The notes under the pieces were generated by a model. The model was not told where the DNA came from. It was given only the letters and a program-made list of their open reading frames with translations, and did not search any database. Below, piece after piece: positions 1 to 64,000 of a DNA stretch of 64,000 nucleotides. Made by a program: the position numbers and the translations under genes. How positions within the stretch are numbered: position 1 is the stretch's first letter; each line of letters begins with the position of its first letter. Source of the DNA: Methylobacterium oryzae (lineage in GTDB: Bacteria > Pseudomonadota > Alphaproteobacteria > Rhizobiales > Beijerinckiaceae); contig NZ_CP090349.1 in NCBI RefSeq assembly GCF_021398735.1, forward strand, positions 5,702,001 through 5,766,000, written 5' to 3'.

Positions 1-283
1 GGTCGATGACCACGAGGCAGTCCGGCTCCTGGGGCAGCATGCCGCCGGTCATCACGAGGTCGGCGGCCTGGATCTGCGCGTCCGTCAGTTCCTCGCAGTT
101 GCGGTTGACGAGCGTCACCTGCCAGGCCGGCGGCAGCATCGCGGCCAGCGTGATGAGGCCCAGCGGCGGCGCCGGCGCGCGGGCGCCCTGCAGCTCCATG
201 GCCTCTTTGAAGTTCCACATCGAGTTTTCGTAGAACTTCGGGAACACCATCAGCACGCGCGGGGCCGTGTTCGCTTCCGACAT
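1..283 (-). CDS. B12-binding radical SAM protein, 5' part only
   Basis: Only the first 94 residues lie in the window; the gene runs off the left edge. The N-terminus (VLMVFPKFYENSMWNFKEAM, then APAPPLGLITLAAMLP, later VMTGGMLPQ) is the Rossmann-like cobalamin-binding start typical of B12-dependent radical SAM proteins of the DUF4070 group. The complete protein at 21839-23482 has the same layout (PQGLLLIAAYM, FVSGMHIQ), so the window holds two relatives. The radical SAM cysteines would lie further left and cannot be seen. Start: the ATG at 283 follows a purine-rich stretch; no other Met precedes the conserved VLMVFP motif. Family is fairly sure; substrate unknown. Confidence 0.8.
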   Translation of the reverse strand, partial: MSEANTAPRVLMVFPKFYENSMWNFKEAMELQGARAPAPPLGLITLAAMLPPAWQVTLVNRNCEELTDAQIQAADLVMTGGMLPQEPDCLVVID

Positions 284-547
284 GCCAGTTTCCCTCGTTC
301 ACACGCACGGTCCCGGCCCGACCGGAGATCGGGGCGGGTACAGGATCGCTCCCCTGACCTGCGGGCGAATTAAGGCCGTTTTTCGCTCCCGCAGCAATCG
401 GAGCCGCCGATCCCGACAGGACGCGCGTCCGGGCCCCGCGAATCAACCCCGCCGACGGGTCCCGGGGCGGATCCGGCCCGTTTGCCGCGGGGCTGCGCCA
501 TTCGGGCGACAGGTCCCGCCAAAACCGTCCCGGCCCGTCACGGCCTG

Positions 548-1390
548 TCACGGCCCGACGCGGAACCGCTCCGGCCGCGTCCCATCGGCGTCGGTGAAGC
601 CGTAGATCCGCGCGAGGTCGCCGGCATGCAGCACGGCGCCCGCCCGGGCGGCGATGCCGGGGTCGGCGGCGAGCGCCGCGAGCGCCCGGCCGGCGTAGAG
701 CGGGCTCTCGGTGGCGTGCTGGATGTGACCGAGGTCGCGCGCCCGCTCGGTGGCGACGAAGCCCGGCGAGAGGCCGAGGGCGGTGACGCCGTGGGGCGCG
801 AGTTCCCGGGCGAAGGCCAAGGTCAGCCGGTTGGTCGCGGCCTTGGCGGAATCGTAGAACACGTCGCCGAGGTAATCCTCGGTCCCGAAGGAGACGAGCG
901 CCAGCAGCCCGGCCCGCGCCGCCACCATGGCGGGGGCGACCGCCCGGGCGAGCAGCAGGGCCGGCAGCGGCCCGGCCTCGAGGAGGCCGATGTACGGCTC
1001 CGCCGAGCGGCGCCAGAACGGCGTGCCCCAGCCGGCCCCGTCCGGGTAGCGCTCGCCGTCGTAGCCCTCGTTGCCGCTCCACACGCTGCAGGCCGCGACG
1101 TCGATCCGCCCGAACCGGCGCAGAGCCCAGTGGACCAGCGCATCGGTGGCACGCTCGGAGCGGTGATCGCAGAGGTAGTGGTGACCGCGGCCGCCGGCGG
1201 CGTCGACCGCGCGGGCCGTGTCCTCGATCGCCTCGGCGCGCATCTCGGTGCGCGGGCCGGTCTCGCTGGAGCGGGCCGTGACGATCACCGTGGCCCCCGC
1301 CTCGCCCAGCGCCCGGGCGAGGCCCCGGCCGACGCCCCGCGACGCGCCCGCGACGAGGCAGATCTTCTGGGAGAGGTCGGGCGGGCTCAC
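548..1390 (-). CDS. SDR-family oxidoreductase
   Basis: 280-residue short-chain dehydrogenase/reductase. The N-terminal cofactor loop is GASRGVGRGLA (residues 15-25) and the catalytic YxxxK appears as YDSAK. The insertion around GNEGYDGERYPDGAGWGTPFW is longer than in a minimal 250-residue SDR, which places it in the extended, uncharacterised SDRs often found with fatty-acid genes. Its ATG overlaps the stop of the enoyl-CoA hydratase gene by 4 bases (ATGA), and the acyl-CoA dehydrogenase lies upstream, so the three are probably co-transcribed and act on one CoA-ester or carbonyl substrate. The actual substrate is not evident. Confidence 0.88.
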   Translation of the reverse strand: MSPPDLSQKICLVAGASRGVGRGLARALGEAGATVIVTARSSETGPRTEMRAEAIEDTARAVDAAGGRGHHYLCDHRSERATDALVHWALRRFGRIDVAACSVWSGNEGYDGERYPDGAGWGTPFWRRSAEPYIGLLEAGPLPALLLARAVAPAMVAARAGLLALVSFGTEDYLGDVFYDSAKAATNRLTLAFARELAPHGVTALGLSPGFVATERARDLGHIQHATESPLYAGRALAALAADPGIAARAGAVLHAGDLARIYGFTDADGTRPERFRVGP

Positions 1391-2154
1391 GCCGAGGCGG
1401 CGGGCTTCGACCGCGACAGGAAGGCGGCGAGCCGCTCCTGGGACTCGGGCGAGCGCAGCTGCGCGTCGAAGGCTCTGGCCTCCGCCTCCAGGGCCGCCTC
1501 GACCTGCGCCTGGTCGCCCCGGATCAGCGCCCGGGACGCCGTCAGCGCCCCGCGCGGCAGGGCGGCGAGGCGCGCGGCCTGCGCGATGGCCTGCTCGACC
1601 AGCATGTCGGCGGGTAGCACCGCGTTGACGAGGCCCAGGGCCTGCGCCTCGTCGGCCTCGAGCGGCCGGGACAGGAGCAGCAGCTCGGTCGCCCGGAGCC
1701 GGCCGACTCGCAGGGGCAGCAGGTAGCTCGACGCCGCCTCCGGCACGAGGCCGAGCTCGACGAAGGGCATGCGCAGGCGCGCCGCCGGGCTCGCGTAGAC
1801 GAGGTCGCAGTGCAGGCAGAGGGTCGCGCCGATGCCGACCGCGATCCCGTCGACCGCCGCCACCATCGGGGTGCGGGTCCGGGCGAGCTGGCGGATGAAG
1901 GCCAGCGCCGGCGAGGAACTGAATCCATCACCGGCATGCCCCATGAAATCGGCGAGGTCGTTGCCGGCGCTGAACATGCCGGGCTGCCCGGCGAAGACCA
2001 CGGCGCCGACCGCGTCCGACGCGTCGGCCTCCGTCAGGCCCGCGCGCATCGCGTCGTACATGGCGCACGTGAGGGCGTTCTTCTTCTCGGGGCGGTTCAG
2101 GGTGATCAGGCGGACGCCGCCCGCGAGGTCGTCGATCGTGACGGGTTCGGCCAT
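1387..2154 (-). CDS. Enoyl-CoA hydratase/isomerase family protein
   Basis: 255-residue crotonase-fold protein. The oxyanion-hole segments are visible (SAGNDLADF near residues 62-70, and DGIAVGIGATLCLHCDLVYA). The later segment FVELGLVPEAASSYLLP carries the Glu at the usual second catalytic position. Such proteins hydrate or isomerise 2-enoyl-CoA thioesters in the cytosol. The gene lies 10 bp downstream of an acyl-CoA dehydrogenase and overlaps the SDR gene by 4 bp, which supports a small beta-oxidation-like operon. The sequence does not separate hydratase from isomerase activity; the closely spaced PEAASS motif is common in isomerase-like members. Confidence 0.9.
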   Translation of the reverse strand: MAEPVTIDDLAGGVRLITLNRPEKKNALTCAMYDAMRAGLTEADASDAVGAVVFAGQPGMFSAGNDLADFMGHAGDGFSSSPALAFIRQLARTRTPMVAAVDGIAVGIGATLCLHCDLVYASPAARLRMPFVELGLVPEAASSYLLPLRVGRLRATELLLLSRPLEADEAQALGLVNAVLPADMLVEQAIAQAARLAALPRGALTASRALIRGDQAQVEAALEAEARAFDAQLRSPESQERLAAFLSRSKPAASA

Positions 2155-2164
2155 GATCCGCTCC

Positions 2165-3904
2165 TCAAACCGCCAGCGCCAGGGCGGCGTCGTCCGTGAA
2201 GGCGCCGCCCTCGACCACCGCCTGCTCCAGGCCGGAGGCGGCCACCAGGAGGTTCTCGGCGTAGAACCGGGCGAGCACGATGCGGGCCGCGTGCGCCGGG
2301 TCCGTCTCGCCAGCCTTTCGGGCAGCGCTCGCGGCGAGCGCGCCCCGGGCGAGGCAGGCGGCGCCCAGCGTCAGGCCGAACAGGCGCAGGTACGGCGTCG
2401 CGCCGGCGAGCGCCGCCTCGGGGCGGTTCGAGCTCAGCGCGGCGAGCTGGTGGCTCGTCGCCCGGTCGAGACTGCCGATCCCGTCGCGCAGCCGCGCCGC
2501 CATGTGGCCGAAGGCCGGGTCGCCGGCCTTGAGCAGTCCCTCCGCGGCGCGGCGCATCCAGGCGATCTGCGACCGCGCGGTGGCCCCGCCGTTCAGCGGC
2601 AGCTTGCGGGCGGTGAGGTCGATGGCCTGGATGCCGTTGGTCCCCTCGTAGATGCCGAGGATGCGGGCGTCGCGCATGAGCTGCGCCGCCCCGGTCTCCT
2701 CCACGAAGCCCATGCCGCCGTGGACCTGCACACCGAGCGAGGTCACCTCGTTGGCGAGGTCCGTCGCGAACGCCTTCGCGACCGGGGTCAGCAGCGAGGC
2801 GCGGTCCAGGGCCGCCTGCCCCTCCGGTCCCTTCGACGCGTCGAGGGCCGCGGCGGTGAGGTAGCAGATGGCGCGGGCGGCGGCCGTCGAGGCCTTCATG
2901 GTGAGCAGCATGCGCTGCACGTCCGGATGGGCGGCGATCGGGCTGGTCGCCTCGGCGGCGCCCACCGCCTTGCCCTGGCGGCGCTCCTGCGCGTAGGCGA
3001 GCGCCCGCTGGGTCGCGGCCTCGGCGATTCCGACGCCCTGCAGGCCGACATTGAGCCGCGCCGCGTTCATCATCGTGAACATGCAGGCCAGACCCTTGTT
3101 CTCCTGGCCGATCAGCCAGCCGGTGGCGCCGCCGCCGTCGCCGAACGCCATCGAGCAGGTCGGCGAGGCGTGGATGCCGAGCTTGTGCTCGATGCCGGAG
3201 CAGCGCAGGTCGTTGCGGGTGCCGTCCGGCAGCACTTTCGGCACCAGGAACAGGGAGATGCCCCGCGTGCCGGCGGGCGCCTCGGGCAGCCGGGCCAGGA
3301 CGAGGTGGACGATGTTGTCGGCGAGGTCGTGCTCGCCGTAGGTGATGTAGATCTTGTTGCCGGTGATCCGGTAGGTGCCGTCGCCCGCCGGCACCGCCCG
3401 GGTGCGCAGGAGGGCGAGGTCGGAGCCCGCCTGCGGCTCGGTCAGGTTCATGGTGGCGGGCCATTCACCCGAGACCAGCTTCGCGAGGTAGCGCGCCTTC
3501 AGGTCGTCCGAGCCGTGGGCCGCGAGCGCCTCGATGCCGCCCTGGGTCAGGAGCGGGCAGAGGCCGAAGGCGAGGTTGGCGCCGTTCCACATCTCGGTGC
3601 AGGCGGCCTCGATCAGCTTCGGCAGGCCCTGCCCGCCGTGGTCGGCCTCGGCCGAGAGCCCGTTCCAGCCGCCCTCCGTGAAGGTGCGGTAGGCCTCGCG
3701 CCAGCCGGGCGGCGTGGTGACCTCCCCGTCCGCGAAGGGAGTGCCGTGCCGGTCGCCGACCCGGTTGAGCGGCGCGATCACGCCGGCGGCGATGCGCCCG
3801 GCCTCGGTCAGGATCGCCTCGGCATCGTCGGGATCGACCGCGTCGAGCCCGGCCACGTGCCGCAGCGTGAAGAGCATCTCGGGGACCGGGGCGCGGTAAC
3901 TCAT
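2165..3904 (-). CDS. Acyl-CoA dehydrogenase, long (about 580 aa) class
   Basis: 579-residue FAD-dependent acyl-CoA dehydrogenase. Landmarks are the FAD/substrate motif MNLTEPQAGSDL, the middle beta domain with ITGNKIYITYGEHD, and the C-terminal motif YEGTNGIQAIDL, in which Glu is the expected catalytic base. It is about 200 residues longer than standard dehydrogenases because of an extra C-terminal helical region (about 440-579). This is the architecture of the 3-methylmercaptopropionyl-CoA dehydrogenase (DmdC)/FadE-like class; the exact substrate cannot be told. It is first in an operon with the hydratase and SDR genes. The ATG at 3904 is preceded by GGGAGG. Confidence 0.92.
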   Translation of the reverse strand: MSYRAPVPEMLFTLRHVAGLDAVDPDDAEAILTEAGRIAAGVIAPLNRVGDRHGTPFADGEVTTPPGWREAYRTFTEGGWNGLSAEADHGGQGLPKLIEAACTEMWNGANLAFGLCPLLTQGGIEALAAHGSDDLKARYLAKLVSGEWPATMNLTEPQAGSDLALLRTRAVPAGDGTYRITGNKIYITYGEHDLADNIVHLVLARLPEAPAGTRGISLFLVPKVLPDGTRNDLRCSGIEHKLGIHASPTCSMAFGDGGGATGWLIGQENKGLACMFTMMNAARLNVGLQGVGIAEAATQRALAYAQERRQGKAVGAAEATSPIAAHPDVQRMLLTMKASTAAARAICYLTAAALDASKGPEGQAALDRASLLTPVAKAFATDLANEVTSLGVQVHGGMGFVEETGAAQLMRDARILGIYEGTNGIQAIDLTARKLPLNGGATARSQIAWMRRAAEGLLKAGDPAFGHMAARLRDGIGSLDRATSHQLAALSSNRPEAALAGATPYLRLFGLTLGAACLARGALAASAARKAGETDPAHAARIVLARFYAENLLVAASGLEQAVVEGGAFTDDAALALAV

Positions 3905-4017
3905 ACGATCCTCCCGTGTGGCGGCCCGCCCGCTCGTTCGATCCGGGGCGGGTTTGACCGCGCCCGCGCACCGGCGCTAGGGCGGGGCGAGGATAGGCGC
4001 GCGGGGCTCGCACCGCC

Positions 4018-5040
4018 ATGACCTCGGAGACGGCTTCCCGCATGAATGATCCCGGGTCAACGGTCCCGGCCGCGACCCGGCGGCTCACCGCCGACGCGGC
4101 CGGCCTCGCGGAGGCCGCCGCTCTCCTGCGGGCTAGCCGCCTCGTCGCCTTCCCCACCGAGACCGTCTACGGGCTCGGGGCGGACGCAACCGACCCCGGG
4201 GCGGTGACGGGCATCTTCGCCGCCAAGGCGCGGCCGCGCTTCAACCCGCTGATCTCGCACCTGCCCGACGCGGCGGCAGCCCTGGCGGAGGGCGTCTTCG
4301 ACGCGCCGGCGCGCCGCCTCGCGGAGGCCTTCTGGCCCGGACCCCTGACCCTGGTCGTCCCGGCGCACGCGGGCACGCGGGTCTGCGACCTCGCCCGCGC
4401 CGGCCTGCCGAGCCTCGCCCTGCGGGTTCCGGCGCACCCGCTCGCGCGGGATCTCCTGGCGGAGGTCGGGCGGCCGGTCGCGGCGCCCTCGGCCAACCGG
4501 TCCGGGCGGGTGAGCCCGACCCGGGCCGCCCACGTCCTCGACGATCTCGCCGGCCGCATCGCCGCGGTGCTCGACGGCGGCGACACGCCGGTGGGCGTCG
4601 AGTCCACGGTGGTGGCCTGCCTGGGCGGCACGCCGCGGCTGCTGCGGCCCGGCGGCGTCACCCGGGCGGCGCTCCGGGCGGTGCTCGGCCTCGACCCGGC
4701 GGCGCCCGTGGCGGCGGATGCCGACCGGCCGGCGGGCCCGGGCATGCTCGCCTCGCACTACGCGCCGCGGGCGCGGGTCCGCCTCGACGCGGTGCGGGTC
4801 GAGCCCGGCGAGGCGGTCCTGCTGTTCGGGTCCCGCCCCCCGACCGGTCACGAGACCGCGCGCGCCAGTCTCAACCTGAGCCCGGCGGGCGACCCCGCGG
4901 AGGCCGCTGCCCGGCTGTTCGGCGCCCTGCGCGACCTCGACGCCTCGGGGGCGGAGACCATCGCGGTCGCGCCGATCCCCGAGGACGGGCTCGGCGAGGC
5001 GATCCGAGATCGCCTCGCCCGGGCGGCCGCGCCCCGCTGA
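4018..5040 (+). CDS. tsaC: L-threonylcarbamoyladenylate synthase (Sua5/TsaC type)
   Basis: Full-length Sua5-type enzyme (340 aa). It makes threonylcarbamoyl-AMP from threonine, bicarbonate and ATP for the t6A37 modification of ANN-decoding tRNAs. The YrdC domain carries FPTETVYGLGADA, the nucleotide-binding AKARPRFNPL and the conserved APSANRSGRVSPT. After the linker GPGMLASHYAPRA comes the C-terminal Sua5 domain (about 240-340). The short TsaC form lacks that domain. The gene is divergent from the acyl-CoA dehydrogenase and ends before a strong terminator. A second Met eight codons in (4042) could be the real start; the conserved region begins later, so both fit. Confidence 0.93.
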   Translation: MTSETASRMNDPGSTVPAATRRLTADAAGLAEAAALLRASRLVAFPTETVYGLGADATDPGAVTGIFAAKARPRFNPLISHLPDAAAALAEGVFDAPARRLAEAFWPGPLTLVVPAHAGTRVCDLARAGLPSLALRVPAHPLARDLLAEVGRPVAAPSANRSGRVSPTRAAHVLDDLAGRIAAVLDGGDTPVGVESTVVACLGGTPRLLRPGGVTRAALRAVLGLDPAAPVAADADRPAGPGMLASHYAPRARVRLDAVRVEPGEAVLLFGSRPPTGHETARASLNLSPAGDPAEAAARLFGALRDLDASGAETIAVAPIPEDGLGEAIRDRLARAAAPR

Positions 5041-5137
5041 CGGCGAAGAAATTTTCGCCGGCCGCGGAACAGATTTCGGCCTGATCCGTTTATTGATCAC
5101 GAAGGCCTTCTCAGCCCCCAATGGCCTTTTTCCTTTC

Positions 5138-5165
5138 AGGCTCGGAGCAATCCGAGCCTTTTTTC
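5138..5165 (+). terminator. Rho-independent terminator after tsaC
   Basis: A perfect 9-bp stem AGGCTCGGA / TCCGAGCCT with a GCAA tetraloop is followed by a run of T (TTTTTT then CTT). The T-run is on the plus strand, so it ends tsaC transcription. A weaker AAGGCC...GGCCTTTTT hairpin lies just before it (5102-5131), so the two could act in tandem. It sits between convergent tsaC and wrbA. Confidence 0.9.
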
Positions 5166-5173
5166 TTGGCTTC

Positions 5174-5776
5174 TCAGTCTCGGGCCAGCTTGGCGGCAAT
5201 GCCCGCCACGTGGCGGCCCTGGAACCGCGCGCCCTCCAGCTCGACAGCACTCGGCTGGCGGGACCCGTCGCCGTCCGCGATCGTGCTGGCGCCGTAGGGC
5301 GTGTTGCCCTTCACCGCCTCGACGCCCGCCTGCCCCTGGAAGCTGTAGGGAAGGCCGACCACCACCATGCCGTGGTGGAACAGCACCGTGTGGAAGCTCG
5401 TCAGCGTCGTCTCCTGGCCGCCGTGCTGGGAGGCCGTGGAGGTGAAGACCGAGCCGACCTTGCCGACCAGGGCGCCCTTCATCCAGAGCCCCCCGGTCTG
5501 ATCGATGAACTGCTTCATCTGCGAGGCCATGTTGCCGTAGCGGGTCGGCGTGCCGAAGATGATCGCGTCGTAGTCGGCGAGTTCGGCGACGGTCGCGACC
5601 GGCGCCGCCTGATCGAGCTTGAAGTGGCTCTGCCGGGCGACCTCCTCCGGGACCAGCTCGGGCACGCGCTTCACGACGACCTCGGCCCCCGTCTCGCGGG
5701 CGCCCTCGGCGACGGCGTAGGCCATCTGCTCCACGTGACCGTAGGTCGAGTAGTACAGCACCAGAACCTTCGCCAT
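5174..5776 (-). CDS. wrbA: NAD(P)H:quinone oxidoreductase WrbA
   Basis: 200-residue flavodoxin-like FMN protein that reduces quinones by two electrons and so avoids semiquinone radicals. Visible WrbA features are the phosphate-binding [14 protein letters not shown] at the N-terminus, [19 protein letters not shown], the [10 protein letters not shown] segment and a C-terminal [11 protein letters not shown]. The start was placed at ATG 5776 ([10 protein letters not shown]) because the flavodoxin strand begins there and AGGAGAG lies just upstream; the longer in-frame extension would run through the operator. It is divergent from a LysR regulator and shares a repeat-rich intergenic region with it, which suggests control by that regulator. 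Confidence 0.95.
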
Positions 5777-5856
5777 CGGGTTATCTCTCCTGCGGGTCGG
5801 ACGTCCGGCCGAATCGTCGGCCGACGGAAGGCCCCTGCATCGCGCATTTGCCGCCT

Positions 5857-5902
5857 TGCAAGAATGCGCCGACATGCAAGATTGATCTTGCACAGATGCA
5901 AG
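5857..5902. promoter_or_regulatory. TGCAAG-repeat operator between wrbA and the LysR gene
   Basis: A perfect inverted repeat TGCAAGATTGATCTTGCA (5875-5892: 8-bp arms, 2-bp centre) is flanked by two further TGCAAG copies at 5857-5862 and 5897-5902. The left copy is itself the palindrome CTTGCAAG (5855-5862). Copies are spaced 18 and 22 bp, about two helical turns. Position between divergent wrbA and a LysR-type gene makes it the likely binding array of that regulator. The right-hand copy lies 10 bp before the regulator's own start, consistent with autoregulation. Confidence 0.65.
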
Positions 5903-5911
5903 GTTCGGGGC

Positions 5912-6784
5912 GTGGCGCTCGATTGGGACGAATTCCGGTTCGTGAAGGCGGTGGCCGATCGGGGCGGCCTGACCGCGGCGGCGGCCGAACTGGGTATCAA
6001 TCACTCTACGGCGTTCCGGCGCCTCGCCGCCCTGGAGGCGCGGCTCGGCGCGCGCCTGTTCGAGCGGCTGCGCACGGGCTACGTGCCGACCGCCGCCGGG
6101 CAGGCGATGATCGAGGCGGCCGGGCGCATCGAGCTGGACGTGGCACGGTTCTCCCGCGCGGTGGCGGGACAGGGCGAGACACCCTCCGGCGAGCTGCGGG
6201 TGACCGCGCCGGCGGGCTTCGCCGCCGAGCTGCTGATGCCGATGCTGGCGAGCTTCGCGGAGCGTTATCCTGAGATCCGGATCGAGCTCATCCTCGCCGA
6301 GGCGACCCTCAACCTGTCGCGCCGGGACGCCGACGTGGCGATCCGGATCAGCCGGGAGCCGAGCGAGACCCTGGTCGGGCGCCGCCTCGCCCTCACCGCC
6401 TGGGCGGTCTACGGCCGCGCCGACCGCGCTTACGGCGACCTGGCCCGCGAGACGTGGATTAGTCCGAGCCCGCTGGTGGCGGGGGGCTCGCTCACGCGGT
6501 TCGTGGAGGCGCGGGTGCCGTCCGACCGTGTCCGCCTGCGGATCAACGCGGTGCTGGGCCTGGAAGCGGCGGTCGAGGCCGGTCTCGGCATCGGTCCGCT
6601 TCCCTGCTTCACGGCCGACCTCAATCCGGCGCTGCGACGGCTGTCAGGGCCGCACCCGGAACTCGGGGCGGACCTCTGGATCCTGACGCATCCGGACTTG
6701 CGCCACGCGGCGCGAGTCCGGGCCTTCATGGAGCACGTTGCCGAGGCGTTGCTGCCGCTGCGGGCCCGGTTCGAGGGCCGTTGA
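5912..6784 (+). CDS. LysR-type transcriptional regulator
   Basis: 290 residues. N-terminal winged helix-turn-helix (about 5-64, with [20 protein letters not shown] as recognition region and LFERL at the end), then a periplasmic-binding-like effector domain (about 90-285) beginning [16 protein letters not shown]. The start was set at GTG 5912 (reads [13 protein letters not shown]) because the HTH begins immediately; longer in-frame starts would extend through the operator and wrbA promoter. It is most like the DNA-binding/effector layout of LTTRs that control a divergent oxidoreductase, here wrbA. Inducer unknown; a quinone or other electrophile is a guess from wrbA. Confidence 0.88.
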
Positions 6785-6790
6785 CCCGCC

Positions 6791-7264
6791 TCAGCGAATC
6801 TCGACGACCTCGACCTCGTGGCCGTTCACCTCGACCACGTCGCCGATCGTCTTGCCCGTGATGGCGCGGGCGAGCGGTGCCACGTACGAGATCGAGCCCT
6901 TGTGCGGGTCGGCCTCGTCCTCGCCGACAATCCGGAAGGTCTGCCGGGTCTCCTTGCCGGATTCGTCCTCGCGGACCACCGTGACGGTGGAGCCGAACTG
7001 CACGGTGTCGCCGCCCCTGGGCTCCACGAGCTGCGCGGTGTTCTTCCGGGCCGCCCAGTAGCGCAGGTCGCGCCCGATGCGGGAATCCTCCGCCTTGTCG
7101 GCGGGGTCCAGCGAGGCGACCTCCTTCTCGAGACGCGCGACCTCGGCCTCGATCTGCGCGAGCCCCTCCGGCGTGACGAAGTTCGTGTGCGGCGAGATCG
7201 GCCGGTCCGGCAGATTCTCGAACGCTTCCCCACCCTCGGGCTCTTTGACGAATGCGACGCTCAT
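6791..7264 (-). CDS. GreA/GreB-family transcription elongation factor
   Basis: 157 residues. It has an N-terminal coiled-coil (about 35-80, LAQIEAEVARLEKEVASLD), then a C-terminal FKBP-like GreA/B domain (about 85-157) with VQFGSTVTVV, IVGEDEADPHKGSISYVAPLARAITGKTIGD and VNGHEVEVVEI. Gre factors enter the RNA polymerase secondary channel and stimulate cleavage of backtracked RNA. The coiled-coil tip carries acidic residues (DPADKAEDSR) as required. The start is ATG 7264 (MSVAFVKEPEG). An upstream in-frame Met would add an unstructured Arg-rich stretch. Alphaproteobacteria usually have another canonical greA, so this may be a paralogue. Confidence 0.85.
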   Translation of the reverse strand: MSVAFVKEPEGGEAFENLPDRPISPHTNFVTPEGLAQIEAEVARLEKEVASLDPADKAEDSRIGRDLRYWAARKNTAQLVEPRGGDTVQFGSTVTVVREDESGKETRQTFRIVGEDEADPHKGSISYVAPLARAITGKTIGDVVEVNGHEVEVVEIR

Positions 7265-7393
7265 GAAGACGCCAACACGCGAGGTACGGCAAAGGTTCCC
7301 GCGCGACGGCGGTTCGGCCGGCCCGGCGTTTTCGCCGTGGCGCGACACGGGCACCGCTCGCTAGACTCTCCGGCGATTCACCCGGAGCCGTCG

Positions 7394-8203
7394 ATGTCGT
7401 CCCTGTCCGCCGCCGAGGCCGTCGCCGCCAACCGCCAGGCCTGGGATGCCTCCGCGCCCCTGCACCGGAGCGACCCGTCTTGGGACCGGCTGACGCAGAA
7501 CTTCGCGCGGGATCCCGGCTTCTCCTGCTTCGACCCGCCGATGGAGGCGGCCTTGCGGGCGATCGGCCTCGCCGGGACCTCCGTCGCGCAGCTCTGCTGC
7601 AACAACGGGCGGGAGACGGTGTCGCTGATGAATCTCGGCGCCCGGTCGGCGACCGGGTTCGACCAGTCGGAGGCGTTCCTCGCCCAGGCCAGGGACCTCG
7701 CCGGCATCGCCGGGCGCGACTGCCGCTTCGTCGCGGGCGACGTGCACGCGATCGACGCGGAGCACGACGGTGCCTACGACCTCGCGGTGATCACCATCGG
7801 CGTGCTGGGCTGGATGCCCGACCTGCCGCGCTTCCTGGCCGTGGCGGCGCGCCTCCTGCACCCGGGCGGCCGGATCCTCATCCACGAGGAGCACCCCGTC
7901 GTGAACATGTTCGAGCCGCGGGCGGAGCAGCCGCTTCTGGTCCGGCACTCCTATTTCCGCACGGCGCCGTTCGTTGGCGAGGACGCCATCGTGTACGGCG
8001 ACGGGCCGGCCCCGCGGGTCGGACCGCATTACTGGTTCGCCCATCCCGTCGGGATGCTGATCGAGAGCCTGATCGGTGCCGGCCTCGCGATCGAGCGGTT
8101 CCGGGAGTTTCCTGACAACATCAGCAGCACGGCCTGCGACGTGCTCGCCGCCGACCGGCTCCTGCCGATGAGCTACCTGCTCCAGGCCCGGAAAGCCGCC
8201 TGA
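7394..8203 (+). CDS. Class I SAM-dependent methyltransferase
   Basis: 269 residues. The SAM-binding motif I reads VAQLCCNNGRETVSLMNLGA, where a Cys-Asn pair replaces the more common glycines; the next strand TGFDQSEAFL supplies the acidic residue for the ribose. Then follow FVAGDVHAID and YDLAVITIGVLGWMPDLP, and a post-motif HPGGRILIHEEHPV. The second half is aromatic and probably forms the substrate pocket. Substrate unknown; this group is widespread in proteobacteria. It is divergent from the GreA-family gene and convergent with the AcuI-like reductase. Start ATG 7394 fits the beginning of the conserved helix. Confidence 0.85.
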   Translation: MSSLSAAEAVAANRQAWDASAPLHRSDPSWDRLTQNFARDPGFSCFDPPMEAALRAIGLAGTSVAQLCCNNGRETVSLMNLGARSATGFDQSEAFLAQARDLAGIAGRDCRFVAGDVHAIDAEHDGAYDLAVITIGVLGWMPDLPRFLAVAARLLHPGGRILIHEEHPVVNMFEPRAEQPLLVRHSYFRTAPFVGEDAIVYGDGPAPRVGPHYWFAHPVGMLIESLIGAGLAIERFREFPDNISSTACDVLAADRLLPMSYLLQARKAA

Positions 8204-8215
8204 CGGGCGCCGGAC

Positions 8216-9202
8216 CTACGCCACCGTCACGACGGTCCGGCCTCGGACCTTGCCGGCCAGGATCTCCTCGCCGAGCCGGCCGACCTCCTCCAGGCGGACC
8301 GTGCTCGTCATGGCGGCGAGCTTGGCCAGGTCGAGTTCCCGAGCGAGGCGCGCCCAGGCCTCGCGGCGTTTCTTCTGCGGGGTGGTGACGCTGTTGATGC
8401 CGAGCAGCGAGACGCCGCGGAGGATGAAGGGCGCCACCGAGGTCGGCAGGTCCATGCCCTGCGCCAGCCCGCAGGCCGCGACGGCGCCGTCCGCCCGGGT
8501 CATGGCGAGCACGTTGGCGAGGGTCGTGGAGCCGACGGCGTCGACCCCCGCGGCCCAGCGCTCCTTGCCGAGGGGTTTGCCGGGCTTCGACAGCTCCGCC
8601 CGGTCGAGGATCTCGGCGGCCCCGAGGCCCTTCAGGTACTCGGACTCGCCGTCCCGGCCCGTGGAGGCGATCACGTGCCAGCCGGCCCGGGCGAGGAGCG
8701 CCACCGCCACCGAGCCGACGCCGCCCGAGGCGCCGGTGACGATGACCGGGCCGTGCTCGGGTTTCACACCGTGGGCGTCCAGCGCCATGCAGCACAGCAT
8801 CGCCGTGTAGCCGGCAGTGCCCACCGCCATGGCCTGCTCGGCCGTGAGGCCCTGGGGCAGCGGAACCAGCCAGTCGCCCCGGACCCGGGCGCGCTGCGCG
8901 TAGGCGCCGAGATGTGTCTCGCCGACGCCCCAGCCGGTGAGCACGACCGCGTCGCCCGGCCTGTACTCCGGATGGTCCGAGGTCTCGACGATCCCCGAGA
9001 AGTCGATGCCGGGGATCATCGGGAAGCGGCGCACCACCGGCGACTTGCCGGTGAGCGCGAGGCCGTCCTTGTAGTTCAGGGTCGAGTGCGTCACCCGCAC
9101 GGTGACGTCGCCGTCCATCAGGTCGGCGTCGTCGAAATCCCGGAAGGCGAGGCTCTGGCCGGCCTCGTTCTTCTCGACCACCCAGGCCTTGAACGTCCCC
9201 AT
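8216..9202 (-). CDS. acuI: Acrylyl-CoA reductase (AcuI/YhdH-type MDR)
   Basis: 328-residue medium-chain reductase without zinc ligands. Landmarks are the N-terminal GroES-like domain (STLNYKDGLALTGK, PMIPGIDFSGIVE), the NADP-binding Rossmann segment VIVTGASGGVGSVAVALLARAG, and the typical YhdH/AcuI closing region LLGINSVTTPQKKRREAWARLA. Family members reduce acryloyl-CoA to propionyl-CoA with NADPH. The start was set at ATG 9202 rather than the adjacent ATG 9205, because GGAGG is then about 5 nt away. No dimethylsulfoniopropionate genes lie beside it, so a general detoxifying role for acryloyl-CoA is more likely. Confidence 0.85.
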   Translation of the reverse strand: MGTFKAWVVEKNEAGQSLAFRDFDDADLMDGDVTVRVTHSTLNYKDGLALTGKSPVVRRFPMIPGIDFSGIVETSDHPEYRPGDAVVLTGWGVGETHLGAYAQRARVRGDWLVPLPQGLTAEQAMAVGTAGYTAMLCCMALDAHGVKPEHGPVIVTGASGGVGSVAVALLARAGWHVIASTGRDGESEYLKGLGAAEILDRAELSKPGKPLGKERWAAGVDAVGSTTLANVLAMTRADGAVAACGLAQGMDLPTSVAPFILRGVSLLGINSVTTPQKKRREAWARLARELDLAKLAAMTSTVRLEEVGRLGEEILAGKVRGRTVVTVA

Positions 9203-9275
9203 CATCACCTCCCGTGCTGCGCGGTGAGGTGTGGCCGGGACGCCCGGAATCAAGGCGACGGCGGTCGTTACCGGC

Positions 9276-9860
9276 TCAGTATCCGTCGTACCGGCTGCCC
9301 GTGTAGAAGCCGAGACCGACGCCGATGTCCGAGGAGCTGGCCCCGGTGATGCCGAGGGCGTCCGGGATCGAGCCGACGAGCGGGCCGCCATAGGCCGCGG
9401 GCCGGTAGCCGTAACCGCCGCCGATCGGCGCCCAGCCGGCCCGGGCGGGCGCGACGAGGACGCGGCGGCTGACGCTGGCGTATTCCGGCGGGATCGTCTC
9501 GGGGATCGTCTGCGCCGGGCGGATCAGCACGGTCCGGGTGCGGACGGCGAAGCGCGGCGGCGTGGTCACCCAGCAGCCGATCAGCTCGCCGCCGGGGCCG
9601 CGGCTGGTCTGCCAGTAGCGGCCGCCGGGCGAGACCATCACGCGCTCCGACACCGTATCGTAGACCGGCGGCGTGGTCCGGTAGACCGTGCGGGGCGGGC
9701 GCACCAGCACGTTCTCCTGCACGGTGTCGTAGACCGGCGGCGTGACGACGCGGCGATAGCATTCGGAGCCGTAGCAGCCGCCGGCCTGGGCGGGTGCGGC
9801 GAGGAGCACGCCGCCGAGGGCGGCGGCGAGGAGAGCGGTGCGAGCGACCGGCGCGGTCAT
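9276..9860 (-). CDS. Secreted protein with PPVYDTV repeats, function unknown
   Basis: 194 residues with a clear signal peptide (MTAPVARTALLAAALGGVLL, cleavage after APAQA). The mature part has an internal duplication: PPVYDTVQENVLVRPPR followed by PPVYDTVSERVMVSPG, and later related YASVSRRVLVAPA. Two Cys close to the mature N-terminus (GGCYGSECY) and one in IGCWVTTPP could form disulfides. The C-terminus is Gly/Tyr-rich. The pattern is common among uncharacterised rhizobial and methylobacterial envelope proteins; no catalytic motif is visible. Start at ATG 9860 because the signal peptide begins there. Envelope location is an inference. Confidence 0.75.
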   Translation of the reverse strand: MTAPVARTALLAAALGGVLLAAPAQAGGCYGSECYRRVVTPPVYDTVQENVLVRPPRTVYRTTPPVYDTVSERVMVSPGGRYWQTSRGPGGELIGCWVTTPPRFAVRTRTVLIRPAQTIPETIPPEYASVSRRVLVAPARAGWAPIGGGYGYRPAAYGGPLVGSIPDALGITGASSSDIGVGLGFYTGSRYDGY

Positions 9861-10009
9861 GGAAGTCCTCTGATACGCATTACTGCGAGACGCGGCGCGG
9901 ACGCGGCGCTCGTCTCGACGTACCAGAGGCCAGACTCGTTGCCCGGCGCGCAAGCATTATCGGGAACGAAGGTAAAATTAACCCTTGGTTTCGACTGCTT
10001 AGGCGTCGC

Positions 10010-10021
10010 CTACCTAGGTAG
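10010..10021. repeat. 12-bp perfect palindrome CTACCTAGGTAG
   Basis: The palindrome lies between the end of the SleB-type gene (10073, minus) and the promoter side of the secreted-protein gene (start 9860). It is preceded by TAGGC-GTC-GCCTA (10000-10012), so the region can form overlapping small hairpins. It could be an operator for the secreted-protein gene or a weak terminator for the hydrolase. No other copy was noticed. Confidence 0.4.
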
Positions 10022-10072
10022 GATTGTTCGGATCTTCGACAGTCTCTCTTATGAAGTCCGGTCCGGCCCGGG

Positions 10073-11257
10073 TCAGGTCTGGCCGGCCCGGAGCTGGTAG
10101 AAGATGTGCCGGCCGATCACGTCCATCTTGCGCAGACGGCGGGCCCAGCCCGGACGCACGTAGTCGGCGTGGTAGTGGGTCGCGGCGCCGACCTCCGCGA
10201 GGTAGGTCCGGCCCTCGATCACCGAGCGGGCGATGCGGGTGGCGGATTCCCAGGCGCCGGCATCGGTGATGCGCAGCGACTTGCCCTCGCAGGCGAAGGA
10301 GAACTGGCACCCCATGTAGTGGTGCCGGTTCTGGTAGACGACGCCGCAGACGCTCGCCGGGTAGAGGCCGCTCTTCACCCGGTTGAGCACCACCTGGGCG
10401 ACGGCGGCCTGGCCGGCCTCGGGCTCGCTCCGGGCCTCGAAATAGACCGCCTCGGAGAGGCAGCGCTGCTCCTTGTCGAGGGCGTTCGGGTCGATCAGGT
10501 CGGCGTAGCGCCGGCGCGCGTCCTCGGGCACCGGCTGGGCGCTGTCGGGCCGCTCGGTGCGGAGCGCGAAATCGGGGAGCGCGAGGCTCGCCGCGGCGAT
10601 CTCGACGGGGATGGCGTCGGCGGGTGCCGGCGTCGTGGAGGACAGCGCGATGGCCCGCGGCACCGGCGGGGTCGAGCCGTCGAAGCGCTCGGGGCCGCCA
10701 TCCTCGGTGAGGTCGGCCGTCCCCGCGCCCGTGGAGGCGGCGGTGCCGCTGCCGGTGGTGAGGCCGAGATCCGGCACGGGGACGAAGGCGGCTTCCGGCT
10801 CGGATTCCGGGTCCCAGATCGCGGAGCCCTGCGTCAGCACGCCGGTGACGCTGCCGGTAACGTCGCCGAACACCAGGGCGCCGCCCGCCTCGCGCAGGTT
10901 CGCGGCCCGGCGCGCGAAGCTCTCGGCCGGCGGCCGGGCGGGGTCGCCCTTGCCGGCCCGCTGCACGACCGGGAAAACGTGCGCGCCGGTCTTGAAGGTC
11001 GCCTGGGGCGGCTCGTCGCCGAGGCGGCGGAGGGCCGATCCGATCAGCAGGGTGCCGGGCGGCAGCGGCGGGACCGTGTCGGCATCGATCACCCCGAGCC
11101 GGCTCGCCCCGATGGCGTTCTCCGTGCCGGCGTCGGCGGTGAACGACACCAGCAGGCCCAGACCGACCATCCAGGGCGTCAGGGCCGCCGAGAGCCAGCG
11201 CAGGCTCGATTCCCGTCCTCGTCTCGTGCCCACGACGCCAGACCCGCACTCACGCAC
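10073..11257 (-). CDS. SleB-type cell wall hydrolase
   Basis: 394 residues. An N-terminal membrane anchor or signal sequence (about 20-42, WLSAALTPWMVGLGLLVSF) is followed by a low-complexity Ala/Pro/Thr linker to about residue 240. The C-terminal Hydrolase_2 domain (about 255-390) contains CLSEAVYFEARSEPEAGQ, where the first Glu is the proposed catalytic residue, then VVLNRVKSGLYPASVCGVVY and the closing ATHYHADYVRPGWARRL. Such enzymes cut peptidoglycan glycan strands in the periplasm. It is transcribed toward the secreted-protein gene and away from the rpo block. The start at 11257 leaves the anchor intact; a later start is possible. Confidence 0.87.
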   Translation of the reverse strand: MRECGSGVVGTRRGRESSLRWLSAALTPWMVGLGLLVSFTADAGTENAIGASRLGVIDADTVPPLPPGTLLIGSALRRLGDEPPQATFKTGAHVFPVVQRAGKGDPARPPAESFARRAANLREAGGALVFGDVTGSVTGVLTQGSAIWDPESEPEAAFVPVPDLGLTTGSGTAASTGAGTADLTEDGGPERFDGSTPPVPRAIALSSTTPAPADAIPVEIAAASLALPDFALRTERPDSAQPVPEDARRRYADLIDPNALDKEQRCLSEAVYFEARSEPEAGQAAVAQVVLNRVKSGLYPASVCGVVYQNRHHYMGCQFSFACEGKSLRITDAGAWESATRIARSVIEGRTYLAEVGAATHYHADYVRPGWARRLRKMDVIGRHIFYQLRAGQT

Positions 11258-11326
11258 CCGAACCGGCCCGATCCTCCCCGTTTCCAGGGTGTTTCTGCGG
11301 CCGCGCCGAATTTATCGCGCGGTATG

Positions 11327-11342
11327 GTTGAGCTGCCGTTAA
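11327..11342 (-). promoter_or_regulatory. CtrA-like site before the SleB-type hydrolase
   Basis: On the minus strand the sequence reads TTAA-N7-TCAAC, one mismatch from the alphaproteobacterial CtrA consensus TTAA-N7-TTAAC. It lies about 70 bp before the hydrolase start. A link between cell-wall remodelling and the cell cycle would make sense, but a single imperfect site is weak evidence. Confidence 0.3.
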
Positions 11343-11402
11343 GGCCGGACGGTCGCGCGCGTCTCGATACGGTTTCGGGGTTGCAGTCGACACTGCCCGG
11401 CC

Positions 11403-11494
11403 CGTCATCACGAGCGCAGCGAAGTGACCCAGGGCAGCGGGACGTCTTCCAGCGTGGCGCGACACTGGGTTGCTTCGCTGCGCTCGCAAAGACG
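11403..11494. repeat. Dispersed palindromic (REP-like) element, copy A1
   Basis: Two inverted arms, GAGCGCAGCGAAGTGACCC and TTGCTTCGCTGCGCTCGC, flank a short centre, so the transcript folds into a long imperfect hairpin. A related copy occurs at 36595-36663. It sits in the 338-bp gene-free stretch between the SleB-type gene and rpoC. That stretch otherwise holds only the rpoC terminator and the hydrolase promoter. Elements of this shape are dispersed in many alphaproteobacterial genomes. Confidence 0.7.
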
Positions 11495-11547
11495 GCGTTC
11501 GAGTTGGTGAGGGGACACGGCCGGACAAAGGCAGGCCGGAACGAGAA

Positions 11548-11569
11548 AGGGCGGCCCGAAGGCCGCCCT
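11548..11569 (-). terminator. Terminator of the rpoBC operon
   Basis: A perfect 9-bp GC-rich stem, AGGGCGGCC / GGCCGCCCT, closes on a four-base loop. On the minus strand it is followed by TTTCTCGTT. It lies 26 bp past the rpoC stop codon. The U-tract is short but its position is right. Confidence 0.75.
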
Positions 11570-11595
11570 CTCGCGTCACGAACCTGCCGACGGCC

Positions 11596-15807
<4,212 letters not shown>

Positions 15808-15938
15808 GATCCGCTCCTTGTTGACGCCGGCAGCCCCGCGCCGGGCCACCGCGTCCTGAAAAAGATCCGGCGCCGCGCCCCGCGCGGGCGCTGCTCACCG
15901 TCGTCGAACCCCGGAAGGCCCCTCCCCTTCCCGCTCGA

Positions 15939-15966
15939 CCGTGGCGGCGGGCAACCGCCGCCACGG
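15939..15966 (-). other. rpoB-rpoC intercistronic hairpin
   Basis: A perfect 11-bp stem (CCGTGGCGGCG / CGCCGCCACGG) with a 6-nt loop lies just after the rpoB stop. No T-run follows on the minus strand, so it is not a normal terminator. A processing site or mRNA-stability element that tunes the beta:beta' ratio is more likely. Confidence 0.6.
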
Positions 15967-15983
15967 GAGGTGTGGTCTCTCTC

Positions 15984-20108
<4,125 letters not shown>

Positions 20109-20262
20109 GTGACCTCGCTCCTACCCGCGTGCCTCGCGCCCGGGGAAGCGTTCCCGAAAGGGACCTCCCGCACCGGGCCGTGACGCGCGCCCCGCCGAGC
20201 CGCGCCACCGAACCGAATCTCTTGCCGGTCCCGTTCCGGGACCATCCGCCGAAGCGGCCTAA

Positions 20263-20288
20263 AGCCCGCGGGCGCTGACCCGCGGGCT
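20263..20288 (-). other. rplL-rpoB intercistronic hairpin (attenuator/processing)
   Basis: A 10-bp perfect stem, AGCCCGCGGG / CCCGCGGGCT, with a 6-nt loop. On the minus strand it is followed by only CTTTAGG, a weak U-tract, so partial termination or RNase processing is more likely than full stop. Partial read-through between rplL and rpoB is the known way to make fewer polymerase than ribosomal subunits. Confidence 0.6.
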
Positions 20289-20325
20289 CCGGTCACGACA
20301 GGCTCGCGCGGAGCCTTCGTGGGGT

Positions 20326-20347
20326 GATGGGCCGGGACCGGCCCATC
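20326..20347 (-). other. Hairpin directly after rplL
   Basis: A 9-bp perfect stem (GATGGGCCG / CGGCCCATC) starts 6 bp past the rplL stop codon and has a four-base loop. It has no T-run. It probably protects the rplJL transcript 3' end together with the hairpin at 20263-20288. Confidence 0.5.
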
Positions 20348-20353
20348 GTCGAC

Positions 20354-20731
20354 TTACTTGAGCTCGACCTTGGCGCCGGCCTTCTCGAGCTGGGCCTTGA
20401 GCTTCTCGGCCTCGTCCTTGGCGACGCCTTCCTTGATCGGCTTCGGCGCGCCCTCGACCAGGTCCTTGGCCTCCTTGAGGCCGAGGCCGGTGATCGCGCG
20501 GACCTCCTTGATGACCTCGATCTTCTTGTCGCCGGCGGAGGCGAGGACGACCGTGAACTCGGTCTGCTCCTCGGCAGCGGCGGCGGCGCCACCGGCGGCC
20601 GGGCCGGCGGCCACGGCGACGGCAGCGGCGGCCGAGACGCCCCACTTCTCCTCGAGCATCTTGGCCAGGTCAGCGGCCTCGAGCACGGTCAGCGAGGACA
20701 GGTCGTCGACGAGCTTGGCGAGATCAGCCAT
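20354..20731 (-). CDS. rplL: 50S ribosomal protein L7/L12
   Basis: 125 residues. It has the N-terminal [12 protein letters not shown] helices ([20 protein letters not shown]), an Ala/Gly-rich hinge (about 35-54), and a C-terminal factor-binding domain with EKTEFTVVL-type start (here [10 protein letters not shown]) and the invariant [20 protein letters not shown]. Multiple copies form the ribosomal stalk that recruits elongation factors. It lies 49 bp after rplJ in the same transcript. Confidence 0.99.
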
Positions 20732-20780
20732 TTTGAATTCCTCTCAGATATCGGTTTGAACGGATGGATTTTGAAGGGCC

Positions 20781-21299
20781 TCAGGCGGCCTCGTCCTTGT
20801 TGGCATAGGCCCCGAACACGCGGGCGAGCTTCGCCGCCGGCGCGTTGACGACCTGAGCGATCTTGGTCGCGGGCGCCTGCACGAGGCCCACGATCTTGGC
20901 GCGCAGTTCGTCGAGGGACGGGAGCGAGGCGAGCGCCTTCACGCCGTCCGGGTTCAGGGCGGTCTTCCCCATCGCGCCGCCGAGGATCACGAGCTTGTCG
21001 TTGACCTTGGCGAAATCGACCGCGACCTTCGCGGCAGCGACCGGATCGCCGGAATAGGCGAGCAGGGTCGGGCCCTTCAGGAGCGGCTTGATGGAGGCGA
21101 CGTCCGTGCCATCGAGTGCGATGCCGGCGAGGCTGTTCTTGGCGACCTTCACGGTGGCGCCGGCCTGCTTCATCTGCGCGCGCAGCTTCTGCATGTCGGC
21201 GACCGTGAGGCCCTTGTAGTGGGCCACGACGACGACGGCGCTCTGATTGAACACGCCGTTGAGCGTCGAGACGAGATCAGCTTTAGCTGTCCGGTCCAC
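20781..21299 (-). CDS. rplJ: 50S ribosomal protein L10
   Basis: 172 residues, the expected size. L10 anchors L7/L12 dimers to 23S rRNA through its C-terminal helix (here the Ala-rich segment ending [11 protein letters not shown]). GTG 21299 was chosen as start (reads [16 protein letters not shown]) because family members begin there and GGAGAG lies about 8 nt upstream. The in-frame ATG at 21350 would add a Pro/Arg-rich leader not seen in the family. GTG may help autogenous control together with the long leader. Confidence 0.97.
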
Positions 21300-21717
21300 T
21301 GGGCTCTCTCCGGTTGGCGGAACCCGGTCTCGGGTCCGCCGGTTGCACATGCCGCCCGGACGTGGTCTCGGCCTTCAGGAAGACCGGGAACGTCCGAACG
21401 ACGCTTCGCGGCCCTGTCCCCGCGCGTGCCCCTTCGGGCCGCCTCGGGCGAGTTGGTTCAAACCGACACCCCTCCGCGGCCGGGGCCGGGGCGAGGCTTT
21501 TCGAATTCGGTCTTCCCCGTCTGTGCAGGCTGGCGGATTAAGCCGGCGAACCGGCACCTGCAGTCTCGGACAGGACATGGCCGGACAAGGCTCCGCGGGA
21601 CTCGTCGCCCCTGGGATCCTTCCGGCCAGTGCCACCCGGTTGCCCGGGCGACATTTCGAGCGGAAACCGGCCGATCGGCCGCTCTCCTTCCGTGAGGATG
21701 AAATGCGTGAGGCGCGG
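21300..21717 (-). promoter_or_regulatory. rplJ: Long rplJL 5' leader (L10 leader region)
   Basis: About 410 nt separate the rplJ promoter from its start, with no convincing gene. In many bacteria such a leader folds into the site where L10(L7/L12) represses its own translation; this position fits. The region has several GC-rich inverted repeats, for example AACCGGTGGCC-like pairs around 21540-21560, but I could not fold it to match the known kink-turn. Function is inferred from position. Confidence 0.55.
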
Positions 21718-21746
21718 TGTATAGAGCCTAGCAAGCCGCCTGCCAA
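21718..21746 (-). promoter_or_regulatory. Sigma-70-type promoter of rplJL
   Basis: On the minus strand TTGGCA (21746-21741) and TATACA (21723-21718) are separated by exactly 17 bp. This is one of the best housekeeping promoter matches in the window. Start of transcription is expected near 21710. It lies 92 bp beyond the stop of the radical SAM gene, so rplJL-rpoBC need not depend on read-through from rplKA. Confidence 0.75.
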
Positions 21747-21838
21747 GGGCCGGAGCGCGACTTTTCCGCCGCAGGCAAGGACTTGCGCGGGTACCCTGCC
21801 GCCGCTGCATCGCTCGGGGCCCTTCCCGGGATCCCCGG

Positions 21839-23482
21839 CTAGGCCGCCTCGCGCTCCGGCACCAGCTTGCGCCGCGCGGTCTCCCACCAGCTGCGGTCGC
21901 GGGCGGCCTTCGCCTCCGCGGCCTTCGCGGCGTAGAACGAGGCGTTGTGCTCGCCGCGCAGGGCCTCGCGGGTGAAGCGGATCAGGTGGTGGGCCACGAA
22001 GCCCATGTTGAAAACCGCCTCGATCTGCCCGCGCTTCAGCGCGTAGCCGGCCGCGCTCCAGAACGGCCTGCGGTAGTCGGAGAAGATCCCGACGCGGGTG
22101 ATGATGTTGAAGCCCAGGATGAGGCCGCGGCGCAGGTTGGTGAACGTGAGCTTGCCGGCCGTCGGCGTGGTGATGCGGTTCGGGTAGGTCACCGCGCACT
22201 GGTGCTTGAAGCGCTCGAAGATCTTCTCCGGCTCGTAGGCGTGCGCGATCGCCCGGCGCCAGCTGCTCACCACCGAATCGTGGGGGCGCTTGAACAGGAC
22301 GTTCGACTCGAGGCTGGCGTCGTGGAGGAGCCGGCCCTCGCGCTCCAGCCGGTCCCAGAGCGGGGTCTTGGGCAGGGCCTGGAGCAGGTTGATGGTCAGG
22401 ACCGGGATCGCCGAGCGGTCGATGAAGTCGATCAGGTTCTGCTCGGATTTGTCGGTGTCCGAATCGAGGCCCAGGATGATGCCGGAGGTCACCTCGAGCC
22501 CGTAGGAATTGAGGGTCTCGATCGCCTCGTACATCGGCACGGCGGCGTTGTGGGTCTTGTCGATGCCCTTGAGGGCGTCCGCCTCCGGGGTCTCGATCCC
22601 GACGAACACCGTCATGAAGTTGGCCTGCCGCATCAGCTCCAGGATCTCGGGCTGCTTGGCCATGTTCAGCGTCGCCTCGCAGGCGAACTGGAGCGGGTAG
22701 CTGTTCCGCTTCTGCCATTCCACGAGGTGCGGCAGCATCTCGCGGGTCGCCTTGCGGTTGCCGATGAAGTTGTCGTCGACGAAGTAGACCACCGCCGGGT
22801 GGCCCGGCTGGCTGACGATGGCGTCGAGCTCGGCGCACATCTGCTCCGGGCTCTTCAGGCGCGGCTGGCGGCCGTAGAGCTGCGGGATGTCGCAGAACTC
22901 GCAGCGGTAGGGGCAGCCCGAGGAGAATTGCAGGGAGCCGATCAGGTAGCGCTTGAGCGGCGCCGCCTCGTAGGCCGGTGCCGGGAAGTCCGCGAGCGGG
23001 AGGCGATCCTTGGTCTCCAGCACCACCTGGGCGGGCGGCGGCGTGAGGTCCGCGTCGAGGCGGGCGACGAGCTGGTCGGTGGCGTCGCCGATCTCGCCGA
23101 TATGGAGGTAGTCGAAGTCGCCGTACTTCTCAGGCGCGCCCGAGACCGAGGGGCCGCCCAGCACCGTCACCTTCCCGGCCGCGCGGGCGCGGTCGCGGAT
23201 ATCGTGGATCTGCGGCTCCTGGATGTGCATCCCGGAGACGAAGACCGCGTCGGCCCAGGCGAAGTCGGCCGGGCCCGCGCGGCGGATATTCTCATCGATG
23301 AACCGGCATTCCCAAGCCTCCGGCATGTAGGCCGCGATCAGCAGCAGCCCCTGCGGCGGCATGAACGCCTTCACCCCGCCCATCAGCGGGTAGGCGTGGG
23401 AGAATGTCCCGAAGGACGGCGTGTAGGCGGGAAAGACGCACAGGATGCGTCGCTTGGAGGTGACCGTCAGGGTGCATCGCAT
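21839..23482 (-). CDS. B12-binding radical SAM protein (DUF4070 type)
   Basis: 547 residues. An N-terminal cobalamin-binding-like domain (about 10-145) is followed by a radical SAM TIM barrel with the [4Fe-4S] motif CPYRCEFC (Cys 190, 194, 197). The C-terminal region (about 400-530) is of DUF4070 type. Relatives carry out methylations or rearrangements at unactivated carbons; the HpnP/HpnJ hopanoid enzymes are members of this wider superfamily, but the substrate here is unknown. It lies between rplA and rplJ, genes that are normally adjacent. Codon use looks like that of its neighbours. The ATG at 23482 may be preceded by few leader bases; LCVFPAYTPSF begins the fold. Confidence 0.88.
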   Translation of the reverse strand: MRCTLTVTSKRRILCVFPAYTPSFGTFSHAYPLMGGVKAFMPPQGLLLIAAYMPEAWECRFIDENIRRAGPADFAWADAVFVSGMHIQEPQIHDIRDRARAAGKVTVLGGPSVSGAPEKYGDFDYLHIGEIGDATDQLVARLDADLTPPPAQVVLETKDRLPLADFPAPAYEAAPLKRYLIGSLQFSSGCPYRCEFCDIPQLYGRQPRLKSPEQMCAELDAIVSQPGHPAVVYFVDDNFIGNRKATREMLPHLVEWQKRNSYPLQFACEATLNMAKQPEILELMRQANFMTVFVGIETPEADALKGIDKTHNAAVPMYEAIETLNSYGLEVTSGIILGLDSDTDKSEQNLIDFIDRSAIPVLTINLLQALPKTPLWDRLEREGRLLHDASLESNVLFKRPHDSVVSSWRRAIAHAYEPEKIFERFKHQCAVTYPNRITTPTAGKLTFTNLRRGLILGFNIITRVGIFSDYRRPFWSAAGYALKRGQIEAVFNMGFVAHHLIRFTREALRGEHNASFYAAKAAEAKAARDRSWWETARRKLVPEREAA

Positions 23483-23685
23483 GCCGGCCTATCTAGCACA
23501 GCCGCGGCCGTTGGCGCCCCCCTCGGCGGTTAAGAATGGCGTGAGGGACGCAGGTTCGGGCCGGCCCATCGCGGCTTGTCTTCCTGTCGCGTCACCGACC
23601 GTATTCCGCGCCTGCCACGCGCCCTGGACAGGCCTGCGTCGGAGACAGGTCCGAGACAGGGACGAGCACCGATCCCGCGAACGCA

Positions 23686-23715
23686 GAGCGCCCGGCCGTT
23701 CCCGGCCGGGCGCTC
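23686..23715 (-). terminator. Hairpin after rplA (probable terminator)
   Basis: A 13-bp perfect stem (GAGCGCCCGGCCG / CGGCCGGGCGCTC) with a TTCC loop lies 26 bp past the rplA stop. Its U-tract on the minus strand is poor, so it may act partly as a 3'-end stabiliser. It separates the secE-nusG-rplKA unit from the radical SAM gene. Confidence 0.65.
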
Positions 23716-23740
23716 CGCAGCGTCGACGATTCGTCGCGCC

Positions 23741-24439
<699 letters not shown>

Positions 24440-24450
24440 GCTGCCCTCCC

Positions 24451-24900
24451 TTACGCGACGACTTCGAGGCCCATGGCCCGCGCGGAGCCACGGATCATCG
24501 CGACGGCCGACTCGACCGTGTCGCAGTTGAGGTCGGGCATCTTCTTCTCGGCGATCTCGCGAAGCTGCGCCTCGGTGATCTTGCCGACGGTCGGGCCCTT
24601 GCCCGGGGTCTTGGAACCGGAGGCCGGCTTCTTGCCGAGCTTCAGGCCGACGGCCTTCTTCAGGAAGAAGGTGACCGGGGGCTGCTTCATCTCGAAGGTG
24701 AAGGAGCGGTCCTGATACGCGGTGATGATCACCGGGATCGGGGTGCCCTTCTCCATCTGCGCGGTCTTCGCGTTGAAGGCCTTGCAGAATTCCATGATGT
24801 TGAGGCCGCGCTGACCGAGCGCGGGGCCGATCGGCGGCGACGGGTTGGCGGCGCCGGCCGGGACCTGAAGCTTCACGTAGCCCGTGATCTTCTTCGCCAT
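24451..24900 (-). CDS. rplK: 50S ribosomal protein L11
   Basis: 149 residues. The N-terminal domain carries [20 protein letters not shown], where the prolines contact thiostrepton-type antibiotics and factors. The C-terminal rRNA-binding domain has [30 protein letters not shown]11 forms part of the GTPase-associated centre. It is downstream of nusG with a 218-bp gap that contains an 8-bp stem (25014-25035) but no gene. Confidence 0.99.
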
Positions 24901-25118
24901 GGGACTGCTCCCAATGAAAATCCGCCCCCGTGCGGCCTGAAGCGCGGCGGGTCGGACGGTTGCAGGTCGCGGTGCGAGCCGTGGATCCCGGAGGCGAAGC
25001 CGGGCGGTTCTCCCGCGGATGGTGCCGCATCCGCGAACGGGATGCGGCGGCTTCGCGGCCGCCGCTCAGCGAGGGCCGGGAAAGATGGGCGGCCGGGCGG
25101 CCGCCGGACTCAGGAGGC

Positions 25119-25673
25119 TCAGGCCTTCTCGACCTGGGCGTATTCGAGCTCGACCGGCGTGGCGCGGCCGAAGATCGACACGGCCACCTTGAGGCGGGAG
25201 CGGGCGTCGTCGATCTCCTCGACGGTGCCGTTGAAGCTGGCGAACGGGCCGTCGGCGACCCGGACGGTCTCGCCGATCTCGAAGGAGATCGAGGGCTTCG
25301 GCCGGTCGACGCCCTCGGCGACCTGGCCCTTGATCCGCTCGGCCTCGGCGTCCGGGATCGGCACCGGCTTCGACTTGTCGGCCCCGAGGAAGCCCGTGAC
25401 CTTCGGGGTGTTCTTGATCAGGTGGTAGACCTCGTCGGTGAGGTCGCACTTCACCAGCACGTAGCCGGGGAAGAACTTGCGCTCCGCGTCGACCTTCCGG
25501 CCGCGGCGGACCTCCACGACCTTCTCGGTCGGGACCATCACCTCGTCGAACAGCTCGGTCAGCCCGCGCTGGGCCGCCTGGTCCTTGATGGACTGGGCAA
25601 CCTTGTTCTCGAAGTTCGAGTAGGCGTGGACGATGTACCAGCGCTTCGACACGGTTCCGTTCAACTCCGACAA
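25119..25673 (-). CDS. nusG: Transcription termination/antitermination protein NusG
   Basis: 184 residues. The NGN domain (about 8-115) starts [20 protein letters not shown] and includes the RNA-polymerase-contacting [20 protein letters not shown]. The KOW domain (about 128-184) has [22 protein letters not shown]. NusG suppresses pausing and links polymerase to Rho or to the ribosome. The [10 protein letters not shown] start is kept at 25673; a GTG at the seventh codon is possible. It lies 55 bp downstream of secE, the usual order. Confidence 0.98.
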
Positions 25674-25728
25674 GTCCCCGGGGTCACCCCCGATCGGCGG
25701 CGAGCCGCCCCCAGACGCCCAGGATTTC

Positions 25729-26025
25729 TCAGACGCCCAGGATCAGGCCGACCAAGAAGCGCAGGGCCTGATCCACGACCGTGAAGAACAGGCTCGCGGC
25801 GACGACCATCACGAACACCATGATGGTCGTGATCGTGGTCTCCCGGCGGGTCGGCCACGTGACCTTGCGGGCCTCGTCGCGCACCTGGGCGAAGAACTCG
25901 CCCGGCGTGGCGCGCTTCTGCGGCGCGCGGGCGGGGGTCGCGGGCCGGGCGGGCGGCGGATTCGCGGGACCGCGGGCCGCGCCGCGCACTAGGTCCACCT
26001 TCTTGGTCGCTTCGTTCGATGCCAT
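25729..26025 (-). CDS. secE: Preprotein translocase subunit SecE
   Basis: 98 residues. The conserved SecE core (FFAQVRDEARKVTWPTRRET, then one membrane segment at about 70-95) matches single-span SecE, which clamps SecY in the inner membrane. Unlike the usual 60-65-residue alphaproteobacterial form, there is a 35-residue N-terminal extension rich in Ala, Pro and Arg (RGPANPPPARPATPARAPQK), probably disordered. The start was placed at ATG 26025 (MASNEATKK); a longer reading frame would run into the tRNA leader. It lies between tRNA-Trp and nusG. Confidence 0.96.
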   Translation of the reverse strand: MASNEATKKVDLVRGAARGPANPPPARPATPARAPQKRATPGEFFAQVRDEARKVTWPTRRETTITTIMVFVMVVAASLFFTVVDQALRFLVGLILGV

Positions 26026-26207
26026 GGCGCCAGTGTCTGTGCGTGTTCGGCCCCGAGGCAGAGACCGCATCCGGGAATGCGAATGTCGGCGCCGAGGACC
26101 CGGATGGGCCCGCACCGACGGTCGCTTCAGATCTCGGATTGCGCCCGCTCTAGCGCAAGTCCCCTGGCTTGTCGACCGGGCCGCCGCGCGGGATCGGGCT
26201 GAATGTC

Positions 26208-26284
26208 TGGCAGGAGTGGAGGGACTCGAACCCGCAACCTCCGGTTTTGGAGACCGGCGCTCTGACCAGTTGAGCTACACTCCT
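26208..26284 (-). tRNA. trpT: tRNA-Trp (CCA anticodon)
   Basis: The minus strand gives a 77-nt cloverleaf. The acceptor AGGAGTG pairs with CACTCCT, the 3' GCCA end is encoded, the anticodon loop is CTCCAAA with anticodon CCA, and the T-loop is TTCGAGT. The D-arm is GCTC...GAGC. One C-U mismatch sits in the T-stem (GCGGG against CCCTC). Its place between tuf and secE is the classical one. Confidence 0.97.
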
Positions 26285-26385
26285 AGCGCACCGCCCAATG
26301 CCCCATCGCGGCGCGGCTTGCAAGGGGTCGCTTGCGGGAAGCAGACGGGAAGCGGCGCCGACAGGACCCCGCCCGCCCGAAACGA

Positions 26386-26450
26386 CGACGCCGGCCCCGT
26401 CGAGACGGGAGCCGGCGTCGGAGAGGCGGGGCGGCGCGCGGCGCCGCCCC
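26386..26450 (-). terminator. Tandem hairpins between tuf and tRNA-Trp
   Basis: Two perfect GC-rich stems lie just after the tuf stop: GGGGCGGCG / CGCCGCCCC (26428-26450) and CGACGCCGGC / GCCGGCGTCG (26386-26420). The second is followed on the minus strand by TCGTTTCG, only a weak U-tract. They may end tuf transcripts or mark a processing point upstream of the tRNA. Confidence 0.6.
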
Positions 26451-26460
26451 GGATCGATCG

Positions 26461-27651
<1,191 letters not shown>

Positions 27652-27739
27652 GATTCCCATTCCTGCGGCGGGGACCACGCAAGGGCCCCGAATCCTGGTC
27701 CGCCGCCCCGAAGTTCCGACAGGGGCGAAAAACGCGGTC

Positions 27740-27768
27740 CGCTTAGAGGGTCGGCCGCCAGGGATCAA
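27740..27768 (-). promoter_or_regulatory. Candidate tuf promoter
   Basis: On the minus strand TTGATC and TAAGCG are 17 bp apart, with transcription expected about 80 bp before the tuf start. The -10 is poor. A TTGACA at 27810-27815 lacks a matching -10. The rest of the 308-bp gap to the plus-strand porin gene (27652-27959) holds nothing else I can name. Confidence 0.4.
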
Positions 27769-27959
27769 GCTCCGCGACGCGCGGGGGCCCGCCGACCGAC
27801 CGCGCTGTCAAGCTGCGGATGCGAGTCTTGAACGGAGAAAGATCAATCACAGGCAGTATCCGCGCCGCTTTCGCGCCACAGTGTGGCTTCGCGGGCATAG
27901 CGGGATCCGTGCGGCCGAGCTTAAGTGGCGACAACAACGCGTCACCTCGGACCCCCGCC

Positions 27960-28823
27960 ATGATGAAGAAGCTCCTCCTCGCCACCGCCGCGACGGCCCT
28001 GGTCACGACGGCCGCCTCCGCCGCCGACCTGCCGCGTCGCGCCGCGCCGCCGCCGGTCTTCACGCCGGTGCCGGTCTTCACCTGGACGGGCTTCTACGCC
28101 GGTCTCGAGTCCGCCTACACCTTCACCGACCGCGAGCGCATCACGACCGTCGGCGTCCAGCCCGGCAACGCCACCAACGTCGCCCTCGGCCGTCGCCCGT
28201 TCGCGACCTCGACCTCGCAGGACGGCTTCGCCAACATCGGCGGCACCGCCGGCTACAACTACCAGTTCACGCCGGGCGCCGGCATCGTCGTCGGTATCGC
28301 CAACAGCATCGACTGGACGGACATCACCAAGAACCGGGTCGTGCTCGGCACCGGCAACGTCGCCGGCGGCCCGCCGAACATCAGCCAGTTCCGCCAGAGC
28401 CTCGACTGGCTCGGCACCCTCACCGGCCGCGTCGGCTACGCCTTCGACCGCGTCCTGGTCTACGGGATGGGCGGCCTCGCCTACGGCAACGTATTCCACG
28501 ACGCCAACTTCTACACCCCGGGTGGCCGCCTCCAGTTCGCCGGCCGCTACGACGACTTCAAGACCGGCTTCGCCTACGGCGGCGGCATCGAGTTCGCCCT
28601 GCCGACCGACAGCTTCCTGAACACCTTCGCGCTCGGCCGCTACATCGGCATCAAGTACGACGCCATCACGGTGAAGGCCGAGTACCTGCACTACGACCTC
28701 GGCAGCCAGAACGTTCTCGTCGGCGCGGTCCCGGGCGTGGGCAACGGCGCGTACATCTCGCGCTTCCGCACCGAGGGCAGCATCGTCCGCGCCGGCTTCA
28801 ACTACAAGTTCGGCGGCATCTGA
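27960..28823 (+). CDS. Outer membrane beta-barrel protein (Omp25/31-like)
   Basis: 287 residues. The signal peptide is MMKKLLLATAATALVTTAAS with cleavage after ASA, followed by ADLPRRAAPPPVF, a hallmark of rhizobial/methylobacterial porin-like proteins. The mature part has alternating strands (WTGFYAGLESAYTF, GTLTGRVGYAFDRVLVYGMG, VKAEYLHYDLGS) and ends RAGFNYKFGGI, an 8-stranded-barrel pattern. It is likely a structural outer-membrane protein rather than a large-pore porin. The start is ATG 27960 or the adjacent ATG 27963. A strong terminator follows; it stands alone as a single-gene unit. Confidence 0.9.
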   Translation: MMKKLLLATAATALVTTAASAADLPRRAAPPPVFTPVPVFTWTGFYAGLESAYTFTDRERITTVGVQPGNATNVALGRRPFATSTSQDGFANIGGTAGYNYQFTPGAGIVVGIANSIDWTDITKNRVVLGTGNVAGGPPNISQFRQSLDWLGTLTGRVGYAFDRVLVYGMGGLAYGNVFHDANFYTPGGRLQFAGRYDDFKTGFAYGGGIEFALPTDSFLNTFALGRYIGIKYDAITVKAEYLHYDLGSQNVLVGAVPGVGNGAYISRFRTEGSIVRAGFNYKFGGI

Positions 28824-28862
28824 GTCGGACGACGCCGGGGTCTCCCCGGCGGATCACAGCGA

Positions 28863-28896
28863 GGGCGGGTGCCGGCATCGGCGCCCGCCCTTTTTT
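28863..28896 (+). terminator. Rho-independent terminator after the Omp gene
   Basis: A 12-bp stem (GGGCGGGTGCCG / CGGCGCCCGCCC, one G-U pair) with GCAT loop is followed by TTTTTT. It lies 40 bp after the Omp stop codon. Confidence 0.93.
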
Positions 28897-28996
28897 CGTG
28901 GCGCACGCGCGCCGCGCGGCCGGCGCGCGAGCCCCGGATCGCGCCCCACGATCTGCGACCGGGATCGCGGCCCGAGCCGCCGAGAGCCGCTCCGCG

Positions 28997-29527
28997 TCAG
29001 CAGGCGCGCAGGTGCGCCACCAGCCGTCCGGCCGCAGCCTCCGCAGAGCCGGTATTGAGGATCGTCAGGTCCGCGGTGACGCCGCCCTCCCGGGCGAGAC
29101 GCGCGGCCAAGTCGCCGTCCTGCGCCCGGCCGCGGGCGGCGATGCGCCGCGCCAGGATCTCGGCCGGCGCCGTGATCTCGACGACGCTCACCCGCGAGAG
29201 GCCCGAACGCGCCCGCGCGACGACGCGGCGCGAGACGTTGCAGACCACCACGTGGCCGTCGGCGACGCGCCGGCCGACCGTCTCCGGGAGCGCGTAGCCG
29301 AGGCCGTGGGCGCGCCAGCTCAGGGTGAAGCGCTCGGCCGCGCAGCCCTCGGTGAAGGCCGCCTCGTCGATCTCGTCGTTGTCCTCGTCGGCCGAGGGCG
29401 GGCGGGTGACGAGGCGGCGCGGGAAGACGTAGCGCGGGTCGTCGGCGAGCGCCGCCCGGGCGAGCCGGATCAACGTGTCCTTGCCGGCCCCGCTCGGGCC
29501 GACCACCAGGACGAGGCAGCCCGCCAT
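28997..29527 (-). CDS. phnN: Ribose 1,5-bisphosphate phosphokinase PhnN
   Basis: 176 residues. It converts ribose 1,5-bisphosphate to PRPP, the last step of the C-P lyase pathway. The guanylate-kinase-like fold starts with Walker A GPSGAGKDT (residues 10-18), then VTRPPSADEDNDEIDEAAF and CNVSRRVVARARSGL. The ATG overlaps the phnM stop (TGATG). It is last in the phnG operon; about 170 bp without a gene separate it from the porin terminator. Confidence 0.95.
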   Translation of the reverse strand: MAGCLVLVVGPSGAGKDTLIRLARAALADDPRYVFPRRLVTRPPSADEDNDEIDEAAFTEGCAAERFTLSWRAHGLGYALPETVGRRVADGHVVVCNVSRRVVARARSGLSRVSVVEITAPAEILARRIAARGRAQDGDLAARLAREGGVTADLTILNTGSAEAAAGRLVAHLRAC

Positions 29528-30663
29528 CAGGCGACCCGCCGGCCGGCGCGCCAGACCTCGCGGACGACCGGCACGCCCTCGGCCCGCTGCACGCGCACGA
29601 GATCGGCCCGCAGCCCGGGCGCCAGGGCGCCGCGATCGGTCAGGCCGGTGGCGCGGGCGGGGTTCGACGTGACGGTGGCGAGCGCCGCGGGCAGCGTGAT
29701 CCCGGGCGCCTGCTCGGGCAGCAGGAAGGCCGCCATCAGCAGGCTCGCCGGCACGTAGTCCGACGACAGGATGTCGAGGTGCCCGGCCTCGGCCAGCGCC
29801 AGGGCCGCGACGTTGCCGGAATGCGAGCCGCCGCGAATCAGGTTCGGCGCGCCCATCATCACGGTGATGCCCTGCCGGTGCGCGGCTTCGGCCGCCTCCA
29901 GGGTGGTGGGGAACTCGGCTAGCCGCACGCCCTCGCCGACCGCGAGGTCGACGTCGGCCAGGGTGGTGTCGTCGTGGCTCGCCAGCGGGATGCCCATCTC
30001 GCGGGCGAACTGGACGAGGGCCGGCCGGTTCTTCGCGTTGAGCGCGCGCCCGTCGCGGACCTTGCGCTCGGTGTTGGCGCGGATCTCGTCCATCGGCCGT
30101 CCGCCGCGGGTGGCGTAGGTGTAGTACTTCTCCATGTCGCGGAACTGCCGCTGGCCGGGCGTGTGGTCCATCAGCGAGATCAGCCCCACCGGGTAGCGGG
30201 CCGTGAAGGTCGCCACCGTGTCGAGCACGTCCAGGGAGGGCAACTCGCAGCGCAGGTGCGTGAAGTGCTCGGCCCGGAACAGGTCGGCGGCGCGCGCGGT
30301 GGCGATGGCGCCGGCGAGCTGCTCCAGCTCGGAGCCGAGGCCGCTGCCGTCCGGATCGCTGCCGGCACGGAGCGAATCGAACACCGTGGTGATGCCCGAG
30401 GCGGTGATCTGCGCGTCGTAGGCCAGGACGGCGCCGAGGGGATGCCAGCGCACCTTCGGGCGCGGCGCGAAATGGCTCTCCAGGTGGTCGGTGTGCAGCT
30501 CGATCAGGCCGGGGATCAGGTGGTCGCCGCCGAGATCGAGGCCGCGCGCGGGCGGGCGCCCCTCGCCGATCTCGGCGATCGCTCCGTCCGAGACCGCGAG
30601 CCAGCCGCGCTGCACCCGGTCCGGCAGGACCAGGGTCGCGTTCTCGAGGATGAAGTCGTCCAT
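29527..30663 (-). CDS. phnM: Ribose 1-methylphosphonate 5-triphosphate diphosphatase PhnM
   Basis: 378 residues of the amidohydrolase superfamily. PhnM releases pyrophosphate from the C-P lyase intermediate. The metal-binding IPGLIELHTDHLESH motif near residue 55, the middle LASHDDTT and the later HSGNVAALALAEAGHLDILSSDYVP are visible. It lies 11 bp after phnL and overlaps phnN. Confidence 0.96.
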   Translation of the reverse strand: MDDFILENATLVLPDRVQRGWLAVSDGAIAEIGEGRPPARGLDLGGDHLIPGLIELHTDHLESHFAPRPKVRWHPLGAVLAYDAQITASGITTVFDSLRAGSDPDGSGLGSELEQLAGAIATARAADLFRAEHFTHLRCELPSLDVLDTVATFTARYPVGLISLMDHTPGQRQFRDMEKYYTYATRGGRPMDEIRANTERKVRDGRALNAKNRPALVQFAREMGIPLASHDDTTLADVDLAVGEGVRLAEFPTTLEAAEAAHRQGITVMMGAPNLIRGGSHSGNVAALALAEAGHLDILSSDYVPASLLMAAFLLPEQAPGITLPAALATVTSNPARATGLTDRGALAPGLRADLVRVQRAEGVPVVREVWRAGRRVA

Positions 30664-30674
30664 CGTGAGGATCC

Positions 30675-31382
30675 TCAGGCTGCCCGGGCTTGCGGCGCGA
30701 AGCGGGTGACATCGACCACCCGGGTCGCCACAGCGTCGCGCATCTCGCTGTCGTGGAAGATGCCGAGCACGCCGGCCCCGGCCCTGAGCTTCTCGCGGAC
30801 GAGCTCGGCCACCACGGCGCGGTTCTCCGCGTCCAGGGAGGCGGTCGGCTCGTCGAGGAGCAGGAGCGGCCGGTCGGCGATCAGGCCCCGAGCGATGTTG
30901 ACCCGCTGCTGCTCGCCGCCCGAGAAGGTCGCGGGCGGCAGGCCCCAGAGCCGCTCCGGCAAGTTGAGCCGGGCCAGCAGGGTCTCGGCCCGCGCGCGTG
31001 CCGCCGCTTCGGACAATCCGCCCTCGCGGCCGGCGGCCTCGACGACGTCGAGGGCTGGGACCCGCGGGATCACCCGGAGGAACTGCGACACGTAGGCGAT
31101 CACCCGCGCCCGCAGCGCCAGGACCGCCCGCGGATCGGCCCGGACGACGTCCACGACCGTCGCGCCGTCGCGGACCAGGATCGCGCCGCCGTCGCAGCGG
31201 TAGTTGCCGTAGGCCATCTTCAGCAGCGAGGATTTCCCCGCTCCGGACGGGCCGCCGAGCACCACGCACTCGCCGGGCTCCACGGACAGGCTGACATCGC
31301 CCACCACCGGCAGCACGACGCCGCCGCGCAGGTGCAGAGTGAAGCTCTTGGCGACGGTCTCGAAGGTCAGGAGCGCGGTCAT
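30675..31382 (-). CDS. phnL: Phosphonate C-P lyase ABC-type subunit PhnL
   Basis: 235 residues of ABC ATPase fold. It has Walker A GPSGAGKSS (44-52), the signature FSGGEQQRVNIARGL and Walker B LLLLDEPTASLD. PhnL is not a transporter; it binds the C-P lyase core with PhnK. The ATG overlaps phnK stop by 4 bp. The start MTALLTFETVAKSF matches relatives. Confidence 0.96.
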   Translation of the reverse strand: MTALLTFETVAKSFTLHLRGGVVLPVVGDVSLSVEPGECVVLGGPSGAGKSSLLKMAYGNYRCDGGAILVRDGATVVDVVRADPRAVLALRARVIAYVSQFLRVIPRVPALDVVEAAGREGGLSEAAARARAETLLARLNLPERLWGLPPATFSGGEQQRVNIARGLIADRPLLLLDEPTASLDAENRAVVAELVREKLRAGAGVLGIFHDSEMRDAVATRVVDVTRFAPQARAA

Positions 31383-32152
31383 GCGGCGAGCACCGAGGCG
31401 ACGAGGAGCTGGGTGTAGGCGTGCTCGGGATCGTCGAGCACGCGGTCGGTGAGGCCGGTCTCGATCACCCGGCCGGCGCGCATGACCATGATCCGGTGCG
31501 AGAGGAGCCGCGCCACCGCGAGGTCGTGGGTGACGATGATCACCGCGAGCCCCAGCTCGGCCGAGAGCCGGCGGATCAGGTCGAGGAGCCGGGCCTGGAC
31601 CGAGACGTCGAGGCCGGAGGTCGGCTCGTCCATCAGCACCAGGCGGGGGCCGGTGACGAGGTTCCGGGCGATCTGCAGGCGCTGGCGCATGCCGCCGGAG
31701 AAGCGCGTCGGCGGGTCGTCGATCCGGTCGGCGGCGATCTCGACGCGGCCGAGCCAGTCGAGGGCCTGGGCGCGGATCCGCCCGTAATGGCGGTCGCCGA
31801 GCCCCATCAGCCGCTCGCCGACATTGCCGCCGGCCGAGACCGCCATGTGCAGGCCCTGGGCCGCGTCCTGGCGAACGAAGCCCCACTCGGTGCGCATCAG
31901 CGCCCGGCGCCCGGCCTCGCTCAAGGTGGCGAGGTCGCGCAGCGCGCCGTCGCGCATCCGATAGGCGACCGTCCCGGAATCGGGCGCCAGCTCGGTGGCG
32001 ATGAGGGAGAGGAGCGTCGACTTGCCGGAACCGGATTCGCCCACGATCGCCAGCACCTCGCCGGGGACGAGGTCGAACGACACGTCGGCGCAGGCGAGCC
32101 GGGCGCCGTAGCGCTTGGTCAGGCCGCGGACCTGAAGCAGGGATTCGCTCAT
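31379..32152 (-). CDS. phnK: Phosphonate C-P lyase ABC-type subunit PhnK
   Basis: 257 residues. Walker A is GESGSGKST (38-46), the signature RFSGGMRQRLQIARNL and Walker B LVLMDEPTSGLDVS. PhnK docks on PhnJ in the core complex and may drive conformational changes. Its ATG overlaps the preceding acetyltransferase stop by 4 bp (ATGA) and its own stop overlaps phnL, so expression is coupled. Confidence 0.96.
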   Translation of the reverse strand: MSESLLQVRGLTKRYGARLACADVSFDLVPGEVLAIVGESGSGKSTLLSLIATELAPDSGTVAYRMRDGALRDLATLSEAGRRALMRTEWGFVRQDAAQGLHMAVSAGGNVGERLMGLGDRHYGRIRAQALDWLGRVEIAADRIDDPPTRFSGGMRQRLQIARNLVTGPRLVLMDEPTSGLDVSVQARLLDLIRRLSAELGLAVIIVTHDLAVARLLSHRIMVMRAGRVIETGLTDRVLDDPEHAYTQLLVASVLAA

Positions 32153-32634
32153 CGGGTCGCCTCCGCGGCGTCGGGCAGGAAAGGGGGATCGAGACGGAAG
32201 CTGTAGCCGTAGCGCTCGAAGCCGAGGCTCTCGTAGAAGGCGTGGGCCGGCTTGGCGTCGACGTTCGACGACAGGGCGAGCTTGTAGCAGCCCCGCGCCT
32301 CGGCGAGCCGGGCCGCCTCGTGCATCATCGCCCGGCCGTGGCCGCCGCCGCGGTGCTGGGACGCGACCACGACACTCTCGACGAGCGCCGAGGGCGTGCC
32401 CCAGTGGGCGATGTTGTCGAGGATGACGAGACAGAAGGTGCCGACGACCGCGCCGTCGCGTTCGGCCACGTAGAGCCCGTAATCGGGATAGGCCGCGAGC
32501 CGGTCGAGCAGCGCCCCGGCCTGTGCCAGGGTCGCCACCTGCCCGCCGTTCAGCTCGGCGTAGAGGTCGAGGATCGCGGGCAGGTCGGGCTTTCCGGCCC
32601 GGCGGACCGTGAGGTCGGTCATAGCGCGTCTCAT
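32149..32634 (-). CDS. GNAT-family N-acetyltransferase inside the phn operon
   Basis: 161 residues. Acetyl-CoA motif A reads VVASQHRGGGHGRAMMHEA (the R/QxxGxG/A type), with CYKLALSSNVDAKPAHAFYESLGF at the end. By position between phnJ and phnK it may fill the role of PhnO, which acetylates aminoalkylphosphonates before C-P lyase; it is not where phnO sits in E. coli. ATG 32634 overlaps the phnJ stop and is chosen; ATG 32622 (MTDLTVRRAG) is the alternative. Substrate not proven. Confidence 0.85.
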   Translation of the reverse strand: MRRAMTDLTVRRAGKPDLPAILDLYAELNGGQVATLAQAGALLDRLAAYPDYGLYVAERDGAVVGTFCLVILDNIAHWGTPSALVESVVVASQHRGGGHGRAMMHEAARLAEARGCYKLALSSNVDAKPAHAFYESLGFERYGYSFRLDPPFLPDAAEATR

Positions 32635-33518
32635 GCCGCGTCCCCCGTGCCGACATGGCCGTCCGCGCGGCGCCCCTCGCAATGGTCGGTGTCCGAGCAG
32701 ACGAACATGCGCCGGCCCGCATCGTCGAGCAGCACCTCGTCGAGATAGACGCCCTCGGCACCGCACAGCGCGCAGGGATGCTCGAACGCCTGGATCCGGA
32801 ACGGGTGGTCCTCGAAGTCGAGGCTGCGCACCCGCGTGTAGGGCGGCACCGCGTAGATCCGCCGCTCGCGGCCCGCGCCGAAGAGCTGGAGCGCCGGGCA
32901 GTCGTCCATCTTGGGGTTGTCGAATTTCGGCGTTGGCGACGGGTCCATCACGTAGCGGCCCGCCACCTCCACCGGGTACGCGTAGGTGGTGGCGATGTGG
33001 CCGTGGCGGCTGATATCCTCGTAGAGCTTCACGTGCATGGCGCCGTACTCGGCCAGCGCGTGGAGCTGGCGGGTCTCGGTCTCGCGGGGCTCGAGGAAGC
33101 GCAGGGGCTCGGGGATCGGCACCTGGTAGACCAGGGTCTGGCCCTCGGTGAGCGGCGTCTCGGGGATGCGGTGGCGGGTCTGGATCACCGTCGCCTCCGC
33201 GGTGCGGGTGGTGGTGGCCACCCCGGAGGTCTTGGCGAAGAACCGGCGGATCGAGACCGCGTTGGTGGTGTCGTCGGCGCCCTGGTCGATGACCTTGAGC
33301 ACGTCCGTGCGGCCGAGGATCGCGGCCGTCACCTGCACGCCGCCGGTGCCCCAGCCGTAGGGCATCGGCATCTCGCGGGAGGCGAAGGGCACCTGGTAGC
33401 CCGGCACCGCGATGGCCTTGAGGATGGCCCGGCGGATCATCCGCTTCGTGCCCTCGTCGAGATAGGCGAAGTTGTAGCCCGGTTCGCTCTCCGGGCGGTG
33501 CGCGATCGCGGCGCTCAT
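32631..33518 (-). CDS. phnJ: C-P lyase catalytic subunit PhnJ
   Basis: 295 residues. This radical SAM-type enzyme breaks the C-P bond of ribose 1-phosphonate 5-phosphate. Four Cys at 249, 252, 274 and 280 correspond to the E. coli set 241/244/266/272 (cluster ligands and the thiyl Cys) with a constant offset of 8. Gly40 in AVPGYQVPFASREMPMPYG falls at the E. coli Gly32 radical site. All key residues are present, so the lyase should work. It overlaps both neighbours by 4 bp. Confidence 0.98.
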   Translation of the reverse strand: MSAAIAHRPESEPGYNFAYLDEGTKRMIRRAILKAIAVPGYQVPFASREMPMPYGWGTGGVQVTAAILGRTDVLKVIDQGADDTTNAVSIRRFFAKTSGVATTTRTAEATVIQTRHRIPETPLTEGQTLVYQVPIPEPLRFLEPRETETRQLHALAEYGAMHVKLYEDISRHGHIATTYAYPVEVAGRYVMDPSPTPKFDNPKMDDCPALQLFGAGRERRIYAVPPYTRVRSLDFEDHPFRIQAFEHPCALCGAEGVYLDEVLLDDAGRRMFVCSDTDHCEGRRADGHVGTGDAA

Positions 33519-34621
33519 TCGGCGGCCTCCTGCATCTCGACGGTGTCGGACCCGCGCTCGAACTCGGTACGTAGCCGGCGAACCAGTTCCAGCTCGGCCT
33601 GGAAGTCGACGTAGTGGGGCAGCTTCAGGTGCTCGACGAAGCCGGTCGCCTGGAGACTGTCGCAGTGGGCCAGCACGAATTCCTGGTCCTGGGCCGGGCT
33701 CGCCACCGGCTCGCCCAGCTCCTCAGCGCGGAGCGCCCGGTCGACCAGGGCCATCGCCATGGCCTTGCGCTCGCTCTGCCCGAAGCTCAGCCCGTAGCCG
33801 CGGGTGAACTGGGGCGGGGCAGCCCCCGAGCCCTTGAACTGGTTCACCATCTGGCACTCGGTGAGCCGCACCCGGCCGAGCGGCACCGCGAAGCCCAGTT
33901 CCTCGGGCACGAACTCGACCGCGACCTCCCCGACTCGGATCTCGCCGACGAACGGGTGGGTGCGGCCGTAGCCGCGCTGCGTCGAGTAGGCGAGTCCGAG
34001 CACGAAGCCCTCGTCGCCCCGGGCGAGCGCCTGGAGGCGGAGCGCCCGGTTGGCAGGGTAGTCCACCGGCTCGCGGGTGAGGTCGCCCGCGGGCGCGCCG
34101 TCGTCGGGGGGCGAGGGCTCGATCAGGCCGTCCCGGGCCAGCAGGTCGGTGACCCGCGGGCAGGTGCCGGCATCGGCCCGCGGCGCGGCCTCGGCGGCGG
34201 GCTCGATCCCGGCTTCGGCGGCGAGCGCGAAGTCGACCAGCCGGTGGGTGTAGTCGAAGGTCGGCCCGAGCACCTGCCCGCCGGGCAGGTCCTTGAAGGT
34301 CGCGGAGATCCGGCGCTCAACCGCCATGGCGCCGGTGTCGACCGGCGCGGAGGCGCCGAAGCGCGGCAACGTGGTCCGGTAGGCGCGGACCAGGAACACC
34401 GCCTCGACCACGTCGCCGCGCGCCTGCTTGAGCGCCAGCGCCGCGAGGTTCGGATCGTAGAGCGAGCCCTCGGTCATCACCCGGTCGACGAGCAGCGCCA
34501 TCTGCTCCCGAATCTGCTCGACGGAGAGCTCCGGCACGGCCGGATCGCCCCGGCGCGCCTCGGCGAGGAGACGGTGAGCGTTGTCGATGGCGGCCTCGCC
34601 GCCCTTCACGGCCACGTACAT
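33515..34621 (-). CDS. phnI: C-P lyase core subunit PhnI
   Basis: 368 residues, normal length. PhnI with PhnG and PhnH forms the core that couples phosphonate to ATP, displacing adenine. Conserved segments include MYVAVKGGEAAIDNAHRLL at the N-terminus, AYSTQRGYGRTHPFVGEIR and EFVLAHCDSLQATGFVEHLK. It overlaps phnJ and lies 3 bp from phnH. Confidence 0.97.
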   Translation of the reverse strand: MYVAVKGGEAAIDNAHRLLAEARRGDPAVPELSVEQIREQMALLVDRVMTEGSLYDPNLAALALKQARGDVVEAVFLVRAYRTTLPRFGASAPVDTGAMAVERRISATFKDLPGGQVLGPTFDYTHRLVDFALAAEAGIEPAAEAAPRADAGTCPRVTDLLARDGLIEPSPPDDGAPAGDLTREPVDYPANRALRLQALARGDEGFVLGLAYSTQRGYGRTHPFVGEIRVGEVAVEFVPEELGFAVPLGRVRLTECQMVNQFKGSGAAPPQFTRGYGLSFGQSERKAMAMALVDRALRAEELGEPVASPAQDQEFVLAHCDSLQATGFVEHLKLPHYVDFQAELELVRRLRTEFERGSDTVEMQEAAE

Positions 34622-34624
34622 GGA

Positions 34625-35212
34625 TCAGGCCTCCGTCACCGTCGTGGAGCGCGGCAGGCCGGCCACGCGGCCGGGCGCCGTCAGGATCAGGTCGACGCCC
34701 AGGGGGAAGCCCGCGCGGTTCTCCGCGAGCTGCGCCGCGAAGCCGTCCGGCAGGGGCGCCGGCGCGATCCCGGCGGTGCCCCGGATGCCGGGGCCGGACA
34801 GGCACAGTCCCTCCCCCTCCGCGAGCGCGTCGAGGGCGAGCACCAGCGTCGTGGCGGTGTCGGGATAGGCCGGCGTCCCGGCGGCGAACTCCGCCAGCGG
34901 CGGGCAGCGCGCCGGTTCGCTGACCAGCGCGAAGGCCGCCGCGGCCGGGTCGCCGGTGAGCGGCGCGCCGGTGTGGAAGCGCAGGTATTCCGCGACCTCC
35001 GGCGCCGCGGCGAGGGCCGGATCGAGCCAGACCGGCGTGTCGGCATCGGTGAGCGTCAGCGCGACGGCGGCCAGTTCCGGCGTCAGGGGCGCGGGCGGCG
35101 CGAGGCCCGGCGTGAGGGGCCGGACGCGTCCGGGGCGGGCGAGGGCGTCCATCACGGCGCGGAACGTGTCCTGCGCGTCGTGAACCGGGTCGGCGAAGCC
35201 GGGGGCGAGCAT
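34625..35212 (-). CDS. phnH: C-P lyase core subunit PhnH
   Basis: 195 residues. PhnH resembles PLP-dependent enzymes in fold but lacks the cofactor site. The N-terminus MLAPGFADPVHDAQDTFRAV and the closing GFPLGVDLILTAPGRVAGLP are typical. The start ATG 35212 lies 2 bp after the phnG stop (TGAGCATG), so it is co-translated. Confidence 0.95.
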   Translation of the reverse strand: MLAPGFADPVHDAQDTFRAVMDALARPGRVRPLTPGLAPPAPLTPELAAVALTLTDADTPVWLDPALAAAPEVAEYLRFHTGAPLTGDPAAAAFALVSEPARCPPLAEFAAGTPAYPDTATTLVLALDALAEGEGLCLSGPGIRGTAGIAPAPLPDGFAAQLAENRAGFPLGVDLILTAPGRVAGLPRSTTVTEA

Positions 35213-35214
35213 GC

Positions 35215-35697
35215 TCAATCCTCTCCGCGGGCGAGGGTCAGGAAATCGACGCGGGTGGCGGCCGTGCGCCGGGCGGCCCGATCCCGGGAGGCCGCGAGCC
35301 GCCGGGCGGCGGGCTCCAGGGCGGCCTCGACCCGGGCGCGCCGGACCGGATCCTGCCAGAGGGCGTCGAGGATCGCGGCGAGCCGCGCCTTCGCGCGGTC
35401 GCGGCCGAGATGGTAGGCGAAGCCCGCCGGACCGTCCGCGAGGCGGATGGCGGCCCGGGTCACGCTGACCTCTCCGAGATTGAACGGGCGACCGTCGCCG
35501 CCGATCCGGCCCGACGCCATCACGAGACCGGTCTCGGGCGGACGCAGGTCCGCGGCCGCGGGCGCTTCGAGGCCCGACACGGCCGCCTCGAGGGCCGCCT
35601 CGAGATCCGCGCGGCTCGCCTCGGCACAGAGGGCCATGACCGCCTGGCGCGCCGCGGTCTCGCCCTCGGATCCCGGATGTCTCGGGGTCGTCGTCAT
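35215..35697 (-). CDS. phnG: C-P lyase core subunit PhnG
   Basis: 160 residues. Conserved core RPPETGLVMASGRIGGDGRPFNLGEVSVTRAAIRL and AYHLGRDRAKARLAAILDAL. First gene of the operon phnG-H-I-J-GNAT-K-L-M-N, in which nearly every junction overlaps. ATG 35697 begins MTTTPRHPGSEG; the longer reading frame runs through the promoter. Controlled by the PhnF site and a Pho box just upstream. Confidence 0.95.
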   Translation of the reverse strand: MTTTPRHPGSEGETAARQAVMALCAEASRADLEAALEAAVSGLEAPAAADLRPPETGLVMASGRIGGDGRPFNLGEVSVTRAAIRLADGPAGFAYHLGRDRAKARLAAILDALWQDPVRRARVEAALEPAARRLAASRDRAARRTAATRVDFLTLARGED

Positions 35698-35718
35698 CGC
35701 GAATCCCTTCGTCGCTCG

Positions 35719-35740
35719 GTTGTATAGGTGTATAGACAAC
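35719..35740. promoter_or_regulatory. PhnF-type operator overlapping the phnG -10
   Basis: The sequence GTTGTATAGG-TG-TATAGACAAC holds two inverted half-sites (GTTGT...ACAAC) and a tight palindrome TGT-ATAG-ACA (35729-35738). On the minus strand a promoter TTGTGC (35757-35752), 17 bp, TATACA (35734-35729) points to phnG, so a bound repressor would cover the -10. PhnF of other bacteria binds similar TATAGAC sites. It lies between divergent phnG and phnF. Confidence 0.7.
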
Positions 35741-35757
35741 TGGCGTGCGCCGCACAA

Positions 35758-35775
35758 ATGAAGTTTTGATGACAG
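35758..35775 (-). promoter_or_regulatory. Pho box upstream of phnG
   Basis: On the minus strand CTGTCAT-CAAA-ACTTCAT. The first half matches the PhoB half-site CTGTCAT exactly, the second at five of seven positions, with the standard 4-bp spacer. It abuts the -35 of the phnG promoter, the expected place for PhoB to recruit polymerase. Confidence 0.65.
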
Positions 35776-35776
35776 G

Positions 35777-36520
35777 ATGGATGCGCAGGAGCAGGCGGCC
35801 GGCCTCGTCCGGGGCGAGGGGCTGACGGCGTGGCGGCAGATCGCCGACGCGCTGACGGCCGAGATCGCGGCGGGACGCTACGCGCCGGGACAGCAGCTCC
35901 CCGCCGAGGCCGCCCTGGCGGCGCGGTTCGCGGTGAACCGGCACACGGTGCGGCGCGCCCTCGCGGCGCTGGCCGAGGGCGGGCTCGTGCGCGCCAGCCA
36001 GGGCCGCGGCACCTTCGTGGAGGAGGCGCCGCTCGCCTACCCGATCGGGCCGCGCACGCGCTTCTCCGAGATCGTCGCCGGGGCCGGGCGCGAGGCCTGG
36101 GGCGACCTCGTCGCGGCGACCACGGTCCCGGCCGGGACCGAGCAGGCGGCGTCCCTGGCCCTCGCCCCCGGCGCGCCGATCCTGGAGCTGCTGACGGTCC
36201 ACCGGGCGGACGGCGCCCCGCTCTCGACGGCGCTGACCTGGCTGCCGCTGCCGCGCTTCGCGGGTTTCGCCGAGGCCTACGCGGCGCGCGGCTCGATCAC
36301 CCGGGCCTTCGCGACCTGCGGCGTCCACGACTACACCCGGCTCTCGACGCGGATCCGGGCCCGCCCCGCGGACTCCGCGGAGGCGCAGCGCCTCGACATC
36401 GCGCCGGCGCGGGTCGTGCTGGTGGTGTCGAGCGTCAACATCGATCCCGCCGGCGTGCCGATCCAGGCGAACCGCACCCTGTTCGCCGCCGACCGCGTGG
36501 AGCTGGTGATCGGCGGGTGA
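35777..36520 (+). CDS. phnF: GntR/UTRA-family regulator PhnF
   Basis: 247 residues. Winged HTH of the GntR family (about 18-82: AWRQIADALTAEIAAGRYAPG, ARFAVNRHTVRRALAALAEGGLV, GRGTFV) followed by a UTRA ligand-binding domain (about 95-240). It is divergent from phnG over 79 bp that carry its likely operator. PhnF proteins repress phosphonate or phosphate uptake genes until a ligand binds. ATG 35777 lies directly after GACAGG; the same bases hold the phnG Pho box, so PhoB binding could affect its own expression. Confidence 0.93.
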   Translation: MDAQEQAAGLVRGEGLTAWRQIADALTAEIAAGRYAPGQQLPAEAALAARFAVNRHTVRRALAALAEGGLVRASQGRGTFVEEAPLAYPIGPRTRFSEIVAGAGREAWGDLVAATTVPAGTEQAASLALAPGAPILELLTVHRADGAPLSTALTWLPLPRFAGFAEAYAARGSITRAFATCGVHDYTRLSTRIRARPADSAEAQRLDIAPARVVLVVSSVNIDPAGVPIQANRTLFAADRVELVIGG

Positions 36521-36523
36521 TGC

Positions 36524-36578
36524 GATGTCCGCGCGACCTCCGCGCGACCTCCGCGCGACCTCCGCGCGATGTCCGCGC
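36524..36578. repeat. 11-bp tandem repeat (5 units) after phnF
   Basis: Five head-to-tail copies of an 11-bp unit: GACCTCCGCGC three times in the middle, GATGTCCGCGC at both ends. It begins 4 bp after the phnF stop codon and runs to the neighbouring palindromic element at 36595. It could vary in copy number by slippage; no coding role is seen. Confidence 0.85.
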
Positions 36579-36594
36579 GAGGGCCTCGGCACTC

Positions 36595-36663
36595 CGTCCT
36601 CGCGAGCGGAGCGAAGCGACCCGGGGCAGCGCGACCCTGGGTCATTGCGCTCCGCGCGTGATG
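36595..36663. repeat. Dispersed palindromic (REP-like) element, copy A2
   Basis: It has the same arm design as the element at 11403-11494 (GAGCGGAGCGAAGCGACCC, then a centre, then GGGTCATTGCGCTCCGCG). It lies between convergent phnF and phnE, where it may also act as a bidirectional terminator. Confidence 0.65.
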
Positions 36664-36683
36664 CCGGAAAGCCGAGGCCTCCC

Positions 36684-37550
36684 TCAGCGCGCCGCCGGCC
36701 CGATGATCGCCCGGCGCAGGCGGGTCGAGACCCAGTCGATCGCCGCCACGGTCACGAGGATCATCAGAACCAGGAATGCGACCTGCTGCAGCTCCAGCAC
36801 GCGGATCAGCTCGGTGAGGTACTGGCCGATGCCGCCCGCGCCGACGATGCCGATGATCGTCGCCGAGCGGGTGTTCGACTCGAAGAAGTAGAGAACCTGG
36901 CTCGCCAGCACCGGCAGCACCCCGGGGATCAGCCCGAAGCGGATGCGGTGGAGCGCCGAGCCGCCCGAAGCGACGACGCCCTCGCCGGCCCGCTTGTCGC
37001 AGGTCTCGATCGCCTCCGAGAACAGCTTGCCGAGCGCGCCGAAATCCGAGCACGCGATCGCGAGCGCCCCGGCGAACGGGCCCAGGCCGACGACGTTGAT
37101 CCAGATCAGCGCCCAGATCAGCACGTCGACCGAGCGCATCACGTCGAGGCCGCGGCGGACCGCGAACCGCGCGAACGGGTTGGGCACGACGTTCCGCGCC
37201 GCCAGGAACGCCACCGGGAAGGCGAGGATCGCCGCCGTCAGCGTGCCCAGGAAGGCGATGCCGAGGGTCTCGCCCAGCGCGTGCAGGAAGGTCCAGAACT
37301 GGCCCTCCGGCGATGGCGGCAGCATCAGCACCGCGAAGGTGCCGAGCCGCCCGAGCCCGTGGAGGATCCGCGCCACCGAGAAGTCGAGGCGCCAGTAGCC
37401 GAGCGCCGCGAGCCCCACCAGGACGACGAGCAGGGCGGCGAGCCGCGCCCGCCCCGGCCAGTCGGCGCGGAACTGCGCGGGGTAGCGCGCGCGCAGGCGG
37501 CCGAGGTCGGCCCGGGCCGCCGCCCGCAGGGTCTCGGGACGCGCGCTCAT
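36684..37550 (-). CDS. phnE2: Phosphonate ABC transporter permease PhnE (second)
   Basis: 288 residues with about six membrane segments. The permease cytoplasmic loop reads GALGKLFSEAIETCDKRAGEGVVASGG, the typical EAA-type motif of phosphonate permeases. The long N-terminal cytoplasmic stretch (about 1-38) and a periplasmic loop follow. The ATG overlaps the phnE1 stop by 4 bp, so both permeases are made together and probably form a heterodimer. Confidence 0.94.
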   Translation of the reverse strand: MSARPETLRAAARADLGRLRARYPAQFRADWPGRARLAALLVVLVGLAALGYWRLDFSVARILHGLGRLGTFAVLMLPPSPEGQFWTFLHALGETLGIAFLGTLTAAILAFPVAFLAARNVVPNPFARFAVRRGLDVMRSVDVLIWALIWINVVGLGPFAGALAIACSDFGALGKLFSEAIETCDKRAGEGVVASGGSALHRIRFGLIPGVLPVLASQVLYFFESNTRSATIIGIVGAGGIGQYLTELIRVLELQQVAFLVLMILVTVAAIDWVSTRLRRAIIGPAAR

Positions 37551-38428
37551 CGGGCGTGCTCCGCGCCGATCAGGCGGTGGCGGACCCGCTCGGTGACGAG
37601 GTCGATGCAGAAGACGGTCAGGATGATCAGCACGAGGATCGCGCTCACGTCCGCGTAGTAGAAATTGCGGATCGCCACGAGGAATTCCTGGCCGATGCCG
37701 CCGGCGCCGACGAAGCCCATCACCCCGGCGCCGCGCACGTTGATCTCGAAGCGCAGCAGCGCGTAGGAGGCGAAGTTCGACAGCACCTGCGGCAAGACCG
37801 CGAAGCGCACCGTCTGGACCCAGGTCGCGCCCGAGGCCGACAGGCCCTCGACGGGCCGCATGTCGATGTTCTCGACCACCTCGGAGAACAGCTTGCCCAG
37901 CGCGCCCGTGGTGTGGATCGCGATGGCGAGCACGCCCACCATCGGGCCGAGGCCGAAGGCGATGACGAAGATCAGCGCGAACACGACCTCGGGGACGGTG
38001 CGGCACAGTTCCAGGAGGCGCTTGGCGCCGACGCGCAGCACGCGCGACCGCACGAGGTTGGCGGCGGCCACGAAGCTGAGGGCGAAGCCCGCCAGCCCCC
38101 CGAGCAGCGTCCCGAGATAGGCCATGAGCAGGGTCTCGCCCAGCAGGCCCAGCCATCTGGGCAGGCCCCAGTACCAGGCGCGGACGTCCTCCAGCGGGTG
38201 CTCGAGGCTGATCGGCGGCAGGATCTGCTGGATGTAGGCGGTGAACTTGCCGATGTTCTCGGCGAAGACCAGCGGCCGCACCTCGGCGATCAGGCCCGCG
38301 ACCACGGCGAGCGCCGCCACCAGGGCGAAGCCCGCCAGCGTGCGGCGGCGGGCCTCGCCGGTCGCCGCCGCGTAGAGGCCGGAGAGGGCGGCTGCCCGCT
38401 CCGGCGACAGGGGTGTCAGACCGCGCAA
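37547..38428 (-). CDS. phnE1: Phosphonate ABC transporter permease PhnE (first)
   Basis: 293 residues, six or so membrane segments. The permease loop GALGKLFSEVVENIDMRPVEGLSASGA aligns with that of the following permease, showing duplication. Both contain VGAGGIGQ. It lies 16 bp after phnD. PhnE passes phosphonates through the inner membrane using PhnC ATPase energy. Confidence 0.94.
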   Translation of the reverse strand: MRGLTPLSPERAAALSGLYAAATGEARRRTLAGFALVAALAVVAGLIAEVRPLVFAENIGKFTAYIQQILPPISLEHPLEDVRAWYWGLPRWLGLLGETLLMAYLGTLLGGLAGFALSFVAAANLVRSRVLRVGAKRLLELCRTVPEVVFALIFVIAFGLGPMVGVLAIAIHTTGALGKLFSEVVENIDMRPVEGLSASGATWVQTVRFAVLPQVLSNFASYALLRFEINVRGAGVMGFVGAGGIGQEFLVAIRNFYYADVSAILVLIILTVFCIDLVTERVRHRLIGAEHAR

Positions 38429-38444
38429 GGCGGGCGGCTCCGGA

Positions 38445-39371
38445 TCAGGACTTCCGACGCTGCTCGTCGTTGAACCGCAGCATGTCGATGATCGGCTGGT
38501 AATCCTTGAGGGTCACCGGCGTGAGATCCTGGTCCTTGCCGTCGGAGAGCCGGTCGAACGCGGCCTTGTCGGCCTTCGGCAGGGCCACGAAGGCGTCGCG
38601 GATCTTGGCCTTCAGGTCGTCCGGCAGGCTCGCCAGCACGGCGAAGGGCCCCTCCGGCAGGAAGTCGGACCTGAACACGACCCGGAAGTCCGACTGCTGC
38701 ATCGGCGTGCCGTCGGGCTTCTTGAGCATGCCCTTGGCGGCCATGCGGGTGACCATCGTGTCGGTCTCGGAATTCCACAGGTTGGCGGCGGCGTCGGCCG
38801 TGCCCTGGGTGAGCGCCAGGACGGCGTTCTCGTGGCTGCCCGCGTAGAAGGTCTTGCCGAAGAACTTCTCGACGTCGTAGCCGGCCCGCTTCAGGAAGAA
38901 GCGCGGCGCCTGATTGCCGGAGGTGGAGTTCGGATCGACCAGCGCGAGGTTCTTGCCCTTGAGATCCTCGACGGTCTTGTAGGGGCTGGAGGCCAGCACG
39001 TAGACCACCGAATAGTAGCCCGAGGCGCCGGTCTCGTGCTTCTGGTTGACGATCGGCTCGATCTTCACGCCGGTCATCACGGCCCGCGCGAACGAGGCCG
39101 GCCCGTACCACGCGATCTGGATGTTGCCGGCGCGCTGGCCCTCGATCACGGCGGCGTAGTCGCTCGCCACCCGCAGCTTGACCGGCACGCCGAGCGTCTT
39201 GGTCAGGTAGGCGGTGAGCGGCGCCCAGCGGTCGGCGGTGCCCGAGGCGTTCTCGGCCGGGATCACGCCCAGCGTCAGCTCCGGATACTGGGCCTTCCAG
39301 TCCTGGGCGGCGGCCGGCAGGCCGAGGAGGGCGAGGGCCGCGGCGGCGGCGAGGGTGCGTCGGGTGATCAT
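38445..39371 (-). CDS. phnD: Phosphonate ABC transporter substrate-binding protein PhnD
   Basis: 308 residues. The signal peptide MITRRTLAAAAALALLGLPAAAQ is cleaved near QDW. The periplasmic binding fold follows: LTLGVIPAENASGTADRWAPLTAYL, GPASFARAVMTG, NLALVDPNSTSGNQAPRFFL (the phosphonate-contacting STSG-type loop) and SHENAVLALTQGTADAAANLW. ATG 39371 was chosen because the signal peptide begins there. A repeat array lies between phnC and this gene. Confidence 0.95.
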   Translation of the reverse strand: MITRRTLAAAAALALLGLPAAAQDWKAQYPELTLGVIPAENASGTADRWAPLTAYLTKTLGVPVKLRVASDYAAVIEGQRAGNIQIAWYGPASFARAVMTGVKIEPIVNQKHETGASGYYSVVYVLASSPYKTVEDLKGKNLALVDPNSTSGNQAPRFFLKRAGYDVEKFFGKTFYAGSHENAVLALTQGTADAAANLWNSETDTMVTRMAAKGMLKKPDGTPMQQSDFRVVFRSDFLPEGPFAVLASLPDDLKAKIRDAFVALPKADKAAFDRLSDGKDQDLTPVTLKDYQPIIDMLRFNDEQRRKS

Positions 39372-39446
39372 CGGGTCGTCCTTCGTGGCGTCGGCGAGGT
39401 TCAGCCGGCCGGAGGCCGGTCGGGCGTTTCCAAGACGGTGCATTTT

Positions 39447-39492
39447 GGCGGTGCGCTCTGGCGGTGCGCTCTGGCGGTGCGCTCTGGCGGTG
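39447..39492. repeat. 13-bp tandem repeat between phnC and phnD
   Basis: Three perfect copies of GGCGGTGCGCTCT plus a partial fourth. It lies in the 144-bp spacer between phnC and phnD. It may lower read-through or alter mRNA folding at the junction, which would help make more binding protein than ATPase, or it may simply be a slippage-prone minisatellite. Confidence 0.85.
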
Positions 39493-39515
39493 TTCGTTGG
39501 GGCCCGGGGCCCGGA

Positions 39516-40364
39516 TCAGGCGCCGAGGGCGGCCTCGCGGACCGGCCGCGCCGGCACGTGACCGGGCCGGCCCGGCATCGCGGCCCGCTGCTCCGCCTCG
39601 CGCTGCGCGGAATCGTCCAGCACCTCGCCGGCCTCCAGGCCGTAGAGCCGGCGCGCCACGTCCTCGGTGAGGTCGAAGGGGCCGCCCTCGAACACGACCC
39701 GCCCGGCCGCGAGGCCGACGAGGCGGTCGCAGTAGGCGCGGGCGAGGTCGAGGGAGTGCAGGTTGCACAGCACCGTGATGCCGTAGCGCCGGTTCACGTC
39801 GGCGAGCGCGTCCATCACGAGCCGCGTGTTGCGCGGGTCGAGCGAGGCGACCGGCTCGTCGGCGAGCAGGATCTCGGGTTCCTGCACGAGGGCGCGGGCG
39901 ATGGCGACGCGCTGCTGCTGGCCGCCCGACAGGCCGTCGGCCCGCTGGCCGGCGAACTCGCCCATGTCGAAGCTCTCCAGGGCGGCGAGGGCCATGGCGC
40001 GGTCCTCGGCGGACCATTGCCGGAGCAGGGCGCGGTGGGTCGGCACGTGGCTGAGGCGCCCCATCAGCACGTTGGTCATAACGTCGAGCCGGCCGACGAG
40101 GTTGAACTGCTGGAAGATCATGGCGCAGCGGGTGCGCCACTCGCGCAGCGGGCGGCCGCGCAGGGTGGTGACCTCGCGGCCGTCGTGGAGGATGCGCCCC
40201 GAGCTCGGATCCGCCAGCCGGTTGATGAGGCGCAGCAGCGTGGACTTGCCGGCACCGGACCGGCCGATCACCCCGACGAAGCTGCCGGGCTCGATCCGGA
40301 GCGACACGCCGTCGACGGCGCGTCGGTCGCCGTACTGGCGCGTGAGATCCTCGATAACCAGCAT
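39516..40364 (-). CDS. phnC: Phosphonate ABC transporter ATP-binding protein PhnC
   Basis: 282 residues. Walker [10 protein letters not shown] (34-42), [21 protein letters not shown], signature [16 protein letters not shown], Walker [14 protein letters not shown]. The C-terminal 30 residues are a variable extension. First gene of phnC-D-E1-E2, with a Pho box about 39 bp before ATG 40364. Confidence 0.95.
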
Positions 40365-40402
40365 GCCACCATCCGCCGGGGAACGGCCGCACGTAGACGC
40401 CG

Positions 40403-40435
40403 GTTTGACGACGATTGGATGACGTATTCGGGACG
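40403..40435 (-). promoter_or_regulatory. Pho box array upstream of phnC
   Basis: On the minus strand three direct repeats of 11 bp each begin with CGTC. The middle and last give CGTCAT-CCAAT-CGTCGT, close to the site before pit (CGTCAC-CCAAC-CGTCAC) and to the PhoB pattern of 7-bp repeats with 4-bp spacers. The array ends 39 bp before the phnC start. Confidence 0.6.
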
Positions 40436-40478
40436 ATTATATTTGCCGGCGCAGCATCTCGGCTTTTCGATAGCCGAC

Positions 40479-41099
40479 TTAATCTTCGTGGCGCTCCAGG
40501 AATGCTTCGATGGGCAGCCCGCGGAAATCCGGCAGCGCCCGGCGCAGGCGCTCGTGGTCCCAGTCCCACCACGCCAAGCGGGTCAGACGGTCCGCGACCG
40601 CCTCGGGGAAGCGGCGCCGGACCGGCCGGGCGGGATTGCCGACGACGATCGTGTAGGGCTCGACGTCGCGGGTGACGATGGCGCCCGCCCCCACCACCGC
40701 GCCGGTGCCGATCGTGCGCCCGGGCAGGACGACCGCGCCGTGGCCGATCCAGACATCGTGGCCGATCGCCACCGGGCTCGCCCGGCGCCGGTCGAAGAAG
40801 GCGGGCTCGTCCGATTCTTCCGGCCAGTAGGCGCGCGCCCGGTAGGTGAAGTGCGCCTGCGACGCCCGCTCCATCGGGTGGTTGCCGGGATTGATCCGCA
40901 CGCTGGCGGCGATCGAGCAGAACTTTCCGATCGCGGTGTAGATCACCTCGCCGTCCTCACCGATGTAGGAATAGTCGTCGAGGGTCGTCTCGGTGAGGCG
41001 GGTGCGGGCGCCGACCTCGGTGTAGCGGCCGAGGCGGCTGTCAACGACCCGGGCGCTCGGATCGAGCGCGGGTTCGAGGCCGAGGGGGCGGTCAACCAC
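40479..41099 (-). CDS. Phosphonate-associated hexapeptide acetyltransferase
   Basis: 206 residues. A left-handed beta-helix of hexapeptide repeats (VAIGHDVWIGHGAVVLPGRT, IGTGAVVGAGAIVTRDVEPY) and a closing NPARPVRRRFPEA match the xenobiotic/DapH-type acyltransferase group that repeatedly occurs in phn loci (TIGR03308 type). Substrate unknown; acetylation of a phosphonate or a phosphonate antibiotic is a possibility. It overlaps the DUF1045 gene by 8 bp and is followed by the phnC promoter. Confidence 0.88.
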   Translation of the reverse strand: MVDRPLGLEPALDPSARVVDSRLGRYTEVGARTRLTETTLDDYSYIGEDGEVIYTAIGKFCSIAASVRINPGNHPMERASQAHFTYRARAYWPEESDEPAFFDRRRASPVAIGHDVWIGHGAVVLPGRTIGTGAVVGAGAIVTRDVEPYTIVVGNPARPVRRRFPEAVADRLTRLAWWDWDHERLRRALPDFRGLPIEAFLERHED

Positions 41100-41778
41100 G
41101 GGCCTCTCCGAAGGGCAGGCGCGCCAGGAGCCGGAACGGTCCCGACCCGTCCTGGGTCAGGAGGCTGACGGCGTCGATCCGCAGGGGCTCCGGTCCCGCG
41201 GCGGCGTAGGCCTCGGACAGGCGCCGGTGCCAGAGGTCGCGCTCCGCCTCCGGCAGGGCGTCGGTCAGGGTCATGTGGAAGCGGAAGGCCTCGAACACGT
41301 AGGGGTAGCCCCAGCGGTCGAGGAGCGCGCGGCCGCGCGGGTCGAGGCGCTCCGGCCGGCGCTTGGCGCGCTCGGCCTCCGTGAGCGGTGCCCGGAACGG
41401 GTCGAGGGCGGCGACGCACTCGGCGGCGAGGAGCCCGAGTTCCGGCGGGGGTGTCTCCGGCACCAGGGCGAGGAACGGCCCGAGGGCGGCGACCCGGAGC
41501 GGCCCCACCGCCACCGGCGGGTGCGCGGCCGCGAGGGCGCGGGCGGCGGCCACGAGGTCGGCCTCCCCGGTGCCCGGGGCGAGGCGCAGCGGCGCCTTGA
41601 GGGTGGCGTGGAACCCGTAGACCCGCGCGCCCGCCGTGACGGGTGCGAGATCGCCGAGCCCCTCCGGGTGCGGGACCGGCAGCCCGGCGACGTTGTCGGT
41701 GCCGAGGATCGCCCGGCCGAAGCCTTCGAGGCGCGAATCCGGGGCGGGCAGCCAGTAGAGGGCGTAGCGGCGCGACAC
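41092..41778 (-). CDS. DUF1045 phosphonate-cluster protein
   Basis: 228 residues. This family is nearly always found in phn operons; the paired motifs YGFHATLKAPLRL and FRFHMTLTDALPE are the two H-x-T signatures of 2H phosphoesterases, about 110 residues apart. Its role may therefore be hydrolysis of a cyclic phosphate such as 5-phosphoribosyl 1,2-cyclic phosphate. GTG 41778 (SRRYALYWLPAP) was chosen as start with GGAGG 7 nt upstream; other starts would add a Pro/Arg-rich stretch. Confidence 0.87.
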   Translation of the reverse strand: MSRRYALYWLPAPDSRLEGFGRAILGTDNVAGLPVPHPEGLGDLAPVTAGARVYGFHATLKAPLRLAPGTGEADLVAAARALAAAHPPVAVGPLRVAALGPFLALVPETPPPELGLLAAECVAALDPFRAPLTEAERAKRRPERLDPRGRALLDRWGYPYVFEAFRFHMTLTDALPEAERDLWHRRLSEAYAAAGPEPLRIDAVSLLTQDGSGPFRLLARLPFGEARG

Positions 41779-41803
41779 GTCAGGGCCTCCGATCGCCGGG
41801 CGG

Positions 41804-42952
41804 TCAGGCCGTCGGCGCGTAGGTGCGCGCGTCGGCGGCCCGCCGGGGGCGCACGTCCATGGCATTGCCCCGCCACACGATGGCGCTCCGCATCCAGGCG
41901 CCGACCCAGATCGCCGGGATCAGGGCGTCGCGCGCCAGGAAGGCGGCCAGCGTGCGGGGCGAGCGGTGCCAGCCCGCGCGGAGAGCGAGCCGGTGCTCCG
42001 CGGCATAGCACAGGGCGGCGAGGCCGGCAGCGCCCGCGAGGCCCGCGAGGCTTCCGGCCCAGAGGGCGACGAGGAGCGCCGGCAGCAGGACGCCGCTGCC
42101 GATCTCGGGGGCGAAGAACAGCGGGAAGGTCACGCGGCGCAGGCGCGCCCAGCGCAGCTGCCGCGCCCAGACCTCCCGGAAGCCGCGCGGGCCGAGCGGC
42201 TGCTCGAACGGGCTCGCCACGAGGTGGACCCGCTTGCCGGCGGCGCGCACGAGCTTGGTGGCGGCCGCGTCCTCGGCGATCTCGGCCGCGAGCGCCTGGA
42301 GGCCACCCTGCGCCTCCAGGAAGGGCTTGTGCCAGAGCATGCTCTTGCCCTGCGCGAAGCCCAGCCCGAAGGCCTCGGCGGCGTATTGCCAGCGCGCCTG
42401 CAGGGTGTTCAGGAAGGCGCACTCCACCTCCGCCATGAAGCTGCCCGGGCGGGCGCCGGCCGGGGTGGAGCAGACGAGGCCGGTATCGGCGCGCCACGCC
42501 GCCTGCAGCCGCTGGAGGTAGTCCGGCGGCATGGCGACGTTGGAATCGGCGAGCACCACCCAGTCGTGGGCGGCGGCGCGCCAGCCGCGCAGGCAGTTGT
42601 TGAGCTTCGGGTTCGCGCTGACGCGCTCGTCGCCGAGGATCAGGCGGGCGGGCACGTGCGGGTGGGCCTCGATCAGGCGCTCCACCATCGGGACGATCGG
42701 GTCGGCCGGGTCGGCCACGCAGAAGATCAGCTCGTAGGACGGGTAGTCGAGGCGGACGCTGCGGAGGAGCATCTCCTCGCTGTAGGCCTCGACCCCGCGC
42801 AGGGGGCGGACCAGGGAGACGGGCGCGCCGTCCGGGAACCGCGACGGGCCGTGGTCCCGGCCGAGGCGCCGGGCCGCGACGGCGATGCTGCCGATCTGGA
42901 CGACGGCCAGGAGCGCGCCGAGGGACAGGGCCGGCACCGTGGCGTCAATCAT
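41804..42952 (-). CDS. hpnI: HpnI-like family 2 glycosyltransferase
   Basis: 382 residues. An N-terminal membrane segment (MIDATVPALSLGALLAVVQI) precedes a GT-A catalytic domain with D,D,D,(Q/R)xxRW pattern: VADPAD, VLADSNVAMPP, EIAEDAAATKLV, RQLRWARL. Two to three membrane segments end the protein. This is the ceramide-glucosyltransferase-like group that includes HpnI, which attaches an N-acetylglucosamine to bacteriohopanetetrol. No other hpn gene is in the window, so substrate is inferred. Possibly co-transcribed with the DUF1045 gene 25 bp downstream; divergent from pit. Confidence 0.8.
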   Translation of the reverse strand: MIDATVPALSLGALLAVVQIGSIAVAARRLGRDHGPSRFPDGAPVSLVRPLRGVEAYSEEMLLRSVRLDYPSYELIFCVADPADPIVPMVERLIEAHPHVPARLILGDERVSANPKLNNCLRGWRAAAHDWVVLADSNVAMPPDYLQRLQAAWRADTGLVCSTPAGARPGSFMAEVECAFLNTLQARWQYAAEAFGLGFAQGKSMLWHKPFLEAQGGLQALAAEIAEDAAATKLVRAAGKRVHLVASPFEQPLGPRGFREVWARQLRWARLRRVTFPLFFAPEIGSGVLLPALLVALWAGSLAGLAGAAGLAALCYAAEHRLALRAGWHRSPRTLAAFLARDALIPAIWVGAWMRSAIVWRGNAMDVRPRRAADARTYAPTA

Positions 42953-43082
42953 GCGGATCCCTCGTGCGATCGGGCGAGCGGTCCGGTCCGCTAGCGGCCG
43001 GACCGCGTCAGGCGTGTGACAGCGCCGCCCGACGCTCTCGGACACGCACTCGGACACGCTCGCCGACGCGCGGCGTCGCGGG

Positions 43083-43114
43083 CCGTCACCCAACCGTCAC
43101 CGCGCGGTTTTAAT
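43083..43114 (+). promoter_or_regulatory. Pho box and -10 of the Pit transporter
   Basis: CCGTCAC-CCAA-CCGTCAC is a perfect 7-bp direct repeat with a 4-bp spacer (43083-43100), followed after 8 bp by TTTAAT (43109-43114), a good -10. Pho-regulated promoters use the box in place of a -35. The gene starts at 43150. Confidence 0.7.
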
Positions 43115-43149
43115 CCCCGCTCACCACGAAAGATTCCGCGCGAGGGTTC

Positions 43150-44778
43150 ATGTCCGATACCGCCGTGATGCCGTCGGGAGCGGTGGGAGGCCGGAAGGCG
43201 GGCGGCCCGCGCCTCGACCACGGGATGCATCTCGGCGGGGTGGTGGCGTTCCTGCTCGTCCTCGTGGCGGGCCTGGGCTACGCGGTGGTGAGCCTCATCG
43301 CGGACATGAACGCGGTCGGGGAGGCGCCCCTGGCCTACGGCGCCTTCGCGCTGCTCGGCCTCGCCCTGCTGATCGCCCTCGCCTTCGAGTTCGTGAACGG
43401 CTTCCACGACACCGCCAACGCGGTCGCCACGGTGATCTACACCCACTCGATGCCGCCGCTCGTCGCGGTGATCTGGTCGGGCGTCTTCAACTTCCTCGGC
43501 GTGATGCTGTCCTCGGGCGCCGTGGCCTACGCGATCGTCACGCTGCTGCCGGTCGAGCTGATCCTCAACGTCGGCTCGCACGCGGGCTACGCGATGATCT
43601 TCGCGCTGCTGCTGGCGGCCATCATCTGGAACCTCGGGACCTGGGCGTTCGGGCTGCCGAACTCGTCGTCCCACGCGCTGATCGGCTCGGTGCTCGGCGT
43701 CGGCCTCGCCAACCAGCTGATGAACGGCGGCGACGGCACCGCGGGCGTCGACTGGACCCAGGCGCTCAACGTGTTCAAGGCGCTGCTGTTCTCGCCGGTC
43801 TGCGGCTTCGTGCTCGCGGCGCTGCTGCTGCTCGCCCTGAAGGTCACGGTCCGCCGCAGGGACCTCTACGAGGCGCCCGCGGGCGAGGCGCCGCCGCCCC
43901 CGTGGATCCGCGGCCTGCTGATCCTCACCTGCACGCTGGTCTCGTTCTTCCACGGCGGCAATGACGGGCAGAAGGGCATGGGCCTGATCATGCTGATCCT
44001 GATCGGCGCCGCCCCCACCGCCTACGCGCTCAACCGCACCATGGCGGACGACACGACGCCCGCCTTCGTGCAGGCCTCGACGGCGGCGAGCGCGGTGTTC
44101 TCCGCCCGCGCCCCCGGCGCCGCGGTGCCGGACGCCGCGGCCGCGCGCCGGACCGTGACGGAGGCGCTCAAGACCAAGGCGCTGAACACGCCGCCCGTCT
44201 ACGCGGCGCTGGCGGCGCTCTCGAACGACATCGCCGCCAGCGTGAAGAATTACGGCGCGATCCGCACGGTGCCGGCCGCCCAGACCCAGAACCTGCGCAG
44301 CGACATGTACCTCGCCGCCGACGCGGTGCGCGTCCTGCCGGGCGCCGGGGCGGACTTCTCGGAAGCCGACAAGGCCGACCTGAAGCGCTACGCGGGCCTG
44401 CTCAACGACGGCACGCGCTACATCCCGGGCTGGGTCAAGGTCTGCGTCGCCCTGGCGCTGGGTCTCGGCACCATGGTCGGATGGAAGCGCATCGTCGTCA
44501 CGGTGGGCGAGAAGATCGGCAAGACCCACCTGACCTACGCGCAGGGCGCGTCGGCCGAGATCGTCGCCGCCGGCACGATCGGGCTGGCCGAGCTCTACGG
44601 CCTGCCGGTCTCGACCACCCACATCCTGTCGTCGGGCGTCGCCGGCACGATGGCGGCCAACGGCTCGGGCCTCCAGATGTCCACGGTGCGCAACATGGCG
44701 CTCGCCTGGATCCTGACCCTGCCGGCGGCGATCACCCTCGCGGCCGCTCTCTTCTACCTCCTGCGCCACGTGTTCTGA
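43150..44778 (+). CDS. pit: Inorganic phosphate transporter, Pit family
   Basis: 542 residues with about 10-12 membrane segments. The two inverted signature repeats are EFVNGFHDTANAVATVIYTH and FFHGGNDGQKGMGLI, and GLPVSTTHILSSGV near the end; the duplicated PNSSSHALIGS is also present. A hydrophilic insert of about 130 residues (about 300-430) divides the two halves, as in PitA-type proteins. It imports phosphate (usually with a metal) by proton symport. A Pho box sits before it, which is unusual since many Pit genes are expressed at high phosphate. Divergent from hpnI. Confidence 0.94.
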   Translation: MSDTAVMPSGAVGGRKAGGPRLDHGMHLGGVVAFLLVLVAGLGYAVVSLIADMNAVGEAPLAYGAFALLGLALLIALAFEFVNGFHDTANAVATVIYTHSMPPLVAVIWSGVFNFLGVMLSSGAVAYAIVTLLPVELILNVGSHAGYAMIFALLLAAIIWNLGTWAFGLPNSSSHALIGSVLGVGLANQLMNGGDGTAGVDWTQALNVFKALLFSPVCGFVLAALLLLALKVTVRRRDLYEAPAGEAPPPPWIRGLLILTCTLVSFFHGGNDGQKGMGLIMLILIGAAPTAYALNRTMADDTTPAFVQASTAASAVFSARAPGAAVPDAAAARRTVTEALKTKALNTPPVYAALAALSNDIAASVKNYGAIRTVPAAQTQNLRSDMYLAADAVRVLPGAGADFSEADKADLKRYAGLLNDGTRYIPGWVKVCVALALGLGTMVGWKRIVVTVGEKIGKTHLTYAQGASAEIVAAGTIGLAELYGLPVSTTHILSSGVAGTMAANGSGLQMSTVRNMALAWILTLPAAITLAAALFYLLRHVF

Positions 44779-44796
44779 CGCGGGTCCGGCCGGACG

Positions 44797-44845
44797 GGCC
44801 GGAGACCGCGCTCCGCCCCCCGACGAAGTGACCCGGTCTCCGGCC
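44797..44845. terminator. Inverted repeat between convergent pit and the small gene
   Basis: The 12-bp arms GGCCGGAGACCG and CGGTCTCCGGCC enclose about 25 nt. No T-run. The place between convergent genes suggests a bidirectional stop or RNA-end stabiliser. Confidence 0.5.
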
Positions 44846-44867
44846 TCCCGCAGCGCGCCACGGCGCT

Positions 44868-45119
44868 TCAGGAACTCGCCATCGCCCGCACGAAGGCCAG
44901 GCAGGTCCGGCGCGCCGCCGGACTGTCGATCGCCACGAAGGCCGAGACGAGGTCGGCCGCCTGGGTCATGGCCGCGTCGGGCCGGTCGGCATCCGGGTAG
45001 AAGCTCGCCACCGGCACGTCGAGGATGCCGGCGATGCGGCTCAGGGCGTCGCTCGTGCGCGCCGCCCCCGGTACCGGCGCGCGGTCCCGGGCCGGATCCG
45101 CGGAAGCGTCGGGCGCCAT
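44868..45119 (-). CDS. Small protein, function unknown (83 aa)
   Basis: 83 residues: an Asp/Ala/Pro-rich start, a central LSRIAGILDVPVASFYPDA that looks like the end of an HTH-regulator fold, and a helix AARRTCLAFVRAMAS that resembles the tail of XRE-type regulators without the DNA-binding part. It begins 3 bp after the MucR-like gene ends, so both are co-transcribed. It could be a truncated regulator or a small partner. Real gene likely from codon pattern and position; function unclear. Confidence 0.6.
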   Translation of the reverse strand: MAPDASADPARDRAPVPGAARTSDALSRIAGILDVPVASFYPDADRPDAAMTQAADLVSAFVAIDSPAARRTCLAFVRAMASS

Positions 45120-45122
45120 CGC

Positions 45123-45539
45123 TCAGGCCGCCTTGTGGCCGAGCTGGATCGCCCGGGCGATCTCCGAGCGCCGCGCGGCGTAGCCCGGGGCCACCATCGG
45201 GTAGTCGGCCGGCAGGCCGTACTTCGCCCGGTACCGCTCGGGGGTGAGGCCGTGCGCGGTGAGGTGGCGCTTCAGAGTCTGGTAGGACCGGCCGTCGATG
45301 AAGCTGATCAGGCCGTCCTGCTGGATCGAGGCATCGACCTGCGACTGGCTCAGCCCGACCCCGCCGAACTCCGACGGCGCGCAGCGGAGCACCGCGATCG
45401 CCGTGTGCACTTGGTCGATCAGCGCCGGCAGTGCCGTGACCTCGATCGCGTTGCGCGAGACGTAGGCCGCGACGATCGCGCCGACCTTCTCCAGCATGAA
45501 GGTTGAACGGTGGTCGGTGAGGTGGTCCATCTGAGACAT
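45123..45539 (-). CDS. MucR/Ros-family transcriptional regulator
   Basis: 138 residues. The family core is clear: LPALIDQVHTAI near the N-terminus, then DGRSYQTLKRHLTAHGLTPERYRAKYGLP and ADYPMVAPGYAARRSEIAR. The two zinc-binding His remain (KRHLTAH), but the first ligand position normally held by Cys (CLEDG-like) reads SFIDG here, so zinc binding may be altered. MucR proteins silence AT-rich DNA and control exopolysaccharide and motility. The upstream 130 bp is strikingly AT-richer than the rest of the window. ATG 45539 was chosen; ATG 45530 is possible. Confidence 0.88.
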   Translation of the reverse strand: MSQMDHLTDHRSTFMLEKVGAIVAAYVSRNAIEVTALPALIDQVHTAIAVLRCAPSEFGGVGLSQSQVDASIQQDGLISFIDGRSYQTLKRHLTAHGLTPERYRAKYGLPADYPMVAPGYAARRSEIARAIQLGHKAA

Positions 45540-45643
45540 CGCTGTTGGAGGGCGTCCCGATCCTCGTGCCCCGTCTCCGGTGGGCCCGCTCGCGCGGGCT
45601 TTGCGGGACGAAACCGAGACGACGGGCCAGCCGAGGGATTTCT

Positions 45644-45676
45644 ACCTCAAGTTGATTTCACTCCGTTTCTTGAGGT
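45644..45676. promoter_or_regulatory. Inverted repeat in the AT-rich mucR upstream region
   Basis: The 8-bp perfect arms ACCTCAAG and CTTGAGGT are 17 bp apart. They lie in an AT-rich patch (about 45636-45780) with GATAATATACAATAT, while nearly all surrounding DNA is GC-rich. MucR/Ros proteins bind AT-rich sites and often repress their own gene. The rest of the 468-bp gene-free stretch (45540-46007) shows no gene. Confidence 0.5.
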
Positions 45677-45969
45677 TGCAGATAATATACAATATGAGCG
45701 GCCGGCGGTTTGTCCGGCAGCGCGAGGTTTTTTGCTCCACCGCGCAACCGGCGGCATTCCCGCCATGGTTACTGATACGTTCACTGATTTCGGCCGCTGA
45801 GATCGGCGACTGAACCGGATGTCGGCATCGGCCGATCCCGGCGGCGCGCAACCTCGGGGGCCCCCGGCGCCGATCCGGGACCGCTCGGTCGCGGCGGTCG
45901 CGCGCCTGACCGATCCCGCCCGCGCAGCGTGCGGCCACGCCCGTCTCGCCCCGCTCCGGGGCCAGCCGC

Positions 45970-46004
45970 GGCCCGCCGCCCCGGCCGCGCCGGGGCGGCG
46001 GGCC
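45970..46004 (-). terminator. 15-bp hairpin after the MFS gene
   Basis: A perfect stem (GGCCCGCCGCCCCGG / CCGGGGCGGCGGGCC) with a 5-nt loop lies 3 bp from the MFS stop codon. No U-tract follows, so it may work as a GC-hairpin terminator or an mRNA 3'-end protector. Confidence 0.55.
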
Positions 46005-46007
46005 GTC

Positions 46008-47336
46008 TCACGCCGCGCGGTCGCTCCGGCGCAGGCTCGCCGGCATGGCGAAGAGCGCGAGCCCGGCGGCGACGAGGCAGAGCACCCCGATCCCGTAAAG
46101 GGCGGGCGTCGTCGAGCCGGTGAGATCCTTCACCCAGCCGACCATCACGGGGCTGACGATGCCACCGAACTGCCCGAGCGTGTTGATCAGCGCGATCCCG
46201 CCCGCCGCGCCGACGCCGGTGACGAGCTTGGCCGGCAGGGTCCAGAAGGTCGGGATCGAGGCGACGATGCCGGCCCCCAGCAGCGCCAGGGCGAACATCA
46301 GCGGCACGATGTGCTTGTCGAACAGGCCGGCGCCGAAGAAGCCGAGCGCCGCCGCGATGGCGAGGCCCGCGACGAATTTCGGCCGCTCGCCCGAGGCGTC
46401 GGACAGGCGCCCGATCACCACCATGCTGATCGCCCCGCAGATGTAGGGGATCGCCGTCAGGAAGCCCACCGAGGCCGCCTGGCCGCCGCTCGCGGTCTTG
46501 ATCAGGTCCGGCCCCCAGAAGTTCAGACCGTACGAGCCGATCTGGAGCAGGAAGTAGATCAGCGCGATCATCAGGAAGCCGGGCTGCTTGATCGCCCCGA
46601 TCAGCGAGTGGTCGCCGATGTCCCGGTTGTGGTGTGCGATCCGGCTCGACAGGAGCGCCTTCTCGGGCTCGGACAGCCAGCGGGCATCGGCGATCCGGTC
46701 GTCGAGGCGCGTCAGCACGAGCATTCCGAGCACGAGGCAGGGCAGGCCGCCGGCCAGGAACAGCCATTGCCAGCCGGCGAGGCCGCCGACGCCGTTGAGG
46801 CCGCCGAGGATCAGGCCCGCCACCGGCGCCCCGAAGATCCCCGAGAAGGCCGAGGCCACGAACATGAACGAGGTGATGCGGCCGCGATGCGAGGCCGGGA
46901 ACCAGATGGTCAGGTAATAGAGGATGCCCGGCGCGAAGCCCGCCTCCATGGCGCCGATCAGGAAGCGCAGGGCGTAGAAGTGCCACTCGCTGCGGATGAA
47001 GATCATCAGCGCGGTGGCGATGCCCCAGGAGATCATGATCCGGGCGATCCAGCGCCGCGCCCCGACCCGGTAGAGGAACAGGTTCGAGGGCACCTCGAAG
47101 ATCACGTAACCGACGACGAACATGCTCGCGCCGAGCCCGTAGGCGACGTTGCTGAAGCCGAGGTCGCTCTGGAGCTGGAACTTGGCGAAGCTGATGTTGA
47201 TGCGGTCGAAGAACGCGAACATGTAGCAGATCATGATCAGCGGCATGAGCCGCCACGCGACCTTGTGGACGACGCCGGTCTCCGTCACCGCGCCGGCCTC
47301 GGCGGCGGCCGGCGACCCGGACAGGGCTGCAGTCAT
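46008..47336 (-). CDS. MFS transporter, anion:cation symporter type
   Basis: 442 residues, 12 predicted membrane segments. WRLMPLIMICYMFAFFDRIN at the start and FEVPSNLFLYRVGARRWIAR match the ACS group that imports organic anions such as phthalate, glucarate or tartrate. It is transcribed behind the HMG-CoA-lyase-like gene, with a REP-like repeat in the 339-bp gap. The CoA-transferase and lyase nearby suggest an acid that is activated with CoA after uptake. Confidence 0.88.
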   Translation of the reverse strand: MTAALSGSPAAAEAGAVTETGVVHKVAWRLMPLIMICYMFAFFDRINISFAKFQLQSDLGFSNVAYGLGASMFVVGYVIFEVPSNLFLYRVGARRWIARIMISWGIATALMIFIRSEWHFYALRFLIGAMEAGFAPGILYYLTIWFPASHRGRITSFMFVASAFSGIFGAPVAGLILGGLNGVGGLAGWQWLFLAGGLPCLVLGMLVLTRLDDRIADARWLSEPEKALLSSRIAHHNRDIGDHSLIGAIKQPGFLMIALIYFLLQIGSYGLNFWGPDLIKTASGGQAASVGFLTAIPYICGAISMVVIGRLSDASGERPKFVAGLAIAAALGFFGAGLFDKHIVPLMFALALLGAGIVASIPTFWTLPAKLVTGVGAAGGIALINTLGQFGGIVSPVMVGWVKDLTGSTTPALYGIGVLCLVAAGLALFAMPASLRRSDRAA

Positions 47337-47476
47337 GGTTTCCTCCGTGGTGTGTTCTTGAGGGACGTGTCGTGGGCGGTGCCGCCTTCGGGCGGGCGGC
47401 TTCCCGCGAAGTCAGGTTCGGGCGCAGCTCACGGCACACGACGGCGACGCCGCCTTCGCCGGACGAGGCGCGGGTA

Positions 47477-47614
47477 CCCTCTCCCGTGCGGGAGAGGGAC
47501 AGGGTGAGGGATCAGGTCTGTCTGGATGAGAAGCGTCCTGCCGGCGCGTCGACGGTGTGCCGCATCCGGAGAGTTCTCATCCCTCACCCCGACCCTCTCC
47601 CGAACGGGAGAGGG
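47477..47614. repeat. Inverted pair of REP-like elements (REPIN-type)
   Basis: Two palindromic units CCCTCTCCCGTGCGGGAGAG and CCCTCTCCCGAACGGGAGAG, each next to GGTGAGGGA or its complement TCCCTCACC, face each other over about 65 bp. This paired inverted layout is that of a REPIN. It fills most of the 339-bp gap between the MFS gene and the lyase gene and probably separates their transcripts. Confidence 0.8.
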
Positions 47615-47675
47615 AGCGCGTCGCGTCCAACGCGTGGGGCCGGCCATTGTGAGCCCGCCCCTCCCCGTCTCCGGC

Positions 47676-48602
47676 TCAGGCCGCCCGGGCGGGGGCCGGA
47701 TGCAGGTCGCAGGGCCGTCCAGCCTTGGCGACTTGGCCGGGCACGTCGTGGCCGACGAGGCGCGGCAGGTCCCGCGACAGGCCGATCAGCGCCGGGAGGT
47801 CGAGGCCTGTCGGCAGGCCCATCTCGTGGGCCATGCTGACGAGATCCTCGGTGCAGATGTTGCCGGTGGCACCGGGCGCGAACGGGCAGCCGCCCAGGCC
47901 GCCGAGCGCCGCATCGAAGCGCCGGGCGCCCGCGTCGTAGGCCGCCAGCACGTTGGCGAGGCCGAGGCCGCGCGTGTTGTGGAAGTGGAGCGTCAGGCGC
48001 CCGGGACCGACCAGGGGCAGGACCCGCGCGACGAGGCGGCTCACCTGCCGGGGATTGGCCATGCCGGTCGTGTCGGCCAGCGTCACCCCGTCGACGCCCA
48101 GCGACAGGTAGCGCTCCACCTGCGCGACGACCCTGTCGGCCGGCTGGTCGCCCTCGAACGGGCAGCCGAAGGCGGTCGCCACCGTGGCGTTGGTGCTGAG
48201 TGGGGCGCCGCGCACCGAATCCATGATCCGCGCGAAGCCGGCGATCGAGTCGGCCGGGCTCATGCCCATGTTGGCGCGGTTGTGGGTCTCACTCACCGAG
48301 GCGACGAGGTTGATCTCGTCGACCCTGGCGGCGAGCGCCCGCTCGGCGCCCTTCGGGTTCGGCACCAGGGCGACGTAGACGGTCCCGGACCGGCGCCGGA
48401 TCCCGGAGAAGACCTCGGCCGCGTCGGCGAGCGCCGGCACCGCCTTCGGCGAGACGAAGGACGAGACCTCGATCCGGCTGAAGCCGGCCGCCGCCAGGGC
48501 GTCGATCAGGCGGATCTTCTCCGCCGTCGGCACGAAGACCGGCTCGATCTGGAAGCCGTCGCGGGTCGCGACCTCCTGGACGATCAGCGCGTCGCCGCTC
48601 AT
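47676..48602 (-). CDS. Hydroxymethylglutaryl-CoA lyase-like protein
   Basis: 308-residue TIM-barrel of the HMGL-like family. Motifs: VQEVATRDGFQIE with the catalytic Arg-Asp, EVSSFVSPKAVPALAD, TAFGCPFEG, HFHNTRGLGLANVLAA with metal-binding His residues, and GLGGCPFAPGATGNICTEDLV containing the Cys that HMG-CoA lyases need. It cleaves a 3-hydroxy-3-methyl acyl-CoA to a ketoacid plus acetyl-CoA; citramalyl- or related CoA esters are possible. ATG 48602 overlaps the CoA-transferase stop by 4 bp. Confidence 0.9.
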   Translation of the reverse strand: MSGDALIVQEVATRDGFQIEPVFVPTAEKIRLIDALAAAGFSRIEVSSFVSPKAVPALADAAEVFSGIRRRSGTVYVALVPNPKGAERALAARVDEINLVASVSETHNRANMGMSPADSIAGFARIMDSVRGAPLSTNATVATAFGCPFEGDQPADRVVAQVERYLSLGVDGVTLADTTGMANPRQVSRLVARVLPLVGPGRLTLHFHNTRGLGLANVLAAYDAGARRFDAALGGLGGCPFAPGATGNICTEDLVSMAHEMGLPTGLDLPALIGLSRDLPRLVGHDVPGQVAKAGRPCDLHPAPARAA

Positions 48603-49792
48603 GCCACGGCTCCCTTCTCGCGCAGCGCGGCGATGCGCGCCGGGTCGAGACCGAGCTCGGCGAGCACGGAATCGGTGTGGGCGCCGAGGGCCGGCCCCTG
48701 CCAGCGGACCTCGCCGGGCGTGTCGGAGAGCTTCGGGACGATGCCGGGCATCTTCACCGCGGTCCCGCCGGGCAGCTCCGCCTGCAGGATCATGTCGCGC
48801 GCCTGATAATGCGGGTCGGCCACGATGTCGGCCACCGAGTAGATGCGGCCGGCCGGCACGTCGGCGGCGTCGAGGGCGGCGAGCGCCTCCTCGACCGTCT
48901 GCGTCTTCGACCAGTCGGCGATGGTGCCGTCCAGCATGGCGGATTGCCTGGAGCGTCCCTCGTTGTTGCGCAGCGCCGGGTCGTCCGCGAGGTCGGGCCG
49001 GCCGATCGCCGTCATCAGGCGGCGGAAGATCGGGTCGCTGTTGCCGGCGATGACCACGTAGCCGCCGTCCCGCGTCGGGTAGGTGTTCGACGGGGTGATG
49101 CCCGGCAGGGCGCCGCCGGTGCGGGTGCGGACCTCGCCCAGCAGGTCGTATTCCGGGACGAGGCTCTCCATGACGTTGAACACGCTCTCGACGAGCGAGA
49201 CGTCGATGACCTGGCCCGCGCCCTGCCCGGTCTTGACCCGCAGCAGGGCCATCAGCGCGCCGATGACGCCGTGGAGCGAGGCAAGGGTGTCGCCGATGCT
49301 GACGCCGACCCGGGCCGGCGGGGCCTCCGGGCTGCCGGTGGTGAAGCGGATGCCGCCCATCGACTCGCCGATGGCGCCGAAGCCGGGCCGGTCGCGGTAG
49401 GGGCCGGTCTGGCCGTAGCCCGAGATCCGGACCATCACGAGCTTCGGGTTGAGGGCGGAGAGCACGTCCCAGCCGAGGCCGAGCTTCTCCAGGCCGCCGG
49501 GACGGAAGTTCTCGACCACCACGTCGGCGCTCGCGGCGAGCTGCTTGACGATGTCGAGCCCCTCGGGCGACTTCAGATTGACGGCGATCGACTTCTTGTT
49601 GCGCGACTGCAGGTACCACCAGAGCGAGGTGCCCTCGTGCATCTTGCGCCACTTCCGGAGGGGATCGCCCTCACCCGGGGGCTCGACCTTGATGACCTCG
49701 GCGCCGAACTCGGCCATCAGCCGCGTCGCGAAGGGCGCGGCGATCAGCTGACCGAGCTCGAGAACGCGGATACCGCTGAGCGGACCGGACAC
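48599..49792 (-). CDS. CaiB/BaiF (class III) CoA-transferase
   Basis: 397 residues. The start GPLSGIRVLELGQLIAAPFA and VVVENFRPGGLEKLGLGW are typical. The catalytic Asp is Asp168 in VGVSIGDTLAS, aligned by eye with Asp169 of formyl-CoA transferase. It moves CoA from a donor such as succinyl-CoA to a carboxylic acid. GTG 49792 was chosen as start (SGPLSGIRV); a longer frame would extend through the gap toward the LysR gene. Coupled to the lyase, it fits activation then cleavage of a branched dicarboxylate. Confidence 0.92.
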   Translation of the reverse strand: MSGPLSGIRVLELGQLIAAPFATRLMAEFGAEVIKVEPPGEGDPLRKWRKMHEGTSLWWYLQSRNKKSIAVNLKSPEGLDIVKQLAASADVVVENFRPGGLEKLGLGWDVLSALNPKLVMVRISGYGQTGPYRDRPGFGAIGESMGGIRFTTGSPEAPPARVGVSIGDTLASLHGVIGALMALLRVKTGQGAGQVIDVSLVESVFNVMESLVPEYDLLGEVRTRTGGALPGITPSNTYPTRDGGYVVIAGNSDPIFRRLMTAIGRPDLADDPALRNNEGRSRQSAMLDGTIADWSKTQTVEEALAALDAADVPAGRIYSVADIVADPHYQARDMILQAELPGGTAVKMPGIVPKLSDTPGEVRWQGPALGAHTDSVLAELGLDPARIAALREKGAVA

Positions 49793-49892
49793 GGCTTTCC
49801 TCCATCGTTTGTTGCCCCGGAGATAGGGCTCTTCCGGTAGCCAAGTCCAAACGCCATGCACCACCCTGCGTTCGCCGACGGAGAACGCGGGC

Positions 49893-50813
49893 TCAGCGCC
49901 CGGCCTCCCGGAGATGCTCCAGCAGGAGGGCGGCCGCGGGCGACAGGGCGCCCGGGCGGACGACGAGGCGCAGCGTGCGCACGGCCCAGGGATCGGTGAG
50001 CGGCACCGCGCCGAGCCGCATCGGGGGGCCGAGCAGGGCGTAGACGCGCTCCGGCACGGTCCCGAGGCCGAGCCCGACCTGCGCCATGCGGCAGATCGCG
50101 TCGAAGCTCGGGACGTGCATGCGCAACCGCAGGGGCCGGCCGAGGCGCCGGGCCTCGTCGCGCAGGGCGGCGTAGATCGAGCTCTCCGCGTGCAGCCCGA
50201 CATGGTCGTAGTCGAGGGTGTCGGCCAGCGCGACGGCGCCGCGGCCGCTCAGGGGATGTCCGGCCGGCATCACCAGGACGAGGCGGTCGCTCCGGTACGG
50301 GTAGGCGGTGAGGCTGCGGGTGTCGGTGTTGCCCGCGCAGAGGCCGAGATCGGCGAAGCCCTCCTCGACGCCGGCGACGACGCCTCCGCTCGGCCGCTCC
50401 TCCAGGTCGACCCGGATCCCGTCCTGCGCCGCCAGGAACGCCTGCAGGTCCTCGGGCAGGAACTCCACGATGGCCGAGAGGTTGGCGAGCACCCGCACGA
50501 AGCCGCGCACGCCCCGGGCGTGCTCGGCGAGTTCCAGGGCGATCTGCTCGGCGCTCGCCAGCATCCGCCGGGTGTGGTGCAGCAGGGTCTCGCCCGCCGG
50601 GGTGAGCCGCATGCCGCGCGGCTCGCGGGTGAGCAGCGTGCAGCCCAGCGCGTGCTCCAGCTCGGCGAGGCGCTTGCTCACCGCCGAGGGCGCGATCGCC
50701 GCCCGGCGGGCCGCGCCGTTCAGGGTCCCCTCCGCGCAGATGGCCGCGAACAGCCGGAGCGTCTTCAGGTCGAGGCGGCTCAGGGTCGCGGCCGCGGGCA
50801 GGTCGGCGGACAT
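49893..50813 (-). CDS. LysR-type transcriptional regulator
   Basis: 306 residues. HTH region LDLKTLRLFAAICAEGTLNGAARRAAIAPSAVSKRLAELE, wing RGMRLTPAGETLL, then effector domain from about residue 95. It lies directly upstream in the same direction as the CoA-transferase and lyase genes, 100 bp away, and may regulate them from the start of the cluster. Inducer unknown. It has no divergent partner: the upstream gene is also on the minus strand. Confidence 0.88.
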   Translation of the reverse strand: MSADLPAAATLSRLDLKTLRLFAAICAEGTLNGAARRAAIAPSAVSKRLAELEHALGCTLLTREPRGMRLTPAGETLLHHTRRMLASAEQIALELAEHARGVRGFVRVLANLSAIVEFLPEDLQAFLAAQDGIRVDLEERPSGGVVAGVEEGFADLGLCAGNTDTRSLTAYPYRSDRLVLVMPAGHPLSGRGAVALADTLDYDHVGLHAESSIYAALRDEARRLGRPLRLRMHVPSFDAICRMAQVGLGLGTVPERVYALLGPPMRLGAVPLTDPWAVRTLRLVVRPGALSPAAALLLEHLREAGR

Positions 50814-50838
50814 CCGGCGGCTCGGTCCGGGCGCGCCG

Positions 50839-51213
50839 TCAGTCGCGGGATCCGACCGGCTGGCCGTAGGTGCCGAGACCGGCCTTGGCCCCCTCCCGGT
50901 TGACGAGGCCGAAGCGCAGCACAGCCTGCTCCAGGTAGTCGATCGCGTCGACGAGGTGGGCGCGCGCCGCGGCGACGCTCTCGTCCCCCTCCTCGACCGG
51001 CGTCTCTGCGAGCTTCACGGCGGCGATCAGGACGCGGTCGCGCTCGTCCTCGATCCGCGGATCGCGGGCGAGGTGGCCCCGGACCCGGGCGTCGAACGTC
51101 GCGATGACCGACCAGGGCAGCGCGTCCTTGCCGGACGGCGCCCGGTACGCCCGGGCGTGGCGCCGCGCGTCGGCGCTGGCGGCCCTGACATCGTCGGCGA
51201 GTGCTGCATCCAT
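50839..51213 (-). CDS. Conserved hypothetical protein (124 aa)
   Basis: 124 residues, mostly helical: DDVRAASADARRHARAYRAP, TFDARVRGHLARD, EDERDRVLIAAVKLAE, AARAHLVDAIDYLEQAVL. No domain is recognised and there is no signal peptide or membrane segment. ATG 51213 (MDAALADDVRAA) was chosen because the part before it is Pro/Arg-rich. It ends 25 bp before the LysR gene and is divergent from lemA. Function unknown. Confidence 0.6.
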   Translation of the reverse strand: MDAALADDVRAASADARRHARAYRAPSGKDALPWSVIATFDARVRGHLARDPRIEDERDRVLIAAVKLAETPVEEGDESVAAARAHLVDAIDYLEQAVLRFGLVNREGAKAGLGTYGQPVGSRD

Positions 51214-51431
51214 TCCCGGCCTCCGCGGCGCCGCGCCGATCGGTCCTCGGCCGGACCATCGGCTCGAGGGTCCGAACGTGCGCCGGCCCGGTCCGTTGCC
51301 GACGCCCTTAGCGGGCCGCGCCACAAACCTTCAAGACCCGTCGGGCGAGGGCCTTACCTTGGCGGTTCCGGCCCTTATCTCTCGGGCTCGTGATCAAGCG
51401 GCCGAGTCTCGGCCGGCAGATGGGGGACGAT

Positions 51432-52067
51432 ATGGGAACGACGCTGACGGCCGGCGCGGTGCGCCGGACATCGCCCGCGGCGCGCCTCCTCGGCGTGCTC
51501 TCGGTGATCCTGGTGGCCGCGGGTCTCTCCGGCTGCGGGGCGGTCAACCGGGTGCCGACGCTGCAGGAGCAGGCCAAATCCGCGTGGAGCGAGGTGCAGA
51601 ACCAGTACCAGCGGCGGGCCGACCTGATCCCCAACCTCGTCGAGACCGTGAAGGGCTACGCGCAGCAGGAGAAGGACGTGCTGATCGGCGTCACCGAGGC
51701 GCGCGCCAAGGCGTCCAGCGTGAAGGTCGACGCCTCCACGGTCAGCGATCCGCAGAAGTTCAAGGAGTACCAGGACGCCCAGAACCAGCTCTCGGGCGCG
51801 CTCGGACGCCTGCTGGTGACGGTGGAGCGGTATCCCGACCTCAAGTCGAACCAGAACTTCCTCGCCCTGCAATCCCAGCTGGAGGGCACCGAGAACCGCA
51901 TCGCGGTGGCGCGGCGCGACTACATCACGGCCGTGCAGGCCTACAACACCGAGGTGCGCACGATCCCGGGCCGCTGGATCGCGGCCGTGCTGTACCCCGA
52001 CGCCAAGCCGATGGAGACCTTCACGGCGACGCCGAACGCCGACCGGCCGCCGAACGTGAAGTTCTAG
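51432..52067 (+). CDS. LemA-family lipoprotein
   Basis: 211 residues. A hydrophobic start ends with the lipobox LSGC (in VILVAAGLSGCGAVN), so the mature protein is probably anchored by lipid. The LemA domain follows: WSEVQNQYQRRADLIPNLVETVKGYAQQEKDVL, VTVERYPDLKSNQNFLALQSQLEGTENRIAVARRDY, and PGRWIAAVL. ATG 51432 with GGGGGA upstream is chosen; upstream GTG 51390 would add 14 residues. Followed by two TPM genes at 1-bp and overlapping spacing, a set found together in many bacteria. Confidence 0.9.
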   Translation: MGTTLTAGAVRRTSPAARLLGVLSVILVAAGLSGCGAVNRVPTLQEQAKSAWSEVQNQYQRRADLIPNLVETVKGYAQQEKDVLIGVTEARAKASSVKVDASTVSDPQKFKEYQDAQNQLSGALGRLLVTVERYPDLKSNQNFLALQSQLEGTENRIAVARRDYITAVQAYNTEVRTIPGRWIAAVLYPDAKPMETFTATPNADRPPNVKF

Positions 52068-52068
52068 G

Positions 52069-52914
52069 ATGCGGCGCGTGGGGCGGCGCGTAGGACCGAC
52101 CATGACCCGGACCCGGGGCGGGATCCTGCCCGACCGGGTGCGGCTCGCCCTGTCGCTCGCCGTCCTGGCGGCCTGCCTGACGGTCTTCGCGCTCGGGGCG
52201 CTGGGGGCCGAGCTGACCTTCCCGGCGCTGACCGGCCGCGTCGTCGACGCGGCCGGCATCCTGACGCCGGAGCAGCGCGGCACCCTCGAGGCCAAGCTGA
52301 AGGCGCACGAGGACAAGACCTCGGACCAAGTGGTCGTCGCCACGGTGCCGAACCTGCAGGGCACGACCGTCGAGGACTACGCCAACCGCCTGTTCCGGGA
52401 CTGGAAACTCGGGCAGGCCAAGACCAACAACGGCGTCCTGCTGCTGGTGGCCCCGAGCGAGCGGAAGGTCCGGATCGAGGTCGGCTACGGCCTGGAGGGG
52501 GCGCTGACCGACGCCCTGTCCAAGGTGATCATCGCCGGCGCCATCACGCCGCGCTTCAAGACCGGCGACTATTTCGGCGGCCTCGACGCCGGCGTCGACG
52601 GCATCCTGTCGATCCTGGCCGGCGACGCGCAGGACTGGCAGCGCAAGCCGCAGGTGCGGTCCGACGAGGTCGATCCCGCCCAGGTGGCGGTCTTCGTCGT
52701 CCTGCTCCTGATCGTGGTGTTCGTCGCGTGGCGCATGAGCCGGGGCGGCCGGTCGGGACCCGGCGGCCTCGTCATCCTGCCGGGCCCCGGCTCGGGCGGG
52801 TGGGGCGGCGGCTTCTCGGACGGCGGGTCGGGCGGCTCCTCGGGCGGTTTCGACGGTGGATTTTCCGGCGGCGGCGGCTCGTCGGGCGGCGGAGGGGCCT
52901 CCGGTGACTGGTAG
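52069..52914 (+). CDS. TPM-domain (YgcG-type) envelope protein
   Basis: 281 residues. A signal or anchor segment (about 25-48), then a TPM domain (about 55-190; VVDAAGILTPEQRGTLEAKL, DKTSDQVVVATVPNLQG, TNNGVLLLVAPSERKVRIEVGYGLEGALTD), a second membrane segment (VAVFVVLLLIVVFVAW), and a Gly/Ser-rich tail. Such proteins sit in the inner membrane with the TPM domain outside. It starts 1 bp after the lemA stop (TAGGATG). Role unclear; linked with LemA. Confidence 0.9.
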   Translation: MRRVGRRVGPTMTRTRGGILPDRVRLALSLAVLAACLTVFALGALGAELTFPALTGRVVDAAGILTPEQRGTLEAKLKAHEDKTSDQVVVATVPNLQGTTVEDYANRLFRDWKLGQAKTNNGVLLLVAPSERKVRIEVGYGLEGALTDALSKVIIAGAITPRFKTGDYFGGLDAGVDGILSILAGDAQDWQRKPQVRSDEVDPAQVAVFVVLLLIVVFVAWRMSRGGRSGPGGLVILPGPGSGGWGGGFSDGGSGGSSGGFDGGFSGGGGSSGGGGASGDW

Positions 52915-53536
52915 ACGCGCGGCTGTCCTGACTCCGGAAGCGCGGGAGCGGCTCGCCCAGGCGGTCGGGCGCGCGGAGGCCGGGACCTCCGGCGAGATCG
53001 TCGTGATGGTGAGCCGACGCGCCGGCGCCTACCGCTCGATCGTGCTGCTCACCGCCCTCGTCGCGGCGCTGGTCCTGCCCTGGCCGCTGATCGCCCTGAC
53101 GGCCTGGAGCGCCGCGTCGATCCTGCTGGCGCAGGCAGCCCTCGTGACGGCGATCCTCGCGGCGAGCCAGAACGAGCGGCTGCGCATGGCCCTGGTGCCG
53201 CGCCGTCTGCGCCGCGCCCGCGCCCGGGAGGCGGCCCGGCGGGCCTTCTGGTCGCGCGGCCTGAGCCTGACGCGCCGGCGCACCGGCATCCTGCTCTACC
53301 TGTCGCTCGCCGAGCGGCACGCCGAGATCGTCACCGATCTCGGCGTCCTGCGGGAGATCCCGCCCTCCGCCTGGGACGGGATCCTCGCCGAGCTCATACC
53401 GGCGCTCGGGCGCGGCGCGATCGAGGACGGCCTGACGGCGGCGGTCGCGCGCGTCGGGGCCTGCCTGGCGGAGCATCTCCCCGCGGGCCCGGGCGATCCC
53501 GACGAGCTGCCGAACCGGGTCGTCGTGGTCGACTGA
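52904..53536 (+). CDS. TPM-domain membrane protein
   Basis: 210 residues. TPM-like parts LTPEARERLAQAVGRAEAGTSGEIVVMVSRR and ILLYLSLAERHAEIVTDLGVLREIPPSAWDGIL are split by two membrane segments (SIVLLTALVAALVLPWPLIA and SAASILLAQAALVTAILAA). GTG 52904 (TGRRAAVLTPEAR) has GGAGG 8 nt before it and overlaps the preceding gene by 11 bp. It completes the lemA-TPM-TPM set. Function unknown. Confidence 0.88.
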   Translation: MTGRRAAVLTPEARERLAQAVGRAEAGTSGEIVVMVSRRAGAYRSIVLLTALVAALVLPWPLIALTAWSAASILLAQAALVTAILAASQNERLRMALVPRRLRRARAREAARRAFWSRGLSLTRRRTGILLYLSLAERHAEIVTDLGVLREIPPSAWDGILAELIPALGRGAIEDGLTAAVARVGACLAEHLPAGPGDPDELPNRVVVVD

Positions 53537-53670
53537 CGGCGCCGCCGGCCGTCGCGGTCGGGCGTCCGTGACGCGTCATCCGAACGGTGGAGGCGCCGAA
53601 ATCCGGCAGGCCGCACGATCGCTGTGGCCTGTGACACTCCGATATTGCGTCGGACTTCAACCGGATGCCA

Positions 53671-53688
53671 TGGTGCGGCGCCGCACCA
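53671..53688. promoter_or_regulatory. 18-bp perfect palindrome upstream of the P450 operon
   Basis: TGGTGCGGCGCCGCACCA reads the same on both strands. It lies about 150 bp before the glycosyltransferase start, in a 303-bp gene-free stretch (53537-53839). A dimeric repressor of TetR or MarR type could bind; none is encoded next to it. Nothing else recognisable lies in the stretch. Confidence 0.5.
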
Positions 53689-53839
53689 AGCACCTTGGGG
53701 TTGTGTAACTGCGCTGGACCGGCCGCGATTTCCCCTGTGAGTCCGGCGCGCCGGGGGCCACGGGGCACCCGCGCGTGAAGGCGCCGGCACCCGAGCAGGA
53801 GCGACGCCGGCCCGACCGGGGGCGCTCGAGGAGGCCGTG

Positions 53840-55156
53840 ATGAAGATCCTGATCGCCGCGACGCCGCTCACCGGCCACGTGAACCCGCTCCTCGCCATCG
53901 GTCGGACGGTGGCGGCCCGGGGGGACGACGTCCTCGTGCTCACCGACCCGGCCTTCCGGCCGAAGGTCGAGGCGGCGGGCCTGCGCTTCACGCCCTACGC
54001 GGACAACCACGCGGCCGAGTACCGCGAGACCGAGCTGCCGGCCGGCCCGGAGCGCTACCGCCGCGAGTTCGAGCGGCGGTTCGTGGATCCGATGCCGGTC
54101 CAGGCCGCCGCCCTGCGGGCGCTGATCGCGGCCGAGGCGCCCGACGTGATCCTGGCCGGCAGCATGTTCCTGGGCGCGCTGCCGCTGCTGCTCGACAGCG
54201 CGCCGCGGCCGCCGATCGTGACCGTCAACGTCAGCATCCTGTTCCTCGACCGGCCCGACCACGCGCCCGTGGGCCTCGGCCTGCCGCCGGCCCGCGACCG
54301 GGACGATCTCGTCCGCTACGCGACCCTGAAGGCCGGCATGGACGCGGCCTTCGTCAACCCGGTGCGGGCCTACACGGACGCGAAGCTCGCCGCGCTCGGC
54401 CTGCCGCCCCTGCCGGCGTCCCTGCCCCACTCGATCGTGGTCCTGCCGGACCTGTTCCTGCAGCCGACCGTGCCGGGCTTCGAGTACGAGTACGGCACCC
54501 TGCCGCCCGGCCTGCGCTTCATCGGCCTGCTCGATCCGCCGACGCCGCCCGCGCCGCTCCCGGACTGGTGGCCCGATCTGGAGGCGGCGAACGCGGCGGG
54601 CCGGCCCGTCGTGCTGGTCACCCAGGGCACACTGGCCAACGCGGATTTCGGCGAGCTGGTCGAGCCGACACTGACCGCCCTGGCCGACCGGGACGATCTG
54701 CTGGTCCTGGCCACCACCGGCGGCCGCCCGGTGGACGCGCTGAAGGTTCCGGTCCCGGCCAACGCCCGGGTGTCGTGCTTCCTGCCGTTCCGCGAATTGC
54801 TGCCGCGGGTGAGCGTGCTGGTGACCAACGGCGGCTACGGCAGCGTCTCGCAGGCGCTCGCCGCCGGCGTGCCGATCGTGTCGGCCGGCCTGACCGAGGA
54901 CAAGGCGGAGGTGAACGCGCGCATCGGCTGGTCCGGCGTCGGGATCAACCTCGGGACCAGCGCGCCGGCCCCGGAGGCGGTCGGCGCCGCGGTGGCGCGG
55001 GTGCTCGGCGAGCCCGACTTCCGGGCGCGCGCCGGGGCGCTGCGGGACGCCTTCGCGGCCCGGGACGCCATGGCGTCGATCCTGACGGCTCTGGACGATC
55101 TCGCGCGCGCCGGGACCGATGCCGGGACCGCGCGCCGGCTGGCGAGGTCGGCGTGA
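53840..55156 (+). CDS. MGT-type family 1 glycosyltransferase
   Basis: 438 residues. The N-terminal ILIAATPLTGHVNPLLAIG contains the catalytic His typical of UGT/macrolide glycosyltransferases. The C-terminal donor-binding part has VLVTQGTLANADFGELVEPTL and LVTNGGYGSVSQALAAGVPIV, a variant of the HGGxGT donor loop (the His is Asn here). It probably moves a sugar from a UDP- or dTDP-sugar to a small hydrophobic acceptor. ATG 53840, with GAGGAGG before it, is chosen over GTG 53837. Its TGA overlaps the ferredoxin ATG. First gene of the P450 operon. Confidence 0.88.
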   Translation: MKILIAATPLTGHVNPLLAIGRTVAARGDDVLVLTDPAFRPKVEAAGLRFTPYADNHAAEYRETELPAGPERYRREFERRFVDPMPVQAAALRALIAAEAPDVILAGSMFLGALPLLLDSAPRPPIVTVNVSILFLDRPDHAPVGLGLPPARDRDDLVRYATLKAGMDAAFVNPVRAYTDAKLAALGLPPLPASLPHSIVVLPDLFLQPTVPGFEYEYGTLPPGLRFIGLLDPPTPPAPLPDWWPDLEAANAAGRPVVLVTQGTLANADFGELVEPTLTALADRDDLLVLATTGGRPVDALKVPVPANARVSCFLPFRELLPRVSVLVTNGGYGSVSQALAAGVPIVSAGLTEDKAEVNARIGWSGVGINLGTSAPAPEAVGAAVARVLGEPDFRARAGALRDAFAARDAMASILTALDDLARAGTDAGTARRLARSA

Positions 55157-55392
55157 TGCCGGCCTCCGACACCGCGGCGCTCCGGGTCGTCGTGGATCTC
55201 AACCGCTGCCAGGGCTACGCCCAGTGCTGCTACGCCGCGCCGGACGCCTTCGCGATCCGCGGCCACGAGATCCTGTTCTACGATCCCGCGCCGCCGGCCG
55301 ATCGCCGCGGCGCCATCGAGCGGGCCGTGCAGGCCTGCCCGGTCCGCGCCATCAGCCTCCAGGCCGGCCCGGACGACGGAGACGCGCCGTGA
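55156..55392 (+). CDS. Small [3Fe-4S]-type ferredoxin
   Basis: 78 residues. Cys18 and Cys24 in LNRCQGYAQC and Cys61 in ACPVRAI give the C-x5-C...C-P pattern of single-cluster ferredoxins that feed P450s; a Tyr replaces the middle Cys of a [4Fe-4S] motif. It should take electrons from the reductase just downstream and pass them to the P450. It is joined to the glycosyltransferase by TGATG and to the reductase by GTGA. GTG 55153 is an alternative start. Confidence 0.92.
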   Translation: MPASDTAALRVVVDLNRCQGYAQCCYAAPDAFAIRGHEILFYDPAPPADRRGAIERAVQACPVRAISLQAGPDDGDAP

Positions 55393-56714
55393 CCCCCGAA
55401 CCCGCCGGCATCGTCGTGGTCGGCGCCTCCCTCGCCGGCCTGCGCGGCGCCGAGACGCTGCGGCGGGGCGGGTACGACGGCCCGCTCACGCTGGTCGGCG
55501 CCGAGCCGTACCGGCCCTACGACCGGCCGCCCCTGTCGAAGCACGTGCTCGCCGGGGAACTCGCCGCCGACGCGACCCGGCTGCCGGAACTGGCGGATCT
55601 GCGCGCCCGCTGGCGTCTCGGGAGCCCGGCCGTCGCCCTCGACCGGGCAGCCCGCACGCTCCGGCTCGCCGACGGGTCGGCGCTGGCCTACGAGGCCCTG
55701 CTCATCGCCACCGGCGCCGAGGCCCGGCCCTGGCCGGCCGAGACCGGCGGCGGGCTCGCCGGCATCTTCACCCTGCGCGGGCGCGACGACGCGGCCGCCC
55801 TGCGGGACGCCCTGCTGGCGCGCCCGCGGCAGGTGCTCATCGTCGGCGGCGGCCTGATCGGTTGCGAGGCGGCCTCCTGCCTGCGCGACCTCGGCCTGCC
55901 CGTGACCCTGATCGACCCGAACGCCGCGCCCCTGGCCCGGGGTCTCGGGACCTTCGTCGGCGGCGTGATCGCCGAGCGTTTGCGCGAATCCGGCGCCACG
56001 TTCCACCCCGGCACGATGGTGCGGGCGTTCGAGGGCGACGCGGCGGGGCACGTCGCCCGGGCCCGGCTGGCGGACGGCAGCACCGTCGAGACCAACCTCG
56101 TCATCGCCGCCCTTGGGGCGACCCGGGCGACGGGCTGGCTGCGGGGCGCGGGCCTGCGCGCCGATGCCGGCGGCGTGACCTGCGACGCCGCCTGCCGGGT
56201 CCTCGACGCCGACGGGGTGCCCTGCCCGGACATCTACGCCGCGGGCGACGTCGCTCGGTGGCCGATCCCGCTCTACGGCAATCGGCTGATCGCCGTGGAG
56301 CACTGGGGCAACGCCGTCGAGCAGGCCGCCCACGCCGCGCGCAACATGCTGGCCGGCCCCGGCGAGCAGCGCCCCTACGGCCACCTGCCGGCCTTCTGGT
56401 CGAGCCAGTTCGGGATCAACATAAAGCTGGTCGGCCTCCCCGACGGCGCCGATTCCGTCGCGGTGGTGCAGGGGTCGCGGGCGTCCCGCCGCTTCCTCGC
56501 CGTCTACGGACGCGCCGGGCGCAGCATCGCGGCCGTCTCGTTCGATCAGGCGCGCTGGCTGCCGGCCTACGCGGAGGCGATCACGGCCGGCGACCCGTTC
56601 CCGCCGATCACCGACGCCACCGACCGGCCGCGCGTCGAGATGGCGGCCCCGGGCTTCCCGACACCGCGCCGCGCCGCCCCGGCGCCGCCTTCCACCGAGG
56701 CCGTCCATGTCTGA
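55389..56714 (+). CDS. NAD(P)H-dependent ferredoxin reductase (FAD)
   Basis: 441 residues. The FAD-binding IVVVGASLAGLRGAETLRRG, the PYRPYDRPPLSK motif of rubredoxin/putidaredoxin-reductase types, the NAD-binding VLIVGGGLIGCEAASCLRDLGL and CPDIYAAGDVARW are visible, with a C-terminal reductase dimer domain. It delivers electrons to the ferredoxin. GTG 55389 (TPEPAGIVVVG) overlaps the ferredoxin stop as GTGA. Its end overlaps the P450 start by 8 bp. Confidence 0.93.
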   Translation: MTPEPAGIVVVGASLAGLRGAETLRRGGYDGPLTLVGAEPYRPYDRPPLSKHVLAGELAADATRLPELADLRARWRLGSPAVALDRAARTLRLADGSALAYEALLIATGAEARPWPAETGGGLAGIFTLRGRDDAAALRDALLARPRQVLIVGGGLIGCEAASCLRDLGLPVTLIDPNAAPLARGLGTFVGGVIAERLRESGATFHPGTMVRAFEGDAAGHVARARLADGSTVETNLVIAALGATRATGWLRGAGLRADAGGVTCDAACRVLDADGVPCPDIYAAGDVARWPIPLYGNRLIAVEHWGNAVEQAAHAARNMLAGPGEQRPYGHLPAFWSSQFGINIKLVGLPDGADSVAVVQGSRASRRFLAVYGRAGRSIAAVSFDQARWLPAYAEAITAGDPFPPITDATDRPRVEMAAPGFPTPRRAAPAPPSTEAVHV

Positions 56715-57948
56715 CGACGCGCTGTTCGCCGCCGTGATGGATCCGGCCAACCGGGCCGACCCGTACCCGCTCTATCGACGGTTGCGGCAGCAGCCGGTCT
56801 CCCGCCAGCGCGACGGCAGCTACGTCGTCTCCACGCACGCGGCGATCCGCAGCCTGCTGTTCGACCCGCGGCTCAGCTCCGAGGATCTGCCACCGCCTCG
56901 GCGGCCCCGCACTGGCAATCCGCTCAAGGACCTGATCCTCAACCCGATCAAGAACCGCATCAGCGCCACGCACCGCCCGTTCATCTTCCGCGATCCCCCG
57001 GACCACGACCGGCTGCGCAGCCTGGTGATGCGGGAATTCTCGATCGCGCGGGTTCAGGCGCTGCGGCCGCGGATCGCCCGGGAGGTGGACGGCCTGATCG
57101 ACGCCTGCCGGGACCGGCGGGAGGTCTGTCTCGTGAGCGACCTCTCCTACCCGCTGCCGGTGACGGTGATCTGCGAGCTGCTCGGCGTGCCACGCGAGGA
57201 CGAGCCGCGGTTCCAGGCCTGGGCGACGCAGCTCGCCACGGCCGTCGAGCCGGACGCGCGCCACGACGACGCGACCCGGCGCCAGATCGTCGGCGCCTTC
57301 GACGAGATCGCCGCCTACATGCGCGACCTCATCCGCGAGAAACGGCGGCGCCCGGCCGACGACATGCTGAGCGGCCTCGCCGCCCCCGGTCCGGACGGCC
57401 GGAAGCAGATGAGCGACTTCGACCTCCTGTCGACGGCGGTCCTGCTGCTGGTCGCCGGTCACGAGACCACCGTGAACCTCATCACCAACGCCATGCTGAC
57501 CCTGCTCCGGCACCCCGAGGAGCTGGAGCGGCTCCGGGCCGATCCGGAGCGCGCGCCGCGGCTGATCGAGGAGGTCCTGCGCTACGAGCCGCCGGTGCAC
57601 TTCCGGACCCGCAAGGCCCTCGGCGCGATCGCGGTGGCCGGCGAGATGATCCCCAAGGGGGCACCCGTCATCCTGATGTTCGCCGCCGCGAACCGGGATC
57701 CCGACCGGTTCGCGGAGCCAGACCGCTTCGATCCCGACCGGGGCGACATCGAGCATTTCGGCTTCGGCGGGGGCCTGCACTACTGCGTCGGCGCGCCCCT
57801 GGCGCGGCTCGAGGCCGAGATCGCCCTGGTGGCGCTGAGCCGCCGCCTCGTCGCCCCGCGGCTCGCGGTCGATCCGCCGCCCTACCGGCCGGGCGCGTCG
57901 CTCCGGGGGCCCGAGCAGCTCGGCATCGGCATCGACGGGATCGCCTGA
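56707..57948 (+). CDS. Cytochrome P450
   Basis: 413 residues, soluble bacterial P450. I-helix AGHETT (250-255), ExxR E289-R292 (EEVLRYEPP), and heme-binding FGFGGGLHYCVGAP with the thiolate Cys360. It inserts oxygen into an unknown substrate using the ferredoxin and reductase encoded just before it. ATG 56707 overlaps the reductase stop by 8 bp. The family assignment and the link to a glycosyltransferase suggest hydroxylation followed by glycosylation. A parS-like site follows 46 bp later. Confidence 0.96.
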   Translation: MSDDALFAAVMDPANRADPYPLYRRLRQQPVSRQRDGSYVVSTHAAIRSLLFDPRLSSEDLPPPRRPRTGNPLKDLILNPIKNRISATHRPFIFRDPPDHDRLRSLVMREFSIARVQALRPRIAREVDGLIDACRDRREVCLVSDLSYPLPVTVICELLGVPREDEPRFQAWATQLATAVEPDARHDDATRRQIVGAFDEIAAYMRDLIREKRRRPADDMLSGLAAPGPDGRKQMSDFDLLSTAVLLLVAGHETTVNLITNAMLTLLRHPEELERLRADPERAPRLIEEVLRYEPPVHFRTRKALGAIAVAGEMIPKGAPVILMFAAANRDPDRFAEPDRFDPDRGDIEHFGFGGGLHYCVGAPLARLEAEIALVALSRRLVAPRLAVDPPPYRPGASLRGPEQLGIGIDGIA

Positions 57949-57993
57949 TCCGGACCGGGCCGGCGCGAGTCGTAAAGCGACGGTGAACGGGGC

Positions 57994-58009
57994 TGTTTCA
58001 CGTGAAACA
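57994..58009. other. parS-like centromere site
   Basis: TGTTTCACGTGAAACA is a perfect 16-bp palindrome identical to the well-known ParB-binding parS consensus. It lies in the 185-bp gap between the P450 and the alcohol dehydrogenase, outside any gene. I saw no second copy in the window. ParB spreading and SMC loading would happen here if real. Confidence 0.8.
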
Positions 58010-58133
58010 TTCGTAAACCCCTTCGCCGCGGTCGCCCGGACGGCGACGCCGGAACTTGGCCGTGCCGAGGCGGGCTTTACGGGAGAGCGGCCGAGACGGC
58101 CGCAATCCCGAGAGCTTCCGGAGAGACGACGCC

Positions 58134-59309
58134 ATGAAGGCATTGTGCTGGCACGGCCGCAACGACATCCGCTGCGACACGGTCCCGGATCCGGTCATCG
58201 AGGATTCCCGCGACGTCATCATCAAGGTGACGAGCTGCGCGATCTGCGGCTCGGACCTGCACCTGATGGACGGCCTGATGCCGACCATGAAGAGCGGCGA
58301 CGTCCTCGGCCACGAATTCATGGGCGAAGTCGTCGAGGTCGGACAGGGCTTCACCAAGTTCAAGAAGGGCGACCGGATCGTGGTGCCCTTCAACATCAAT
58401 TGCGGTGCATGCCGGCAGTGTAAGCTCGGCAACTTCTCGGTCTGCGAGCGGTCGAACCGCAACGCCGAGATGGCGGCCGCGCAGTTCGGCTACACGACGG
58501 CCGGCCTGTTCGGCTACTCGCACCTCACCGGCGGCTACGCGGGTGGCCAGGCCGAGTACGTGCGCGTGCCCATGGCGGACGTCGCCCCCATGAAGGTGCC
58601 GGACGGCATGGACGACGAATCCGTCCTGTTCCTCACCGACATCCTGCCCACCGGCTGGCAGGGCGCCGAGCACTGCGAGATCCGGGGCGGCGAGACGATC
58701 GCGGTCTGGGGCACCGGCCCGGTCGGCATCTTCGCGATCCAGTCCGCGAAGATCATGGGGGCCGAGCGGATCATCGCCATCGAGACCGTGCCCGAGCGGA
58801 TCGCCCTGGCCAAGAAGGCCGGTGCCACCGACGTCATCGACTTCATGAACGAGGACGTGTTCGAGCGGATCAAGGAGATCACCAAGGGCCAGGGCGCCGA
58901 CGGCGTGATCGACTGCGTCGGCATGGAGGCGAGCGCCGGCCACGGCGGCCTCACCGGCATGCTGTCGACGGTGCAGGAGAAGCTCACCGCCACCGAGCGC
59001 CCCTACGCGCTGGCCGAGGCCATCAACGCGGTCCGCCCCTGCGGGATCGTCTCGGTGCCGGGCGTCTACGGCGGCCCGATTCCGGTCAACATGGGGGCGA
59101 TCGTCCAGAAGGGCCTGACCCTCAAGAGCGGCCAGACGCACGTGAAGCGCTACCTCGAGCCGCTGACCAAGCTGATCCAAGAGGGCAAGATCGACATGAC
59201 CTCCTTGATCACCCACCGCTCGCAGGATCTCGCGGAGGGCCCGGACCTCTACAAGACCTTCCGCGACAAGAAGGACGGCTGCGTGAAGGTGGTGTTCCAC
59301 CTGAACTGA
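58134..59309 (+). CDS. Zinc-dependent alcohol/formaldehyde dehydrogenase
   Basis: 391 residues. Catalytic zinc ligands Cys38 (ICGSD), His60 and Glu61 (GHEF) are present, structural zinc Cys at 90, 93, 96 and 104. A glycine-rich GTGPVGIFAIQSAKIMG forms the NAD fold, and GGYAGGQAEYVRVPMAD with LTDILPTGW links it to glutathione-independent formaldehyde dehydrogenases and related class III-like enzymes. ATG 58134 (MKALCWHGRND) has GGAGAG upstream. In a methylotroph it might handle formaldehyde or other aldehydes. Confidence 0.9.
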   Translation: MKALCWHGRNDIRCDTVPDPVIEDSRDVIIKVTSCAICGSDLHLMDGLMPTMKSGDVLGHEFMGEVVEVGQGFTKFKKGDRIVVPFNINCGACRQCKLGNFSVCERSNRNAEMAAAQFGYTTAGLFGYSHLTGGYAGGQAEYVRVPMADVAPMKVPDGMDDESVLFLTDILPTGWQGAEHCEIRGGETIAVWGTGPVGIFAIQSAKIMGAERIIAIETVPERIALAKKAGATDVIDFMNEDVFERIKEITKGQGADGVIDCVGMEASAGHGGLTGMLSTVQEKLTATERPYALAEAINAVRPCGIVSVPGVYGGPIPVNMGAIVQKGLTLKSGQTHVKRYLEPLTKLIQEGKIDMTSLITHRSQDLAEGPDLYKTFRDKKDGCVKVVFHLN

Positions 59310-59315
59310 GGCGGC

Positions 59316-59346
59316 GGCGTCCCGGTCGGCGATCGGCCGGGACGCC
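59316..59346 (+). terminator. Hairpin after the alcohol dehydrogenase
   Basis: The 10-bp stem GGCGTCCCGG / CCGGGACGCC with an 11-nt loop starts 6 bp past the stop codon. The U-tract is weak (CCTCTCC), so confidence is moderate. Confidence 0.55.
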
Positions 59347-59423
59347 CCTCTCCGCCGGGCTGGGCGCGGCGTCCCGAAAGCGTGTAGAGCCGGCAACGCG
59401 CTCACCGACCACGCGGGGTGTCC

Positions 59424-60092
59424 ATGTGCAATCTCTACAGCCTGCGAACCGGCCCGGCGGACTTGCGCCGGGCCTTCGAGATCGCGGAGGATCGCACCGG
59501 AAACCTCCCGCTGTTGCCGGCTATCTTTCCCGACCAGCTGGCGCCTGTGGTCCTGAACGGCGCGACCGGCCGCGACCTCGCGATGATGCGCTGGGGCATG
59601 CCGGGGCCGAAGGCGTTCGGCGAGCATCCGATCACCAACGTGCGCAACGTCGCGAGCCCGCACTGGCGGCCCTGGCTCGGGGTCGCCCATCGCTGCCTCG
59701 TGCCGGTCACCGCCTTCAGCGAGTACGCCGACACCAAGCCGCGCAAGACGCCGGTCTGGTTCGCCCTCGACGAGGACCGGCCGCTCTTCGCCTTCGCGGG
59801 GATCTGGCGGCCCTGGACCGGCGTGCGGGGCACGAAGCGCGAGAACCCCGACCGGGTCGCGGAGGAGCACCGGCTCTTCGCCTTCCTGACCACGGAGGCG
59901 AACGGCGTCGTCGGGCCGGTCCATCCCAAGGCGATGCCGGTCCTGCTCACGAAGCCGGAGGAGTGGGCGACGTGGCTGGAGGCGCCGACCGCGGAGGCGC
60001 TCCGGCTCCAGCGGCCGCTTCCGGACGCGGCGATGCGCGAGGTCGCCCGCGGCGCGCGCTCGGACGGGCCCGAGGCCGAAGCCGAGGCGTGA
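59424..60092 (+). CDS. SOS response-associated peptidase (SRAP/HMCES-type)
   Basis: 222 residues. The mature protein must begin with Cys2; ATG 59424 gives Met-Cys-Asn-Leu-Tyr, so this start is chosen over the in-frame GTG 59418. Other motifs are NVRNVASPHWRPWLGVAHRCLVPVTAFSEYAD, where FYEW is replaced by FSEY, and VHPKAMPVLL carrying the active His. SRAP proteins form a thiazolidine crosslink with abasic sites in single-stranded DNA. It follows the dehydrogenase hairpin and is convergent with the transglycosylase. Confidence 0.93.
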   Translation: MCNLYSLRTGPADLRRAFEIAEDRTGNLPLLPAIFPDQLAPVVLNGATGRDLAMMRWGMPGPKAFGEHPITNVRNVASPHWRPWLGVAHRCLVPVTAFSEYADTKPRKTPVWFALDEDRPLFAFAGIWRPWTGVRGTKRENPDRVAEEHRLFAFLTTEANGVVGPVHPKAMPVLLTKPEEWATWLEAPTAEALRLQRPLPDAAMREVARGARSDGPEAEAEA

Positions 60093-60098
60093 GAGGCG

Positions 60099-60869
60099 CT
60101 AGCCGCCGGCCGGCTCGCCGGAGGACCCGTCGGGCGCGGCCGACCAGCCGCGCGCCCGCCAGCGCGACACCACGGCGGCGTTGAGCCGGGCGATGCGCGC
60201 CCGGTGCGCCTCCCAGAACGACATCGGCTTCGCCGGGACGGCGGCGACGCGCGTCCGGTGGACGGGGCCCGCCGAACGCGCGGCGAGGCGGTCCGGCGCG
60301 GCCGCGCGGGCGCTCGCCCGGACGACGCGCGCCTCCGGGTTGCCGAGAATCGCCTGAGCGCGGGCGCAGTAGAGCTGCGACAGCGGCGACATCGCCTCCG
60401 AACCGTGGCCGGCCCGGTACTTCATCAGGGCCCGGCAGAGGTCGCCGTCGGCCCGGCGCCACGCCTCGGCGAGGTAGCGGACACCGTAGCGGACGTTGAT
60501 CTCCGGCGATGCCAGCTCGGCGACGGTGCCGCGGAAGCCGAGCATCGCCGCGGTGGTCGGGCGGACCTGCATCAGGCCGACCTCACCGACGCTGCCGACC
60601 ACTGTGGGGTCGTAGCCGCTCTCGATCCGCGCGACGGCGTCGGCCACCGCGAGGGGCAGGCCGGTGCCGGCGGCCTCGCGGGCGATGAGCGGCAGGTAGC
60701 GGGCGCGGGCGTCGGCGGCGACCGGTGCGGGTGCGGGCATGGCCGCAGGCGCGGGCGGGACCGGCGGCAGCGCGGCCATGCCGACGGCGTGCACCGCCAG
60801 GAAGGTGGCGGGCCGGGCCTGCACGGGGGCGGCGCAGGTCAGCAGCAGGAGAAGCAACGGAGCGCGCAT
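60099..60869 (-). CDS. Lytic transglycosylase (SLT domain)
   Basis: 256 residues. Signal peptide MRAPLLLLLLTCAAPVQA. The SLT domain (about 55-165) has ADAVARIESGYDP, with Glu as the catalytic acid, GEVGLMQVRPTTAAMLG and NVRYGVRYLAEAWRRADGDLCRALMKYRAGHG. It cuts peptidoglycan glycan strands with 1,6-anhydro formation. The C-terminal 90 residues are basic and lack a known domain. The end is 6 bp from the convergent SRAP gene. Confidence 0.92.
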   Translation of the reverse strand: MRAPLLLLLLTCAAPVQARPATFLAVHAVGMAALPPVPPAPAAMPAPAPVAADARARYLPLIAREAAGTGLPLAVADAVARIESGYDPTVVGSVGEVGLMQVRPTTAAMLGFRGTVAELASPEINVRYGVRYLAEAWRRADGDLCRALMKYRAGHGSEAMSPLSQLYCARAQAILGNPEARVVRASARAAAPDRLAARSAGPVHRTRVAAVPAKPMSFWEAHRARIARLNAAVVSRWRARGWSAAPDGSSGEPAGG

Positions 60870-60941
60870 CGGCCGCCACGGAGAGGAACCGGGACCTGTC
60901 TATCCCGGCCGCCTCAACGAAGCCTTTCGCCGGCGCGCGCC

Positions 60942-61202
60942 CTACTGGATGGGGCCGCGGTCCCGCGCCTGCAGCAGCCGCAGGGCCTCACCCAGGACCG
61001 CGTGGAGGTCGGCCGCGCCCTGCTGGCTCAGCGGCAGGCCGACTCGCTGCCCGTGGATCGTGTCGAGGACCAGCATGGCGAGGTCCTCGCCGATCAGCAG
61101 GTTGGATCCCGGCAGGCAGAGCGGCAGGACGAAATCGCCCTCGACCTCGCCGAGGGCGTCGACCGCGTCCGCGGGCCGGAAGGGCGGCTTCCGATCGGTC
61201 AT
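60942..61202 (-). CDS. Small conserved hypothetical protein (86 aa)
   Basis: 86 residues, soluble: FVLPLCLPGSNLLIGEDLAML and IHGQRVGLPLSQQGAADLHAVLGEAL. No recognised domain. ATG 61202 follows GGAGGGG. It lies 35 bp after the pentad-repeat gene and may be co-transcribed. Function unknown. Confidence 0.6.
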   Translation of the reverse strand: MTDRKPPFRPADAVDALGEVEGDFVLPLCLPGSNLLIGEDLAMLVLDTIHGQRVGLPLSQQGAADLHAVLGEALRLLQARDRGPIQ

Positions 61203-61237
61203 CGCTCCCCTCCTCGAATTCCTCCCGGCGCCGCGGC

Positions 61238-61528
61238 TCAGCCGCGGTCCGGCATCCGCACCGACCGCACCGTGAGCGTGTCGATCTCCAGCGAACCGAC
61301 CTCCAGGGTGCCGACCCGGGCGCGGCCCACCGAGAGGCGGCCGATCGCGAAGGCGCCGACCGCCACGACGCCGAGGGCCGCGGCCCCGAGGGCCAGCGCG
61401 CCCAGGGCCGACGCCCCGATCGCCCCCGCGCCGACGGCGCCCGATCCCAGGATCGCCGTGTCGTGGGACGGGATCACCCCCGTCCCGTCGGGGCGGCTCT
61501 GCGCCTCCGGAACCCTCGAACGCGACAT
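61238..61528 (-). CDS. Pentad-repeat small protein (96 aa)
   Basis: 96 residues. From about residue 31 to 90 the sequence runs as near-perfect 5-residue units with a small/branched residue and Gly in phase, for example AIGAS-ALGAL-ALGAA, then SVGRA-RVGTL-EVGSL and finally EIDTL-TVRSV. The pattern resembles a pentapeptide-repeat beta-helix with Gly at the outward turn, not a membrane helix. About 12 units give three coils. ATG 61528 is the start. No known domain is claimed. Confidence 0.65.
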   Translation of the reverse strand: MSRSRVPEAQSRPDGTGVIPSHDTAILGSGAVGAGAIGASALGALALGAAALGVVAVGAFAIGRLSVGRARVGTLEVGSLEIDTLTVRSVRMPDRG

Positions 61529-61665
61529 GCGGATTCCTCTCCGAGCGGGCGATTGCGGAGCCAGCTATACCCGACGTTAACCGCGTTTTCACGCCGCTCG
61601 GAGACGATGGCGCTCGATCCCGGCCGGCCCGGACCGCGCGTCCGCCGCCAGAGAGGACGTCGCCC

Positions 61666-61887
61666 GTGCAGCACCTGTTCCAGGCCGTCGCGATCTTCGC
61701 GTTCGGCTGCCTGCTGATCCATGCCGGTCGCGCCTATGCCCGGGCGACCACGCTCCTGCTCTCCGCGACCGCGCTGATGCTGAGCGTCACCCTCGGCACC
61801 GTGCTCTGCCAGCGGATCGGCCTCCCGGGGCGTTCCGTCGCGGCCGGCCCGTCCTACACGGTGGCGCTCGGCAGGCCCGCTCCGTAG
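61666..61887 (+). CDS. Small putative membrane protein (73 aa)
   Basis: 73 residues. Two hydrophobic stretches (LFQAVAIFAFGCLLIHAG and TTLLLSATALMLSVTLGTVL) suggest a two-span membrane protein. GTG 61666 has AGAGGA 9 nt upstream. It is divergent from the pentad-repeat gene. Coding seems likely from codon pattern and ribosome site, but it could be spurious. Confidence 0.5.
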   Translation: MQHLFQAVAIFAFGCLLIHAGRAYARATTLLLSATALMLSVTLGTVLCQRIGLPGRSVAAGPSYTVALGRPAP

Positions 61888-61967
61888 AGCCGCGTCCGGT
61901 CGGACGGGATGCGCCCGAGGCTCGGGACGGCGTCGCGCGCGGTTGGGGCCGCGCCGGTAGAGCGGGA

Positions 61968-63197
61968 TCAGGGCCAGACGCGGATCGCCACCGGGCGGCG
62001 CAGCAGGTCGCGATCGGAAGTGATCGTGCAACCCTCCGTGCGCAGGCTCGCGTAGGTCAGCAGCGCCCGGTCGCCGACGTCGTCGAAATTGCGGCCCCGC
62101 GCGTCCGGGTCGAGCAGCGACGGATAGGCGAGGAGCGGCACGGTCGCCGCGCACGGGTCGTCGTAGAGGGTCGCGCCCTCGAGCAGCAGGCGCGGGCTGT
62201 CCCAGGTGATCAGGTCGCGCGAGGTCGTCCAGTAGAAGCCCGACCGGGGAAAGCCCTCCCCCGCCTTGGCCATGAACACGGCGATCCAGGCGCCCGTGCC
62301 GCGGTGCCGGACGACGGCGCCGACCGGGCCCGGGAACGGCCCGACCGGCCGGCAGGTGGCGGTACTCGGGCGGCCGGCCCGGTAGGGATCCGGGAAGGCT
62401 GCGGTGAAGCCGGTGCCGGTCCAGGCCCGCCAGCGGGTCGGATCGGCCGGGTCGTCGCTGCGGAACAGGCAGACCCCCGCCTCCTGGTCGCTGCCGGGCC
62501 GGGTCCAGCCGGTGGTCGAGGCGAGGAAGTACCGCCACGTCCCGTCGGCCACGATGTTCGACGGGTTGAAGAAGCCGCGGTGGCGGCCCTGGTCGACCTC
62601 CTGCCGGAACGGCGCCCCGGCGACCACCGCGGGCGGGCTCTGGCGCTTGAAGCTGCGGCCGCCATCCGTCGAGGCGGCGGCCGTGATCGTGTTGTACCAG
62701 CAGGCCATGTAGCTGGCGGCCGGGCAGCGGCCGGGATGCTCGTTGGCCTGGTACTCGTGGTGGAGGAGCGCGGCCACGCGGCTCCCGTCCTCGGTCCAGG
62801 TGGCGGTGATCCAGGAGCGGTCGTCGTAGGCGGCCGGGTCGGGCTTCTCGCCCGAATCGAGCACCACCGCGCAGTCGATCCTGAGATGCTCGAGGTCGGG
62901 ACCGCGCAGCGCCCGGTTGCGGTAATGCATCCCGTAGAGCGCGACCGCGCCCGACGCGTCCCGGAAGGCGCGCGCCGGCGCGTCGGGCACGTCGGCGCCG
63001 TCGCAGGCGTCGCGCCCCGCCTTGAAGACGAGCGCGGGCGGCCCGACCAGCGTCAGCGCCGAGAGCGGCGGCTCAGGCGCGGCCGCGGCGGCGTGCGGGA
63101 GGAGCGGCAGAAGCGCCAGGGATAGCGCCAGAGTGAGCGTCAGCAGGATCCGGCGCGCGGCGCGCGCCCATCCGGCGATCCCGTTCGCCCAATCCAT
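61968..63197 (-). CDS. Secreted protein, beta-propeller-like, function unknown
   Basis: 409 residues. Signal peptide with a long hydrophobic core (RRILLTLTLALSLALLPLL, cleavage near AAAAA). The mature part has STDGGRSFKRQSPP, an Asp-box-like S-x-D-x-G-x-x-W/F motif of sialidase-type propellers, and repeats of W/F-rich strands (WRYFLASTTGW, GAWIAVFMAK, GFYWTTSRDLITW). Five or more Cys suggest disulfides. ATG 63197 (MDWANGIAG) was chosen because the signal peptide starts there. An extracytoplasmic carbohydrate-related role is an inference. Confidence 0.72.
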   Translation of the reverse strand: MDWANGIAGWARAARRILLTLTLALSLALLPLLPHAAAAAPEPPLSALTLVGPPALVFKAGRDACDGADVPDAPARAFRDASGAVALYGMHYRNRALRGPDLEHLRIDCAVVLDSGEKPDPAAYDDRSWITATWTEDGSRVAALLHHEYQANEHPGRCPAASYMACWYNTITAAASTDGGRSFKRQSPPAVVAGAPFRQEVDQGRHRGFFNPSNIVADGTWRYFLASTTGWTRPGSDQEAGVCLFRSDDPADPTRWRAWTGTGFTAAFPDPYRAGRPSTATCRPVGPFPGPVGAVVRHRGTGAWIAVFMAKAGEGFPRSGFYWTTSRDLITWDSPRLLLEGATLYDDPCAATVPLLAYPSLLDPDARGRNFDDVGDRALLTYASLRTEGCTITSDRDLLRRPVAIRVWP

Positions 63198-63312
63198 GAT
63201 CGCCACCCGGCTGCGTCCCGGCTGCGCCTGGACAAACAGGCGGAGATTCGCTTGAGAACCATTACAGAGTGCTTGCCGCCGACCGCGCGCGCGGCCCGAC
63301 CGAAAGTCATCC

Positions 63313-63924
63313 ATGGTTCTCCTGATCCTCGGGCTGGTGCTGTTCCTCGGCACGCACGCCTTCTCGATGGCCCGTACCCGGCGCGCCGCGATCGTCGGCC
63401 GGATCGGCGAGGGCCGCTACAAGCTCGGCTACACCGCCCTGTCGCTGCTGGGGCTCGTGCTGATCGGGATCGGCTTCCACGATTACCGGCTCGCCGGCTA
63501 CATCCCGGTCTGGGATCCGCCGGTCTGGACGCGCCACCTCGCCCTGGCGCTGGTCTGGCCCGCCTTCGTGTGCCTCGCGGCCGCCTACCTGCCGGGCCAT
63601 ATCCGCGCCAAGGCCAAGCACCCGATGCTGCTCGCCGTGAAGATCTGGGCGACGGCGCACCTCCTCGCCAACGGCGATCTCGGCTCGATGCTGCTGTTCG
63701 GCGGCTTCCTCGCCTGGGCGGTGACCGCCCGGATCAGCGCCAAGCGCCGGGGCCTCGCCCCGGGGGCGGTCGCGGCCCAGCACGGTGGTCCGGCGGCGGC
63801 CCCGCTGGGCTGGCGCAACGACGTCCTGGCCCTGTTGATCGGCACGGCCGCGTGGTTCGTCTTCGCCCGCTACCTGCACTACCCGGTGATCGGCGTGCCG
63901 GTCTGGCCGGGCACCCCGGCCTGA
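63313..63924 (+). CDS. NnrU-family membrane protein
   Basis: 203 residues, about five to six membrane segments. MVLLILGLVLFLGTHAFSM at the start, LGYTALSLLGLVLIGIGFHDYR, LPGHIRAKAKHPMLLAVKIWATAHLLANGDLGSMLLFGGFLAWAV are the NnrU-family core. The family is tied to nitric-oxide/nitrite-related metabolism in some bacteria but is also common elsewhere. ATG 63313 follows the divergent secreted-protein gene. The last 75 bp of the window (63925-64000) hold no gene I can support. Confidence 0.9.
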   Translation: MVLLILGLVLFLGTHAFSMARTRRAAIVGRIGEGRYKLGYTALSLLGLVLIGIGFHDYRLAGYIPVWDPPVWTRHLALALVWPAFVCLAAAYLPGHIRAKAKHPMLLAVKIWATAHLLANGDLGSMLLFGGFLAWAVTARISAKRRGLAPGAVAAQHGGPAAAPLGWRNDVLALLIGTAAWFVFARYLHYPVIGVPVWPGTPA

Positions 63925-64000
63925 GCCGGCACCCGAGACGACACACGAGGCGGCCCAGAGACATGGCCTGTCGCCAACCCGGCGCCCGTGTGTTAGGCGC

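Follow-up and report, generated by a model that had tools for sequence, protein, structure and literature searches.

Chromosomal parS sites of the ParABS systems of Bacillus subtilis, Caulobacter and Pseudomonas are 16-bp palindromes built on GTTTCAC/GTGAAAC, which lie near the origin in intergenic or coding DNA. In Caulobacter the five strongest parS sites fall within 5 kb (PMC5815017), and most bacteria are described as keeping parS within 5-40 kb, and wide scattering as limited to few lineages and seemingly at odds with the avoidance of SMC collisions (PMC8357415). For S. coelicolor and L. innocua 22 origin-near sites are named (PMC5815017), and in P. aeruginosa parS is reported to have to fall inside a region of ~650 kb surrounding oriC (PMC5098823). 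Another palindromic site, the Noc-binding site (NBS), is read by a paralogue of ParB (PMC7383237). Among the matches listed in our literature search, no title concerned chromosomal parS in Methylobacterium or the number of parS sites in related species, and a word search of an article on alphaproteobacterial repABC parS (PMC9040568) found no mention of Methylobacterium.

Here, we analyzed a window of 64,000 nucleotides from the Methylobacterium oryzae chromosome C1 (C1:5702001-5766000; 5,981,570 bp, assumed to be circular), for which the original prediction had proposed a parS-like palindrome in an accessory intergenic gap. The palindrome is located in the 185-bp gap between a cytochrome P450 gene and an alcohol dehydrogenase gene, and the features of this region are the following.

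57994..58009, no strand: putative parS site TGTTTCACGTGAAACA, exact consensus, counterpart in 25 of 25 syntenic loci
56707..57948, plus strand: cytochrome P450 gene (PF00067, Pfam), accessory neighbour, stop 45 bp before the putative parS
58134..59309, plus strand: zinc-dependent alcohol dehydrogenase gene adh (PF08240 and PF00107, Pfam), start 124 bp after the putative parS

Both the exact match to the ParB consensus, which came with the original prediction and which we take to be the parS consensus, and the perfect palindromy of the 16 bp were verified in the window sequence; the letters are presumably the parS form and not the NBS form. No other match with up to three mismatches was found within the window. 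Dinucleotide shuffles of the window (n = 100) contained 0.03 matches on average, with at least one match in 3 of the 100, and the reversed 16-mer used as control had no match with up to two mismatches in the whole genome, which agrees with the proposal that a match by chance is very unlikely. As had also been proposed, the palindrome has no parAB gene near it in the window: none of the four ParB_N matches of the genome (E ≤ 0.001) lies inside it. Upstream of the palindrome, positions 53837-57948 encode in a row a glycosyltransferase (EryCIII-like C-terminal domain), a 4Fe-4S ferredoxin, a ferredoxin reductase (Pyr_redox_2/Reductase_C) and the P450 (Pfam); this row looks like a self-contained P450 operon.

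From these and the following sequence comparisons, we regard the palindrome as an almost certain parS centromere site. More specifically, we assign a probability of about 0.92 to the reading that it is a working chromosomal parS, that is a nucleation site of the ParB CTPase, and the outermost left-arm member detected of an array of ~10 sites spread over ~1 Mb around the origin.

Whole-genome pattern search in the 6.65-Mb genome yielded three exact copies, six copies with one mismatch and one copy with two mismatches (C1:305424), all ten on chromosome C1 and none on the four other contigs. The nine sites with at most one mismatch span an arc of 981 kb (16.4% of the chromosome) that includes parAB, and none of 20,000 random placements of nine sites was as tight. 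One of the exact copies (C1:50191) falls in the coding sequence of rsmG, at 1.6 kb from the ParB_N match of the chromosome. On the right arm the outermost site lies at 759 kb, and on the left arm no site was found further out than that of the window. The sequences flanking the ten copies are mutually unlike. The copies are thus confined to one cluster here instead of being scattered genome-wide, whereas one relative, G029, does scatter them (see below). It had been expected that further copies would cluster near dnaA/parAB, which applies to parAB and not to dnaA, since the latter is located ~1.1 Mb from parAB.

The strongest of the four ParB_N matches (114 bits, C1:51800) belongs to the chromosomal ParB gene, which is ~0.27 Mb from the window site if C1 is circular. 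This gene is preceded by parA and rsmG (GidB, PF02527), and parAB together with the rsmG parS occupies 50.2-52.6 kb. The encoded protein contains the domains ParB_N, HTH_ParB and ParB_C (Pfam), and among proteins of solved structure Caulobacter ParB (6t1f) is its best match in sequence. Alignment with 6t1f showed that the GERRWR stretch, which is linked to CTP binding, is present. All eight residues published as contacting parS are retained (Q162, G170, K171, S172, R173, N178, G201 and R204; residue list from PMC7383237), with the chain numbering of 6t1f taken to be 10 below that of the article, a shift inferred from the motif and from the article's RTAG code. Position 184, which according to PMC7383237 varies among ParBs, is N. 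A cognate ParB with conserved parS-reading residues, as known ParABS systems have it, is therefore encoded in the genome. At the positions of the Noc signature (Q173/K179/K184/R201) the protein reads R, T, N and G, so that it has R173 and G201 like ParB, whereas Noc has Q173 and R201 (PMC7383237); the nucleoid_noc model scored 212.5 bits, under its cut-off of 315.

The position of the origin had to be approached indirectly. GC skew was too noisy and weak in the sampled chromosome to show it; therefore the strand bias of GGGNAGGG, which we take to be a polarity motif, was used. In 60 sampled stretches this motif was mostly on the plus strand from ~0.26 to 3.3 Mb and mostly on the minus strand from ~3.4 to 5.9 Mb, and its running sum over 35 stretches joining 5.93 Mb to 0.55 Mb without gaps was lowest at ~70 kb. 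Since the polarity switches close to 70 kb and again close to 3.3 Mb, the replication origin is likely near parAB. A drop in GC content between 90 and 260 kb blurs the switch, so that polarity places the origin between about 0.05 and 0.26 Mb only; the window site lies ~0.29 Mb to its left, or up to ~0.48 Mb if the switch is at the far end of the blur. Relative to the predicted origin the array is off-centre. Of the proposal that the palindrome marks an origin-proximal domain and a segregation centre, the first part holds, but the window site is one of ~10 and no centre of its own. Compared with the zone of ~650 kb described for P. aeruginosa (PMC5098823), and taking 70 kb as the origin, the window site lies near the edge and the outermost right-arm site well outside.

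Two gene markers of the origin were tried and rejected: dnaA is located at C1:4.95 Mb, off the polarity switch, and hemE (URO-D family) at 364 kb, off the minimum of the running sum. Two equal weak DnaA-domain matches (26.9 bits each) were seen at C1:225788 and 1034176, which are presumably duplicated transposon ATPases. The stretch C1:90001-260000, which adjoins parAB and the predicted origin, has ~64-68% GC compared to ~72% around it and looks like a large island. Base composition was also unusual elsewhere, most sampled stretches being near 70% GC: the contig end (C1:5950001-5981570; L121 and L071) has ~78% GC with a GC skew of -0.12 in L071, and 46% GC at C1:2350001-2370000 (L042) and 54% at C1:480001-500000 (L025) likely indicate foreign DNA.

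To compare the locus between genomes, a DNA search with the adh region, adh being the anchor for finding syntenic loci, was carried out across 111 genomes of the genus, which gave 40 loci. Each of the 25 syntenic loci, in which the adh protein is 91-99% identical, contains a single site (11 exact, 14 with one mismatch); M. fujisawaense, M. longum, M. mesophilicum and M. brachiatum are among the named relatives whose adh is 92-96% identical. The 15 remaining adh loci, with an adh identity of at most 89.8%, showed no site within two mismatches; 13 of these controls come from few-site genomes and two are the second adh copies of G090 and G095, and one, L165, comprises only 3.3 kb of upstream DNA. 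This split is not explained by adh identity alone, since all 25 syntenic loci have at least one further neighbour gene in common with the window, whereas among the controls only L153 shares neighbours, a P450 and a piece of the reductase on the opposite side of adh. The site is thus retained at the corresponding place in relatives, as is expected of a chromosomal parS.

The location of the palindrome, with the P450 stop 45 bp before it and the adh start 124 bp after it, and its capacity to fold as a hairpin would also suit an operator or terminator hairpin for these genes that resembles parS by convergence. A T-run does not follow the palindrome in the window, and the distance from site start to adh start ranges from 139 to 7698 bp over the 25 loci (139-382 bp in eight, 1421-1549 bp in 16 and 7698 bp in one). 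Moreover, the site is retained where the P450 gene was not found, rsmG holds another copy in its coding sequence, and the ten sites of this genome have flanks without mutual likeness. We consider such an operator or hairpin very improbable. The presence of the site in 25 of 25 syntenic and 0 of 15 control loci, despite absence of the P450 or a spacing of 7.7 kb, argues strongly against both chance and a P450/adh operator.

Several loci differ in their layout. In L130-L132 and L137-L149 the site is 1.42-1.55 kb from adh, unlike in the set with 139-382 bp. In L133 (G034:C5:38900-54900) the parS-adh spacing of 7.7 kb corresponds to an insertion of roughly 6-7.5 kb, and P450 and parS are still adjacent. 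L146, L148 and L149 contain a second parS-like or half-site stretch just upstream of the conserved parS, possibly a route of site multiplication or a helper site for ParB.

Arrival of the site on a mobile element, or along with the accessory P450 operon, would account for the 14 of 25 syntenic loci in which the site directly follows the P450 gene. This gene is indeed accessory, being present in only 15 of the 25; the palindrome, in all 25, is not, so that the proposed accessory gap applies to the gene and not to the site. The site is still there in ten syntenic loci in which the P450 was not found; nine of these comprise 11.8 kb or more of upstream DNA, the tenth only 3.8 kb. In G097 the P450 is ~6 kb further upstream while the site is 382 bp from adh, and the finding that each of the 25 loci has at least one further neighbour gene in common with the window likewise speaks against co-transfer. 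This explanation is already largely refuted and the least credible of those considered.

A further possibility is that the palindrome is a relic or surplus parS, still touched by ParB but without a role in fitness. A single site near the origin is reported to suffice in other bacteria (PMC7022226), and 52 of the 111 genus genomes counted have exactly one site. However, a copy with zero or one mismatch is present in every one of the 25 syntenic loci, while each 60-bp flank is only 44% identical to the window across the syntenic copies, and a neutral relic would be expected to diverge as much as the flanks; we therefore regard a relic as unlikely. The identity of the 16-mer across these copies is 96.5%, of which at least 93.75% is built in, since the copies were chosen at up to one mismatch.

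The array itself was then compared in close relatives. In G043 and G095 each of the 17 further sites coincides to the base with a site of the M. oryzae genome; 15 have the same letters, and the other two correspond to the two-mismatch site C1:305424. Among relatives assembled into one to nine contigs, the sites span 13-23% of the chromosome in G095, G043, G071, G066 and G103. In G066, which is deep in the window's clade, six of the 11 sites were compared, of which four match neighbourhoods of M. oryzae sites (67-91% identity), one matches weakly (31%) and one not at all. The single-contig genome G029, by contrast with the confinement found in M. oryzae, has 11 sites over 50% of its chromosome (232 of 20,000 random placements were as tight), with one parS site 3.26 Mb from parB. 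This scatter is due to either misassembly or heavy rearrangement, which are indistinguishable because the sampled GGGNAGGG polarity of G029 is scrambled too.

At least one site with up to one mismatch was found in 110 of the 111 Methylobacterium genomes, the exception being 70% complete, while the reversed pattern was absent from all 111. Site numbers are 6-11 in the 26 genomes found to contain the window locus. Of the other 85, only part of which were checked for this locus, 79 have 0-3 sites and six have 5-9 (G007, G018, G022, G058, G073 and G077). In each of 12 few-site genomes (one to three sites, one to six contigs) one site lies at a distance of 1.6-1.7 kb from the best ParB_N match. G064 has a single site 1.6 kb from its ParB_N match.

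A tree was calculated from the RsmG, ParA and ParB proteins, which represent one locus, of 31 chosen genomes: M. oryzae, 13 of the 25 further genomes having the window locus, all six remaining many-site genomes and 11 of the 79 with 0-3 sites. ParB of the 30 relatives is 63-99% identical to that of M. oryzae. Multi-site arrays occur in three groups of this tree, namely the window's clade (14 genomes, parted from the two-site genome G096 with a support of 0.41; 1.0 with G096 included), G058+G073 (0.997) and G022+G018+G077+G007 (1.0), and Fitch parsimony required three changes. Among 14 stretches that surround sites of G022 and G007, the two containing rsmG share close protein neighbours with M. 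oryzae sites; two others gave weak matches of 37-38% and ten gave none. Five site stretches are common to G022 and G007. Expansion of the array as one event was set aside, given the three changes and the mostly unshared stretches of G022 and G007. We tend to favour the interpretation that a one-site rsmG-parAB centromere expanded at least three separate times within Methylobacterium into arrays of 5-11 sites, which in the window's lineage, the only one in which the spread is measurable (the other two groups are draft genomes), cover ~1 Mb and have been kept in place despite gene turnover. In G007, G018, G022 and G077 (L312-L315) we observed that rsmG contains a pair of parS copies 233 bp apart, of which the second has one mismatch.

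Taking established ParB biology as a guide, ParB dimers would load at the window site via the helix-turn-helix, close with CTP and slide onto the adjoining DNA. ParA-driven segregation probably acts mainly on the rsmG/parAB site, and the distant sites including that of the window would most likely be extra loading points for ParB and SMC that fold the origin domain; for the window site we infer this SMC-loading role. Genome comparison shows that the site is held in place while neighbour genes turn over, for which selection may be the cause.

By kind, the window site is an ordinary parS, and the many-site arrays beside few-site relatives are the interesting part. It resembles the parS of the ParABS systems named above in its palindrome, its origin-near position and its ParB with the contacting residues kept, but ~10 sites are spread over ~1 Mb here. 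Like the scattered arrays of Bacilli, Streptomyces and Listeria, the array has many sites over a large origin domain; here, however, some lineages of one genus are multi-site and most others have one to three sites. Lineages with related parAB loci within one genus thus carry either one to three or five to eleven sites. If repeated expansion is true, the genus offers a natural experiment for asking why parS sites are multiplied and scattered in some bacteria. The expansion of centromere-like regions has been called an interesting biological question (PMC5815017), and a comparison of few-site and many-site Methylobacterium would make this question, as well as that of the cost of scattering with respect to SMC, directly testable.
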